Source: Massiliimicrobium timonense
Lineage (GTDB): Bacteria; Bacillota_I; Bacilli_A; Erysipelotrichales; Coprobacillaceae
Length of the DNA stretch: 46,871 bases
Reading direction: 5' to 3'
Assembly: GCF_002160865.1 (NCBI RefSeq)
Contig: NZ_NFLJ01000024.1
Coordinates: forward strand, 1 to 46,871
The translations under genes and the position numbers were made by a program. A model generated the notes under the pieces. It was not told where the DNA came from and made no database searches. It was given only the letters and a program-made list of their open reading frames with translations. Shown piece after piece: positions 1 to 46,871 of the stretch (position 1 is its first letter; every line of letters starts with the position of its first letter).

Positions 1-117
1 CCCCTCGCATACTATCTAAGATAGGTTGTATTAACATATAAATGTAGCGCCGTATACGAGACCCGTACGTACGGTGCAATGAGAGGGGCGAAGATTAATT
101 TCTTCCCTCTACTCTAT
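1..117 (+). mobile_element. Group II intron, 3' end only (domains V and VI)
   Basis: The left edge carries the terminal ribozyme domains of a group II intron. Domain V is at 47-77: an 8-bp lower helix (47-54 with 70-77, including a G-U pair), a 2-nt CG bulge (68-69) and an upper helix 55-58 with 64-67. The triad position reads CGC (48-50), as in some IIC introns. Domain VI is at 81-114: GAGAGGGG..GAAG pairs with CTTCCCTCT, A111 is bulged, then CTC pairs with GAG. A111 lies 7 nt from a predicted 3' splice site after AT at 117, which fits a branch-point adenosine. Domains I-IV and any reverse transcriptase lie left of the window, so intactness cannot be judged. Confidence 0.8.
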
Positions 118-177
118 TAAAATAATTTCTGGTAGACATAGATTTAAAAAAATAGTAAAGTATTCTTACATATTTTA

Positions 178-186
178 TGTTATAAT
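178..186 (+). promoter_or_regulatory. Extended -10 promoter of scpAB
   Basis: TGTTATAAT is a perfect -10 (181-186) with an upstream TG. No good -35 is visible at the right distance. It lies between the intron end and the scpA ribosome site (GGAGGTG), so scpAB has its own promoter independent of the intron. Confidence 0.6.
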
Positions 187-210
187 ACATAAGTTAGTGG
201 AGGTGAAAGC

Positions 211-939
211 ATGGCATATGAAGTTATTCTTGATGATTTTCAAGGTCCATTAGATTTATTGTTGCATCTAATTAAAGAAAAAGAAATGGATTTAGAAACT
301 TTGGAGGTTTCAGTTATTACTGATCAATATCTTGCTTATATTGATCAAATGGATGCCAAGCAATTAGAAACAATGTCAGAATATTTAGTTATGGCAGCAC
401 AGCTAATTGAGATGAAAAGTAAAATGCTTTTACCAGCCCAAAAGATTGAATTAGAAGATGACTATCAGGAAGATCCAAGAGAACAATTAATCAAACGATT
501 AATTGAATATAAAAAATATAAAGATGTCTTAGATGAATTTAAAGAAAAATATGAACAAAGACAATATATTCATACCAAAGCACCTGCTTTTATGGATGAA
601 TATGTTATTGATACAACTGATATGATTCCAGATCATTTAGAAGTTTATGATTTAATAAGAGCAATGCAAAAAATGTTTCAAAGAAAAGCATTACATGCTC
701 CTTTAGAATCGAAAATTGCACGTGTTGAAATATCTATTGATGAACGCAGTGATCAAATTAGACAATATTTTCGTATACATAAAAATCAAAGAGTAAAATT
801 AGAAGATTTGTTTGAAGAACCTACAAAAATCTTCTTTGTGATTACGTTTTTATCCATTCTTGTTTTAGTCAATAAAAATGAACTGATTATTGAACAGGAA
901 GGTAACTTTGAAGATATATATTTAAAGGAGAGAACTTGA
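211..939 (+). CDS. scpA: Segregation and condensation protein A
   Basis: This is the kleisin subunit of the SMC-ScpA-ScpB condensin complex, which compacts and segregates the chromosome. The 242-residue length is normal for ScpA. The N-terminus has the family hallmark FQGPLDLLLHLI (residues 10-21), which binds the SMC neck and ScpB, followed by an acidic/basic helical middle and a C-terminal winged-helix segment (about 170-235) that binds the SMC head. ATG 211 follows the strong site GGAGGTG. It is translationally coupled to scpB: the TGA stop overlaps the next ATG. The smc gene is not in the window. Confidence 0.96.
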   Translation: MAYEVILDDFQGPLDLLLHLIKEKEMDLETLEVSVITDQYLAYIDQMDAKQLETMSEYLVMAAQLIEMKSKMLLPAQKIELEDDYQEDPREQLIKRLIEYKKYKDVLDEFKEKYEQRQYIHTKAPAFMDEYVIDTTDMIPDHLEVYDLIRAMQKMFQRKALHAPLESKIARVEISIDERSDQIRQYFRIHKNQRVKLEDLFEEPTKIFFVITFLSILVLVNKNELIIEQEGNFEDIYLKERT

Positions 940-1505
940 TGGACAAAAATGAAATATTAAGTGTCATAGAAGGTATGTTGTTTTTATCAGGAGATGAAGG
1001 TATTACCATTAAACAAATAACTTCTGTTTTAAAACTTAATAAAAAAGAAGCAACACAATATATGGATGAATTAATTCAAATAGAAAATGAGAGAACTATT
1101 AAAGGATTTGAAATAGTGAATTTTGGTGGTGTTTATAAAATGACAACACTTGCCAAACATCATGAATATTATCAAAGAATGATAGAACAAAGTGAAAATA
1201 CATTGTCTAATGCAGCCTTAGAAACATTAGCTATCATTGCTTATAATCAACCGATAACACGTGTCAGAATTGAAGAAATACGTGGTGTGGGTTGTGATGC
1301 AATGATTAGAAAACTAGCAGCTAAGGCTTTGATTAAAGAAGTTGGGAGAGAAGATACACCGGGAAAACCTATTTTATATGGTGTGACTGATGAATTTATG
1401 GATGCATTTTCATTGACTTCCTTAGATGAATTGCCTGAATTAAAAGAAATGAAGGAAGATTTTGATCAGGAAGATATTTTTAATACAAAATATACAGAAG
1501 AATAA
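939..1505 (+). CDS. scpB: Segregation and condensation protein B
   Basis: ScpB dimerises and binds ScpA to regulate the SMC ATPase. The 188-residue protein has the two tandem winged-helix domains of the family. The second contains the diagnostic ETLAIIAYNQPITRVRIEEI (about residues 94-113) and a VGREDTPGKPILYGVT segment. ATG 939 is preferred over TTG 936: the site AAGGAGAG sits 5-6 nt upstream of 939, and TGATG gives a one-base overlap with scpA. The phosphatase gene 22 nt downstream is probably in the same transcript. Confidence 0.95.
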   Translation: MDKNEILSVIEGMLFLSGDEGITIKQITSVLKLNKKEATQYMDELIQIENERTIKGFEIVNFGGVYKMTTLAKHHEYYQRMIEQSENTLSNAALETLAIIAYNQPITRVRIEEIRGVGCDAMIRKLAAKALIKEVGREDTPGKPILYGVTDEFMDAFSLTSLDELPELKEMKEDFDQEDIFNTKYTEE

Positions 1506-1527
1506 TATTGTAGGGTAGGAAGATATC

Positions 1528-2343
1528 ATGGCATATATTTATGCAATTTCAGATATTCATGGAAGATATGATTTATTAAAGAATGTTGTTGATGAATGGG
1601 TTCGTTTTGAAAATGGTGATCAATTGATTTTAGTTGGTGATTATATTGATGGTGATTGTCATGGAAATTCATGTCTGACACTGCAATATATTTATCAGCT
1701 ACAAGTTGCATATCCTCAACAGGTGATTGTTTTACAAGGAAACCATGAAGAATGGTTACTATCTTTTTTAGAAGATCGTGAAACTTATCTGGATACGCAC
1801 ATAGATATGTCTTTTTCAACGTTAGAAAGTTTTACAGGTGAAGATGAAATGACATCCATCTATCAACGAGCATCTGCTTATCATCAAGATCGTTTCTCTA
1901 TAATAGAAGATATGTATCATCAATGCCGTGAACTGATATGTCAAAAACATGCTTCTGTTATGAACTGGTTAAAACATTTACCTTATTATTATGAAAATGA
2001 TCATCAGATCTTTGTGCATGCTGGTATTGAAGTCATTGATTATCAACCAGAACTATGGAAACAGGTATCAACAGTCAATACCTATTTGATGAAATATCCT
2101 GCCTCGCAAGGACAGTTTTATAAAAAAGTCATTGCTGGACATATTGGTACACATCAAGTAACTCATCAATCTGATTTTCATCAGATCTGTTGTTTAGGTG
2201 ATTTTATATATTTAGATTCTTCTGTGATCACAACACAATTTTTAAATGTTTTACAATATGATTGTCAAACATGTCGTTATCAGGGATTGATCAAAAAAAA
2301 TCAACAATGGCAAACATATGATATAGCTCATTTTAACAAGTGA
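1528..2343 (+). CDS. Calcineurin-like metallophosphoesterase (Ser/Thr phosphatase type)
   Basis: A 271-residue cytoplasmic phosphoesterase of the PPP/ApaH-like branch. The metal-binding motifs appear in order: DIHG (9-12), GDYIDG (37-42), GNHE (71-74), then a VHAGI segment near 170 and AGHIGTH near 204. This is the complete binuclear metal site, so the enzyme should be active. Substrate cannot be read from the sequence; proteins or dinucleoside polyphosphates are both possible. It follows scpB by 22 nt and ends in a strong terminator that overlaps its stop codon, making it the last gene of the scpAB transcript. Confidence 0.85.
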   Translation: MAYIYAISDIHGRYDLLKNVVDEWVRFENGDQLILVGDYIDGDCHGNSCLTLQYIYQLQVAYPQQVIVLQGNHEEWLLSFLEDRETYLDTHIDMSFSTLESFTGEDEMTSIYQRASAYHQDRFSIIEDMYHQCRELICQKHASVMNWLKHLPYYYENDHQIFVHAGIEVIDYQPELWKQVSTVNTYLMKYPASQGQFYKKVIAGHIGTHQVTHQSDFHQICCLGDFIYLDSSVITTQFLNVLQYDCQTCRYQGLIKKNQQWQTYDIAHFNK

Positions 2344-2365
2344 TAGGATATTCTATCACTTTTTA
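2339..2365 (+). terminator. Rho-independent terminator
   Basis: AGTGATAG / CTATCACT form an 8-bp stem with a 6-nt loop, followed by TTTT. The stem includes the stop codon of the phosphatase gene and ends the scpAB transcript. Confidence 0.85.
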
Positions 2366-2394
2366 TTGACTTACAAGTTACTCTATGCTAACAT
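2366..2394 (+). promoter_or_regulatory. Promoter of the CydDC-like operon
   Basis: -35 TTGACT (2366-2371), 17-nt spacer, -10 TAACAT (2389-2394) with an extended TG at 2386-2387. It lies directly after the preceding terminator. Confidence 0.7.
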
Positions 2395-2406
2395 TTGGAT
2401 ACTTCG

Positions 2407-2422
2407 GTTAGATAAGACTAAC
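2407..2422 (+). promoter_or_regulatory. Inverted repeat downstream of the promoter, possible operator
   Basis: GTTAG-ATAAGA-CTAAC lies 12 nt after the -10, about where a repressor would block the polymerase. A partial copy, GCTAAC (2387-2392), overlaps the -10. The binding protein is unknown. Confidence 0.35.
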
Positions 2423-2439
2423 AAAAAAGGAGAGTATTC

Positions 2440-4161
2440 ATGTTTGACAAGAGATTATTAAAAGAAATGCCAAATGCAAAATCATATATATGGAAACAGG
2501 TATTTTGTCAATGGATAGCTTTATTGATGAATATTGTGTTGACGTTATTGATATGTGTTTTGTTTATACAGTTGTTTGATCAACAACTTTCCATAGAAAA
2601 AGTTGTTTTGATTTTACTTGTTATGATTGTATCTTTGATGATACGAGCTTATGTTTTAAAAAAGGCAACTTATTATTCTTTTAAAGGAGCAAGTCTTGTG
2701 AAAAAGACTTTAAGACAGCGTCTTTTTGAAAAAGTTTTAAGTTTAGGAAGTCATTATCAAGATCATGTTAGAACAAGTGAATTGGTTCAATTATCAGTGG
2801 AAGGTATTAATCAGTTAGAAACTTATTTTTCATTATATTTACCACAATTATTTTATAGTGTTTTAGCACCAGTCACATTATTTGTTTTGACAGCTTTCTT
2901 AGACTGGAAAAGTGCTTTGGTTTTATTTGTCTGTGTTCCATTGATTCCTGTTTCGATTATTTTCGTACAGAAGTTTGCCAAAAAACTGCTTTCTAAATAT
3001 TGGAACAGCTATACAACACTAGGAGATAGTTTTTTAGAAAATCTTCAAGCACTCACAACATTAAAGATTTATCAAAGTGATGCCTATAAACAACAACAGA
3101 TGAATCAGGAAGCAGAGAATTTTAGACGTATTACAATGCGTGTCTTGATTATGCAATTAAATAGTATCAGTATTATGGATATTGTTGCCTATGGAGGGGC
3201 AGGGTTAGGATGTTTTTTTGCGATTACACATTTTCAAAATCAGACTTTATCATTGTTTGGTGCATTGTTTATTGTTTTGATGTCTTTTGAGTTCTTTATT
3301 CCATTAAGACAGTTAGGCTCTTTCTTCCATATTGCGATGAATGGTATTGCTGCGAGTGATAAAATTTTTAAAATCTTAGATTTGCCTGTATCATCAGATG
3401 GTCAATATGATTTAGATACTTCCTTTGATATCAGACTTGAACATGTTTCTTTTCAATATGATGACAAAAGACCTATTTTAAAGGATGTATCTTTACATAT
3501 TCAGCCACATCAATTTATTGGTATTGTTGGAGAAAGTGGTTCAGGAAAAAGTACAATAGCCAAGTTAATGATGGGCTATCACCGTTGTTTAGAAGGATAT
3601 CTTTATATGGGTGATTATCAACGTAGTGACATTCGTGATGAGAGTTTTATGGAACATGTGATGTATGTGACACATGATCCTATGATATTGAAAGGAACGG
3701 TTAGAGAAAATCTAAATATGTTTTCACAATATTGTGATGAACAGTTATGGGATGTATTAAAGCAAGTGCGTTTAGATGGCTTTTTCCATGAACAAATGGG
3801 ATTGGATACGCCATTATTAGAAAATGGAAGTAATTTATCTGGTGGACAAAAACAACGATTGAATCTTGCCAGAGCATTACTTAAAGACGTAGATGTTTAT
3901 ATTTTTGATGAGGCCACAAGTAATATTGATGTAGAGAGTGAAAATCATATTTTAAATGTCATTGAGACATTAACACAAACAAAAACTGTTATTTTCATTA
4001 CCCATCGTTTACAAAGTGTGATTCATTGTGATGAGATTTATGTGATGCAACAAGGGGCTTTGGTAGAACAGGGAACACATCAAGAACTTATGCATCAAGA
4101 AGGGATTTACCATCATATGTATCAAAGTCAACAGGAATTGGAGGTGTATAGCCATGAATAA
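2440..4161 (+). CDS. cydD: ABC exporter half-transporter, CydD-like
   Basis: A fused membrane/ATPase half-transporter of 573 residues. The N-terminal ABC type-1 exporter fold (about 20-310) has six predicted helices. The ATPase domain has Walker A GESGSGKST (about 363-371), signature LSGGQKQR (about 467) and Walker B VYIFDEATSNID (about 487). It pairs with the next gene, which overlaps it by 8 nt. The family relative CydDC exports cysteine/glutathione and supports cytochrome bd assembly in E. coli. No cydAB is visible here, so the substrate is inference; a thiol or haem-related exporter is most likely. ATG 2440 follows AAAGGAGAG. Confidence 0.78.
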   Translation: MFDKRLLKEMPNAKSYIWKQVFCQWIALLMNIVLTLLICVLFIQLFDQQLSIEKVVLILLVMIVSLMIRAYVLKKATYYSFKGASLVKKTLRQRLFEKVLSLGSHYQDHVRTSELVQLSVEGINQLETYFSLYLPQLFYSVLAPVTLFVLTAFLDWKSALVLFVCVPLIPVSIIFVQKFAKKLLSKYWNSYTTLGDSFLENLQALTTLKIYQSDAYKQQQMNQEAENFRRITMRVLIMQLNSISIMDIVAYGGAGLGCFFAITHFQNQTLSLFGALFIVLMSFEFFIPLRQLGSFFHIAMNGIAASDKIFKILDLPVSSDGQYDLDTSFDIRLEHVSFQYDDKRPILKDVSLHIQPHQFIGIVGESGSGKSTIAKLMMGYHRCLEGYLYMGDYQRSDIRDESFMEHVMYVTHDPMILKGTVRENLNMFSQYCDEQLWDVLKQVRLDGFFHEQMGLDTPLLENGSNLSGGQKQRLNLARALLKDVDVYIFDEATSNIDVESENHILNVIETLTQTKTVIFITHRLQSVIHCDEIYVMQQGALVEQGTHQELMHQEGIYHHMYQSQQELEVYSHE

Positions 4162-5803
4162 TGTACAATTGATATGGAAAATGTTAAAACTTGTCAAACC
4201 ATTAACCCTTCCAATGTTAGGAGCTGTTTTGTTAGGTGTTTTAGGTTTTCTTTGTGCGATTGGCATTCCCGTTATAGCGGTGATGGCTATTTTACAGACA
4301 ACGGGGATGTATGCACACTTTCCTCTTTCATGGGTTTTAGGTATTTTGCTATGTTTGGCAATACTAAGAGGTGTACTTCATTATGGTGAACAGGCATTAA
4401 ATCACTATATTGCGTTTAAACTTCTAGCGATTATACGTGATCATGTATACACGGCATTAAGACGTCTGGCACCAGCCAAATTGGATGGTAAAGACAAAGG
4501 CAACTTAATTTCTATTATTACCAATGATATTGAGTTACTTGAAGTTTTCTATGCTCATACGATTTCACCAGTTTTGATTGCTTTTTTCACATCCTTGATT
4601 TTATTGAAATTTTTTGCTCATATACATATATTCGCTATGATGATTGCTTTGATTGCTTATTTGATGATGGCTATTGTGATTCCCTTTTATGTCAATCACA
4701 AAGGGCAGGAGATAGGGCAAAAGAATCGTGATGAAATTGGCAATATGAGCAGTTTCCTATTAGAAAGCTATCGTGGTTTATCAACACTTTTGCAATATCG
4801 TGCTGGAAACAAACGTCTTGAACAGATGAATGAGCGTAGTGATTGTATTGAAGATATGCAAGGACAGATGAAAAATATTGAAGCTACACAAGTTGTATGT
4901 TCACAATTGCTGATATCTATCTTTGCTTTCGTTATGTTTATCGTGATGTATATTTTCTATTTACAAAATCAAGTCAATGTTTATCATGTCATAACGGCAG
5001 TAGTACTGATGCTTTCAAGTTTTGGACCAGTGATGGCCTTGTCTAATCTGGCAAATAATTTACTTTCTACATTAAGCAGTGGTCGTCGTGTCATGGCCAT
5101 TTTAGAAGAAAAGGAAGCTATCTGTGAAGTGACGGGACAGCCTCATATATCATTTGATGATATCCACGTTGATGATGTGACGTTTGCTTATCAACAAGAT
5201 GATCCTATATTGCAGAATCTTCATCTTCATTTTGATAAAGGAAAAGTGACAGGTATTATTGGAAAGAGTGGTAGTGGGAAATCGACTTTATTAAAGTTGC
5301 TTATGCGTTTCTATGATCCTCTTCGTGGTGTGATCCAAATAGGTCAAACCCCTTTAACAAATATCAATACATCTAATATGCGTCATATGTTTGCTTATGT
5401 GACACAGGACACTGTGTTATTCCATGATTCGATTGAAAATAATATTAAAATCGCAAAATTGGATGCCACAAGTGATGAGATTCAAGCAGCCTGTCAAAAA
5501 GCCAGTCTGCATGATTGGATTATGTCCTTACCTGAGGGTTATCAGACACCTGTCAGTGAACTGGGGTCATCATTATCAGGAGGAGAAAGACAAAGAATTT
5601 CACTTGCAAGAGCATTTCTTAGCCAGGCAGAATGTATTTTATTGGATGAACCAACAAGTAATTTAGATGTTTTAAATGAAGGGATTATTTTAAAAGCATT
5701 ACAAAATGAAAAAGAGAGAACCATTATTCTTGTTTCTCATCGTGAATCGACAATGAAAATTGTTAATCAAACAATCAAAATGGATCAGGGCAGGGTCAGC
5801 TAA
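4154..5803 (+). CDS. cydC: ABC exporter half-transporter, CydC-like
   Basis: The 549-residue partner of the upstream half-transporter. It has six predicted helices in the first 310 residues, then an ATPase domain with Walker A GKSGSGKST (about 371), signature LSGGERQR (about 475) and Walker B CILLDEPTSNLD (about 495). Both nucleotide-binding sites of the heterodimer look catalytically complete. Its start overlaps the upstream gene by 8 nt, and its stop overlaps the ygbA-like start (TAATG), so the operon is translationally coupled. The name rests on family resemblance and order; another thiol or peptide exporter remains possible. Confidence 0.77.
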   Translation: MNNVQLIWKMLKLVKPLTLPMLGAVLLGVLGFLCAIGIPVIAVMAILQTTGMYAHFPLSWVLGILLCLAILRGVLHYGEQALNHYIAFKLLAIIRDHVYTALRRLAPAKLDGKDKGNLISIITNDIELLEVFYAHTISPVLIAFFTSLILLKFFAHIHIFAMMIALIAYLMMAIVIPFYVNHKGQEIGQKNRDEIGNMSSFLLESYRGLSTLLQYRAGNKRLEQMNERSDCIEDMQGQMKNIEATQVVCSQLLISIFAFVMFIVMYIFYLQNQVNVYHVITAVVLMLSSFGPVMALSNLANNLLSTLSSGRRVMAILEEKEAICEVTGQPHISFDDIHVDDVTFAYQQDDPILQNLHLHFDKGKVTGIIGKSGSGKSTLLKLLMRFYDPLRGVIQIGQTPLTNINTSNMRHMFAYVTQDTVLFHDSIENNIKIAKLDATSDEIQAACQKASLHDWIMSLPEGYQTPVSELGSSLSGGERQRISLARAFLSQAECILLDEPTSNLDVLNEGIILKALQNEKERTIILVSHRESTMKIVNQTIKMDQGRVS

Positions 5804-6090
5804 TGAATATTGAAAAGAAACGACAAAGAGAAATGAAAGTTGTGGCTTTGATGATTCATTTATATTGTTTACATCATGATGATATAGATGAAAAGACTTT
5901 AGTCAATTATGCTTTGAAGCGTATTGAAAAATGTCCCATGATGAAAGACAAAACATTTTGTAGTCAATGTCATATTCATTGTTATGAAAAGAATATGCAA
6001 AAGCAAATCAAAAAAGTCATGCGTTATAGTGGACCGAGAATGATTTTTTATCATCCTTTGTTGGCTTTACGTCATGCTTTGAAAATTTAG
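5803..6090 (+). CDS. ygbA: YgbA family protein (nitrous oxide-stimulated promoter family)
   Basis: A 95-residue soluble protein matching the YgbA_NO family. It has a helical N-terminus, a cysteine cluster C44..C53-x2-C56-x3-C60, and the family signature VMRYSGPRMIFYHPLLALRH (72-91). The four cysteines suggest a metal or Fe-S site. In E. coli, ygbA belongs to the NO-responsive NsrR regulon; its biochemical role is poorly settled. It is coupled (TAATG) to the CydC-like gene and followed 10 nt later by a YbaN-type gene, pointing to a common redox or nitrosative stress role. Confidence 0.82.
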   Translation: MNIEKKRQREMKVVALMIHLYCLHHDDIDEKTLVNYALKRIEKCPMMKDKTFCSQCHIHCYEKNMQKQIKKVMRYSGPRMIFYHPLLALRHALKI

Positions 6091-6100
6091 GAGGAAACGT

Positions 6101-6472
6101 ATGCGTTATATTTATTTAATGATAGGAATGATTAGCTTTGGTCTAGGATTTATTGGGATTGTATTGCCTATATTACCAACAACACCCTTTCTTTTACTAG
6201 CTGGCTTTTGTTTTGCAAGAAGCTCTAAGCGTGTGCATAACTGGTTTGTATCTACAAAGGCTTATCAAAGACATTTAGAACCATTTGTTCAAAAAAGAGC
6301 AATGACTTTAAAAACAAAAATCTGTATTTTAAGTCTTGCCAGTTTCATGCTTGCTTTTCCATTGTTTTTGACAGACTTATGGTGGTTAAGAGTTTTTATT
6401 ATTGGATTATATATTTTTAAATATTATTATTTCCTTTTTAAAATCAAAACAATCAAGTTAGAACACATATAA
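6101..6472 (+). CDS. ybaN: YbaN/DUF454 family inner membrane protein
   Basis: A 123-residue membrane protein of the DUF454 family. The hallmark GFIGIVLPILPTTPFLLLAG (17-36) is followed by CFARSSKRVHNWFV, then two or three further hydrophobic segments (about 75-115). The molecular function is unknown. DUF454 genes are often found beside haem or cytochrome bd genes, which fits the CydDC-like neighbours. SD GGAGG precedes ATG 6101 by 7 nt. It is the last gene of the operon, followed directly by a bidirectional terminator. Confidence 0.82.
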   Translation: MRYIYLMIGMISFGLGFIGIVLPILPTTPFLLLAGFCFARSSKRVHNWFVSTKAYQRHLEPFVQKRAMTLKTKICILSLASFMLAFPLFLTDLWWLRVFIIGLYIFKYYYFLFKIKTIKLEHI

Positions 6473-6500
6473 AAAACACATCCGAAGATGTGTTTTTTAT
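6471..6500. terminator. Bidirectional terminator
   Basis: AAAAAACACATC-CGAA-GATGTGTTTTTT works on both strands and serves the converging ybaN operon (plus) and csp gene (minus). Confidence 0.88.
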
Positions 6501-6505
6501 ATGGT

Positions 6506-6715
6506 TTAATCATCAATAACTGTTACGTTAGTAGCTTGAGGTCCTCTATCTCCTTCAACAATATCAAATTCAACAGTTTGACCTTCCTGTAAAGTTTTAA
6601 ATCCTTCAGCGTTAATAGATGAGAAATGAACAAAGATATCTTTGTCATGCCCTTCCATTGTAATAAAACCATAACCCTTATCAGATTTAAACCATTTCAC
6701 TTTACCTGTACTCAT
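6506..6715 (-). CDS. csp: Cold-shock protein (CspA/CspB family)
   Basis: A 69-residue single OB-fold RNA/DNA-binding protein. RNP1 is KGYGFIT (13-19) and RNP2 is DIFVHFS (26-32); the aromatic residues that stack on nucleic acid are present. Such proteins act as RNA chaperones that melt secondary structure in the cytoplasm. Length and composition are normal. It is monocistronic, with an AAGGAGG site and an unusually long leader of about 115-120 nt from its promoter, as is common for cold-shock genes whose leader folds differently at low temperature. Confidence 0.96.
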
Positions 6716-6841
6716 GTATGAAGTACCTCCTTAAAAGATTTCGCAAAAAACCAGTACTTCATTTTTAAACGACTAATAAATCTTTGCTTTGAAGAATAAC
6801 TAATACTTTTAAAAATACGTGCTATGTTCCTTTGCTTTTTT

Positions 6842-6870
6842 ATTATAACATAGACTTGATTGTGGTACAA
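6842..6870 (-). promoter_or_regulatory. csp promoter with long leader
   Basis: Read on the minus strand: -35 TTGTAC (6865-6870), 17-nt spacer, -10 TATAAT (6842-6847), extended TG. Transcription would start near 6835, leaving about 120 untranslated nt before the ATG at 6715. A role of that leader in cold response is inference. Confidence 0.75.
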
Positions 6871-6877
6871 GTTCTTG

Positions 6878-6905
6878 TTGACAATAGAGTAAAATAGGGT
6901 ATCAT
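6878..6905 (+). promoter_or_regulatory. Promoter of the M29 aminopeptidase gene
   Basis: -35 TTGACA (6878-6883), 16-nt spacer, -10 TATCAT (6900-6905). It is divergent from the csp promoter, with the two -35 boxes only 7 nt apart. Confidence 0.7.
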
Positions 6906-6926
6906 TTGATTAGAGGTGGTTAAAAG

Positions 6927-8144
6927 ATGTTAGAAAAATATGCTGAATTAATTATTAAGCAGGGTGTCAATTTACAAAAAGGACAGGAACTGTTAATTGA
7001 AGCTTCTATCGATAGTTATCCCTTAGTCCGATTATTAACAAAACAGGCGTATGAAGTGGGAGCTAAAGATGTCATTGTGAACTATCGTGATGAAGTGGTG
7101 ACACGTTTAAGATATGAAAACTGTGATCAAAAACATTTTGAAGCAGTTCCATCATATATTAAAGAGTTGAGAAATGGATATGCTGCAAGACATGTGGCGT
7201 TGATTTCAATTGAATCTGAAGATCCAGAAAATTTAAAGAATATTGACCCTTTAAAAATACAAACTTGGAGTAAAGCTGTCAGACAGGCTTGTCAGCCTTT
7301 TTATGATGCATTGGATTTAGGGATTAATCGCTGGTGTATTGTAGGTGCACCAAGTGTTGGATGGGCGAATAAGGTCTTTCCAGAAATGAGTGATAGTGAG
7401 GCTGTTGAGGCTTTATGGAAGGCTATTTTTAAAGTCACACGCTGTGATCAGGAAAATCCTATTGAAGCATGGGAAGAACATCGTCGTTCATTTGAAAGAC
7501 GTGTTCAAATCTTAAATGAAAAGAAAATCAAATCTTTACATTATTTTAATAGCTTAGGAACAGATTTAACAATAGGAATGAATCCGGATTATGTTTTTGC
7601 TGGTGGAGGGAACTATACAACGGATGGTATTTATTCTTTCCCTAATATCCCTACTGAAGAAATTTTTACGTCACCAGATTTTCATAATGTCAATGGTGTC
7701 GTTTATAGTTCATTACCTTTACACTATCAAGGACATATTGTTGATGAATTTTCTTTGACTTTTGAAAATGGACGTATTGTAGATTATCATGCTAAAGTAG
7801 GAGAAGATGTTTTAAAAAGCATTATTGAAACAGATGAAGGAAGTCATTATTTAGGTGAAGTGGCTTTAGTACCTTATGATTCTCCTATTCGTCAATTAAA
7901 TCTGATTTTCTATAATACATTATTTGATGAAAATGCTTCTTGTCATTTGGCTATTGGCAAAGGATTTGGTGAATGTATTCATAATGGTTTAACCATGAAT
8001 AAAGAAGAACTATATCAACATGGTATTAATGATTCATTGACTCATGTTGATTTTATGATTGGGACAAAAGATTTATCTATTGAAGCGACATTAGAAGATG
8101 GATCAACATTGACTGTTTTTAAAAATGGGAACTTTGCATTTTAA
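6927..8144 (+). CDS. pepS: Aminopeptidase, M29 family (AmpS/PepS type)
   Basis: A 405-residue cytoplasmic metallo-aminopeptidase that trims N-terminal residues from peptides. It starts with the family pattern LEKYAELIIKQGVNLQKGQ. Expected metal ligands appear in the C-terminal half: the Glu of TEEIFTSPD (about 244), GSHYLGEVAL (about 307), NASCHLAIG (about 337) and the HVDFMIG segment (about 373). The full family length is present. It has its own promoter, and SD AGAGGTGG lies upstream of ATG 6927. No terminator is obvious before prfC, which has its own promoter. Confidence 0.9.
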   Translation: MLEKYAELIIKQGVNLQKGQELLIEASIDSYPLVRLLTKQAYEVGAKDVIVNYRDEVVTRLRYENCDQKHFEAVPSYIKELRNGYAARHVALISIESEDPENLKNIDPLKIQTWSKAVRQACQPFYDALDLGINRWCIVGAPSVGWANKVFPEMSDSEAVEALWKAIFKVTRCDQENPIEAWEEHRRSFERRVQILNEKKIKSLHYFNSLGTDLTIGMNPDYVFAGGGNYTTDGIYSFPNIPTEEIFTSPDFHNVNGVVYSSLPLHYQGHIVDEFSLTFENGRIVDYHAKVGEDVLKSIIETDEGSHYLGEVALVPYDSPIRQLNLIFYNTLFDENASCHLAIGKGFGECIHNGLTMNKEELYQHGINDSLTHVDFMIGTKDLSIEATLEDGSTLTVFKNGNFAF

Positions 8145-8146
8145 AA

Positions 8147-8175
8147 TTGACAAATATCCAGAATTTCTTTAATAT
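8147..8175 (+). promoter_or_regulatory. Promoter of prfC
   Basis: -35 TTGACA (8147-8152), 17-nt spacer, -10 TAATAT (8170-8175), 30 nt before the chosen start codon. Confidence 0.65.
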
Positions 8176-8204
8176 GTTTTCTTGGAGATGTGAGGAGGAT
8201 TGTC

Positions 8205-9794
8205 ATGTCAGAATTGAAAGAAGAAGTACAAAAGCGTAGAACTTTTGCGATTATATCGCATCCAGATGCGGGAAAAACAACTTTAACAGAAAAATTCCTT
8301 CTTTATGGTGGTGCGATTCAAGAAGCCGGAATGGTCAAAGGGAAAAAACAATCTAAACATGCGGTGAGTGACTGGATGGAAATTGAAAAACAAAGAGGGA
8401 TTTCTGTTACATCCTCTGTTTTACAATTTAATTATGATGGGTTCTGTATTAATATCTTGGATACACCGGGACATCAGGATTTCTCTGAAGATACTTATCG
8501 TACGTTAATGGCAGCAGATAGTGCAGTCATGGTCATAGATGGTTCTAAAGGGGTCGAAGATCAGACACGTAAATTATTTAAGGTTTGTGCCATGCGACAT
8601 ATTCCTATTTTTACATTTATTAATAAAATGGATCGAGAAGCGAAAGACCCCTATGAGTTAATGGAAGAAATTGAAAGAGAATTAGGTGTGGAAACATGTG
8701 CCATTAACTGGCCAATTGGTTGTGGTAAGGAATTTAAAGGTGTCTATGAACGCCAAAACAATGAAGTCATTCGTTTTATTCCTGTACAAGGTGGTAAAAA
8801 AGAAGTTGATGTTGAAATATGTGATGTTCAAGATGAATCTTTAAAAGAACAGCTAGGAGAAACATTATATCAACAATTACAAGATGATATTGAATTGTTG
8901 GATGGTGCAGGTGCTCAATTTGATCTTGAACGTGTGCGACATGGTGAATTATCACCTGTATGTTTTGGTTCGGCCTTAACAAATTTTGGAGTAGAACCTT
9001 TCTTAAAACACTTTTTAGAAATGACAACATCACCATTACCTCGTATGAGTAATATTGGTGAAATTGATCCGTTTTCAGAAGATTTTAGTGCCTTTGTTTT
9101 TAAGATTCAAGCGAATATGAATAAGGCACATCGTGACCGTATGGCTTTTATGCGTATTTGTTCAGGAAAGTTTACAAAAGGTATGGAAGTTTTCCATTAT
9201 CAAGGGAATAAAAAAATCAAACTGAATCAATCTAAGCAATTAATGGCAGAAAACCGAGAAGAAGTAGAAGAAGCTTATTCGGGTGATATTATTGGTGTTT
9301 TTGATCCGGGTATCTTTTCAATTGGTGATACTTTATGTCCAGCAAAAAATAAATTTGCCTATGAAGGTATACCGACATTTGCCCCAGAACATTTTTCAAT
9401 GATTCGTAATAAAGATACGATGAAACGTAAACAGTTTGTTAAGGGTGTTGAACAGATTGCTCAAGAAGGAGCCATTCAGATTTTTACTGAACTAGGTGGC
9501 GGTATGGAAGAAATCATTGTAGGCGTTGTTGGTGTTTTACAATTTGAAGTTTTATCATATCGTTTAAAGAATGAATATAATGTGGATATTATTAGTACAC
9601 CACTGCCTTATCAATATATTCGCTGGATTAAAAATAAAGATGTTGATTTTAAAAAGTTAAATCTTTCTTCAGATACAAAAAAAGTACAAGATTTAAAAGG
9701 ACAATATCTTTTATTGTTTTCTAATGAATGGGGTGTTCGTTGGGCAACTGATAAAAATCCTGATCTTGTTTTAGCTGAATTTTCACAGAATTAA
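8205..9794 (+). CDS. prfC: Peptide chain release factor 3
   Basis: RF3 is the translational GTPase that recycles RF1/RF2 from the ribosome after termination. At 529 residues it is full length. GTPase motifs: G1 SHPDAGKTT (about 19-27), G2 GISVTSS, G3 DTPGHQDF, G4 NKMD. These are followed by the RF3-specific second domain and the C-terminal domain. A longer reading from GTG 8190 is unlikely because the site GTGAGGAGG would then be coding; ATG 8205 sits 7 nt after it. The gene is monocistronic between its own promoter and a strong terminator. Confidence 0.96.
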   Translation: MSELKEEVQKRRTFAIISHPDAGKTTLTEKFLLYGGAIQEAGMVKGKKQSKHAVSDWMEIEKQRGISVTSSVLQFNYDGFCINILDTPGHQDFSEDTYRTLMAADSAVMVIDGSKGVEDQTRKLFKVCAMRHIPIFTFINKMDREAKDPYELMEEIERELGVETCAINWPIGCGKEFKGVYERQNNEVIRFIPVQGGKKEVDVEICDVQDESLKEQLGETLYQQLQDDIELLDGAGAQFDLERVRHGELSPVCFGSALTNFGVEPFLKHFLEMTTSPLPRMSNIGEIDPFSEDFSAFVFKIQANMNKAHRDRMAFMRICSGKFTKGMEVFHYQGNKKIKLNQSKQLMAENREEVEEAYSGDIIGVFDPGIFSIGDTLCPAKNKFAYEGIPTFAPEHFSMIRNKDTMKRKQFVKGVEQIAQEGAIQIFTELGGGMEEIIVGVVGVLQFEVLSYRLKNEYNVDIISTPLPYQYIRWIKNKDVDFKKLNLSSDTKKVQDLKGQYLLLFSNEWGVRWATDKNPDLVLAEFSQN

Positions 9795-9820
9795 TGATAC
9801 TCCTCGAGTATCATTTTTCT
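9793..9820 (+). terminator. Terminator of prfC
   Basis: A 10-bp stem, AATGATACTC / GAGTATCATT, with a 3-nt loop, followed by TTTCTTTTTT. It begins in the prfC stop codon. Confidence 0.88.
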
Positions 9821-9839
9821 TTTTTAGCTATTTAAAAAG

Positions 9840-9848
9840 TGATAGAAT
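9840..9848 (+). promoter_or_regulatory. Extended -10 of the Cys-rich small protein gene
   Basis: TGATAGAAT gives an extended -10 (TAGAAT at 9843-9848). The -35 is weak. The strong site AAGGAGGTG follows. Confidence 0.45.
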
Positions 9849-9869
9849 ACATTTAAGGAGGTGTCACCT

Positions 9870-10112
9870 GTGGCTAATGAAGGAAAGCGTTGTTATTGTC
9901 GATGTATTCAAGATATGCGTATGCAAATAGGCAAAGAAGAATTGACGATTTTTCATCACAACCAGATTTATGCATGTATGGTTCGTACAGGTGACAAGGA
10001 GGTTTCTTTTTATAAGATTTATGGGGAAGAATTTTCTTTAAGTTGCAGTGAAACAGAATTTAAGGAATATTTTCGTTTTGTCAAATATAAATCATCTGAT
10101 GAGAAATTGTGA
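9870..10112 (+). CDS. Small Cys-containing conserved-type hypothetical protein
   Basis: I do not recognise this family. The protein has 80 residues and starts at GTG 9870 (MANEGKRCYCRC), 8 nt after AAGGAGG; an upstream in-frame GTG at 9861 lies inside the ribosome site and is rejected. The N-terminus carries a C-x-C-x-C cluster (residues 8, 10, 12), which could bind metal, with two more cysteines near 36 and 57. The rest looks like a small alpha/beta fold with no signal peptide or membrane segment. It ends about 50 nt before the degenerate P-type ATPase gene, which has its own possible promoter. A functional link is speculative. Confidence 0.72.
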   Translation: MANEGKRCYCRCIQDMRMQIGKEELTIFHHNQIYACMVRTGDKEVSFYKIYGEEFSLSCSETEFKEYFRFVKYKSSDEKL

Positions 10113-10119
10113 TGTTTCT

Positions 10120-10147
10120 TTGTTTTTTATGAAAAATATGTTATGAT
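10120..10147 (+). promoter_or_regulatory. Promoter of the P-type ATPase-like gene
   Basis: -35 TTGTTT (10120-10125), 16-nt spacer, -10 TATGAT (10142-10147) with an extended TG (TGTTATGAT). It lies directly before AGAAAGGGTGAT. Confidence 0.5.
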
Positions 10148-10162
10148 GTCGTAGAAAGGGTG

Positions 10163-12112
10163 ATGACTTTGTCAAAAAAGACTTTTGAAATTTCAAATAT
10201 TCAATCCGTTGAAGAATTAAATCATTTAAGTTTAAAACTCAATGAAAAAGAACAAGTTTCGCATATTAAAGTCAATAAAGATAGTATTGTTTTTCATTGT
10301 CTTGATATTGATGCTTTATTAAGTTTAATCCAGAGTGTGAATAAAGACTTTGTTGTAAAAGAAGTGATTGATGGGAAAAAACGTGAATATGATTTTGCCA
10401 AAAAGAAAGAACGTCAATATTATTTCATGTTTAAAAATATGTTAACAGAAGATGATATTTATGTGCTGGTTGAAAGAATTGAAAAAGATCGTAGATATCA
10501 TGATGTGCATTATGATGGACAAAATAAACTTTTATTATTGAAATCTAGTCAAAGAGATGTTTTAAGTCTGTTAAGAAAAGAATTATTTAAGATTAATCCA
10601 TCGGTGGAGATTATTGAACATCACCGACCTATCCGTTCACAGGATGTTTTCAATCAAAAATTTCTTCAGATGTATATACGTATTGGTATTTTGCTCGTTG
10701 TTGTTGCTTTAGCATTAGTTACATCTAAAGATGATACAATTATGACACCTATTTTATGGTTAATCACAGTCATTTTATTAGGTATGCCTTTACTCAAAAA
10801 AGGATGGGGAGATCTTTTATCTAAGAAGTTTTTCAGTGAATCATTACTTGTTTTTATCGCTATGATTTTTGGTGTTATTTCTGGGGCATATATTGAAACA
10901 TGTGTGGCTTTAATTGTCTATGAATTATCGACGCCATTTTTAAACAAAGTTCTGGAACGTTCATTGCATAAGATTGATAATGCTGTAGAAATGCCGGAAA
11001 CTGGGATGCGTTATCAAGATGGACAAACAGAAAAGGTTTCATTATATGATGTTGAAATTGGTGATATTTTAATTGTAAAACCGGGTGAAACAGTGTCTAT
11101 TCCCGGAACGATTGATAAAGGTGTTTCAGCCATCAGTACTTATTCAAATACAAGTACATATGAACCGGTTGTAGTAAAAAAAGGCAGTCATGTCAGCAGT
11201 GGTGATGTCAATGTGGGTGAAAGTGAGCTTTATGTACAGGTTGATGAAACTTATGAAAGTTCTAATTATATGAATTTAATGAATATTGCCAGTGTAGCTC
11301 CTGTCTATGAATCAAAAACTGAAAAATATACAAAACGACTGGCAAAATTCTATACTCCAGTTATGGTTGCTTTGGGATTGTTGTTAGGTATTGTTTTACC
11401 ACTCATTCAATTTGAAGAATATGGTTCTTATATTCATGTTGGAGCTGTTTTCCTTGTGATATCGGGAGCTTTATCAAGTGATCAGGCAACATCTTTAGGA
11501 ATGCTGGCAGGTTTTGCAAAAGCTTTTCAACATGGTATTATTGTTGAATCATCAATGGGGTTAGATTCTATTAATGCAGCACAGACGATTGTTTATGATC
11601 GTTTTGATGGTGTGGAAGTCACAAATGAGGAATTAAATCTTTTTAAGAAGCTTTCACATATGGGAAGAACACTTGTCATTTATAATGATGGACCTGTGGC
11701 ATTGGAAGATGATCAGTATAAAATTTATAATGATTTAACAAATGCTCAAAAATTAGAAAAAATGGAATCTATGACAGCACCTGTTGTTTATATTGGAGAT
11801 ACTTTTAAAGATATTGAGCTTTTACAGAAAAGTTATGTTGGTATTTCTCGTGGAGGATTAGCTGATCCTAAAGTTGTTGAAAATAGTGATATTGTATTGA
11901 TCGATGCTGATTTAAATAGGGTTTATGAAACATTTGTAATCGCAAGAAAGATGCGTACTATTGCGGTTGCAAATAATATTTTGACAGTTGTGGTGAAAGT
12001 CGCAATGCTTATTACAGCCTTAAGCTGGACGGTTGTCCCTTTATGGGCTATTGTATTGATTGAGATTTTATTAAAAGCTTTTGTTATGCGTAATTCAACA
12101 TGTATTTTATAG
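10163..12112 (+). CDS. Degenerate P1B-type ATPase-like membrane protein, predicted catalytically inactive
   Basis: 649 residues with the layout of a heavy-metal P-type ATPase but without its chemistry. Two HMA-like folds (about 5-70 and 85-155) both lack CxxC. Membrane helices and an actuator-like domain follow. TGES is replaced by TYEP (332-335), the transmembrane CPC by GAL (435-437) and DKTGT by DRFDG (479-483). GDGxND reads GDTFKD (545-550). Only about 66 residues separate the Asp from GD, against 196 in the window's CopA, so the ATP-binding N domain is missing. Spacing elsewhere matches CopA exactly (44 residues from CPC position to Asp). The frame is intact over the whole length, with its own promoter and terminator, so it is probably functional in another role. 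ATG 10163 is used; TTG 10169 fits the ribosome site better. Confidence 0.85.
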   Translation: MTLSKKTFEISNIQSVEELNHLSLKLNEKEQVSHIKVNKDSIVFHCLDIDALLSLIQSVNKDFVVKEVIDGKKREYDFAKKKERQYYFMFKNMLTEDDIYVLVERIEKDRRYHDVHYDGQNKLLLLKSSQRDVLSLLRKELFKINPSVEIIEHHRPIRSQDVFNQKFLQMYIRIGILLVVVALALVTSKDDTIMTPILWLITVILLGMPLLKKGWGDLLSKKFFSESLLVFIAMIFGVISGAYIETCVALIVYELSTPFLNKVLERSLHKIDNAVEMPETGMRYQDGQTEKVSLYDVEIGDILIVKPGETVSIPGTIDKGVSAISTYSNTSTYEPVVVKKGSHVSSGDVNVGESELYVQVDETYESSNYMNLMNIASVAPVYESKTEKYTKRLAKFYTPVMVALGLLLGIVLPLIQFEEYGSYIHVGAVFLVISGALSSDQATSLGMLAGFAKAFQHGIIVESSMGLDSINAAQTIVYDRFDGVEVTNEELNLFKKLSHMGRTLVIYNDGPVALEDDQYKIYNDLTNAQKLEKMESMTAPVVYIGDTFKDIELLQKSYVGISRGGLADPKVVENSDIVLIDADLNRVYETFVIARKMRTIAVANNILTVVVKVAMLITALSWTVVPLWAIVLIEILLKAFVMRNSTCIL

Positions 12113-12137
12113 AGTAGACATGTCTACTCTTTTTTTG
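12111..12137 (+). terminator. Terminator after the P-type ATPase-like gene
   Basis: A perfect 20-nt palindrome, AGAGTAGACATGTCTACTCT (12111-12130), is followed by six T. The ribosome site of the next gene begins immediately after. Confidence 0.85.
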
Positions 12138-12148
12138 GAGGTGAAATG

Positions 12149-13267
12149 ATGAAATTTGTGATTGCTCCAGATTCTTTTAAAGAAAGTATGAGTGCTATCG
12201 AAGCCAGTTTACAAATTCAAGAGGCTATTCATGATTATGATGCCTCTTTTATCACTCAGTGTCTGCCTATGGCTGATGGAGGAGAAGGAACGCTTGAAAC
12301 ATTAATGAGCAGTTTATCGGGACAGATCATGATGTATGAAGTGACCGGTGTCTGTTTTGAAAAACGCTCTGTACCTATAGCGATTATCAATGATTGTGCC
12401 ATTATTGAATGTGCCAAGGTATGTGGTTTAGAATTACTGGATGAGCAACATAAAAATCCTTATCTTACAACAACTTATGGGTTGGGTGAATTAATTTTAA
12501 AAGCATTGGATTTATCGATGTCACGCATCATGATTTGTTTAGGAGGTAGTGCAACAAATGATGGAGGAATAGGATTGCTGATGGCTTTAGGTGTACAATT
12601 TTTAGATTGTCATCATCAGCCTGTCATACCAACAATGAAAGGTTTAAAAGATATTGAATATATTGATTGGTGTGGTTTGGATCAGCGATTAAAAGATGTT
12701 GAATTGATAGGTGTATGTGATGTGTCCAATCCTTTGTGTGGAAAACAGGGAGCAACTTATGTCTATGGACCACAAAAAGGATTGCATCTTGATGAATGTG
12801 AAAGCATTGATCAGGCTATGCAAAGATATGCTCAACTTATAGAAATATCTCAACCTAGCTACCAGTCATTTCCCGGTGCAGGAGCAGCCGGAGGACTGGG
12901 ATATGCTTTGTTGTTATGTGGAGGACATTTAGAACGAGGTTTTGAAGTGGTTAGTCGTATTTCTAGGCTGGAAGATGCTATTGCATCATGTGATTGTGTC
13001 ATCGTTGGTGAAGGAAAAATGGATTACCAGACACAATATGGAAAAACGCCTTATGGTGTTTTACAGATAGCTAAAAAATATCATAAAAAAGTTTATGCTT
13101 TTTGTGGACGTGTTGAAGATTTAGATGTCCTTCAATCATGGGGATTTGAAAATGTATGGTCTATTACTCCAACATCGATGCTCTTAGCTCAAGCTTTACA
13201 GAAAGGAAAAGAAAATTTAAAACAATGTGTTTTTACACATATGGAGGAAATGCTTCATGGAATATAA
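12149..13267 (+). CDS. glxK: Glycerate kinase
   Basis: This enzyme phosphorylates D-glycerate with ATP, feeding it into lower glycolysis. The 372-residue type I glycerate kinase has FVIAPDSFKESMSA at the N-terminus, MADGGEGT (about 45-52), LGGSATNDGGIG (about 131-142), GAGAAGGLGYAL (about 245-256) and GEGKMDYQTQYGKTP (about 289-303), all diagnostic. ATG 12149 is preferred over ATG 12146 by spacing to GGAGGTGA and by the conserved start MKFVIAPDSFK. It overlaps the pseudouridine synthase gene by 11 nt. No separate promoter is seen; transcription may come from read-through of the preceding terminator. Confidence 0.94.
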   Translation: MKFVIAPDSFKESMSAIEASLQIQEAIHDYDASFITQCLPMADGGEGTLETLMSSLSGQIMMYEVTGVCFEKRSVPIAIINDCAIIECAKVCGLELLDEQHKNPYLTTTYGLGELILKALDLSMSRIMICLGGSATNDGGIGLLMALGVQFLDCHHQPVIPTMKGLKDIEYIDWCGLDQRLKDVELIGVCDVSNPLCGKQGATYVYGPQKGLHLDECESIDQAMQRYAQLIEISQPSYQSFPGAGAAGGLGYALLLCGGHLERGFEVVSRISRLEDAIASCDCVIVGEGKMDYQTQYGKTPYGVLQIAKKYHKKVYAFCGRVEDLDVLQSWGFENVWSITPTSMLLAQALQKGKENLKQCVFTHMEEMLHGI

Positions 13268-14099
13268 AGTCAATAATGATACAACATTACTTTCCTTTTT
13301 ATTGGAACAGACATCTAAAAAGAGAAATGAATTAAAAAATCTTTTGAAATTTGAAAGAATTTATGTTGATGGACATATTCAAACACATTATGCATATCCT
13401 TTAAAGAAAGGACAAATCGTTTCGATAGGGAAAAAGAAGGCGGAATTACCTTTTCCTATTGTTTATGAAGATCAGGAAATCATTGTGATTGATAAGCCTT
13501 GTGGATTATTAAGTGAAGCAACGGATAAAGAGAGTCAAAAGACAGCTTATATGATTATCAAAACATATTTATCTAAGAAAAAAGAAAAAATCTTTCTTGT
13601 GCATCGTTTAGATCAATATACATCTGGTCTTTTAATGTTTGTGAAAAGTCAAAAACTTTATGATTTACTGACGCATCACTGGAATCAATATGTCAAAACA
13701 AGGGGATATGTGGCGATTGTAGAAGGACATATGAAAAAAACACATGGAACGATTGATAATTATTTATGTGAATCAAAAACACAGAATATTTATATTACGA
13801 ATAAACGTCATGGCAAAAGAGCTATTACACATTATCGTGTGATTGCCTCATCATCACAATATAGTTTATTAGAAATCTATTTAGACACAGGACGTAAAAA
13901 TCAGATTCGTGTGCATCTTTCTTCTTTGCATCATCCTATTGTCGGAGATGATAAATATGGAGCTTCATGTAATCCTATCAAAAGATTAGGCTTACATGCT
14001 CATGAGCTGATGTTTATTCATCCACTGACACAAAGAGAAATGCGTTTTGTATCACCAACTCCACAGGTTTTTGAAAGTTTATTTAAAAAGAGAAAATAA
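13257..14099 (+). CDS. RNA pseudouridine synthase, RluA/RluD family
   Basis: It isomerises uridine to pseudouridine in rRNA or tRNA. The 280-residue protein has an S4-like RNA-binding N-terminus (about 8-60), then the catalytic domain with the motif HRLDQYTSGL, whose D119 is the catalytic aspartate, and the YVAIVEG and GRKNQIRVHLSS motifs of the RluA family. The start ATG 13257 lies 10 codons inside a longer reading and is chosen because TGGAGGAAA precedes it; it overlaps the glycerate kinase stop. Members of this family are hard to tell apart, so the target base is not assigned. Confidence 0.9.
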   Translation: MEYKVNNDTTLLSFLLEQTSKKRNELKNLLKFERIYVDGHIQTHYAYPLKKGQIVSIGKKKAELPFPIVYEDQEIIVIDKPCGLLSEATDKESQKTAYMIIKTYLSKKKEKIFLVHRLDQYTSGLLMFVKSQKLYDLLTHHWNQYVKTRGYVAIVEGHMKKTHGTIDNYLCESKTQNIYITNKRHGKRAITHYRVIASSSQYSLLEIYLDTGRKNQIRVHLSSLHHPIVGDDKYGASCNPIKRLGLHAHELMFIHPLTQREMRFVSPTPQVFESLFKKRK

Positions 14100-14110
14100 G
14101 AAAAATATGG

Positions 14111-14139
14111 TTGACAGATAAGAAAAAATACATTATGAT
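14111..14139 (+). promoter_or_regulatory. Promoter of infC-rpmI-rplT
   Basis: -35 TTGACA (14111-14116), exact 17-nt spacer, -10 TATGAT (14134-14139). A leader of about 150 nt follows. Confidence 0.8.
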
Positions 14140-14145
14140 ATACAA

Positions 14146-14275
14146 GTAAATGAAAAGTAGTGGAAAGAAGAAGTGCCTACTTCTCGCCTGAGTGTTGATG
14201 ACGCTAGGCTTATGTCACTAAGATGAATATCTTAATGTCAATTTGTGGGTACTTTATGTGCTCACTTTTTATTTC
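14146..14275 (+). ncRNA. Structured leader of infC-rpmI-rplT (L20-type autoregulatory leader) with attenuator
   Basis: Between promoter and infC lies a folded leader. AAGTAG (14155-14160) can pair with CTACTT (14178-14183), a central GCCTGAG..CTAGGC segment can form a second helix, and the leader ends in a terminator-like hairpin: GTGGGTAC (14245-14252) with GTGCTCAC (14258-14265), then TTTTTATTT. In Bacillus, ribosomal protein L20 binds the infC leader and causes premature termination. The same position and layout support that mechanism here; L20 binding itself is inference. Confidence 0.7.
14245..14274 (+). terminator. Attenuator hairpin in the infC leader
   Basis: An 8-bp stem with two G-U pairs and a 5-nt loop, followed by TTTTTATTT, 30 nt before the infC start. 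Confidence 0.75.
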
Positions 14276-14303
14276 AACTACACATATATAGGAGGTGGCT
14301 ATT

Positions 14304-14834
14304 ATTAGCAAGTATAACAATCAATCAAATGACGATTTAGTGAATGAAAAGATTCGTTTCAAGGAAGTTCTTGTGATTGATCAAAATGGTGATCAGTTAG
14401 GGGTTATGTCACGTAATCAGGCTATTAATGTAGCTTATGATCAGGATTTGGATTTAGTCTGCGTAGCACCAAAAGCAAAAACACCTGTATGTCGTATTAT
14501 GGACTATGGAAAATATCGTTTTGAACAGCAGAAGAAACAAAAAGAAATGAAGAAAAATTCTAAAACAGTATCTTTAAAAGAAACACAATTATCTCCAACA
14601 ATTGATGTTCATGATAAGAATGTGAAATTAAAGAGAACATTAAAATGGTTGGAATCTGGTGATAAAGTAAAGATTGCAGTACGTTTTAGAGGAAGACAAC
14701 TCGCTCATATTGATATTGGTCAAAAAATACTGGATGATTTCGTCGCTGAATGTGCAGATTATTGCGTTATTGAAAAACCTGCCAAATTAGAAGGGCGAAC
14801 ATTAACTGCTATATTAGCACCAAAGAAAAAATAA
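14304..14834 (+). CDS. infC: Translation initiation factor IF-3 (AUU start)
   Basis: IF-3 keeps the 30S subunit free and checks the initiator tRNA/start codon. The 176-residue protein has the N-domain segment [17 protein letters not shown], the linker [16 protein letters not shown] and the C-domain [17 protein letters not shown]. There is no ATG/GTG at a sensible place: GTG 14295 lies inside the ribosome site GGAGGTGG. ATT 14304 sits 8 nt after GGAGG and yields MSK, matching IF-3 starts known to use AUU. ATT 14301 is the alternative. AUU starts make infC translation sensitive to IF-3 itself, a known autoregulatory device. Confidence 0.93.
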
Positions 14835-14851
14835 CAGGAGGATATTGGATT

Positions 14852-15046
14852 ATGCCAAAAATGAAATCTCATAGTGGACTTAAAAAACGTTTAAAAAGAA
14901 CTGGTTCAGGAAAATATAAACGTGGACATGCGTATGTTTCACATTTATCTCATAACAAAACTCATAAACAGAAGAAACATTTAGCAAAAGCAACTTTAGT
15001 ACACCCTTCAGATATGAAACGTATTAAATCAAGATTACAAGGGTAA
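14852..15046 (+). CDS. rpmI: 50S ribosomal protein L35
   Basis: 64 residues, highly basic, beginning with [20 protein letters not shown] and ending in the conserved MKRIKSRL segment; length is exactly that of the L35 family. It is a structural protein of the large subunit. It lies 17 nt after infC with SD CAGGAGG and 18 nt before rplT, so the three genes form the classical operon under L20 control. Confidence 0.98.
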
Positions 15047-15064
15047 TGAATAGGAGGATAAAAA

Positions 15065-15424
15065 ATGGCAAGAGTTAAAGGTGGATATACAACAAGACGT
15101 AGAAGAAAGAAAGTCTTAAAATTAGCCAAAGGATATTTTGGTTCTAAACATGCGTTATATAAAACAGCTCATGAACAAGTCATGAACTCTTTAGAATATG
15201 CATATAGAGATAGAAGAAATTTAAAACGTGAAATGAGAAGATTATGGATTGCACGTATTAATGCAGCTGCAAGAATGAATGATATTTCTTATTCAAAATT
15301 AATGCATGGTTTAAAATTAGCAAATGTTGATATTAACAGAAAAATGTTATCTGAAATCGCTATTGCTGATCCTGAAGGATTTACAGCAATCGTAGATACA
15401 GCTAAAAAAGCATTGGCTCAATAA
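15065..15424 (+). CDS. rplT: 50S ribosomal protein L20
   Basis: 119 residues, the normal L20 length. The basic N-terminal extension [19 protein letters not shown] is followed by the helical domain [21 protein letters not shown]20 binds 23S rRNA early in 50S assembly; in Bacillus it also represses its own operon through the infC leader, for which a candidate structure is seen at 14146-14275. It is the last gene of the operon, followed within 3 nt by a terminator. Confidence 0.98.
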
Positions 15425-15426
15425 TG

Positions 15427-15449
15427 AAAGAGGGAAACCTCTTTTTTTG
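15427..15449 (+). terminator. Terminator of infC-rpmI-rplT
   Basis: AAAGAGG-GAAA-CCTCTTT followed by TTTTG: a 7-bp stem with a GNRA-type loop. Confidence 0.85.
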
Positions 15450-15487
15450 TTTTTTTATGAAAATATGGGGAATAATTTTTAAGACTC

Positions 15488-15515
15488 TTGTGATGAAATT
15501 AAAAAGATGTATAAT
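15488..15515 (+). promoter_or_regulatory. Promoter of the M42 peptidase gene
   Basis: -35 TTGTGA (15488-15493), 16-nt spacer, -10 TATAAT (15510-15515), followed by CAGGAGG. Confidence 0.65.
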
Positions 15516-15536
15516 AGAGAAACAGGAGGTTTTCAA

Positions 15537-16589
15537 ATGGTTGATATTGAAATGTTAAAGCAGTTGAGTTTAATCAATGGTGTATCTGGATATGAAAAGC
15601 ATGTGACAAGATTCATGAAATCATATCTATTAGATATTGTAGATGAAATTCAATATGATGGTTTAGGAAGTATTATTGCTTTAAAAAGAGGAAAGATGCC
15701 TTTGAAAGTTTTATTGACTGCTCATGTTGATGAAATTGGATTTTTAGTGAAGAATATAGATGAACATGGATTTATACAAGTTCAGCCTGTAGGTGGATGG
15801 AATCCACGTTATTTACCATCATCTTTAATGAATATTGAAACACGTGATGGTCACAATATAAAAGGTGTCTTTGCTCTTAAACAACAGATTTCTAAAGAAA
15901 AGGCACTCACTATTGACGATATGTATTTAGATGTGGGAGCTTTGTCTAAACAGGATGTCTTAGATATGGGAGTTGGTAAAGGTGATCCTGTAACACCTGT
16001 ATCACATTTTATACAAAATGGAAAATGTCTATTATCGAAAGCATGGGATGATCGTGTTGGGGTCGCTGTTTTGATGGAGGTTATGAAACGTCTATATAAA
16101 GAAAAGATTGATCCAATGCTTTATGTAGCAGGAACAGTACAGGAGGAAGTTGGACTGCGAGGAGCCAAAACAGTTGCTCAAATGATTCAACCTGATTTGG
16201 CTTTGGCAATTGATGTGACGTTTTCATATGACTTGCCTGGTGGAGAACAAAACGATGTTCGCTTAGGTCAAGGTGTAGCTTTATGTGTGATGGATGGCAG
16301 TGTCATTGCTCATACAGGTTTATTAAAACAGATTGAAGATATTTGTCAAAGACATCAGATTCTTTATCAGTTAGATATGGATTTGGCAGGTGGTACAGAT
16401 TCTGGTGAATTAAGTAAAGCTGGTTCTGGTATTATGAATCTGACAGTTTCCATTCCAACACGTTATATGCATTCGCATTATACAATGGTTCATACTGATG
16501 ATTTTGAGGCGACTGTTGAAATGCTTGTTGCTTTTTTAAAGGAATTCGATGAAAAAATGTATTTAGCAATGTTGGAGGATAAAAGATAA
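15537..16589 (+). CDS. M42 family aminopeptidase/endoglucanase-type metallopeptidase
   Basis: A 350-residue cytoplasmic dinuclear metallopeptidase of the FrvX/glutamyl aminopeptidase group. Ligand motifs appear in order: AHVDEIGF (about 60-67), AWDDRVG (about 169-175), the catalytic pair in QEEVGLRGA (about 203-211), the Asp of AIDVT (about 224) and MHSHYTMVHTDD near 311-322. All look complete. ATG 15537 is chosen because CAGGAGG lies 8 nt upstream; a reading from 15507 would start inside the promoter region. It is coupled to the next gene by TAATG. Confidence 0.92.
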   Translation: MVDIEMLKQLSLINGVSGYEKHVTRFMKSYLLDIVDEIQYDGLGSIIALKRGKMPLKVLLTAHVDEIGFLVKNIDEHGFIQVQPVGGWNPRYLPSSLMNIETRDGHNIKGVFALKQQISKEKALTIDDMYLDVGALSKQDVLDMGVGKGDPVTPVSHFIQNGKCLLSKAWDDRVGVAVLMEVMKRLYKEKIDPMLYVAGTVQEEVGLRGAKTVAQMIQPDLALAIDVTFSYDLPGGEQNDVRLGQGVALCVMDGSVIAHTGLLKQIEDICQRHQILYQLDMDLAGGTDSGELSKAGSGIMNLTVSIPTRYMHSHYTMVHTDDFEATVEMLVAFLKEFDEKMYLAMLEDKR

Positions 16590-17431
16590 TGGGAGCTTTA
16601 ATTTTAGAAGGTGGAACTTTCCGTCCAATTTTTTCTAGTGGTGTGATGGATGCTTTAAATGATCATCATATTGATTTCCCTTATGTGATAGGTGTATCAG
16701 CTGGTATTACCGATGGTTTTTCTTATGTTTCTAAGCAGCCAAAACGTAATTATGATATCTTAATGAATCATCGTCATGACAAGCGTTATGTTGGTTTACG
16801 CAATTATATCAGTGATAAAAGTTTATTTGGTTTACGTTATGCTTATGAAACAATTCCTCAAGAGATTTATCCTTTTGACTGGGAAACTTTTTTAAATAAT
16901 CCTGCTCAAATTAAAGTCGGTGTCACTAATGTGGAAACAGGAGAGTGTGAATATCTTGATGGAAAACAATTAGATCAGCAATGTACAATGTTGAAAGCAA
17001 CATGTGCGATTCCTTTTGCTTTTCCGGTGATTTCTTTGAATGGTAAGAAATACTATGATGGTGGGATTTGTGATCCTATTCCTGTTAGAAAAGCACAACA
17101 GGATGGTCATGATAAAATGTTAATTGTTCTAACTAGACCAAAAGGGTATCAAAAGTCATTATCAAAAGCAAATATGATTGCGAGTCGTTTATTGAAAAAG
17201 AAATATCCTCATCTGGTTCAACCACTATTAACAAGACATCTTTTATATAATGAAACAATTGCCTATTGTGAAGAATTGGAAAGACAGGGACAAGCCCTTA
17301 TTTTAAGACCGAATGAAGCATTTCAGATTGATTCTTTTGAAAAAGATTTAAAAAAGATTGATCGTCTTTATCATTATGGATATCAATTGGCTTTAGAACA
17401 TTTAGATGAAATTCAAAAGATTTTAGAATAG
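16589..17431 (+). CDS. Patatin-like phospholipase family protein
   Basis: A 280-residue patatin/RssA-type serine hydrolase. The nucleophile elbow GVSAG gives Ser37, and the catalytic Asp157 lies in YYDGG; the dyad is therefore present. The oxyanion-hole motif is unusual: GGTFRP (8-13) replaces the typical GGGxRG. No signal peptide is seen, so it should act inside the cell on lipid esters; the substrate is unknown. The start overlaps the stop of the M42 peptidase gene, so the two are co-translated. Downstream, htrA seems to have its own promoter. Confidence 0.85.
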   Translation: MGALILEGGTFRPIFSSGVMDALNDHHIDFPYVIGVSAGITDGFSYVSKQPKRNYDILMNHRHDKRYVGLRNYISDKSLFGLRYAYETIPQEIYPFDWETFLNNPAQIKVGVTNVETGECEYLDGKQLDQQCTMLKATCAIPFAFPVISLNGKKYYDGGICDPIPVRKAQQDGHDKMLIVLTRPKGYQKSLSKANMIASRLLKKKYPHLVQPLLTRHLLYNETIAYCEELERQGQALILRPNEAFQIDSFEKDLKKIDRLYHYGYQLALEHLDEIQKILE

Positions 17432-17439
17432 ACATTATT

Positions 17440-17468
17440 TTGACATTTTCACACAATTTTAAAATAAT
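17440..17468 (+). promoter_or_regulatory. Candidate promoter of the HtrA-like gene
   Basis: -35 TTGACA (17440-17445), 17-nt spacer, -10 AATAAT (17463-17468). An alternative TATGAT (17487-17492) lacks a good -35. Confidence 0.5.
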
Positions 17469-17531
17469 ATTAATGTAATTGTATATTATGATAATCATAT
17501 AAAAAGAAATCATCAAAGAAAGGAAAGATAA

Positions 17532-18644
17532 ATGATGAAACATATGAATAAAAACAAGCTATTTAAAATCTTTGTTGTATTATTGTTGATTGTATCACTA
17601 GGTTGTAATGGATTTTTAATGTATAAAGTTTTAGGAGGAAATCAATCATCTGGATCTTCCAATTCAAATGCGACAGTGCAAAAGGTAAATTATGATGTTC
17701 AATCTGATTTGACAGAGGTCATTGAAAGTGCGAAAACATCTACAGTCGGTGTGGCAGTATATCAAAACAATCAATTGGCTGGTAGTGGTAGTGGTGTCAT
17801 TTATAAGGTTGATGGAAAAACAGTTTATGTCATTACGAATCATCATGTCATTGAAAATGCTCAATCTATAGAGGTCATTTATTCTAATGGTGAATCTGTG
17901 AAAGCAGAATGCTTAGGTAGCGATGAATATGGTGATATTGCTGTATTAAAGATGACAGTTAACTTTGAAGTTTCTGCTTTTAAAGTAGGAGATTCAACTT
18001 TATTAGAGGCTGGAGAACCTGTTTTAGCTGTAGGAAGTCCATTAGGTATTGAATATGCGGGAACTGTCACACAGGGTATTGTTTCAGCTCCATCAAGAAC
18101 TGTTTCTGTTGATTTGAATGATGATGGACGTGAAGACTGGGATATGAATGTTATTCAGACAGATGCGGCTATTAATCCAGGAAATAGTGGAGGTGCATTG
18201 GTTAATGCAGCCGGGGAACTGGTTGGTATTACTTCAATGAAATTATTGTCAGAAGAAGTTGAAGGAATGGGCTTTGCGATTCCAATTAATGATGCTTTAA
18301 AGCTGGTAGAAGAAATTATTGACACAGGAAAAGTCAATCGACCAACAATTGGGATTTCAGCACTATCTTTAGATAGTTATTCTTCATATGAACTCTATAT
18401 GTATCGTATTCAGACAAATTTGAATAAAGGAATCTATGTCGCTGATGTACAAAGTAATTCTCCTGCCAGCAAAGCAGGTATTCAAGCTGGAGATGTTATT
18501 ACTCAATTTGATGGTAAAGATATCGAATCTTATAAAGATTTCTTAACACAGCTTTATTCTAAAAATCCCGGAGATACGGTGAAATTAACGATTAATCGTA
18601 ATGGTTCGACATCTTCTGTCAATGTGACATTGGGTTCTTCTTAA
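17532..18644 (+). CDS. htrA: HtrA/DegP-like serine protease, membrane anchored
   Basis: 370 residues. An uncleaved-type signal anchor (about 11-32) is followed by a Ser/Gly/Asn-rich linker (about 35-48), a trypsin-like domain with catalytic His105 (TNHHV), Asp135 (GDIAVL) and Ser219 (GNSGG), and one PDZ domain (about 270-368) containing NKGIYVADVQ and SKAGIQAGDVI. The protease faces the cell exterior, where it removes misfolded envelope proteins. ATG 17535 is equally plausible as the start. It stands alone between a candidate promoter and a strong terminator; two orphan membrane protein genes follow. Confidence 0.94.
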   Translation: MMKHMNKNKLFKIFVVLLLIVSLGCNGFLMYKVLGGNQSSGSSNSNATVQKVNYDVQSDLTEVIESAKTSTVGVAVYQNNQLAGSGSGVIYKVDGKTVYVITNHHVIENAQSIEVIYSNGESVKAECLGSDEYGDIAVLKMTVNFEVSAFKVGDSTLLEAGEPVLAVGSPLGIEYAGTVTQGIVSAPSRTVSVDLNDDGREDWDMNVIQTDAAINPGNSGGALVNAAGELVGITSMKLLSEEVEGMGFAIPINDALKLVEEIIDTGKVNRPTIGISALSLDSYSSYELYMYRIQTNLNKGIYVADVQSNSPASKAGIQAGDVITQFDGKDIESYKDFLTQLYSKNPGDTVKLTINRNGSTSSVNVTLGSS

Positions 18645-18673
18645 GGAAAGATAAAAGTTCTTTCCTTTTTTTT
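18643..18673 (+). terminator. Terminator of the HtrA-like gene
   Basis: AAGGAAAG / CTTTCCTT form an 8-bp stem with a 9-nt loop, followed by six T. Confidence 0.85.
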
Positions 18674-18705
18674 GTAAAGACTATATAATGGGTGTTGGTG
18701 ATGAT

Positions 18706-19551
18706 ATGAATAAAGAAATCAAAAAACAACTTATCTTATCATTTGTTTTATTAACCTTTGTTGTAGCAACACTCTTTTTCTGGTATCAGAACTTTATATT
18801 CCATACTTATGGTGAAAAAGTTGATTACCAGTATTGTTTATATGCTCAAAATGAAGAATGGCAAATTGCAGGATATGAGTTTTATCAAAAAGGGAAAACA
18901 CAAGGATATGGACATGCCCGTTTGACACCTTTACAACCTCAACTTTTAAAGAAAAATGATGAAATGACAGTGACACTTCATCTAAAAAATCATCAGCCTT
19001 TCATTCAAACAATAAAGATTCAAAATGATAATCAAGTTTTACTTTTAGAAAATCAGACAGGACAGAATATCTTTAGTGAAAAAGATCTTCAAAATGTTCA
19101 ATTACAAATAGAAGTCAAACGTCAAAAGAAATCTATCTATAATCAAACATTATCTATGCAAAAACAAGATATCATGACATATACTTCAGCAAATAAAGAT
19201 TATACATTAACCAATGTATATGTGACTGAAAATTGGTTAAAAACAGGAGTCTTTTCAAGTAAAGATACAAAACTTGCCCAAAAGTACCCGTATATGATTG
19301 TTGATTATATGTATTCTACTGAACAGAATCAAGAAGTGGATATTAATGATTATGAAAGATTTGTTTATTTAAAAGGAAAAACTGAAGATTTTTTAAATGA
19401 TCAGGTGGAAGGAATTGGATATTATGATGGTCAAGGATCATTATTTGATATGCAGTTATGTTGTGTAATAACATTAATGAAAAGTGAAGATGATCTCAAT
19501 CCTTATACTTTTACATTGCCTCTAAATCCCATTCAAAAAGGAGAATCATGA
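18706..19551 (+). CDS. Hypothetical extracytoplasmic protein with one N-terminal membrane anchor
   Basis: I do not recognise this family. The 281-residue protein has one hydrophobic segment (about 7-29), then a hydrophilic domain rich in Lys, Gln and Tyr that should lie outside the membrane, probably beta-rich (alternating segments about 75-125). A longer reading from ATG 18688 overlaps TATAAT (18684-18689) and is unlikely; ATG 18706 follows GGTGAT. The stop overlaps the next gene (ATGA), so it is expressed together with a small polytopic membrane protein. Confidence 0.65.
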   Translation: MNKEIKKQLILSFVLLTFVVATLFFWYQNFIFHTYGEKVDYQYCLYAQNEEWQIAGYEFYQKGKTQGYGHARLTPLQPQLLKKNDEMTVTLHLKNHQPFIQTIKIQNDNQVLLLENQTGQNIFSEKDLQNVQLQIEVKRQKKSIYNQTLSMQKQDIMTYTSANKDYTLTNVYVTENWLKTGVFSSKDTKLAQKYPYMIVDYMYSTEQNQEVDINDYERFVYLKGKTEDFLNDQVEGIGYYDGQGSLFDMQLCCVITLMKSEDDLNPYTFTLPLNPIQKGES

Positions 19552-19964
19552 TGAAAGCGGGAAGAAAAGATAAAATGACGTTATATATGTTGAGAAATGC
19601 TTTTTCAACTTTATTGATTGCTTTTGTTTCTTTTATGATTTCTTTGATTTCGTATTATGAATGTTCATTTGTTGAAGCATTAAGGCGTTTATTTTTTGTG
19701 AATATTTATACAACATTATATTTTTTATTGTTGTGGCTATTGAATTATATGATTTTTGAAATATCAAAAATCATATTTGATACTTATGAAAATATTCTGA
19801 CATATAAATTTATTCTTGTTTTATGCTTGGTTGCGATTATTTTGTTTTTTGTTCCAATGTTGGATTTATTTCAATGGAATTTTATTTTCTTATGTCTGTT
19901 TATTGCATTAAGACAAATAAAACAATTATATATTCATAAAAAAAGACCATCAAATGGTCTATAA
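19551..19964 (+). CDS. Hypothetical small polytopic membrane protein
   Basis: A 137-residue, strongly hydrophobic protein of unknown family. Three to four predicted membrane helices (about 15-35, 45-75, 88-108, 108-125) lie between basic ends (KAGRKDK and IHKKRPSNG). ATG 19551 is preferred to the overlapping ATG 19548 by its 7-nt spacing to AAGGAGA. It is coupled to the preceding anchored extracytoplasmic protein, suggesting a two-part membrane complex. It converges with sspI and shares a hairpin region with it. Confidence 0.62.
   Translation: MKAGRKDKMTLYMLRNAFSTLLIAFVSFMISLISYYECSFVEALRRLFFVNIYTTLYFLLLWLLNYMIFEISKIIFDTYENILTYKFILVLCLVAIILFFVPMLDLFQWNFIFLCLFIALRQIKQLYIHKKRPSNGL
19938..19960 (-). 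terminator. Terminator of sspI (minus strand)
   Basis: Read on the minus strand: AGACCAT-TTG-ATGGTCT followed by TTTTTTT. It overlaps the end of the plus-strand membrane protein gene. Confidence 0.8.
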
Positions 19965-20150
19965 CAGTGTACTGAGATTTTGCAGGAATTTTTGTTTGGT
20001 TGTGGCATCTAATGAATTGTAATATTGTTCAAAGAGGACACCTAAACCAACAAGGATTGTTTCTTCTTTAGAGGCAATGCCCTCATCAATGGTTTCCTGC
20101 AACTGAGTAGGGGTGAATCCTTTGAGATTCATTAAAAGTGCTTCACGCAT
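19959..20150 (-). CDS. sspI: Small acid-soluble spore protein, SspI family
   Basis: 63 residues matching the SspI family: an N-terminal REALLMNLKGFT segment, a glutamine/glutamate helix, and the hallmark LVGLGVLFEQYYNS (34-47) followed by a C-terminal helix. In Bacillus, SspI is a minor spore-core protein made in the forespore. Its presence suggests the organism can form endospores. The site AAAGGA precedes the ATG by about 10 nt. It is monocistronic on the minus strand and divergent from the YgjP-type gene. Confidence 0.82.
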   Translation of the reverse strand: MREALLMNLKGFTPTQLQETIDEGIASKEETILVGLGVLFEQYYNSLDATTKQKFLQNLSTLL

Positions 20151-20211
20151 TTTTGATCAGTCCTTTCTTATATAATATGGGAGAATTTATTGATTTTATT
20201 CAAGGAGATTT

Positions 20212-20877
20212 ATGAAAGAATATCAAATACAGATAAATGATGAAACTATTGTCTATCAGTTGACTTATAAACATATGCAAAATATAAGAATGCGTGTACG
20301 AGATGGACAATTGTTGATTAGTGCACCTTATGGGACATCATTGACATATATTGAACAGATGATTCATACTTATCAAAAAAGAATACTGACACAAATACAT
20401 GCTTTTCAACCTTATTATCAATATAATGATGGTGGATATGTTTTGATTTTTAATCAACGTTATCGTCTAGTTGTCAGGGATATAGGTGTTAAACGTTGTC
20501 AATGTCATGGTCATGATTTGTATGTTTATCATTATGATATACAAGGTTGTGTGGAAAAAGAATGTTATCGTATATTATATGATTATATTGAAGAAAGAAT
20601 GATTGATTATCTGGCTCATGATTTTGATTTGGATATGCCACGTATTGAAATCAAAAAATATAAAAGTCGCTGGGGAAGCTGTTATTATAAGGAACAGCGT
20701 GTTTCTTTTCATTTAGGATTAGTTCATTTAGAAAAGGAACTGATTGATTATGTGATTGTTCATGAGTTATGTCATTTTCTTTATCATGATCATTCTGCAT
20801 CATTCTATCATGAGATAGCAAAAAGATTGCCACATTATCAGATATTACAAAAACGCTTAAAGGAGAAACATACATGA
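20212..20877 (+). CDS. YgjP/DUF45 family metallopeptidase
   Basis: A 221-residue member of the YgjP-like (SprT-related) zinc peptidase family. The signature KSRWGSC (151-157) and the zinc motif HELCH (184-188) with a third His near 194 (HDHSASFY) are all present. The N-terminal half is the beta-rich YgjP lobe. Members are found widely beside restriction or RNA-modification genes, but their substrates are poorly known. ATG 20212 follows AAGGAGA. It overlaps the RNA methyltransferase gene by 4 nt (ATGA), implying joint expression. Confidence 0.9.
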   Translation: MKEYQIQINDETIVYQLTYKHMQNIRMRVRDGQLLISAPYGTSLTYIEQMIHTYQKRILTQIHAFQPYYQYNDGGYVLIFNQRYRLVVRDIGVKRCQCHGHDLYVYHYDIQGCVEKECYRILYDYIEERMIDYLAHDFDLDMPRIEIKKYKSRWGSCYYKEQRVSFHLGLVHLEKELIDYVIVHELCHFLYHDHSASFYHEIAKRLPHYQILQKRLKEKHT

Positions 20878-21596
20878 TTACATCAATTCAAAATGAAACA
20901 ATCAAAAAAATAATGAAATTGAAACAAAAGAAATATCGTGATGAATATGATTTGTTTTTAGTGGAAGGTTTTCATTTGGTTGAAGAAGCCAGAAAAGCAG
21001 GGTGTATTCAAACATTAATAACAACACTTGATGAAACGTTTCCAGAAGATACTCTTCATGTTCATTCAAAAGTTATGGAAAAAATAGCTTTTACAAAGAC
21101 ACCACAACCTGTTATGGCTGTTTGTAAAAAACAGCATCAAACTTTAGATACATGGAAAGAACGTTATTTGTTATTGGATAATCTTCAAGATCCGGGTAAT
21201 TTAGGAACTATTATTCGCAGTGCTCTAGCACTTGGTTATGACCAAATCATTATGTCACCTGAAAGTGTTGACCTTTATAATGATAAAGTTATTCGTGCTA
21301 CACAGGGGGCTTTATTTCAAATGCCACTTTGCCAAATGGATTTATTAGAAGCTATTGCTTTATTACATAAACAAGGGGTTGGTGTATATGGAACATCATT
21401 ACATCAGGCATTACCTATTGATCATTATCAGCCTCAAAAACAAATGGCATTTGTTTTAGGAAACGAAGGGCAGGGTGTTTGCCAGGCTGTTTTAGATGCC
21501 TGTGATCATACATTATATATTCCTATTCAAGGGATTGAATCTTTAAATGTTGCGATTGCTGGAGCTATTGTTATGTATCATTTTCCTAAAATTTAA
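20874..21596 (+). CDS. TrmH/SpoU family RNA 2'-O-methyltransferase
   Basis: 240 residues. The N-terminal substrate-binding part (about 1-85) begins with ITSIQNETIKKIMKLKQKKY and LFLVEGFHLVEEA. The SPOUT domain has motif 1 DNLQDPGNLGTIIRSALALG (about 101-120), motif 2 FVLGNEGQGV (about 197-206) and motif 3 IPIQGIESLNVAIAGAI (about 217-233). The knotted SPOUT fold binds S-adenosylmethionine and methylates a ribose 2'-OH in rRNA or tRNA. The closest style is RlmB/YsgA-like; the target site is not assigned. It is coupled to the YgjP-type gene. Confidence 0.92.
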   Translation: MITSIQNETIKKIMKLKQKKYRDEYDLFLVEGFHLVEEARKAGCIQTLITTLDETFPEDTLHVHSKVMEKIAFTKTPQPVMAVCKKQHQTLDTWKERYLLLDNLQDPGNLGTIIRSALALGYDQIIMSPESVDLYNDKVIRATQGALFQMPLCQMDLLEAIALLHKQGVGVYGTSLHQALPIDHYQPQKQMAFVLGNEGQGVCQAVLDACDHTLYIPIQGIESLNVAIAGAIVMYHFPKI

Positions 21597-21604
21597 GAAA
21601 AGAT

Positions 21605-21632
21605 TTGCAAAATAATAAACATATGATATAAT
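21605..21632 (+). promoter_or_regulatory. Promoter of the leuS T-box operon
   Basis: -35 TTGCAA (21605-21610), 16-nt spacer, -10 TATAAT (21627-21632) with an extended TG (TGATATAAT). Confidence 0.75.
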
Positions 21633-21645
21633 ATTTTGTGTTTAG

Positions 21646-21861
21646 AATCGATGAAAAGGAGTAGTAGTTGTTGATACTTTTTAGAGAGTCTATGGGTGGT
21701 GGAAATAGACAGGTTAGGCAATGAACTCGCCTTGGAGATACAAAGATGAAAAGAGTAGTCTTTGTCGTTAACTGCGTTAAAGTTTTGAGAGCATATATGG
21801 ATGTCATATATGAACTAAGGTGGTATCGCGATCAAGTCGTCCTTAGAAGGACGGCTTTTTA
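21646..21861 (+). ncRNA. T-box riboswitch (leucine) with terminator
   Basis: A T-box leader before leuS. Stem I elements include AGAGAG (AG bulge, 21683-21688), GGTGGTGGAAA, and a GAACTC specifier loop in which CTC (21726-21728) is the likely leucine codon. The T-box sequence AAGGTGGTATCGCG (21817-21830) pairs with uncharged tRNA. The terminator stem AAGTCGTCCTT / AAGGACGGCTT (21834-21857) with a T run follows and overlaps the antiterminator partner. Uncharged leucine tRNA should switch leuS on. Confidence 0.95.
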
Positions 21862-21882
21862 TATTATAAGGAGGGATAAATG

Positions 21883-24279
21883 ATGCCATTTGATCATCAA
21901 GCCATTGAAAAGAAATGGCAAAAATATTGGGATGAACATCAGACTTTCTATACTGATGTTTGGGATTTTTCAAAACCTAAATACTATGCTTTAGATATGT
22001 TTCCATATCCATCAGGACAAGGATTACATGTTGGGCATCCTGAAGGATATACAGCGACAGATATTATGTCACGTATGAAAAGAATGCAGGGATATAATGT
22101 TTTACATCCAATGGGATTTGATGCTTTTGGATTACCAGCTGAACAATATGCGATTAAAACAGGAAATCACCCTGAAGGATTTACACGTCATAATATTGAA
22201 ACTTTTACACATCAGTTAAAGATGTTAGGTTTTTCATTTGATTGGGATAAATGTATTTCTACTTGTGATCCTGATTATTATCATTGGACACAATGGATTT
22301 TTAAACAGCTTTATGAAGATGGTTTAGCTAAAAATGTGGATATTCCAGTGAACTGGTGTGAAGAATTAGGAACTGTTTTAGCTAATGATGAAATCATTGA
22401 TGGAAAAAGTGAACGTGGGGGATACCCAGTTATTAGAAAGAATATGAAACAGTGGGTTATTGATATTCCTGCTTATGCTGAAAAATTATTGGCTGGTTTA
22501 GAGGATGTTGATTGGCCTGAATCTACCAAAGAAATTCAAAGAAACTGGATTGGAAAATCTATTGGCGCTCATGTGCATTTCCAAGTTGATGGACATGATG
22601 AACAGTTTACTGTGTTTACAACACGTTGTGATACGCTTTTTGGCGCAACTTATTGTGTGTTAGCTCCTGAACATGAATTGGTAGCTAAGATTACAACACC
22701 ACAACAAAAAGAAGCGATTGAAGCCTATGTGAAAGTCTGTGCCACAAAATCTGAATTAGAACGTACTGAATTAAATAAAGATAAAACAGGTGTCTTTACT
22801 GGTGCTTATGCGATTAACCCAGTGAATCAAAAGAAAATACCTATCTGGATTTCAGATTATGTTTTAGCAGGATATGGAACTGGTGCTATTATGGCGGTTC
22901 CTGCTCATGATGATCGTGACTGGGAATTTGCGAATAAATTTGGTCTTGAAATTATTCCAGTGCTTGAAGGTGGAGATGTTACAAAAGAAGCATGGACACA
23001 GGATGGAAATCATATTAATTCTGATTTCTTAAATGGTATGAATAAAGAAGATGCTATTGAAACAATGATTCAATGGTTAACTGATCATCATTGTGGTGAA
23101 AAGAAAGTGAATTATCGTTTAAGAGAATGGATCTTTGCACGTCAAAGATACTGGGGAGAACCAATTCCAGTGATTAATTTTGATGATGGCACTTCCGTTG
23201 CATTATCAGATGATGAATTACCATTGATTTTACCACCATTAGAAGATTACTCACCTTCTAAGAGTGGGGCATCACCATTGGATAAAGCTACAGACTGGGT
23301 GAATGTCACTGTGAATGGAAAAGCTGGAAAACGTGAAACAAGTACAATGCCAGGAAGTGCGGGAAGCAGCTGGTATTATATGCGATATATTGATCCACAT
23401 AATGATCATGCGATTGCTGATAGAAAGTTATTGGATCACTGGTTACCAGTTGATTTATATGTTGGTGGACCAGAACATGCTGTTGGACACTTATTATATT
23501 CTCGTATGTGGAATCGTTATTTATATGATAAAGGATATTTGTCACATCCTGAGCCATTCCAAAAATTATATCATCAAGGTATGATTTTAGGAACAAATGG
23601 TGAAAAAATGAGTAAATCTAAAGGGAATGTCATTAACCCTGATGATATTGTTCAAACTTATGGGGCTGATACATTAAGAGTTTATGAAATGTTTATGGGA
23701 CCTTTGGAAGCAAGTAAACCATGGAGTGAAACAGGTGTTGACGGTGCTAGAAAATGGTTGGATCGTGTGTATCGTTTGATTGTGGAATCTGATAAATTAA
23801 GTGATGAAAATGATCATTCATTAGACTTTGTTTATCATTCTACTGTTAAAAAAGTCACTCATGATTATGAAACATTAGGATTTAATACTGCTATTTCACA
23901 AATGATGATTTTTGTCAATGAAGCTTATAAAGCTAAAACTGTTTATCGTCCATATGCTGAAAACTTAGTCAAAATGTTAAGCTGTATCGCTCCACATGTC
24001 TGTGAAGAAATGTGGCAGTTACTTGGACATGATGAAACATTAGCTTATGAGCCATGGCCAACATATGATGAAGCGATGTTGGAACAGTCAACAATTGAAA
24101 TGGCTGTACAGGTTAATGGAAAACTTCGTGCTAAAATCACTGTGAATAAAGATGAAGATGATGAAGTCGTGAAACAGGAAGCTTTAGCTCAAGATAATGT
24201 AAAAACACATACTGAAGGAAAGAATATTGTGAAAATTATTGTCGTGAAAAATAAGATTGTCAATATTGTTGTGAAATAA
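21883..24279 (+). CDS. leuS: Leucyl-tRNA synthetase
   Basis: A 798-residue class I synthetase that charges tRNA-Leu. The signature HIGH appears as HVGH (in [14 protein letters not shown], about 45-58) and KMSKS near 572 ([10 protein letters not shown]). The editing (CP1) domain is present (about 220-415), including the [12 protein letters not shown] segment. The C-terminal anticodon-binding and tRNA-binding domains end in [16 protein letters not shown]. The length fits the bacterial type. ATG 21883 is preferred to ATG 21880 by its 8-nt spacing to AGGAGG. It is controlled by the leucine T-box just upstream. Confidence 0.98.
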
Positions 24280-24312
24280 AAATATTGATTTATAAACATG
24301 GAATGAAGAGAG

Positions 24313-24363
24313 AAGTGAATTTCTAAAAGTTAAGGTATCTTAATTGCAGAGATTCACTTTTTT
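24313..24363 (+). terminator. Terminator of leuS
   Basis: AAGTGAATTTCT (24313-24324) pairs with AGAGATTCACTT (24348-24359) around a 23-nt loop that itself holds TTAAG/CTTAA, then a T run. Confidence 0.75.
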
Positions 24364-24383
24364 AATGTTCAATTATTGATAAT

Positions 24384-24412
24384 AAAAAAACGCTAACTTT
24401 TCAGTTAACGTT
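24384..24412 (-). terminator. Terminator of the DUF3737 operon (minus strand)
   Basis: Read on the minus strand: AACGTTAACT-GAAA-AGTTAGCGTT followed by TTTTT. It lies directly after the stop codon of the DUF3737 gene. Confidence 0.8.
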
Positions 24413-25302
24413 TAACAACAGCATTGACAAATAGACTGATTGTTTATAGGGGCTTGTCTGATGATTACTTGACCATTTGTTTCCATAACAGCATCTTCAT
24501 TGATGATTTCACCAACACTGTCAACCGTAATTGTTCCTGATTTGACATTTTTAATAGAATCAACATGTCCTTTGATTGTTGCCTGTACATCAGAATATTC
24601 AAATGCTAAATCGCAATCAATCATTTCACAATCAATGAGTTTCAAGTTTTCACAATAACATAATGGTTGTGTTCCAATGATCTGACAGTTAATGAATGTG
24701 ACATTTTTTGAAAACCACCCTAAATATTCACCTTTGACAACAGAATCTTTAACGATGACGTTACTGCTATGCCAGAAGGCATCTTTTGTATCTAAATAAG
24801 AATTTGTAATTTCTAAGTCATGCATATACTGGAAAGAATATTTTCCTGTAAATTTCAAATGATCAATTTTAACATGATGACTATGAAGTAACATATATTC
24901 AGAATGAATTTCACTATCTTTAATAGAAATATCCTGGCAGAACCAGCCAAACTCTGGTGATTGAATCTGACAATTTGAAATAATTGTATCACTACATTCT
25001 CTTAAAATTTTTATACCTTGAATATCACAAGAATCAATCAAACCATGATGAGAATACCAGATAGGAGCTCTTGTTAATTCATCTAAAGAGCTATGAATTA
25101 ATTCATAACCCTGTACATGCCATAAGGGATAACGAAGCGAAAAAGTACAATGATCAACTCTGATTTGTCTTGTTTCTTTCAAGACAGATTCTCCATCTTG
25201 AGGACCAGCAAAAGTACAGTTTCTCACTTCAGTATTTTGTATGTTGTATAAAGCTCTTTCTTCATCAAAAGTTTGATTTTCAATAATCTGTTTGATTTGC
25301 AT
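24412..25302 (-). CDS. DUF3737 family protein, predicted right-handed beta-helix
   Basis: A 296-residue cytoplasmic protein matching DUF3737. It is built of about a dozen imperfect repeats of roughly 20 residues with the pattern I-x-[ND]-C/S-x-[IF] (for example VRNCTF, VDHCTF, IDSCDI, ISNCQI, IKDSEI, ITNSYL, FINCQI, LIDCEM), as expected for a parallel beta-helix. Conserved aromatic turns such as FGWFCQD and LGWFSKN recur. The C-terminus ends in CQCCC, an unusual cysteine cluster. The function of the family is unknown. It lies 24 nt after a small helical protein gene in one minus-strand operon, with SD AAGGAGG. Confidence 0.85.
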   Translation of the reverse strand: MQIKQIIENQTFDEERALYNIQNTEVRNCTFAGPQDGESVLKETRQIRVDHCTFSLRYPLWHVQGYELIHSSLDELTRAPIWYSHHGLIDSCDIQGIKILRECSDTIISNCQIQSPEFGWFCQDISIKDSEIHSEYMLLHSHHVKIDHLKFTGKYSFQYMHDLEITNSYLDTKDAFWHSSNVIVKDSVVKGEYLGWFSKNVTFINCQIIGTQPLCYCENLKLIDCEMIDCDLAFEYSDVQATIKGHVDSIKNVKSGTITVDSVGEIINEDAVMETNGQVIIRQAPINNQSICQCCC

Positions 25303-25326
25303 GATATTGACCTCCTTTAAGAAAGC

Positions 25327-25563
25327 TTATGCTTTATTTTGAATATTTTTTAAAGTGTAAATCAGATAATCAAGATGATCAATTTTCTTTTGTTTTTGAT
25401 GCACTTCATCTAGAATTTCATATCTTTTCTTTTTTAAAAAAAGGAAAAGAAATTCAAAACGATGATTTTCAAAGTCATCAACAAATTCTTGAACTTGTTT
25501 GGATGAACATCCCATATCTTCTAAACTTTTTTGAATATCTTCTTTGGTAAGCATTTGAATCAT
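25327..25563 (-). CDS. Small helical hypothetical protein
   Basis: 78 residues, family not recognised. It is predicted almost wholly helical: TKEDIQKSLEDMGCSSKQVQ, then FVDDFENHRFEFLFLFLKKKR and a C-terminal coiled-coil-like EVHQKQKKIDHLDYLIYTL. The first ATG (25563) is well placed 7 nt after AAGGAGG. Its stop lies 24 nt before the DUF3737 start, so the two are probably partners. No signal peptide or membrane helix is clear; the hydrophobic FEFLFLFL stretch is short. Confidence 0.72.
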   Translation of the reverse strand: MIQMLTKEDIQKSLEDMGCSSKQVQEFVDDFENHRFEFLFLFLKKKRYEILDEVHQKQKKIDHLDYLIYTLKNIQNKA

Positions 25564-25598
25564 ATGAAAGCCTCCTTGACTATATTCTATATATAGAC

Positions 25599-25604
25599 AT
25601 TATA
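25599..25604 (-). promoter_or_regulatory. -10 box of the DUF3737 operon (minus strand)
   Basis: TATAAT read on the minus strand, about 35 nt before the small protein start. No convincing -35. An imperfect AT palindrome (CTATATATAGAATATAG) lies between -10 and the ribosome site and might be an operator. Confidence 0.45.
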
Positions 25605-25650
25605 AAAATCAAATACTTATAATGGATAGTCAGCTATGCTTTTGAGGTAT

Positions 25651-26211
25651 TTATATGGATATATGTTGTCTGATTATTTCTTTTTTAAGGTGTTCATAAA
25701 GTTCATATGTAGATATGCAATCTGCTAAAGAACGGTGTTCATTTGTGGAAAGCCCTAAAAATTCTACCATGTCTGTTAAACGATGATGGGGTATTTGAGG
25801 ATAAACCTTTCTACAAAATTGAACCGTATCCATATATTCATTAGATAAATTGATCTGAAAATGATTCGCAATAAAATTAAGATCGAAAGCTGTATTATGT
25901 CCAATAATTGGATCGTATCCAAGAAACTGCAAAATGTCATCTTGAACAGAAGAGAGAACAGGCATATCCTCTATCATTTGATTATCAATGCCAGTGAGTT
26001 GAGTGATAAAAGGACTAATATTCTGTTGGGGATTGATTAACTGGCAATAACGTTCAATGATTTCCTTGCTTCTGACCTTTAATATTCCAATTTCAATAAT
26101 TTTATCTTTTTGCCAAGTTAAACCTGTTGTTTCGATATCTATAACACAATAATCATCAATGATTTTTTTAACATAATAACCTCTTTTATAATATTGTTTT
26201 TGATAAGCCAT
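25651..26211 (-). CDS. DEDDh 3'-5' exonuclease (DNA polymerase III epsilon-like)
   Basis: 186 residues. The exonuclease motifs are complete: Exo I VIDIETTG (Asp25, Glu27), Exo II GHNTAFDLNF and Exo III EHRSLADC (His and Asp of the DEDDh set). It should remove nucleotides 3'-5' from DNA or RNA using two metal ions. It stands alone, unlike polymerase-fused PolC exonuclease domains, so a repair or RNA-trimming role is as likely as proofreading. ATG 26211 is chosen because GAGGTGATC precedes it; a longer reading adds 25 hydrophobic residues from the intergenic region. It is divergent from lrgA. Confidence 0.9.
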   Translation of the reverse strand: MAYQKQYYKRGYYVKKIIDDYCVIDIETTGLTWQKDKIIEIGILKVRSKEIIERYCQLINPQQNISPFITQLTGIDNQMIEDMPVLSSVQDDILQFLGYDPIIGHNTAFDLNFIANHFQINLSNEYMDTVQFCRKVYPQIPHHRLTDMVEFLGLSTNEHRSLADCISTYELYEHLKKEIIRQHISI

Positions 26212-26297
26212 TGTGATCACCTCAACTCTATATTTAAATCTATTCAATATAAAAATACAAATGAATTTATAAAAAAGTACAATCATCAGTCAAATCA

Positions 26298-26306
26298 TGT
26301 TATAAT
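26298..26306 (+). promoter_or_regulatory. Extended -10 promoter of lrgAB
   Basis: TGTTATAAT (TATAAT at 26301-26306). The -35 region is weak. CAGGAGG follows 20 nt later. Confidence 0.6.
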
Positions 26307-26335
26307 GTTGCACGGTATCACAACAGGAGGTCATT

Positions 26336-26689
26336 ATGAAATATATACATCAGTTTCTTATTATTATGTTGATTTCATTTGTAGGAGAATTATTGAGTTT
26401 TTTACCATTACCCATTCCAGCAAGTGTTTATGGATTGTTGATCATGTTAGTTGGTCTTTATACAAAAATGATTCCATTATCAGCAATAGAAGATGTTGCA
26501 GATTGGCTGATTTTGATTATGCCTGTTTTATTTGTTCCATCTGCTGTTGGTTTAATGAATGTCAAAGAAGAATTATTTGAAAACATAGCTGTGATTATGA
26601 TTGTTCTTGTTATAAGTACAGTCATTGTGATGGTAGTGACAGGGAAAGTTGCACAATATATGATAGAAAGGAAAAATATCAATGAATAA
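26336..26689 (+). CDS. lrgA: LrgA/CidA family membrane protein
   Basis: A 117-residue holin-like membrane protein with four predicted helices. The family motif FVGELLSFLPLPIPASVYGL (about 15-34) and a second conserved block, DWLILIMPVLFVPSAVGLMN (about 56-75), are present. It overlaps lrgB by 8 nt. LrgAB-type pairs were first tied to murein hydrolase control and in some Bacillota are now regarded as pyruvate transporters. The neighbouring lactate dehydrogenase gene is compatible with the latter. Confidence 0.92.
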   Translation: MKYIHQFLIIMLISFVGELLSFLPLPIPASVYGLLIMLVGLYTKMIPLSAIEDVADWLILIMPVLFVPSAVGLMNVKEELFENIAVIMIVLVISTVIVMVVTGKVAQYMIERKNINE

Positions 26690-27377
26690 TTTATTGATTG
26701 AAACATCTTGTTTTGGCATTGTATTAAGTTTATTAACATATTGGTTGGCTGTTCAAATAAGAAAGCGATGGTCTTATTCTCTTTTGAACCCATTATTAAT
26801 CAGTGCTTTTTTGACTATCTTTGTTTTATATGTTTTAGATATTGATTTTCAGACATATAATCAAGGAGCACAAATGATTACATATTTATTGACTCCATCA
26901 ACTGTTTGTTTAGCGATTCCTTTATATAAACAAACACAAGTACTGGTTAAACATTTTGGAGCTATTATAGTAAGCTTATTATGTGGTTGTCTGTCTGGTT
27001 TGATGAGTGTTATGGTTCTTTGTATTTTGTTGAAGACAAGTGAAACAGTTTTATATTCTTTGATGCCAAAATCTATTACGACAGCGATTGCTATTGGAGT
27101 ATCAGAATTGCTTGGTGGTCATTCGACAATGACAGTAGGTGTTGTCATTTTAACAGGAATTTTTGGATCAATGATTGCTAAAACGATTTTTAAAGTTTTC
27201 CATATCAATCACCCTGTTGCACGTGGATTGGCATTAGGAAATAGTGCTCATGCTATTGGAACAGCGAAAGCGATTGAGTGGGGTGAAATTGAGGCAGCAA
27301 TGAGTAGTTTATCCATTGTGATTTCAGGTATATTCACTGTGTTTTTAGCGCCTATGATGATTCGTTTATGGATATAA
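26682..27377 (+). CDS. lrgB: LrgB/CidB family membrane protein
   Basis: A 231-residue polytopic protein with six to seven predicted helices. Hallmarks of LrgB: LMPKSITTAIAIGVSELLGG (about 127-146) and ARGLALGNSAHAIGTAKAIE (about 179-198). It works with LrgA as a two-part membrane complex. No regulator of the LytSR/LytST type is seen nearby. The gene ends at a hairpin that serves as terminator mainly for the converging lactate dehydrogenase gene. Confidence 0.93.
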   Translation: MNNLLIETSCFGIVLSLLTYWLAVQIRKRWSYSLLNPLLISAFLTIFVLYVLDIDFQTYNQGAQMITYLLTPSTVCLAIPLYKQTQVLVKHFGAIIVSLLCGCLSGLMSVMVLCILLKTSETVLYSLMPKSITTAIAIGVSELLGGHSTMTVGVVILTGIFGSMIAKTIFKVFHINHPVARGLALGNSAHAIGTAKAIEWGEIEAAMSSLSIVISGIFTVFLAPMMIRLWI

Positions 27378-27404
27378 AAAAGTTCTATGTTTAAGCATAG
27401 AACT
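27376..27404 (-). terminator. Terminator of the lactate dehydrogenase gene (minus strand)
   Basis: Read on the minus strand: AGTTCTATG-CTTAAA-CATAGAACT then TTTTT. A 9-bp stem lies between the converging lrgB and ldh genes. Confidence 0.82.
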
Positions 27405-28356
27405 ATTGATTTAAAAGATCATAAAATGATTTTAAGCGTTGACAAGATTGATTGAACTCTTCTTGTTCTTGTGGTGTCATGCGTAATTCAACAATTTCTC
27501 TAACACCACTACGATCAATGATGGCTGGCACACTGATAAATAAATCATCCTGACCATATTCGCCACGAAGCAATGTTGAAACAGGTAAAATCTGGTTTTC
27601 ATTATGTAAGATTGTGCGAATAATACCAACTGTACTTGAGGCTATACCATAACAAGTATTCCCTTTACGATTGAAAATTTCCCAACCAGCCTGAATTGTA
27701 TCTTTTTTCATCTGTTGATAGGGTTCTTGTCCTAAACGACTCTGGTTATCTTGAACAACACTATAAATATCCTTACCACCAATACGAACAGTTGACCATG
27801 GAATCATTTCACTATCTCCATGTTCACCAATGACCATCGCATGAACACTGCGAGGATCAACTTGGATTTTTTGGGCGATGAAATATTTTAAACGGGCTGT
27901 ATCTAATGTTGTTCCTGTTCCAATAACCTGATTAGCGGGTAAACCAGAAAGTTTATAAGCATAATAACTCATTAAATCTACAGGGTTTGAAACAACAATC
28001 AAATGTCCATCAAAATGATGTTCTTTAATTTGAGTAATAATACTTTTCATGACATTTAAAGATGGTTCTAACATCTTTAAACGGTCATTACCACTTTGAG
28101 GGGTTGGAACACTTGCTGTGATGATAACAATTTGAGCATCTTCACAGTCTTCATATCGTCCCACTTTGACATGTGTATTACGATTCATATATTCAATGCT
28201 TTGAGATAAATCTAAAACTTCTCCTAAAACTTTCTCTTCATTTAAATCAATCAAAGCAATTTCATCACATAGACCTTGATTAATCAAACAAAAAGCAGTA
28301 CTGACACCAACGTGTCCACATCCAATAATGACAATTTTTCTTTTTTCTAATTTCAT
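27403..28356 (-). CDS. ldh: L-lactate dehydrogenase family protein
   Basis: A 317-residue NAD-dependent L-2-hydroxyacid dehydrogenase of the lactate/malate family. Rossmann motif GCGHVGVST (12-20), Asp37 for NAD binding, LDTARLKYF with the catalytic Asp/Arg region (about 151-159) and catalytic His in IGEHGDSE (about 176-183) are present. The substrate-specificity loop reads VPTPQSGNDRL, different from the typical lactate dehydrogenase pattern with Gln and GETRL, so a branched 2-oxoacid such as 2-oxoisocaproate is a possible substrate. It regenerates NAD+ in fermentation. SD CGAGGAG is followed by ATG. Monocistronic. Confidence 0.85.
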   Translation of the reverse strand: MKLEKRKIVIIGCGHVGVSTAFCLINQGLCDEIALIDLNEEKVLGEVLDLSQSIEYMNRNTHVKVGRYEDCEDAQIVIITASVPTPQSGNDRLKMLEPSLNVMKSIITQIKEHHFDGHLIVVSNPVDLMSYYAYKLSGLPANQVIGTGTTLDTARLKYFIAQKIQVDPRSVHAMVIGEHGDSEMIPWSTVRIGGKDIYSVVQDNQSRLGQEPYQQMKKDTIQAGWEIFNRKGNTCYGIASSTVGIIRTILHNENQILPVSTLLRGEYGQDDLFISVPAIIDRSGVREIVELRMTPQEQEEFNQSCQRLKSFYDLLNQ

Positions 28357-28386
28357 TTCTTTTCTCCTCGTTATAAGTCTAAAATG

Positions 28387-28395
28387 ATTATATCA
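28387..28395 (-). promoter_or_regulatory. Extended -10 promoter of ldh (minus strand)
   Basis: TGATATAAT read on the minus strand, about 30 nt upstream of the ldh start. The -35 is weak. Confidence 0.55.
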
Positions 28396-28499
28396 TAATT
28401 CATAAAATTGTAATGAAATATGATAAAAAGTTTTCAAAACCTGAAAATAAAACGTGTATTTGATAAAAATAAGTATACTATATGTGGGAGAGGAAATTT

Positions 28500-29429
28500 A
28501 TGGAATTAAGTCTTTTATTAGCTCAAAATATTTTTGGATTATTTCTTATTATTTTTGTAGGATATTTAACTGTAAAGTGTCGTGTACTGACACCAGATGA
28601 TAGTAAAGTGATTTCTAAAGTTGTTTTATATATTGTTTGTCCTTGTACAATTTTAAATTCTTTTCAGATTGATTTTACAAATGAGAAGCTGACGGGATTG
28701 ATTTTATCTTTTATTGGGGCCATTGTCGTTCATTTGATTTTTATTCCATTAACAAAATTATTGGGACAGATCTTTCATTTTATGCCTGTAGAAAAAGCAA
28801 CGCTTATTTATTCTAATGCTGGTAATCTGATTATACCTTTGGTAGCTTCTATTTTAGGGGAAGAATGGGTTTTATATACAAGTGGATATATGGTTGTTCA
28901 AACTATTTTAATATGGACACATGGGAAAAATCTGGTTTGTAATAAAAAGCAGTATGATTTTAAAAAGATTATCTTGAATGTGAATGTTATAGCGATTATG
29001 TTAGGAATGATTATGTTTATAGCACGCTGGCATTTTCCAGCGCTGATTCATGATACAGTCAGTAGCGTTGGTTCTATGGTAGGGCCATTAAGTATGCTGG
29101 TGATTGGAATGTTATTAGGGAATATTGATATTTTATCTATTTTTAAAGAAAAAAGAGTTTATGGTATTTGTTTTTTGAGATTGATTGTTTATCCTTTGGC
29201 TGTGATTTTGGCGTTTCGTTTGCTGGGATTACAAAATTTTCATCAGGATGCTTATCAGATATTGTTGATCAGTCTTTTGGCTGCGAGTGCTCCTGCTGCT
29301 GCAACAATTACCCAATTTGCCCAGTTATATGATAAACATCCAGGCTATACGAGTATCATGAATGTTATGTCTGTTATTTTTTGTATTATCACAATGCCGA
29401 TCATTGTTTTTATTTATCAAATTTTATAA
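28500..29429 (+). CDS. AEC family transporter (auxin efflux carrier type permease)
   Basis: A 309-residue permease with about ten predicted helices, in the two-times-five arrangement of the AEC family. Recognisable blocks are FGLFLIIFVGYLTVK at the N-terminus, LIYSNAGNLIIPLV near 101-114, GPLSMLVIGMLLGNI near 197-211 and SAPAAATITQFAQLYDKHPG near 266-285. Bacterial members export or import organic acids such as malate. ATG 28500 is chosen because GGGAGAGGAAA precedes it and would be coding in the longer reading from 28482. Its position divergent from ldh suggests lactate or a related acid, by inference only. Confidence 0.87.
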   Translation: MELSLLLAQNIFGLFLIIFVGYLTVKCRVLTPDDSKVISKVVLYIVCPCTILNSFQIDFTNEKLTGLILSFIGAIVVHLIFIPLTKLLGQIFHFMPVEKATLIYSNAGNLIIPLVASILGEEWVLYTSGYMVVQTILIWTHGKNLVCNKKQYDFKKIILNVNVIAIMLGMIMFIARWHFPALIHDTVSSVGSMVGPLSMLVIGMLLGNIDILSIFKEKRVYGICFLRLIVYPLAVILAFRLLGLQNFHQDAYQILLISLLAASAPAAATITQFAQLYDKHPGYTSIMNVMSVIFCIITMPIIVFIYQIL

Positions 29430-29489
29430 AAGTTAATATCTAAGACATAATTATGAAGGATAATGGTGTATTGTTGGAGGAAGGGTTAT

Positions 29490-30011
29490 ATGAAAAGAAT
29501 TCAAATTAGTCATAATATTGTTGATGAAGATTTATTAAAAGAAGTGAAAAAATACATGATTGCTCCATGGCAAAAATATTTATTGTCATTAACAGGGGGG
29601 ATTTCATTAATTTTAGGTATTATAAATGTCGTTAATCAAAATATGTTACAAGGTGTTGTTTTATTGGTTTTAGGTGCTGTGTGTATTGGGGAAATTTTCT
29701 TTTTAATTCATAGTCATTACAAAGAAATGTTAAAATTGATGAAAGAAGAAATTGATGAACAGAAGATTACATATACAATGAGTTTTGGAGGAGAATATGT
29801 CGTTGTACATAATTGTCAGACATCTATTGATAATAAGATTCCTTACTCTCATCTCAAAACTTTATCACAGACAGAACATGCATATGTTTTATTAGCAAAG
29901 AAAAATGAAATCATTATTATTCGAAAAGATTGTTTAAAAGTAAGTATTCGTGAATTTATAGATTTCTTGAAACAAAAAGATACAAAAATAAAAAAATGGA
30001 TCAAAGCATAA
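29490..30011 (+). CDS. YcxB-like membrane protein
   Basis: A 173-residue protein: a hydrophilic start, two adjacent membrane helices (about 32-50 and 55-77), then a soluble domain with alternating beta segments (ITYTMSFGGEYVVVHN; HAYVLLAKKNEIIIIRKDCL) resembling the PH-like YcxB family. Function is unknown. The start ATG 29490 follows TTGGAGGAAGGG; the longer reading from 29463 would include that site. It follows the AEC permease by 60 nt without a visible terminator, so co-transcription is possible, and ends in a strong terminator. Confidence 0.72.
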   Translation: MKRIQISHNIVDEDLLKEVKKYMIAPWQKYLLSLTGGISLILGIINVVNQNMLQGVVLLVLGAVCIGEIFFLIHSHYKEMLKLMKEEIDEQKITYTMSFGGEYVVVHNCQTSIDNKIPYSHLKTLSQTEHAYVLLAKKNEIIIIRKDCLKVSIREFIDFLKQKDTKIKKWIKA

Positions 30012-30038
30012 AAGTCGTTTCTATCAAATGACTTTTTT
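30011..30038 (+). terminator. Terminator after the YcxB-like gene
   Basis: AAAGTCGTT / AATGACTTT form a 9-bp stem with one G-U pair and a 7-nt loop, followed by TTT. Confidence 0.8.
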
Positions 30039-30046
30039 GTTATAAT
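30038..30046 (+). promoter_or_regulatory. Extended -10 promoter of the macrodomain gene
   Basis: TGTTATAAT lies at the base of the preceding terminator. Transcription would start about 10 nt before the ATG-proximal site AAGGTGA. Confidence 0.5.
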
Positions 30047-30065
30047 AAAAAAGAAGGTGAAAGAA

Positions 30066-30566
30066 ATGAAAATTCAAATTATTCAAGGTGATATTACTCA
30101 AATATCATGTGATGCCATAGTCAATGCTGCCAATAATAGTTTATTAGGTGGTGGAGGGGTGGATGGTGCTATTCATCGCAAAGCTGGACCTGAATTATTG
30201 GCTGAGTGTCGTTTGTTGCATGGATGTGCGACTGGTGATGCAAAAGTCACAAAGGCTTATCATTTACCAGCACGTTATGTGATTCATACAGTTGGTCCGG
30301 TTTATCGTGATGGACAACATGATGAAGCCAAACGATTACAGTCTTGTTATATACGCTGTCTGGAAAAAGCTGAAGAATATCAATGTCAACATATTGCTTT
30401 TCCTTCAATTAGTACAGGGGCTTATCGTTATCCTGTATCACAGGCAGCTACAATTGCGATAGAAACGCTTAAAAACTATCCATGTCAATATGTCAAAAGA
30501 ATAGATATTGTTTGTTTTGATAATTATACATATCGTACATATTGTCAGTTATTAAAAAAAGAATAA
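30066..30566 (+). CDS. Macrodomain protein, O-acetyl-ADP-ribose deacetylase type
   Basis: A 166-residue single macrodomain of the MacroD/YmdB type, which hydrolyses O-acetyl-ADP-ribose or removes ADP-ribose from proteins. Binding motifs are complete: GDIT (8-11), [19 protein letters not shown] (19-37) for the distal ribose, and [12 protein letters not shown] (about 118-129) for the diphosphate. ATG 30066 is chosen by spacing to GAAGGTGA; an in-frame GTG at 30057 lies inside that site. No sirtuin or ADP-ribosyltransferase gene is adjacent. Monocistronic. Confidence 0.93.
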
Positions 30567-30639
30567 TAAAAGTGCATATGATTAGCTATAATAAATAAGA
30601 CATGGTACAATGGTCTTGTCATGAAAGGAGAAAGAGATT

Positions 30640-31020
30640 ATGAAATTATATGTATGTCCAGTTTGTGGAAATGTAGTAGAAAAAATTGTTGATAAAGGAG
30701 TACCAGTTGTTTGTTGTGGAAAACCAATGGTAGAATTAACAGCGAATACAACAGATGGTGCATTAGAAAAACACGTTCCTGTATTATCTATAGATGGAGA
30801 TAAACTTCATGTAAAAGTTGGTGAAGTTTCACATCCAATGACTGATGAACATTTAATTACAACAATCATTGCTGTATTCAACAGTCAAGTTTTACGTGTA
30901 GATTTAACATCTGCTGATCAACCTGAAGCGGTATTTGCAATTGGTGATTATAAAGGAACAATTGAAGTATATGAATACTGTAACTTACATGGATTATGGA
31001 AAGCAACAATTGAAGCATAA
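30640..31020 (+). CDS. dfx: Desulfoferrodoxin (superoxide reductase)
   Basis: A 126-residue two-iron desulfoferrodoxin that reduces superoxide to peroxide without making oxygen, typical of anaerobes. The N-terminal desulforedoxin centre uses Cys6, Cys9, Cys25 and Cys26. The neelaredoxin-type active centre has EKHVP (Glu43, Lys44, His45), His65 in SHPM, His71, and Cys114/His117 in YCNLHGLW, so all ligands are present. The site AAAGGAGA lies before ATG 30640. It is monocistronic and ends in a strong terminator. It indicates defence against oxygen exposure. Confidence 0.96.
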   Translation: MKLYVCPVCGNVVEKIVDKGVPVVCCGKPMVELTANTTDGALEKHVPVLSIDGDKLHVKVGEVSHPMTDEHLITTIIAVFNSQVLRVDLTSADQPEAVFAIGDYKGTIEVYEYCNLHGLWKATIEA

Positions 31021-31032
31021 ATCATAAACAAG

Positions 31033-31065
31033 GAAACTTATCATAAGATAGGTTTCTTTTTTTTT
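31033..31065 (+). terminator. Terminator of dfx
   Basis: GAAACTTA / TAGGTTTC form an 8-bp stem with an 8-nt loop, followed by nine T. Confidence 0.87.
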
Positions 31066-31228
31066 AAAGATACTGTCAGGAAATATTTTTAAATATGCTA
31101 TAACATGATGGAAATGGCAGAATTTTCATGTTTTAGATAAAATGATAAAGATATGAGTTGTTGAATTGTTAAATAATGGGCGGTATTTTCATTTTTTATA
31201 CGATTAAATGTGAAAAAATCGAAAAATA
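31066..31228 (+). other. AT-rich spacer without recognised gene
   Basis: Part of the 373-nt gap between dfx and the purine operon. I see no reading frame, RNA motif or strong repeat in this stretch. It may simply insulate the riboswitch promoter. Confidence 0.5.
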
Positions 31229-31258
31229 TTAGACAAAACTATAGACGTTTGTTACAAT
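31229..31258 (+). promoter_or_regulatory. Promoter of the purine riboswitch operon
   Basis: -35 TTAGAC (31229-31234) or TAGACA one base on, spacer 17-18 nt, -10 TACAAT (31253-31258) with an extended TG. The aptamer starts 3 nt later. Confidence 0.65.
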
Positions 31259-31260
31259 AA

Positions 31261-31340
31261 GCGTTGTTATCATATATGTTTGGGAATTGGCCCAATCGTT
31301 TCTACCCCGTTACCGAAAATAACGGGACTATGATAGACGC
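31261..31340 (+). ncRNA. Purine riboswitch aptamer, guanine type
   Basis: A three-way junction matching the purine aptamer. P1 is ATCATA (31269-31274) with TATGAT (31329-31334), extended outward by GCGT/ACGC. P2 is TTGGG/CCCAA, and P3 is CCGTTA/TAACGG with loop CCGAAAA. The J2/3 core GTTTCTACC (31298-31306) and J3/1 GACTATGA are canonical; C31328 at the specificity position indicates guanine/hypoxanthine rather than adenine. L2 is AATTGG, one base shorter than usual, and J1/2 has U in place of the common A. The GG of L2 and CC of L3 can still form the loop-loop contact. Confidence 0.9.
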
Positions 31341-31350
31341 TTTTTTATGT

Positions 31351-31377
31351 GTCTATCTGTAGATAGACTTTTTTTAT
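31351..31377 (+). terminator. Riboswitch expression platform: terminator
   Basis: GTCTATC-TGTA-GATAGAC followed by TTTTTTT. The 5' arm GTCTATC can instead pair with GATAGAC (31332-31338), which overlaps the 3' strand of aptamer P1. Ligand binding would hold P1 and free the terminator, so guanine should switch the operon off. Confidence 0.9.
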
Positions 31378-31393
31378 TGGAGGAGGGACTTGA

Positions 31394-32227
31394 GTGAAGA
31401 AAAAAATGCATTATCTTCTTTTGGTGCCTTGTTTGGTTTTACTGATTGTATTTTTGGTGATGCCATTGATTCAAATCATTTTACCAACTTTGTTTCCTGA
31501 AGGAAGTGGCTTTAGTTTCACGAATTATTTATCATTTTTTCAAGATGAATATTATATGACAATCTTCATTAGAACTGTTAAGATTGCTTTGATTTCATCT
31601 CTTGTTTGCATGATTTTAGGTGTACCCACAGCTTATTTTATTTCTCGTTGTGATAAAAAATGGCGTGGTATTTTAATGGCAATTTCTATTTTTCCAATGC
31701 TTACGAATTCAGTTGTCAGAAGTTTTGCATGGATTAATATTTTAGGTAAAAATGGAGTGATTAATAATTTTTTAATGTCAATAGGGGTTATAGAAGAACC
31801 AATTACAATGTTATATACTGAGTTTTCAGTTTTAATTGGGACAATTTATTTATTTTTACCTCTTATGATTATCACTTTAGTGGGTGTTATGGAAAATATT
31901 GATAATGATATGATGGAAGCAGCAGAAAGTTTAGGTGCGAATCGTGTTAAAGCTTTTATGAAGGTTGTCTTACCACTAAGTATTCCAGGTATTATTGTTG
32001 GATGTGTGCTTGTTTTTACAGGATCACTCAGTGCTTATACAACACCTCAGTTATTAGGTGGACCAAAGAATCTTGTTTTAGCAACCTTTATTTCACAACA
32101 GGCATTAAGTTTAAATAACTGGACAGCAGCCAGTGTTTTTGCAGTCATTATGATTATTACAACATTAATTGTTATGAAAGCATTAAATGCGATTGCAGCG
32201 AAATTGGATAAGCGAGGTGAAGTCTAA
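31394..32227 (+). CDS. ABC transporter permease (PotB-like), probable purine importer
   Basis: A 277-residue inner-membrane permease of the spermidine/putrescine (PotB) type with six predicted helices. The EAA loop, EAAESLGANRVKAFMKVVLP (about 175-194), docks to the ATPase. The start is GTG 31394, 6-7 nt after GGAGGAGGG; ATG 31406 is the alternative. Family resemblance says polyamine, but the purine riboswitch upstream and purine salvage genes downstream argue for a nucleobase or nucleoside substrate. The stop overlaps the next permease start (TAATG). Confidence 0.85.
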   Translation: MKKKMHYLLLVPCLVLLIVFLVMPLIQIILPTLFPEGSGFSFTNYLSFFQDEYYMTIFIRTVKIALISSLVCMILGVPTAYFISRCDKKWRGILMAISIFPMLTNSVVRSFAWINILGKNGVINNFLMSIGVIEEPITMLYTEFSVLIGTIYLFLPLMIITLVGVMENIDNDMMEAAESLGANRVKAFMKVVLPLSIPGIIVGCVLVFTGSLSAYTTPQLLGGPKNLVLATFISQQALSLNNWTAASVFAVIMIITTLIVMKALNAIAAKLDKRGEV

Positions 32228-33009
32228 TGCGTAAACATAAAGGATTGATGGTTATTTCTATTTTGGTATTTGCATTTTTGTTTATACCTCTTATCATTAT
32301 TGCTGTGACAGCATTTGGCTCAGAAAGTACGATTACTTTTCCTATACATGGATTTTCATTACAATGGTTTGTGAATGTGTTTGAATCAGAAAGCTTTATG
32401 AGTTCATTAGCATTAAGTGGAGAAATTGCTTTGTTAGCAACTCTACTTGCTTTGCTTGTAGGGGTACCTGCAGCATATGCATTAGCGAGATATAGTGTTA
32501 TTGGAAAGAAATTTTTAAAGAGCTTCTTTTTATCCCCAACAATCATTCCAGGAATTGTTGTCGGATATGCTTTATATCAATATGTGGTTTTAACATTGAA
32601 TTTTCCTGTTTTTGAAAGTTTATTATTAGGACATTTTCTTGTTGTTTTACCATATGTGATTCGTATTGTTGGTTCTTCATTGGATCAGTTTGATTTTGCG
32701 ATTGAAGAGGCAGCTTTAAGTTTAGGATGTCAAAAAGGTCAGGCTTTCTTTAAAGTTGTTTTACCTAATATTACATCAGGAATCAGTGCAGCTTTTATGT
32801 TGTCATTTATTAATTCATTTAATAATATACCTGTATCTATGTTTTTAACAGGACCAGGAGTGACAACTTTACCTACAACATTAATGAATTATATTGAATA
32901 TAATTATGATCCAACTGTTTCAGCAGTTTCTGTTTTATTAATGGTAGCAACGATTGTGATTATGTTCATTGTTGAAAAAACATTAGGAATTTCAGCACTT
33001 GCAAAATAG
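32227..33009 (+). CDS. ABC transporter permease (PotC-like), probable purine importer
   Basis: A 260-residue second permease with six predicted helices, of the PotC type. The EAA loop reads EEAALSLGCQKGQAFFKVVL (about 158-177). It forms the heterodimeric channel with the preceding permease, to which it is translationally coupled by TAATG. The ATPase gene follows 11 nt later. Substrate assignment as for the partner: purine by regulatory context, polyamine by family. Confidence 0.86.
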   Translation: MRKHKGLMVISILVFAFLFIPLIIIAVTAFGSESTITFPIHGFSLQWFVNVFESESFMSSLALSGEIALLATLLALLVGVPAAYALARYSVIGKKFLKSFFLSPTIIPGIVVGYALYQYVVLTLNFPVFESLLLGHFLVVLPYVIRIVGSSLDQFDFAIEEAALSLGCQKGQAFFKVVLPNITSGISAAFMLSFINSFNNIPVSMFLTGPGVTTLPTTLMNYIEYNYDPTVSAVSVLLMVATIVIMFIVEKTLGISALAK

Positions 33010-33020
33010 GAGGAGTTAGA

Positions 33021-34058
33021 ATGGCGTTTTTAAGCTTAAAAGATATTGCAGTTGCATATCATCAGAAAAATTATATTTTACAGGGGTTAAACTTAGATAT
33101 TGAAAAAGGAGAATTAGTCTCTTTGCTTGGACCTTCTGGTTGTGGAAAAACAACAACTTTACGTGTGGTTGCAGGATTTATTGATCCTCAGGAAGGAAAC
33201 TTCATTTTAGATGGTGAAGATATGACAAAGGTTCCTGTTCATAAAAGAAATTTTGGATTGGTTTTCCAAAGTTATGCTTTGTTTCCACATTTAACAGTTA
33301 AAGAAAATATTGCGTTTGGATTAAAATTAAGAAAAATGGATAAAGCTCAAATGGAAGCTAAAATCAATGAAGTTGTTGAAGTTTGTGATTTGGAAGGATT
33401 AACAGATCGTTTACCTAAACAATTATCAGGAGGTCAACGTCAACGTGTTGCTTTAGCAAGAGCACTTGTCATTGAGCCAAAACTTTTATTACTAGATGAA
33501 CCATTAAGTAATCTGGATGCGAAATTACGTATTCAAATGCGTGTTGAAATTAAAAGATTACAGAAAAAATTAGGAATTACAACGATTTTTGTTACACATG
33601 ATCAAGAAGAGTGTTTCTCTATTTCTGATAAGGTAGCAGTTATGAATAATGGTGTTATTGAACAATACGATACACCTGAAAATATTTACTCTCGTCCAAA
33701 AACAGAGTTTGTTGCAAGATTTATAGGATTTGAAAATTTCTTTGATTTAACAAAAGTTCAAGATCACCAATATCAAAATCAAAATGGTGAAATCATGAAA
33801 GTGGACAATGATGGCGATTTAGAAACATGCAAAGGGACAATTCGTCCTGATGATATTGAAATCGTAACATCTGCTGATAAATATGATAATATGATTACAG
33901 GAAATGTTACAGTGAGAACATTCCTTGGAAAGAGTTATCAATATGAAGTGGAAACACCTATTGGTAAACTTGTTGTTAATGGTGGAAATGCAACAGTTTA
34001 TAAACAGGGTGATACTATTCAAATGCATTTACCAGCAAATAAAATTGTCTTAGTTTAG
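33021..34058 (+). CDS. ABC transporter ATP-binding protein (PotA-like)
   Basis: A 345-residue cytoplasmic ATPase powering the importer. Walker A GPSGCGKTT (about 35-43), Q-loop VFQSYALFP (about 81-89), signature LSGGQRQR (about 135-142), Walker B LLLLDEPLSNLD (about 155-166) and the switch His in FVTHDQEE (about 192) are all present. The C-terminal TOBE domain (about 270-345) is typical of the PotA/CysA/MalK group. SD AGGAGG precedes ATG 33021. It belongs to the riboswitch operon. Confidence 0.92.
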   Translation: MAFLSLKDIAVAYHQKNYILQGLNLDIEKGELVSLLGPSGCGKTTTLRVVAGFIDPQEGNFILDGEDMTKVPVHKRNFGLVFQSYALFPHLTVKENIAFGLKLRKMDKAQMEAKINEVVEVCDLEGLTDRLPKQLSGGQRQRVALARALVIEPKLLLLDEPLSNLDAKLRIQMRVEIKRLQKKLGITTIFVTHDQEECFSISDKVAVMNNGVIEQYDTPENIYSRPKTEFVARFIGFENFFDLTKVQDHQYQNQNGEIMKVDNDGDLETCKGTIRPDDIEIVTSADKYDNMITGNVTVRTFLGKSYQYEVETPIGKLVVNGGNATVYKQGDTIQMHLPANKIVLV

Positions 34059-34077
34059 GAAAGGAAGGTAGAAAAAA

Positions 34078-35121
34078 GTGAAAAAATTATTAGTTGGTTT
34101 AATGGCTGGAGCTATGGTTTTAGTAGGATGTTCTAGCAACAGTGGGAGTGATACTCAAAAATTAGTTGTATCAACATGGGGATTAAATGCTGATATTGTA
34201 CAAAAAGATGTTTATGAACCATTTGAAAAAGAAAACAATTGTGAAATTGTTGTAGAAGAAGGTGGAACTTCAGATCGTTACACAAAATTTGCTAATAATC
34301 CAAATTCTGATGTTGATATTATTGAATTATCTCAGGCAGAAGCACAAAAAGGATATGCAGCTGATTTATTTGAAAAATTAGATTATAGTAAAATTGGAAA
34401 TGCGAAAGATTTAATTGATGCAGCGTCTAAGCTAAAAGATGATAATGGATATGGTGTTCCTTATACTTTAAATAGTATTGGTATTATTTATGATAAGGAA
34501 GCAACTGGATTTGAAATTAAAGAATGGAATGATTTATGGGATAGTCGTTTAAAAGGTCAAATTTCTATTCCTGAAATTACAACAACTTTTGGACCAGCAA
34601 TGGTACATATTGCAAGTGATTATAAAGGTGTAGATATTACATCTGATAATGGAAAAGCTGCATTTGAAGCTTTAGAAGAATTAAAACCAAATATTGTGAA
34701 AACATATACAAAATCTTCAGATTTAACAAATATGTTCAGTGCTGGAGAAATTTCAGTTGCTGTTGTTGCTGACTTTGGTGTAAGTTTAATTCAAAAAAAT
34801 AATGAAAATTGTGAATATGTAGTACCTGAATCAGGAACATATGCCAACTTTAATACAATTGAAGTGAATAAAAATTCAGACAATAAAGATTTAGCATATA
34901 AATATATTGATTGGCGTTTAAGCAAAGATTTACAATATAAAGATGCTGTTTCTGATTTGAATGAAGCACCTACAAATAAAACAGTTGAATTAACTGAAGA
35001 AGAAGCACTTAATAAAACTTATGGTGATGTAGCTGCTAGAGCTAAAGTTATTGATTTCAAATTTGTCAATCCACTATTAGAGGATTGGGTTGATCAATGG
35101 ACACGTATTTTAAATAGTTAG
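34078..35121 (+). CDS. ABC transporter substrate-binding lipoprotein (PotD-like)
   Basis: A 347-residue extracellular binding protein. It is a lipoprotein: a signal peptide is followed by the lipobox LVGC with Cys18 as the lipid anchor. The mature part begins TQKLVVSTWGLNADIV and has the two-lobed PotD/PotF-type fold (blocks VPYTLNSIGIIYDKE and YIDWRLSKDLQ). The start is GTG 34078 after GGAAGG. It determines the substrate; the purine riboswitch implies a purine base or nucleoside, not a polyamine, but this is untested. Adenine deaminase follows 11 nt later. Confidence 0.88.
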   Translation: MKKLLVGLMAGAMVLVGCSSNSGSDTQKLVVSTWGLNADIVQKDVYEPFEKENNCEIVVEEGGTSDRYTKFANNPNSDVDIIELSQAEAQKGYAADLFEKLDYSKIGNAKDLIDAASKLKDDNGYGVPYTLNSIGIIYDKEATGFEIKEWNDLWDSRLKGQISIPEITTTFGPAMVHIASDYKGVDITSDNGKAAFEALEELKPNIVKTYTKSSDLTNMFSAGEISVAVVADFGVSLIQKNNENCEYVVPESGTYANFNTIEVNKNSDNKDLAYKYIDWRLSKDLQYKDAVSDLNEAPTNKTVELTEEEALNKTYGDVAARAKVIDFKFVNPLLEDWVDQWTRILNS

Positions 35122-35132
35122 GAGATATTGTC

Positions 35133-36839
35133 ATGAATCAACTCATCAAAAACGTACAGGTTTATAATACATTTACACAAAGTTTTGAAAAAAAGAATGT
35201 TTATATTCAAGAAGATAAATTTTATTATATTTGTGATGATGAACCACTTGAAAGTCAAGAAGTGATTGATGGACAAGGTAAGTACATGATTCCTGGGTTG
35301 ATTGATATTCATATGCATATTGAAAGTTCTATGACAGTTCCTGGTGAATTTTCCAAAGCAGTATTACCTCATGGGGTCACAACAGTGGTTGCTGACCCAC
35401 ATGAGATAGCGAATGTTTTTGGAATACGTGGAATTGAAACGATGATATCCAATGACACAACATTGGATATTTTTTATGGAATTCCTTCTTCTGTTCCTTC
35501 TACCAATGAACATTTGGAAACAACAGGAGGAAAAATAGATGTAGATGATGTCAAACAGCTTTTAGAGAATCCTCGTATTTTATGTTTGGGTGAAGTCATG
35601 AACTTTAAAGATTTGGTTGGTGGGCAAGATACACTCATTAATCAGATTATTCAAGCCTGTCATGAAAAAAGATGGCAGTTACCTATTGAAGGACATTGTC
35701 CTAAAATTACGGGGCTTGATTTAGCACGATATATTTATCAGGGGGTTGATGCAGATCATACCCAACAGACACCAGAATCCATTGTTGAAAAGATAAAAAA
35801 TGGCATGTTTCTGGAAATTCAAAGAAAATCAATGAATGCAGATACGATTCGTACATTGGTAGAACATCAATTTTATGAATATTTTGCATTGGTGACGGAT
35901 GATGTGATGGCTGACCAGTTAGAGCAGGGACATTTGAATCTTTTGGTCAAATTAGCTTATGATTTAGGTATGCCAATTGAAAAAGCTATTTATTGTGCCA
36001 CTTATACACCAGCTAGACGTATGCATATGATTGATCGTGGATGTATTGCCCCAGGGAAAATAGCGGATTTTATCTTATTGGATGATTTATATTCTTTTTC
36101 TATTGATAGTGTGTATAAAAAAGGACAATGTGTTTATCATCAAACAAAACAAATAGAAATCCAAGAACAACAGTCACACTTTCCACAAGAGTTTTACCAT
36201 TCACTTTATGCCAGACAAGCAAAGAATGAAGATTTTATGATACCATCATCAAAAAAAGAAGTTCTTTGTCATGTTATGGAAGTACAGCCACATTCCACTT
36301 TTACAAAGCATCTGCAAATGAAATTACCAGTCAAAGATGGCTATGTAGATTATCAAAGTGCTGGACTTTGCTTATTGACTATTTTTGAAAGATATCAAAA
36401 AAATGGACATATTACACATGCTTTGGTGAAAAATACATTACAAACAAAAGGTGCAGTTGCGACAAGCTGGGCACATGATCATCATAATATCATGATTTTA
36501 GGTAATAGTATTGAAGATATGGTTATTGCACAACATCAGCTTCTCCAACAACAAGGTGGATATCTGGTTGTTCAAAATCAAAAAATTCAAGCCAACACTG
36601 TATTAAATATTGGTGGTATTGTCAGTGATCAGCCATTAAAAGAATTAGCTCAAGATTTACGACAAGTCAGAAAAGCGATGGAAGATTTAGGATATGTTCA
36701 TGATAATGTGATTATGTCATTATCCACATTATCTCTACCTGTTTCACCAGAACTGAAAGTGACTGATTATGGGATGTTGGATACTTATCATCAGATAATT
36801 GTGCCACTCATGGAGGAAAGTTATGAGAACGTTGATTAA
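35133..36839 (+). CDS. ade: Adenine deaminase
   Basis: A 568-residue amidohydrolase converting adenine to hypoxanthine and ammonia. The metal motif HMH in LIDIHMHIESSM (about 56-67) is followed by VVADPHEIANVFG (about 86-98), GEVMNF (about 153), IEGHCP (about 184) and the C-terminal adenine deaminase domain with GAVATSWAHDHHN (about 435-447). The length is that of the Ade family. It is the fifth gene of the riboswitch operon, supporting import and salvage of purine bases. SD AGGAGAT. It overlaps the next deaminase gene by 17 nt. Confidence 0.95.
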   Translation: MNQLIKNVQVYNTFTQSFEKKNVYIQEDKFYYICDDEPLESQEVIDGQGKYMIPGLIDIHMHIESSMTVPGEFSKAVLPHGVTTVVADPHEIANVFGIRGIETMISNDTTLDIFYGIPSSVPSTNEHLETTGGKIDVDDVKQLLENPRILCLGEVMNFKDLVGGQDTLINQIIQACHEKRWQLPIEGHCPKITGLDLARYIYQGVDADHTQQTPESIVEKIKNGMFLEIQRKSMNADTIRTLVEHQFYEYFALVTDDVMADQLEQGHLNLLVKLAYDLGMPIEKAIYCATYTPARRMHMIDRGCIAPGKIADFILLDDLYSFSIDSVYKKGQCVYHQTKQIEIQEQQSHFPQEFYHSLYARQAKNEDFMIPSSKKEVLCHVMEVQPHSTFTKHLQMKLPVKDGYVDYQSAGLCLLTIFERYQKNGHITHALVKNTLQTKGAVATSWAHDHHNIMILGNSIEDMVIAQHQLLQQQGGYLVVQNQKIQANTVLNIGGIVSDQPLKELAQDLRQVRKAMEDLGYVHDNVIMSLSTLSLPVSPELKVTDYGMLDTYHQIIVPLMEESYENVD

Positions 36840-38145
36840 AAATGTAACAATTTTAACAATGAATGAACATTTTGATGTCATTGAAGATGGACAAATGCTC
36901 ATTGATGATGAAAATATAATTGAAATAGGGAAAACATGTATACAAAAATATGATCAATGCATAGATGGACATCATGGTATTTTATTACCAGGTATGATTA
37001 ATATCCATACGCATCTAGGAATGATTCCTTTTCGTGGGCTAGGTGATGATTGTCCTGATCGCTTACGTCGCTTCTTATTTCCATTGGAATCCAAATATAT
37101 GACTGCTGATCTTGTTTATCATAGCTCCAAGTATGCTATGGCTGAAATGTTGTTGTCAGGGATTACAACATTTATGGATATGTATTATTTTGAAGATGAA
37201 GTCGCAAAAGCAGCTGATGAAATGAAAATGAGAGGTTTTGTTGGAGAAACGATTGTTGATTTCCCTAGCTGTGATAGTCAAGAAGCTTATGGGGGATTAG
37301 ATTATTGTCGATGGTTTATACCTCGATGGAAAAATCATCCATTGATTGTTCCATTTATTGCTCCACATGCAACAAATACAAATGATTTAGAACATCTTCA
37401 GCTTGCTCATCAATTGGCAACACAATACAATGTGCCTTTATCATTGCATGCCAGTGAATTGGATTATGAGATGGATTATTTCCAAAAAGAGTATCACATG
37501 ACACCAACAGCATTTTTAGATCATTATGATTTATTGGATCAAAATGTTATTCTAGCGCATTGTATTCATATCAATAATGATGATATAAAGTTAATTCAAA
37601 AAAATAAGAGTGGTATTGCACATTGTTTGGTTTCTAATTTAAAAGCAGCAAAAGGAGTTATGCCTTTAAAAGAACTATTAGAAAATGGCGTGAGTGTTGG
37701 TTTAGGGACAGATGGACCATCAAGTGGGAATACTTTAGAGCTCTTTTCAATGTTGAAAATGATTGCCTGTGTTCATAAAACTGTGAATCATGATCGTGGC
37801 GCATTTCATGCACAGGATATCCTTTCTTTAGCAACTATTCATGGTGCAAAAGCCTTACATATTGATCATCTGGTTGGTTCATTAGAAGTGGGGAAAAAAG
37901 CAGATTTTATCATTGTTGAAACAGATTCAGTGAATATGTATCCACTTTATGATCCTTATTCAGCACTGGTTTATAGTGCCAATCCAAGCCAGGTAGATAC
38001 TGTTTTTGTCAATGGAAAATGTCTGGTGCGTCATAAGGAATTACAATTAGAAAAACTTTCTGATTTGAAACAAAATCTTCAAAAGGCATCTCAGACTTTT
38101 TCGAAAAAAGCTTTAGAATATGCCAAAGAAATGCCAGATGAATAA
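36823..38145 (+). CDS. mtaD: Amidohydrolase, MTA/SAH deaminase type
   Basis: A 440-residue cytosolic metal hydrolase of the TrzN/SsnA/MtaD group. Metal ligands: INIHTH (about 59-64), LHASE (about 206-210), AHCIH (about 239-243) and LGTDGPSSGN (about 289-298). The WHOLE catalytic core is present, so it should deaminate a purine-like ring, such as 5'-methylthioadenosine or S-adenosylhomocysteine; guanine deamination is an alternative in this purine context. The start ATG 36823 follows GGAGGAAAG and overlaps the adenine deaminase gene by 17 nt. The next gene overlaps its end by 8 nt. Confidence 0.82.
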   Translation: MRTLIKNVTILTMNEHFDVIEDGQMLIDDENIIEIGKTCIQKYDQCIDGHHGILLPGMINIHTHLGMIPFRGLGDDCPDRLRRFLFPLESKYMTADLVYHSSKYAMAEMLLSGITTFMDMYYFEDEVAKAADEMKMRGFVGETIVDFPSCDSQEAYGGLDYCRWFIPRWKNHPLIVPFIAPHATNTNDLEHLQLAHQLATQYNVPLSLHASELDYEMDYFQKEYHMTPTAFLDHYDLLDQNVILAHCIHINNDDIKLIQKNKSGIAHCLVSNLKAAKGVMPLKELLENGVSVGLGTDGPSSGNTLELFSMLKMIACVHKTVNHDRGAFHAQDILSLATIHGAKALHIDHLVGSLEVGKKADFIIVETDSVNMYPLYDPYSALVYSANPSQVDTVFVNGKCLVRHKELQLEKLSDLKQNLQKASQTFSKKALEYAKEMPDE

Positions 38146-38617
38146 GACAATTTATTATTATCAGTATCCATTTCCTATTGGGAAAATAATGATTGCCTGT
38201 AAAGATCAAGCCATTATTTATTGTGGTCAACCAATCCTTTTAGAAAATGGTATTTATGAAAACACAGATTGTTTAAAAAATATAGCCAAGCAGATTGAAG
38301 AATATTTTCAAAAAAGAAGACAATCTTTTGATTTTCATTATATATTTTTAAAAGGAACAGCTTTTCAAAAGAAAGTTTGGCAGGCTGTTATGGACATTCC
38401 ATATGGTCAAACAAGAAGCTATCGTGATATCGCTGAAAAGATTGGACATCCGCGGGCTTATAGGGCTGTTGGAAGTGCTTTGCGTGAATGCCCATTTTCA
38501 CTGCTTATACCATGTCATCGTGTCATTGGTTCATCACAAAAATTAGGTGGCTATGGAAAAGACATTGATGTCAAGATATTTTTATTACAACTTGAACAAG
38601 CAGACTTGGTATCCTGA
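38138..38617 (+). CDS. ogt: Methylated-DNA--[protein]-cysteine S-methyltransferase
   Basis: A 159-residue suicide repair protein that takes the methyl group from O6-methylguanine in DNA onto its own Cys126 in the motif IPCHRVIG. The DNA-binding helix-turn-helix part, GQTRSYRDIAEKIGHPRAYRAVGSA (about 90-114), includes the Arg finger. The short N-terminal domain lacks an Ada-type regulator. ATG 38138 is used; it overlaps the mtaD end by 8 nt and has only a weak ribosome site, so it is probably translated by coupling. It is an unexpected DNA-repair member of a purine salvage operon. Confidence 0.92.
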   Translation: MNKTIYYYQYPFPIGKIMIACKDQAIIYCGQPILLENGIYENTDCLKNIAKQIEEYFQKRRQSFDFHYIFLKGTAFQKKVWQAVMDIPYGQTRSYRDIAEKIGHPRAYRAVGSALRECPFSLLIPCHRVIGSSQKLGGYGKDIDVKIFLLQLEQADLVS

Positions 38618-38634
38618 ATGGATTATGCTAGAAT
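38606..38634 (+). promoter_or_regulatory. Promoter of GNAT-xpt
   Basis: -35 TTGGTA (38606-38611), 17-nt spacer, -10 TAGAAT (38629-38634) with an extended TG. No riboswitch lies between it and the gene start at 38655. Confidence 0.6.
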
Positions 38635-38654
38635 GGATATAAGGTGGTGAAACA

Positions 38655-39179
38655 ATGGAGAAAATATCTATATCACAGTTTGATGATGTTTATCATTTAT
38701 TTCAGCGATCTTTTGTATTGGAAGAGTTAAGACCCTATGAACAGATGAAAAAGTTATTTCAACAAAATCTATTTAGCATTTATGCAAAATATGAACATAA
38801 TGAGTTACAAGGGGCAATGATTGTATGGGAATTGGAAAATTGTGTTTATTTAGAAAACTTTGCAATTGAAACAAAGATGCGTGGTCAAGGATTAGGAACA
38901 TACTTTCTACAACAATTTTGTTATTTATATAAAGATAAATTCTTATTTTTAGAAGTAGAAGTTCCCCATGATGAAATATCTCGAAAACGTATCCAGTTTT
39001 ATGAAAGAATGGGATTTGTTTTAAATCCTTATCAGTATATACAACCCACATTTAGAGAAAATGATCATTCAGTTCAATTGACATTCATGACATATCCAAA
39101 GGTCATGGATGATCAACAATATCAAATGATAAAAAAAGAAATATTTAAAGTTGTTTATCAACAAAAGGGAGAATTATGA
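38655..39179 (+). CDS. GNAT family N-acetyltransferase
   Basis: A 174-residue acetyltransferase of the GNAT fold. The acetyl-CoA binding signature IETKMRGQGLGTYFLQ (about 73-88; R/Q-x-x-G-x-G/A) and the C-terminal block FYERMGFVLNPYQYIQ (about 115-130) are clear. Substrate is unknown. SD AAGGTGG precedes ATG 38655. It overlaps xpt by 4 nt (ATGA), so the two are translated together; a role on a purine-related substrate is possible but unsupported. Confidence 0.87.
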   Translation: MEKISISQFDDVYHLFQRSFVLEELRPYEQMKKLFQQNLFSIYAKYEHNELQGAMIVWELENCVYLENFAIETKMRGQGLGTYFLQQFCYLYKDKFLFLEVEVPHDEISRKRIQFYERMGFVLNPYQYIQPTFRENDHSVQLTFMTYPKVMDDQQYQMIKKEIFKVVYQQKGEL

Positions 39180-39754
39180 AAGCGTTAGAAGAAAAAATTA
39201 TTAGAGAAGGTATTGTAAAAAAAGGAAATATTTTAAAAGTCGATAGTTTTTTAAATCATCAGATTGATGTTGCATTTTTAGATGAAATGGGAAAAGAGTT
39301 TCAAACACTTTTTCAAAAACATCCCATTAATAAAATTTTAACGATTGAAGCCAGTGGTATTGGTGTAGCTGTCATGACAGCCAGACATTTTCAAAATGTA
39401 CCTGTTGTCTTTGCAAAAAAATCAAAATCATCAAATATCTCTGATGAATTATATCATACAACAGTAGAATCATTTACACATCAAAATACAAATGATGTTG
39501 TGATTTCAAAACAGTATTTAAATGAAAATGATCATGTCTTAATTATTGATGATTTTCTAGCCAATGGTTGTGCAGTTTTAGGATTAATTGATTTGATTCA
39601 TCAAGCTGGGGCAACTGTAGAAGGGATTGGTATTGTGATTGAAAAGGGATACCAAAGTGGTGGAAAGAAGATTAGAGAATTAGGCTATCATTTAGAATCT
39701 TTAGCTATCATTGATCATATGGATGATATCAAGGGAGAAATTGTTTTTAGATAG
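39176..39754 (+). CDS. xpt: Xanthine phosphoribosyltransferase
   Basis: A 192-residue purine salvage enzyme making XMP from xanthine and PRPP. It matches the Xpt family: MKALEEKIIREG, KVDSFLNHQID, KILTIEASGIGVAVMTA (about 54-70), VFAKKSKSSN, and the PRPP loop VLIIDDFLANGCAVLGL (about 121-137). In Bacillus, xpt is itself under a guanine riboswitch; here the riboswitch stands about 8 kb upstream and xpt also has a local promoter with the GNAT gene. A terminator follows directly. Confidence 0.96.
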   Translation: MKALEEKIIREGIVKKGNILKVDSFLNHQIDVAFLDEMGKEFQTLFQKHPINKILTIEASGIGVAVMTARHFQNVPVVFAKKSKSSNISDELYHTTVESFTHQNTNDVVISKQYLNENDHVLIIDDFLANGCAVLGLIDLIHQAGATVEGIGIVIEKGYQSGGKKIRELGYHLESLAIIDHMDDIKGEIVFR

Positions 39755-39784
39755 AAAATATCTCAGAAATGGGATATTTTTTCT
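39755..39784 (+). terminator. Terminator after xpt
   Basis: AAAATATCTC-AGAAAT-GGGATATTTT then TT: a 10-bp stem with one G-U pair. It marks the end of the purine island. Confidence 0.8.
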
Positions 39785-39791
39785 TTAAATA

Positions 39792-39820
39792 TTGAATAAA
39801 ATTTCATAATCATGTATCCT
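39792..39820 (+). promoter_or_regulatory. Promoter of the aspartate kinase gene
   Basis: -35 TTGAAT (39792-39797), 17-nt spacer, -10 TATCCT (39815-39820). No lysine riboswitch or T-box is visible between promoter and start codon. Confidence 0.55.
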
Positions 39821-39843
39821 ATTGTTAGAAATGGAGGGGTTTG

Positions 39844-41163
39844 ATGAGTAAAGTTGTAAAATTTGGGGGTTCTTCTTTAGCGGATGCTACCCAGTTTCAA
39901 AAAGTATATAATATTATTAAAAGTGATCCAGAAAGACGCTTTGTTGTGCCAAGTGCACCCGGAAAAAGATTTAAAGAAGATACAAAGGTCACAGATTTGT
40001 TATATAAGATTTTTTATGCGAAAACAAAAAATGAATTTCATTTATACTTTGACCAAATGAAAGAGCGTTTCTTAGATATTATTGAGGGTTTACAATTAGA
40101 TTTGTCTTTAGAAGATGAGTTTACGATTATTCAAAAAGCTTTAGAAAATGGTGTTAGTGAAGACTATGTTGTGAGTCGTGGCGAATATTTAAATGGTCGA
40201 ATATTAGCAGCTTATCTAGGTTTTGAATTTATTGATCCTAAAGATGTTATATTTATTGACCAAGAAGGACGTTATGATGTCAAAAAGACGGATGCGATTC
40301 TTTCACAAAAACTATCTGAAACACCCTATGCTGTGATTCCTGGCTTTTATGGTTCACTCAATGATGGAAGTGGTAAAATTAAGGCATTTTCAAGGGGTGG
40401 ATCTGATGTAACAGGCTCTATTGTTGCGAAAAATGGGAAAGTAGATTTATATGAAAACTGGACGGATGTATCAGGGTTTTTGATTGCTGATCCTCGTATT
40501 GTTAAAAATCCAGATGTGATTGAAACTATTACATATAAAGAATTAAGAGAATTGTCTTATATGGGGGCTTCTGTTCTTCATGAAAATTCAGTCTTTCCTG
40601 TACGTAAAGAAGGAATTCCTATTCATATTAAAAATACAAATCGTCCCGAAGATCAGGGAACACTCATTGTTGAAAGTACTTGTCACAAACCAACACATGT
40701 GATTACAGGAATTGCAGGAAAGCAAGGTTTTGCGACAGTCATGATTGAAAAAGATATGATGAATTCGGAAATTGGTTTTGGTCGTAAAGTTTTACAGGTT
40801 TTTGAAGATCATCATCTTTCTTTTGAGCATATGCCTTCAGGAATTGATACGATGACAGTTATTGTGAATACGGAGGAATTTATTGATAAGGAACAGGATA
40901 TTTTAGCAGGATTACATCGTCAAGTTCATCCAGATTCTATTGTATTGGAATCAGATTTGGCTTTGATTGCGGTTGTGGGTAGAGGAATGAAAGCCAGTCG
41001 AGGAACAGCAGCACGTGTCTTTAAAGCTTTGGCTAAAGAAAATATTAACATTAAAATGATTGATCAGGGATCAAGTGAGTTAAATATTATTATTGGGGTA
41101 CGTAACTGCTATTTTAAACCAGCTATTAAAGCTATTTATCGTGAATTTATTGTCAATGAATAG
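39844..41163 (+). CDS. Aspartate kinase
   Basis: A 439-residue enzyme phosphorylating aspartate, the first step to lysine, threonine, methionine and diaminopimelate. Kinase motifs: VVKFGGSSLADA at the start, SRGEYLNGRILAAYL (about 118-132), FSRGGSDVTGS (about 183-193) and LHENSVFPVRKEGIPIHIKNT (about 246-266). Two C-terminal ACT-type regulatory domains (about 290-439) imply feedback control by an amino acid. ATG 39844 follows GGAGGGG; TTG 39841 is rejected. It is followed 9 nt later by a 2-hydroxyacid dehydrogenase gene. Confidence 0.95.
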   Translation: MSKVVKFGGSSLADATQFQKVYNIIKSDPERRFVVPSAPGKRFKEDTKVTDLLYKIFYAKTKNEFHLYFDQMKERFLDIIEGLQLDLSLEDEFTIIQKALENGVSEDYVVSRGEYLNGRILAAYLGFEFIDPKDVIFIDQEGRYDVKKTDAILSQKLSETPYAVIPGFYGSLNDGSGKIKAFSRGGSDVTGSIVAKNGKVDLYENWTDVSGFLIADPRIVKNPDVIETITYKELRELSYMGASVLHENSVFPVRKEGIPIHIKNTNRPEDQGTLIVESTCHKPTHVITGIAGKQGFATVMIEKDMMNSEIGFGRKVLQVFEDHHLSFEHMPSGIDTMTVIVNTEEFIDKEQDILAGLHRQVHPDSIVLESDLALIAVVGRGMKASRGTAARVFKALAKENINIKMIDQGSSELNIIIGVRNCYFKPAIKAIYREFIVNE

Positions 41164-41172
41164 AGGATTGTT

Positions 41173-42138
41173 ATGAAAGTTTTAATGTTAGCTCCATTAC
41201 AAAAAGAAAACTTTGAACGCATTGAACAATGCTTTTTAGAAGATAACTTTATATATGCCTCAACAAAAAGTGTGACACAAGTTATGGTTGATCAATGTGA
41301 TGTCATTGTGGGCAATCCACCTTTATCACTTGATCTGCATCGTCCACATCTGCAGGCTATCTTATTAAATAGTGCTGGTAGTGATGCTTATGTTAAAGAA
41401 GGGATTCTATCACCGCAGACACTTTTAGCTAATGCCTCTGGTACATATGGCTGTGCTATTGCAGAACATACTCTGGGAATGATTTTTGCGATTAATAAGA
41501 ATTTTAAGACATATGTTCATCAGATGGATCAAGGCTTATGGCAACCTCATCAACAGGGAAAAGAACTTTATCGTCAAACTGTTGTCATTGTTGGATTAGG
41601 GGATTTAGGTTATACGATTGCAAAACGCTTAAAAGCATTTGAATGTTATATCATTGGTGTTAAACGTAGAAAATCTAAATGTCCAGATGTGTTGGATGAA
41701 ATTTATACAACTGAATCCTTAGATGATGTTTTACCACGTGCAGATTTTGTGGTTTTAGCTTTACCACAATCCTTACAAACATATCATTTATTTGATAAAG
41801 AAAAATTATTACGTATGAAAAAGGATGCTGTTCTTATTAATGTAGGTAGAGGCAGTGCTATAGCAACTTCTGATTTAATAGAAGTCTTAAATCGTGGACA
41901 TCTTTATGGTGTGGGATTAGATGTTTTAGAGGAAGAACCTTTACCACCAGCACATCCCCTTTGGAAACAGGAACGTGTCTTATTGACACCACATGTATCT
42001 GGAGGATATGTTTGGGAGAGTGCCAGACATTATTATACAGAACTTGTGATTAGAAATCTGCATCATTTAAAAGCCCAAGAAGAACTTGAAAATCTTGTTG
42101 ATTTTGAAACAGGTTATCGTTATCATACAACTCTTTGA
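41173..42138 (+). CDS. D-2-hydroxyacid dehydrogenase family protein
   Basis: A 321-residue NAD(P)-dependent dehydrogenase of the SerA/formate dehydrogenase-like family. The Rossmann motif VGLGDLGYTIAKRL (about 139-152) is preceded by the catalytic-domain half. NVGRGSAI (about 224) carries the substrate-binding Arg, LDVLEEEPLP the Glu, and LTPHVSGG (about 273-280) the catalytic His. It could act on phosphoglycerate, lactate or another 2-oxoacid; the neighbour aspartate kinase hints at amino-acid metabolism. It has a weak ribosome site (AGAGGATTG) and is probably co-transcribed. Confidence 0.88.
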   Translation: MKVLMLAPLQKENFERIEQCFLEDNFIYASTKSVTQVMVDQCDVIVGNPPLSLDLHRPHLQAILLNSAGSDAYVKEGILSPQTLLANASGTYGCAIAEHTLGMIFAINKNFKTYVHQMDQGLWQPHQQGKELYRQTVVIVGLGDLGYTIAKRLKAFECYIIGVKRRKSKCPDVLDEIYTTESLDDVLPRADFVVLALPQSLQTYHLFDKEKLLRMKKDAVLINVGRGSAIATSDLIEVLNRGHLYGVGLDVLEEEPLPPAHPLWKQERVLLTPHVSGGYVWESARHYYTELVIRNLHHLKAQEELENLVDFETGYRYHTTL

Positions 42139-42142
42139 TAAG

Positions 42143-42169
42143 CTATATCATGATTGATATAGTTTTTTT
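42143..42169 (+). terminator. Terminator after the hydroxyacid dehydrogenase gene
   Basis: CTATATCA-TGAT-TGATATAG followed by TTTTTTT. Confidence 0.87.
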
Positions 42170-42179
42170 ATCATTTCTT

Positions 42180-42207
42180 TTGCATCTGACAAAAATATGT
42201 GTATAAT
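42180..42207 (+). promoter_or_regulatory. Promoter of the copper operon
   Basis: -35 TTGCAT (42180-42185), 16-nt spacer, -10 TATAAT (42202-42207). The CsoR operator begins 5 nt downstream. Confidence 0.72.
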
Positions 42208-42212
42208 GATAA

Positions 42213-42231
42213 TATACCCCGCGGGGGTGTA
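42213..42231 (+). promoter_or_regulatory. CsoR operator
   Basis: TATACCCCGCGGGGGTGTA is a near-perfect inverted repeat of the CsoR type (TACCCC..GGGGTA) over the expected transcription start. CsoR without Cu(I) should block transcription; copper releases it. The repressor gene is in the same operon (44726-44989). Confidence 0.88.
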
Positions 42232-42242
42232 GGAGGTGTTAT

Positions 42243-44726
42243 ATGAAACAGAAATATGATGTGATGGGGATGACATGCAGTGCATGTAGTGCTCATGTTG
42301 ATAAAGCAGTGAGGCATCTGGATGGTGTTCAAGATGTCAATGTCAATCTTTTAAGTAATTGTATGGTCGTTGATTATGATGAAAATAAAGTCAATGATGC
42401 TATGATTAAAAAAGCTGTTGAAGATGCAGGATATAAAGCAGCTTTGGAAACACAAAGTGTTCAAGCACAAAAACAAGAAGAAACAGTTGATGATAAGAAA
42501 AAATCTTTGATTCTTTCTTTTGCCTTTTTGATTCCTTTGTTTTATATTTCAATGGGACATATGATGGGAGCACCACTACCATCTTTCCTTGTTGGTGAAA
42601 GCAATATGATGGTTTTTGCTTTAACACAGCTCTTTTTAACTTTGCCAGTTATGTATATCAATCGTGGTTATTTTCAAAGAGGTTTCAAATCATTATGGCA
42701 TCGTAGTCCTAATATGGATACATTGATTGCGATGGGATCTTTAGCAGCAGCGATTTATAGTATTTATGCTATTTTCATGATGGGTTATGATTTGGGGCAT
42801 GGACAGATTCATCAAGCTCATCAATATATGATGCAGCTTTATTTTGAATCAGCTGCAATGATTTTAACACTCATTTCATTAGGAAAGTATTTAGAATCAC
42901 GCTCTAAAAAGAAAACAACTGAGGCCATTGAAAAGTTGATTCATCTGATGCCATCTGTGGCGACAATCTTAAAAGATGGTCAAGAAAAAGAAGTCGCTAT
43001 TGAAGATGTTCAAGTAGGAGATATTGTTGTTGTTAAATCAGGGCAAAGCATTCCTTTGGATGGAGTCATTATTGATGGGCAGACTTCTATTGATGAGTCT
43101 ATGATTACAGGAGAAAGCTTGCCTGTTGATAAAACTGTCAATGATCGTGTGATTGGTGCGACAATGAATGTTGAAGGTTATATTCAAGTTCAAGTGACAC
43201 ATACAAGTCAAGAAGCCACTTTATCACAGATTATTGAACTGGTTGAGGAAGCAAGTTCTTCTAAAGCTCCGATTGCTAAACTGGCAGATCGTATCAGTGG
43301 TATTTTTGTTCCTATTGTCATTGTGATTTCATTGGTTACTTTTATCTTATGGATGACACTGGGACAGCAGACATTCCATTTTGCTTTGACATGTGCCATT
43401 GCAGTCTTGGTCATTTCATGCCCATGTGCCTTAGGATTAGCGACGCCAACGGCTATTATGGTAGGGACAGGAAAAGGTGCACAGCTAGGTATTCTAATCA
43501 AATCGGCAGAAAATCTGGAATTATTATCTAAAGCACAGAGCATCATTTTAGATAAAACGGGAACTATCACTCAAGGGAAACCACAAGTCACACAAATCGA
43601 AGCATTGCATATGAGTGAAGATGAACTGTTGACACTGGCGGCTTCTATTGAAAATTCATCACAACATCCTTTAGCCAAAGCAATTGTTGCCTATGCAAAA
43701 GAAAAGAAGATTTCTTTGCAGAAAGTGGAACAGTTTGAAATGTTATCGGGTAAAGGTCTTAAAGGATGGATTCATGGAAAAATGATTTTATCGGGGAATC
43801 AGCGTTTAATGAAAGAACATGATATTGATTTGTCACCCGTTGAAGCATTGGCACAGCAGTTATCAAATCATGGAAAGACACCACTTTATTATGCTTATGA
43901 TGGTCAAATCATTGGCTTGATTGTTGTTAGTGATGTTTTAAAACAAACAAGTGCAAAAGCTATTGAACAGCTTAAGGCAATGGGATTATCCGTTTATATG
44001 TTGACAGGTGATAATCGTTTGACAGCCAATGCTATTGGAAAAGAACTGGGAATTCAAGTGATTGCTGAAGTATTGCCACAGGATAAAGAAAAGCATATTC
44101 GTGATTTACAGGCACAGAATCAACGTGTGATCATGGTTGGAGATGGTATTAATGACGCTCCAGCATTGATGTGTGCTGATGTTGGTATTGCGATGACTTC
44201 AGGAACGGATATTGCGATGGATTCTGCTGATATTGTTTTAATGAAAAATGATTTATTAGATGTTGTCAATGCAATTGAATTGAGTCATGCTGTGTTAAAA
44301 AACATTAAAGAAAATCTATTCTGGGCTTTCTTCTATAATGTGATTGGCATTCCTATTGCAGCCGGATTGTTTTATCCATTCTTTGGCTGGTTATTAGATC
44401 CTATGTTTGGAGCAGCCGCTATGAGTTTAAGTTCAGTCTTTGTTGTCAGCAACGCCTTAAGACTAAGATTTTTTAAACCAAAATATCAAAATCAAATAAG
44501 AAAACAGGAGGTTAATCAAATGGAAAAGAAAATGAATATTGAAGGAATGATGTGTCCTCATTGTCAAAAACATGTATCACAGGCATTAAATAGTATTGAA
44601 GGTGTCAAAGCAACAGTTGATTTAGAAAATCATTGTGCTTATCTTCAATTAGATCATGACATAGAAGAAAGTCTATTAGTCAAAGCTGTTGAAGATGCAG
44701 GATATAGTGTAAAGGGTTTTGAATAA
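42243..44726 (+). CDS. copA: Copper-exporting P-type ATPase CopA with C-terminal CopZ-like domain
   Basis: An 827-residue Cu(I) efflux pump. The N-terminal HMA domain has MTCSAC (Cys12, Cys15). The catalytic core has TGES (289-292), CPC in the membrane (393-395), DKTGT with the phosphorylated Asp437, an HP motif (SSQHPLAK) and GDGIND (633-638). The usual C-terminus (NALRLRFF) is followed by a short linker and an extra HMA domain with MMCPHC (about 768-773), a CopZ-like copper chaperone fused in frame. A perfect ribosome site before the codon for Met760 suggests this domain is also made alone. The stop overlaps csoR (TAATG). Confidence 0.97.
44520..44726 (+). CDS. copZ: CopZ-like copper chaperone by internal initiation in copA
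   Basis: Within copA, in the same frame, AGGAGG (44506-44511) lies 8 nt before ATG 44520 (Met760 of CopA). Starting there gives a 68-residue protein, [20 protein letters not shown] and onward, with the full beta-alpha-beta-beta-alpha-beta HMA fold, the CxxC pair and the C-terminal AVEDAGY motif: exactly the size of CopZ. No stop codon separates it from the pump. Sequence supports dual output of fused and free chaperone; actual internal initiation is inference. Confidence 0.65.
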
Positions 44727-44989
44727 TGAAAGCTGATCAAAAGCAGATTACACGTTTACTAAAAACTGCCAGAGGACAGATTGATGGTATTATCAAAATG
44801 ATTGAGGATGATCGTTATTGCATTGATATATCTAATCAGATTATGGCAACTCAAGCTATTTTAAAACGTGCAAATAAAGAAATTATTGGTGCTCATATGC
44901 AACATTGTGTTCATGATGCTATTGGCAGTAAAGATGCTGATTTAAAAATTGAAGAAATGATGAATATCATTAATCAGTTAATGAAATAA
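44726..44989 (+). CDS. csoR: CsoR family copper-sensing repressor
   Basis: An 87-residue all-helical repressor. The Cu(I) ligands of CsoR are in place: Cys32 in YCIDI, His57 and Cys61 in HMQHC. It binds the operator at 42213-42231 and lets go when copper binds. The N-terminal RLLKTARGQIDGIIKMIE is the family signature. The start overlaps the copA stop (TAATG), giving a self-limiting circuit: copper induces pump, chaperone and repressor together. A terminator follows within 3 nt. Confidence 0.95.
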   Translation: MKADQKQITRLLKTARGQIDGIIKMIEDDRYCIDISNQIMATQAILKRANKEIIGAHMQHCVHDAIGSKDADLKIEEMMNIINQLMK

Positions 44990-44991
44990 TG

Positions 44992-45029
44992 AAAAATCAA
45001 GACTGTTTATTGCAGTTCTTGATTTTTTT
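44992..45029 (+). terminator. Terminator of the copper operon
   Basis: AAAAATCAAGA (44992-45002) pairs with TCTTGATTTTT (45017-45027), with an inner CTG/CAG extension, then T residues. Confidence 0.83.
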
Positions 45030-45038
45030 CTTTATACT
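45010..45038 (+). promoter_or_regulatory. Promoter of the alpha-amylase gene
   Basis: -35 TTGCAG (45010-45015), 17-nt spacer, -10 TATACT (45033-45038). The -35 lies inside the copper operon terminator. No catabolite (cre-like) site was recognised. Confidence 0.5.
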
Positions 45039-45057
45039 CAAAGTAGGAGGCATTGAT

Positions 45058-46494
45058 ATGAAACAAGGAGTTTTAATGCAGTATTTTGAATGGTATTTAC
45101 CTTCTCAACCATTTTTATTTCAAAAGATACAGGAAGATGCAAAACATCTTCATGATATAGGTATAACAGCTTTATGGTTACCACCAGCTTATAAAGGTAT
45201 GGCAGGAAGCAATGATGTTGGTTATGGTGTTTATGATTTATATGATTTAGGTGAATTTGATCAAAAAGGAAGTATTCCTACCAAATATGGCACAAGAGAA
45301 GATTACTTAAAGGCAATTCAAACATTACATCAATATCATATCCAAGTTTATGGGGATATTGTTTTCAATCATAAGATGGGAGCCGATGGTTATGAAGATG
45401 TCAAGGCAAGTGAAGTGAATCAAAGAAATCGTTATGATGTAGAAGTTCAGGAAGAATGGATTCGTGTACCAACATTATTTACATTTCCTCAAAGACATCA
45501 AAAATATAGTGATTTTACATGGGACTGGACTTGCTTTGATGGAATAGACTATGATGCCAAAACGAAGCGTCATGCAACTTTTTTGTTTCAAGATAAAAAC
45601 TGGGATACACAGGTTGATGATGAAAATGGAAACTACGATTATTTAATGGGAGCTGATTTGGATTTTTCTAATCCTCGAGTTGTAGAAGAACTGGAAAGAT
45701 GGGGAAAATGGTATTGGGATACGACTCATCTGGATGGATTTCGTCTAGATGCTGTAAAACATATTCGAGCTTCATTCTTTTGCCATTGGCTTGATTGTAT
45801 GCGTCAATATACTCATCAAGAGTTATTTACTGTTGGTGAATATTGGCATGGCGATGTTCAAAAACTGCTTCATTATTTAAAACAGGTAGGTGGTAGAATG
45901 TCACTTTTTGATGTACCTTTACATTATCATTTTTATGAAGCATCACATAGTTTTGGCGAATATGATATGTCTAAAATATTTGAAGGAACGCTTGTTCAAA
46001 AGGCTTGTATGAATGCTGTAACGTTTGTGGATAATCATGATACACAGCCCCAGCAAGGTTTACAGTCATGGGTGATGGATTGGTTTAAGCCTTTGGCTTA
46101 TGCACTTATTCTTTTAAGAAAAGATGGTTATCCATGTGTTTTTTATGGTGATTATTATGGTATTGCAAAACCGGTTATCAGAGGGCAAAGTGAAATATTG
46201 GATAAACTTTTATATTTGAGAAAACATTATGCCTATGGTCAACAAAATGATTATTTTTATGATCGTCATATCATTGGCTGGACACGTGAAATGTATGGAT
46301 TGGCTTGTGTCATGACCAATCAAAAAGGTGGGTCTTTAAAGATGTATGTGGGGACATCTTATTGTCATCAGATTTTTTATGATTATTTAGGTCATCATCA
46401 ACAAAGAGTTGAGATTGATGAGCAGGGATATGGTGTTTTTCCAGTCAATGATGGCAGTGTCAGTGTTTATATCATGCAAAAAAGTGGTGATTAA
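45058..46494 (+). CDS. amyA: Cytoplasmic alpha-amylase, GH13
   Basis: A 478-residue glycoside hydrolase cleaving alpha-1,4-glucans. It begins GVLMQYFEWYLP, typical of the AmyA-type GH13_5 subfamily. Catalytic residues are Asp231 (GFRLDAVKH), Glu261 (VGEYW) and Asp328 (FVDNHD), with DIVFNH near 100-105; all four conserved GH13 regions are present. It lacks a signal peptide, so it acts on internal glycogen-like glucans or imported maltodextrins. ATG 45058 follows GTAGGAGG; a longer reading from 44989 would run through a terminator and promoter and is rejected. Monocistronic. Confidence 0.94.
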   Translation: MKQGVLMQYFEWYLPSQPFLFQKIQEDAKHLHDIGITALWLPPAYKGMAGSNDVGYGVYDLYDLGEFDQKGSIPTKYGTREDYLKAIQTLHQYHIQVYGDIVFNHKMGADGYEDVKASEVNQRNRYDVEVQEEWIRVPTLFTFPQRHQKYSDFTWDWTCFDGIDYDAKTKRHATFLFQDKNWDTQVDDENGNYDYLMGADLDFSNPRVVEELERWGKWYWDTTHLDGFRLDAVKHIRASFFCHWLDCMRQYTHQELFTVGEYWHGDVQKLLHYLKQVGGRMSLFDVPLHYHFYEASHSFGEYDMSKIFEGTLVQKACMNAVTFVDNHDTQPQQGLQSWVMDWFKPLAYALILLRKDGYPCVFYGDYYGIAKPVIRGQSEILDKLLYLRKHYAYGQQNDYFYDRHIIGWTREMYGLACVMTNQKGGSLKMYVGTSYCHQIFYDYLGHHQQRVEIDEQGYGVFPVNDGSVSVYIMQKSGD

Positions 46495-46505
46495 AAATCA
46501 CCACT
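46478..46505 (-). terminator. Terminator of the small membrane protein gene (minus strand)
   Basis: Read on the minus strand: AGTGGTGATT-TTT-AATCACCACT followed by TTTTT. It overlaps the amylase stop codon and may also end amylase transcription. Confidence 0.8.
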
Positions 46506-46731
46506 GTAAACTTAAATAGAGAAATGTTGACATCAATGTTAATGTCACTGCGATATAAAAAAGAAAAGATAAACGTTTATATAAATCATCTGGAAGATTT
46601 TTCTCTTTTGCTTTTTGAATCAACTGATAGGCACTTATGAGAGGAATGAGATTAATTAAACTCAATGGACTACCTAAACAGGAAATGATGGACATCATTA
46701 AACCAGAAAAATAATATTCTTTGTATATCAT
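46498..46731 (-). CDS. Small membrane protein of unknown function
   Basis: A 77-residue protein, family not recognised. Two predicted helices (about 9-35, GLMMSIISCLGSPLSLINLI, and about 53-74, LSFLFYIAVTLTLMSTFLYL) flank a charged loop (QKAKEKNLPDDLYKRL), suggesting a hairpin in the membrane. The start ATG 46731 (MIYKEYY) follows AAAGGATG; a longer reading from 46764 would begin upstream of the -10 box and cannot be on the same transcript. No functional context. Confidence 0.55.
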   Translation of the reverse strand: MIYKEYYFSGLMMSIISCLGSPLSLINLIPLISAYQLIQKAKEKNLPDDLYKRLSFLFYIAVTLTLMSTFLYLSLQW

Positions 46732-46753
46732 ATCACTCACATCCTTTAATGTT

Positions 46754-46759
46754 ATTATA
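46754..46759 (-). promoter_or_regulatory. -10 box of the small membrane protein gene (minus strand)
   Basis: TATAAT read on the minus strand, 23 nt before the chosen start codon. The -35 is weak. Confidence 0.5.
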
Positions 46760-46813
46760 GGCATTTTTATAAGAATATAAGTGAAATCTATGTTAAATTT
46801 ATCTAAAGATTAT

Positions 46814-46846
46814 AAAAACAATCTCTATAAAATAAAGATTGTTTTT
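46814..46846. terminator. Terminator hairpin near the right edge
   Basis: AAAAACAATCT / AGATTGTTTTT form an 11-bp stem with an 11-nt loop, with A/T tracts suitable for both strands. It most likely ends a gene entering from the right on the minus strand. Confidence 0.7.
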
Positions 46847-46871
46847 AAGCTTTTTTCGCTTTTCTTTTTCG
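46845..46871 (-). CDS. Possible C-terminal end of a minus-strand gene (partial)
   Basis: Read on the minus strand, the last 27 nt encode RKRKAKKA followed by TAA, directly before the terminator hairpin. A lysine/arginine-rich tail would fit a nucleic-acid-binding protein. Eight codons are too few to assign a family, and the frame is only suggested by the position of the stop next to the terminator. Confidence 0.3.
   Translation of the reverse strand, partial: RKRKAKKA

Follow-up and report, generated by a model that had tools for sequence, protein, structure and literature searches.

A Zn/Cd-type P1B-ATPase descendant of Coprobacillaceae has lost its pump motifs and keeps the pocket of its P-like domain

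Introduction

P-type ATPases are usually studied as active pumps. The described proteins closest to the one examined here are the ZntA/CadA transporters of the P1B-2 (Zn/Cd-type) group, for which the structure of ZntA from Shigella sonnei is available (PDB 4umv). The roles of the ZntA membrane residues E202, K693 and D714, to which we refer below, are described in PMC8880997. A second point of comparison is provided by the capless (C0) HAD phosphatases of the KDO-8-phosphate phosphatase group; the HAD motifs are defined in PMC8069645, and there the N domain of P-type ATPases is their cap. A third is provided by pseudoenzymes in general, in which a fold is likewise kept under selection after its catalytic residues have been lost.

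Here we analyse a pseudo-pump gene in a stretch of 46,871 nucleotides from Massiliimicrobium timonense (contig NZ_NFLJ01000024.1; hereafter the window), whose sequence is Massilimicrobiota-like. With ZntA/CadA its product has in common ancestry, the eight-helix layout, the actuator (A) and P domains, HMA-like N-terminal domains and the M2 Glu, and, in the window's clade only, a likeness at the M5 Lys and the M6 acid; it differs from them in having no N domain, CPC, TGES Glu, DKTGT or CxxC. With the capless HAD phosphatases it shares an HAD core without an inserted cap, the motif III Lys and the motif IV Asp, and it differs in being membrane-bound within a P-type ATPase frame and in lacking the Asp at motif I +2 and the motif II Ser/Thr. 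We found no pseudo-P-type-ATPase family of the same build in Pfam, NCBIfam or the open-access literature.

Results

The gene lies in a locus of conserved order (prfC, a small open reading frame (ORF), the pseudo-pump, glxK/rluD and infC) and, as the preliminary description held, its frame is intact and free of stops. The features of the locus are given below.

9793–9815, + strand: terminator-like hairpin behind prfC that bounds the two-gene unit upstream
9870–10112, + strand: small ORF of about 80 residues with a CxC and two further Cys, placed by an alignment of 15 relatives and ribosome-binding-site spacing (mechanical listing 9861–10112)
10160–12112, + strand: pseudo-P1B-ATPase gene, open frame, likeliest start TTG 10169; orthologues in 32 of 43 Coprobacillaceae genomes, dN/dS 0.03–0.12 in most pairs
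10175–10387, + strand: first HMA-like domain, without CxxC (residues 6–69, from the secondary structure of the model)
10406–10630, + strand: second HMA-like domain, without CxxC (residues 84–153 in the model; residues 81–156 match domain 1 of CCS with Z 9.2, rmsd 1.9 and 69 aligned residues)
10967–11308, + strand: A domain with the catalytic Glu of TGES lost (Pfam PF00122; Z 13–14 to P1B A domains; alignments)
11309–11536, + strand: membrane helices 5 and 6, with GAL/GSF-like residues at the CPC position
11537–11908, + strand: P-like domain without N domain, carrying D479, N508, K530, D546 and D550 (44 of 124 positions near-invariant; fold match to the CopA P domain)
11909–12109, + strand: last two membrane helices, with K612 and E634 corresponding in position to ZntA K693 and D714
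12111–12130, + strand: terminator-like hairpin 3' of the pseudo-pump, downstream edge of the unit (−9.1 kcal/mol; counterparts in most orthologues)

The candidate starts GTG 10160 and ATG 10163 overlap or abut AGAAAGGG, and TTG 10169 has good spacing behind it; on the basis of this Shine-Dalgarno spacing and of the relatives, TTG 10169 is the more likely start. Both a terminator and a promoter of its own had been ascribed to the gene. The hairpin at its 3' end bears out the terminator; the promoter received no support from a consensus promoter scan, and the gene is preceded by a -10-like box, TATGTTATGATG, that is conserved in close relatives. Behind the terminator of prfC, a separate -10-like box precedes the small ORF. 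Terminator-like hairpins follow prfC and the pseudo-pump in most genomes and occur between the small ORF and the pseudo-pump only in genome G005; the two genes probably form one transcription unit. In some genomes an extra gene, often GNAT-like, lies between them.

Structure models and a Pfam match to the A domain agree with the P1B layout proposed at the outset. The model of the whole protein (pLDDT 61) contains two HMA-like domains, both with a predicted beta-alpha-beta-beta-alpha-beta order, the membrane helices (eight predicted), the A domain and the P-like domain; the modelled A domain resembles those of P1B pumps with Z 13–14 across about 105 residues. When the P-like domain was modelled alone (pLDDT 60), its best match was the P domain of CopA (2voy; Z 7.9, rmsd 2.9, 99 aligned residues), and the next matches included capless HAD phosphatases (Z about 6). 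The pLDDT of about 60 reflects shallow alignments, and a search of viral contigs for ZntA-like sequences to add to them found none; the models support domain identity only. The A domain was the one domain found by Pfam (E1-E2_ATPase, 1.1e-16, above the Pfam cut-off). The best NCBIfam models were those of heavy-metal and Cd-type P1B-ATPases, far under their cut-offs (139.8 versus 346.25 bits for TIGR01525, and 136.3 versus 313.5), and the best solved relative of the family profile was ZntA (6.7e-43). In a FastTree phylogeny the pseudo-pump family formed one clade that lay beside the Zn/Cd-type pumps and was separate from CopA and KdpB; the exact position of the family is uncertain because the branches are long. 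By its sequence, the pseudo-pump is a descendant of the P1B-2 ATPases. It retains the ancestry, A domain, eight helices and P domain of a P1B-ATPase and lacks the DKTGT, the N domain, the TGES Glu and the CPC.

These losses are shared. No member of the main pseudo-pump family has the CPC, the TGES Glu, either CxxC pair or the N domain; in the window's protein only three Cys remain (at 46, 247 and 647), and none forms a CxxC pair, as had been reported. At the CPC place the family carries GAL, GSF and similar residues. The distance from this position to the Asp is 44 residues both in the CopA of the window (393 to 437) and in the pseudo-pump (435 to 479), which confirms the identical spacing noted before. 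At the TGES place the 30 main members have TSTY (the window's clade) or mostly (N/D)G(S/N)(D/E) (the other main clade); TYEP, the earlier reading for the window, was off by two residues. The DKTGT place reads DRFDG, with the Asp retained and the remainder altered in all members, and neither DKTGT nor an N domain is retained by any full-length member. The ATP-binding domain is indeed missing, with a size closer to 122 residues than to the 130 first estimated: 151 residues separate the Asp from TGD in CopA, versus 29 between Asp479 and Asn508.

The preliminary description regarded all catalytic motifs as lacking and function as lost in every one of them. This stands for the pump motifs and fails for the HAD pocket. 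In the 30 main members, HAD motifs I, III and IV (PMC8069645) keep their charged residues near-invariant: D479 (the phosphorylation-site Asp), K530 (the motif III Lys) and both Asp of the GDxxxD pair, D546 and D550. The motif II place holds a near-invariant Asn508, the usual Ser/Thr being missing. The residue at motif I +2 is Phe in the 30 members, once Tyr and once Ile. At this position pumps have Thr, and HAD phosphatases have the Asp that serves as general acid-base. In an alternative register RFDG can be read as DxDG with Arg replacing the nucleophile; motif I is non-standard in either register. Across the 30 full members, near-invariant positions make up 35% of the P-like domain (44 of 124), 11% of the HMA-like domains, 7% of the A domain and 0–9% of the membrane parts; when sequences a short evolutionary distance apart are compared, the domains differ less in dN/dS. 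The retained HAD pocket is the most conserved part of the protein and therefore points to a P domain that has been repurposed, and not to an inert scaffold.

A full-length pseudo-pump is present in one copy per genome in the 32 Coprobacillaceae genomes, none with internal stops. In a search that covered 245 genomes from the order and 392 from the phylum, every protein outside Coprobacillaceae scored as an ordinary P1B-ATPase, with a gap between the lowest full-length member (496 bits) and the best outsider (199). Among the best-scoring outsiders, those fetched were true pumps with DKTGT, TGES, CPC and GDGxND, and we thus rejected the idea of intermediates outside the family. Beyond the phylum, the scan used six exact peptide patterns. 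Between close relatives dN/dS was 0.03–0.12 in most pairs, with a maximum of 0.21; synonymous distances near 1 are partly saturated, and the less saturated pairs give 0.03–0.05. Between genomes of the window's genus the pseudo-pump (0.083–0.116) resembled two working pumps, CopA (0.078–0.095) and a ZntA-like pump (0.073–0.096). Orthologues with the same losses and a dN/dS as low as that of working pumps support the earlier suggestion of selection for a new role. Two other readings were considered and set aside. Cargo of a mobile element was rejected: viral contigs yielded no relative, and plasmid and phage matches always covered less than 80% of the query at less than 60% identity, the annotated ones among those listed being ordinary heavy-metal P-type ATPases. 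A defence system was rejected as well, PADLOC giving no match.

Two divergent relatives extend the series of losses. Genome G007 has an open gene directly behind prfC and G005 has one behind the small ORF; the proteins have 593–594 residues with 21% and 17% identity, respectively, and a profile built without divergent members still matches them at 1.3e-52 (G007) and 4e-38 (G005). Their genes lie at L137:1933–3714 and L138:1508–3292, and the P domain of the L138 protein is mostly unrecognisable. Few or none of the HAD residues remain in either, while the protein stays open, so the pocket is dispensable in some members and the scaffold can outlast it. Loss across the orthologues is graded: the metal site, the N domain and the A-domain Glu have gone in all, and the HAD residues also in one clade. 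In a tree of neighbouring housekeeping proteins, G005 and G007 group with G017, with weak support within the group; no pseudo-pump was found in G017. Eight further genomes have neither the pseudo-pump nor the small ORF. All eight have prfC, and glxK and rluD still follow in the seven with a long enough contig; because the eight form one clade, they represent about one loss event of the gene pair. We note a membrane protein of about 210 residues right behind prfC in seven loci without the pair (L129 and L131–L136); L130, which belongs to that clade, lacks this protein.

The small ORF has four Cys, the CxC and two others, that are invariant in 15 relatives. Searches of Pfam, PADLOC and the PDB gave no convincing match for it. 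Within the order sample, the small ORF occurs in 34 genomes, all Coprobacillaceae (the 32 with a full-length pseudo-pump, G005 and G017; in G020 only a fragment is seen, at a contig end), and it is absent from all Erysipelotrichaceae sampled. The pairing has exceptions in both directions: of the two genes, G017 has only the small ORF, and G007 only a pseudo-pump relative. The co-occurrence gives an uncorrected Fisher P of 5e-7, which is overstated since it reflects about one loss event; adjacency is the other ground for the pairing. In G017 (L148) the small Cys4 ORF lies away from prfC, at about 9020–9250 on the minus strand, the clearest case in which the two genes are parted. The start site of the small ORF (L108–L114 and L116) is GTG or ATG in the window's clade versus ATT or ATC in the other main clade. 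The ATT/ATC site may be a rare non-AUG start, or translation may begin at an upstream GTG overlapping the Shine-Dalgarno sequence; a rare non-AUG start is known for infC. The small Cys4 protein is perhaps the best candidate for a partner of the pseudo-pump.

Discussion

We favour, with about even confidence, the explanation that the pseudo-pump is a repurposed P1B-2 ATPase acting as a transport-dead, nucleotide-independent membrane sensor or regulator, maybe with the small Cys4 protein as its partner. As part of this explanation we infer that it was fixed early in the Coprobacillaceae and has been conserved since. An ATP-driven transport cycle is not expected, because the N domain and the TGES Glu are missing. 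Anchored in the membrane, the A and P domains would instead make up a nucleotide-independent switch: the P pocket would bind a small anionic ligand or Mg2+, or would slowly take up phosphate from a small phosphodonor, and the HMA-like domains, which lack CxxC, would relay the state of the switch to a partner. The small Cys4 protein, probably co-transcribed, is a candidate for that partner and may sense metal or redox state. Our more specific proposal is tentative, and we hold it with clearly less confidence: a P-type ATPase scaffold has been turned into a nucleotide-free membrane receptor or an HAD enzyme, whose pocket would read a small ligand or Mg2+ and which would signal through the A domain, the HMA-like domains and the Cys4 partner.

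According to the strongest rival, the P domain has stayed an enzyme and is a membrane-tethered capless (C0-like) HAD phosphohydrolase with a small phosphorylated or acyl-phosphate substrate. The near-invariance of D479, K530, D546 and D550 speaks for it, as do the capless HAD phosphatases, which are among the fold matches that follow CopA; the replacement of the +2 acid-base Asp by Phe (once Tyr, once Ile), the Asn in place of the motif II Ser/Thr and the loss of the pocket in the divergent clade count against it, and we consider it unlikely. Somewhat less likely again is that the pseudo-pump controls a true ZntA-like or CopA metal pump through mixed oligomers, as a dominant or stabilising pseudo-subunit. 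Its ancestry is common with that of the ZntA-like pump, and the same genomes hold true pumps; however, true pumps are also present in genomes without the pseudo-pump, and no pump gene adjoins it in the loci examined.

It seems improbable that the protein lets a metal ion pass as a passive channel, one of the roles first suggested, or as a facilitated carrier. The protein has eight predicted membrane helices, and E245, K612 and E634 are kept in the window's clade at the positions of ZntA E202, K693 and D714 (the M2 Glu, M5 Lys and M6 acid). However, the membrane parts are the least conserved of the protein, and the other main clade has different residues at the places of K612 and E634; with this Lys/acid pair replaced, selection does not hold the transport residues across the family, an argument against a pump as well as a channel. 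A decaying pseudogene can be dismissed: many pump motifs are lost and the sister clade has lost more, but the frame is open in every genome that has the gene, its place and signals are conserved, and dN/dS, far from 1, is like that of working pumps across a wide spread of stop-free orthologues.

The Coprobacillaceae keep a P-type ATPase without the parts that use ATP, which evolves as slowly as working pumps and in which selection acts on the old phosphorylation pocket. If it is a receptor or an HAD enzyme, it would be a signalling protein derived from a P-type ATPase, and we found no description of this kind of protein. Roles of P-type ATPases beyond pumping can be tested directly in gut bacteria that include isolates, and the automatic label 'heavy metal translocating P-type ATPase' would mislead for this protein.

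Two observations concern other parts of the window. Riboswitch control was rejected, because the sole match in a riboswitch search (Rfam) was a ribosomal protein L20 leader downstream of the pseudo-pump and upstream of infC (14159–14279), just below the gathering score (58.4 versus 58.7 bits). The true CopA (42243–44726) has an HMA domain at each end, the C-terminal one with CPHC, and from this arrangement it looks like a fusion with a CopZ-like chaperone.
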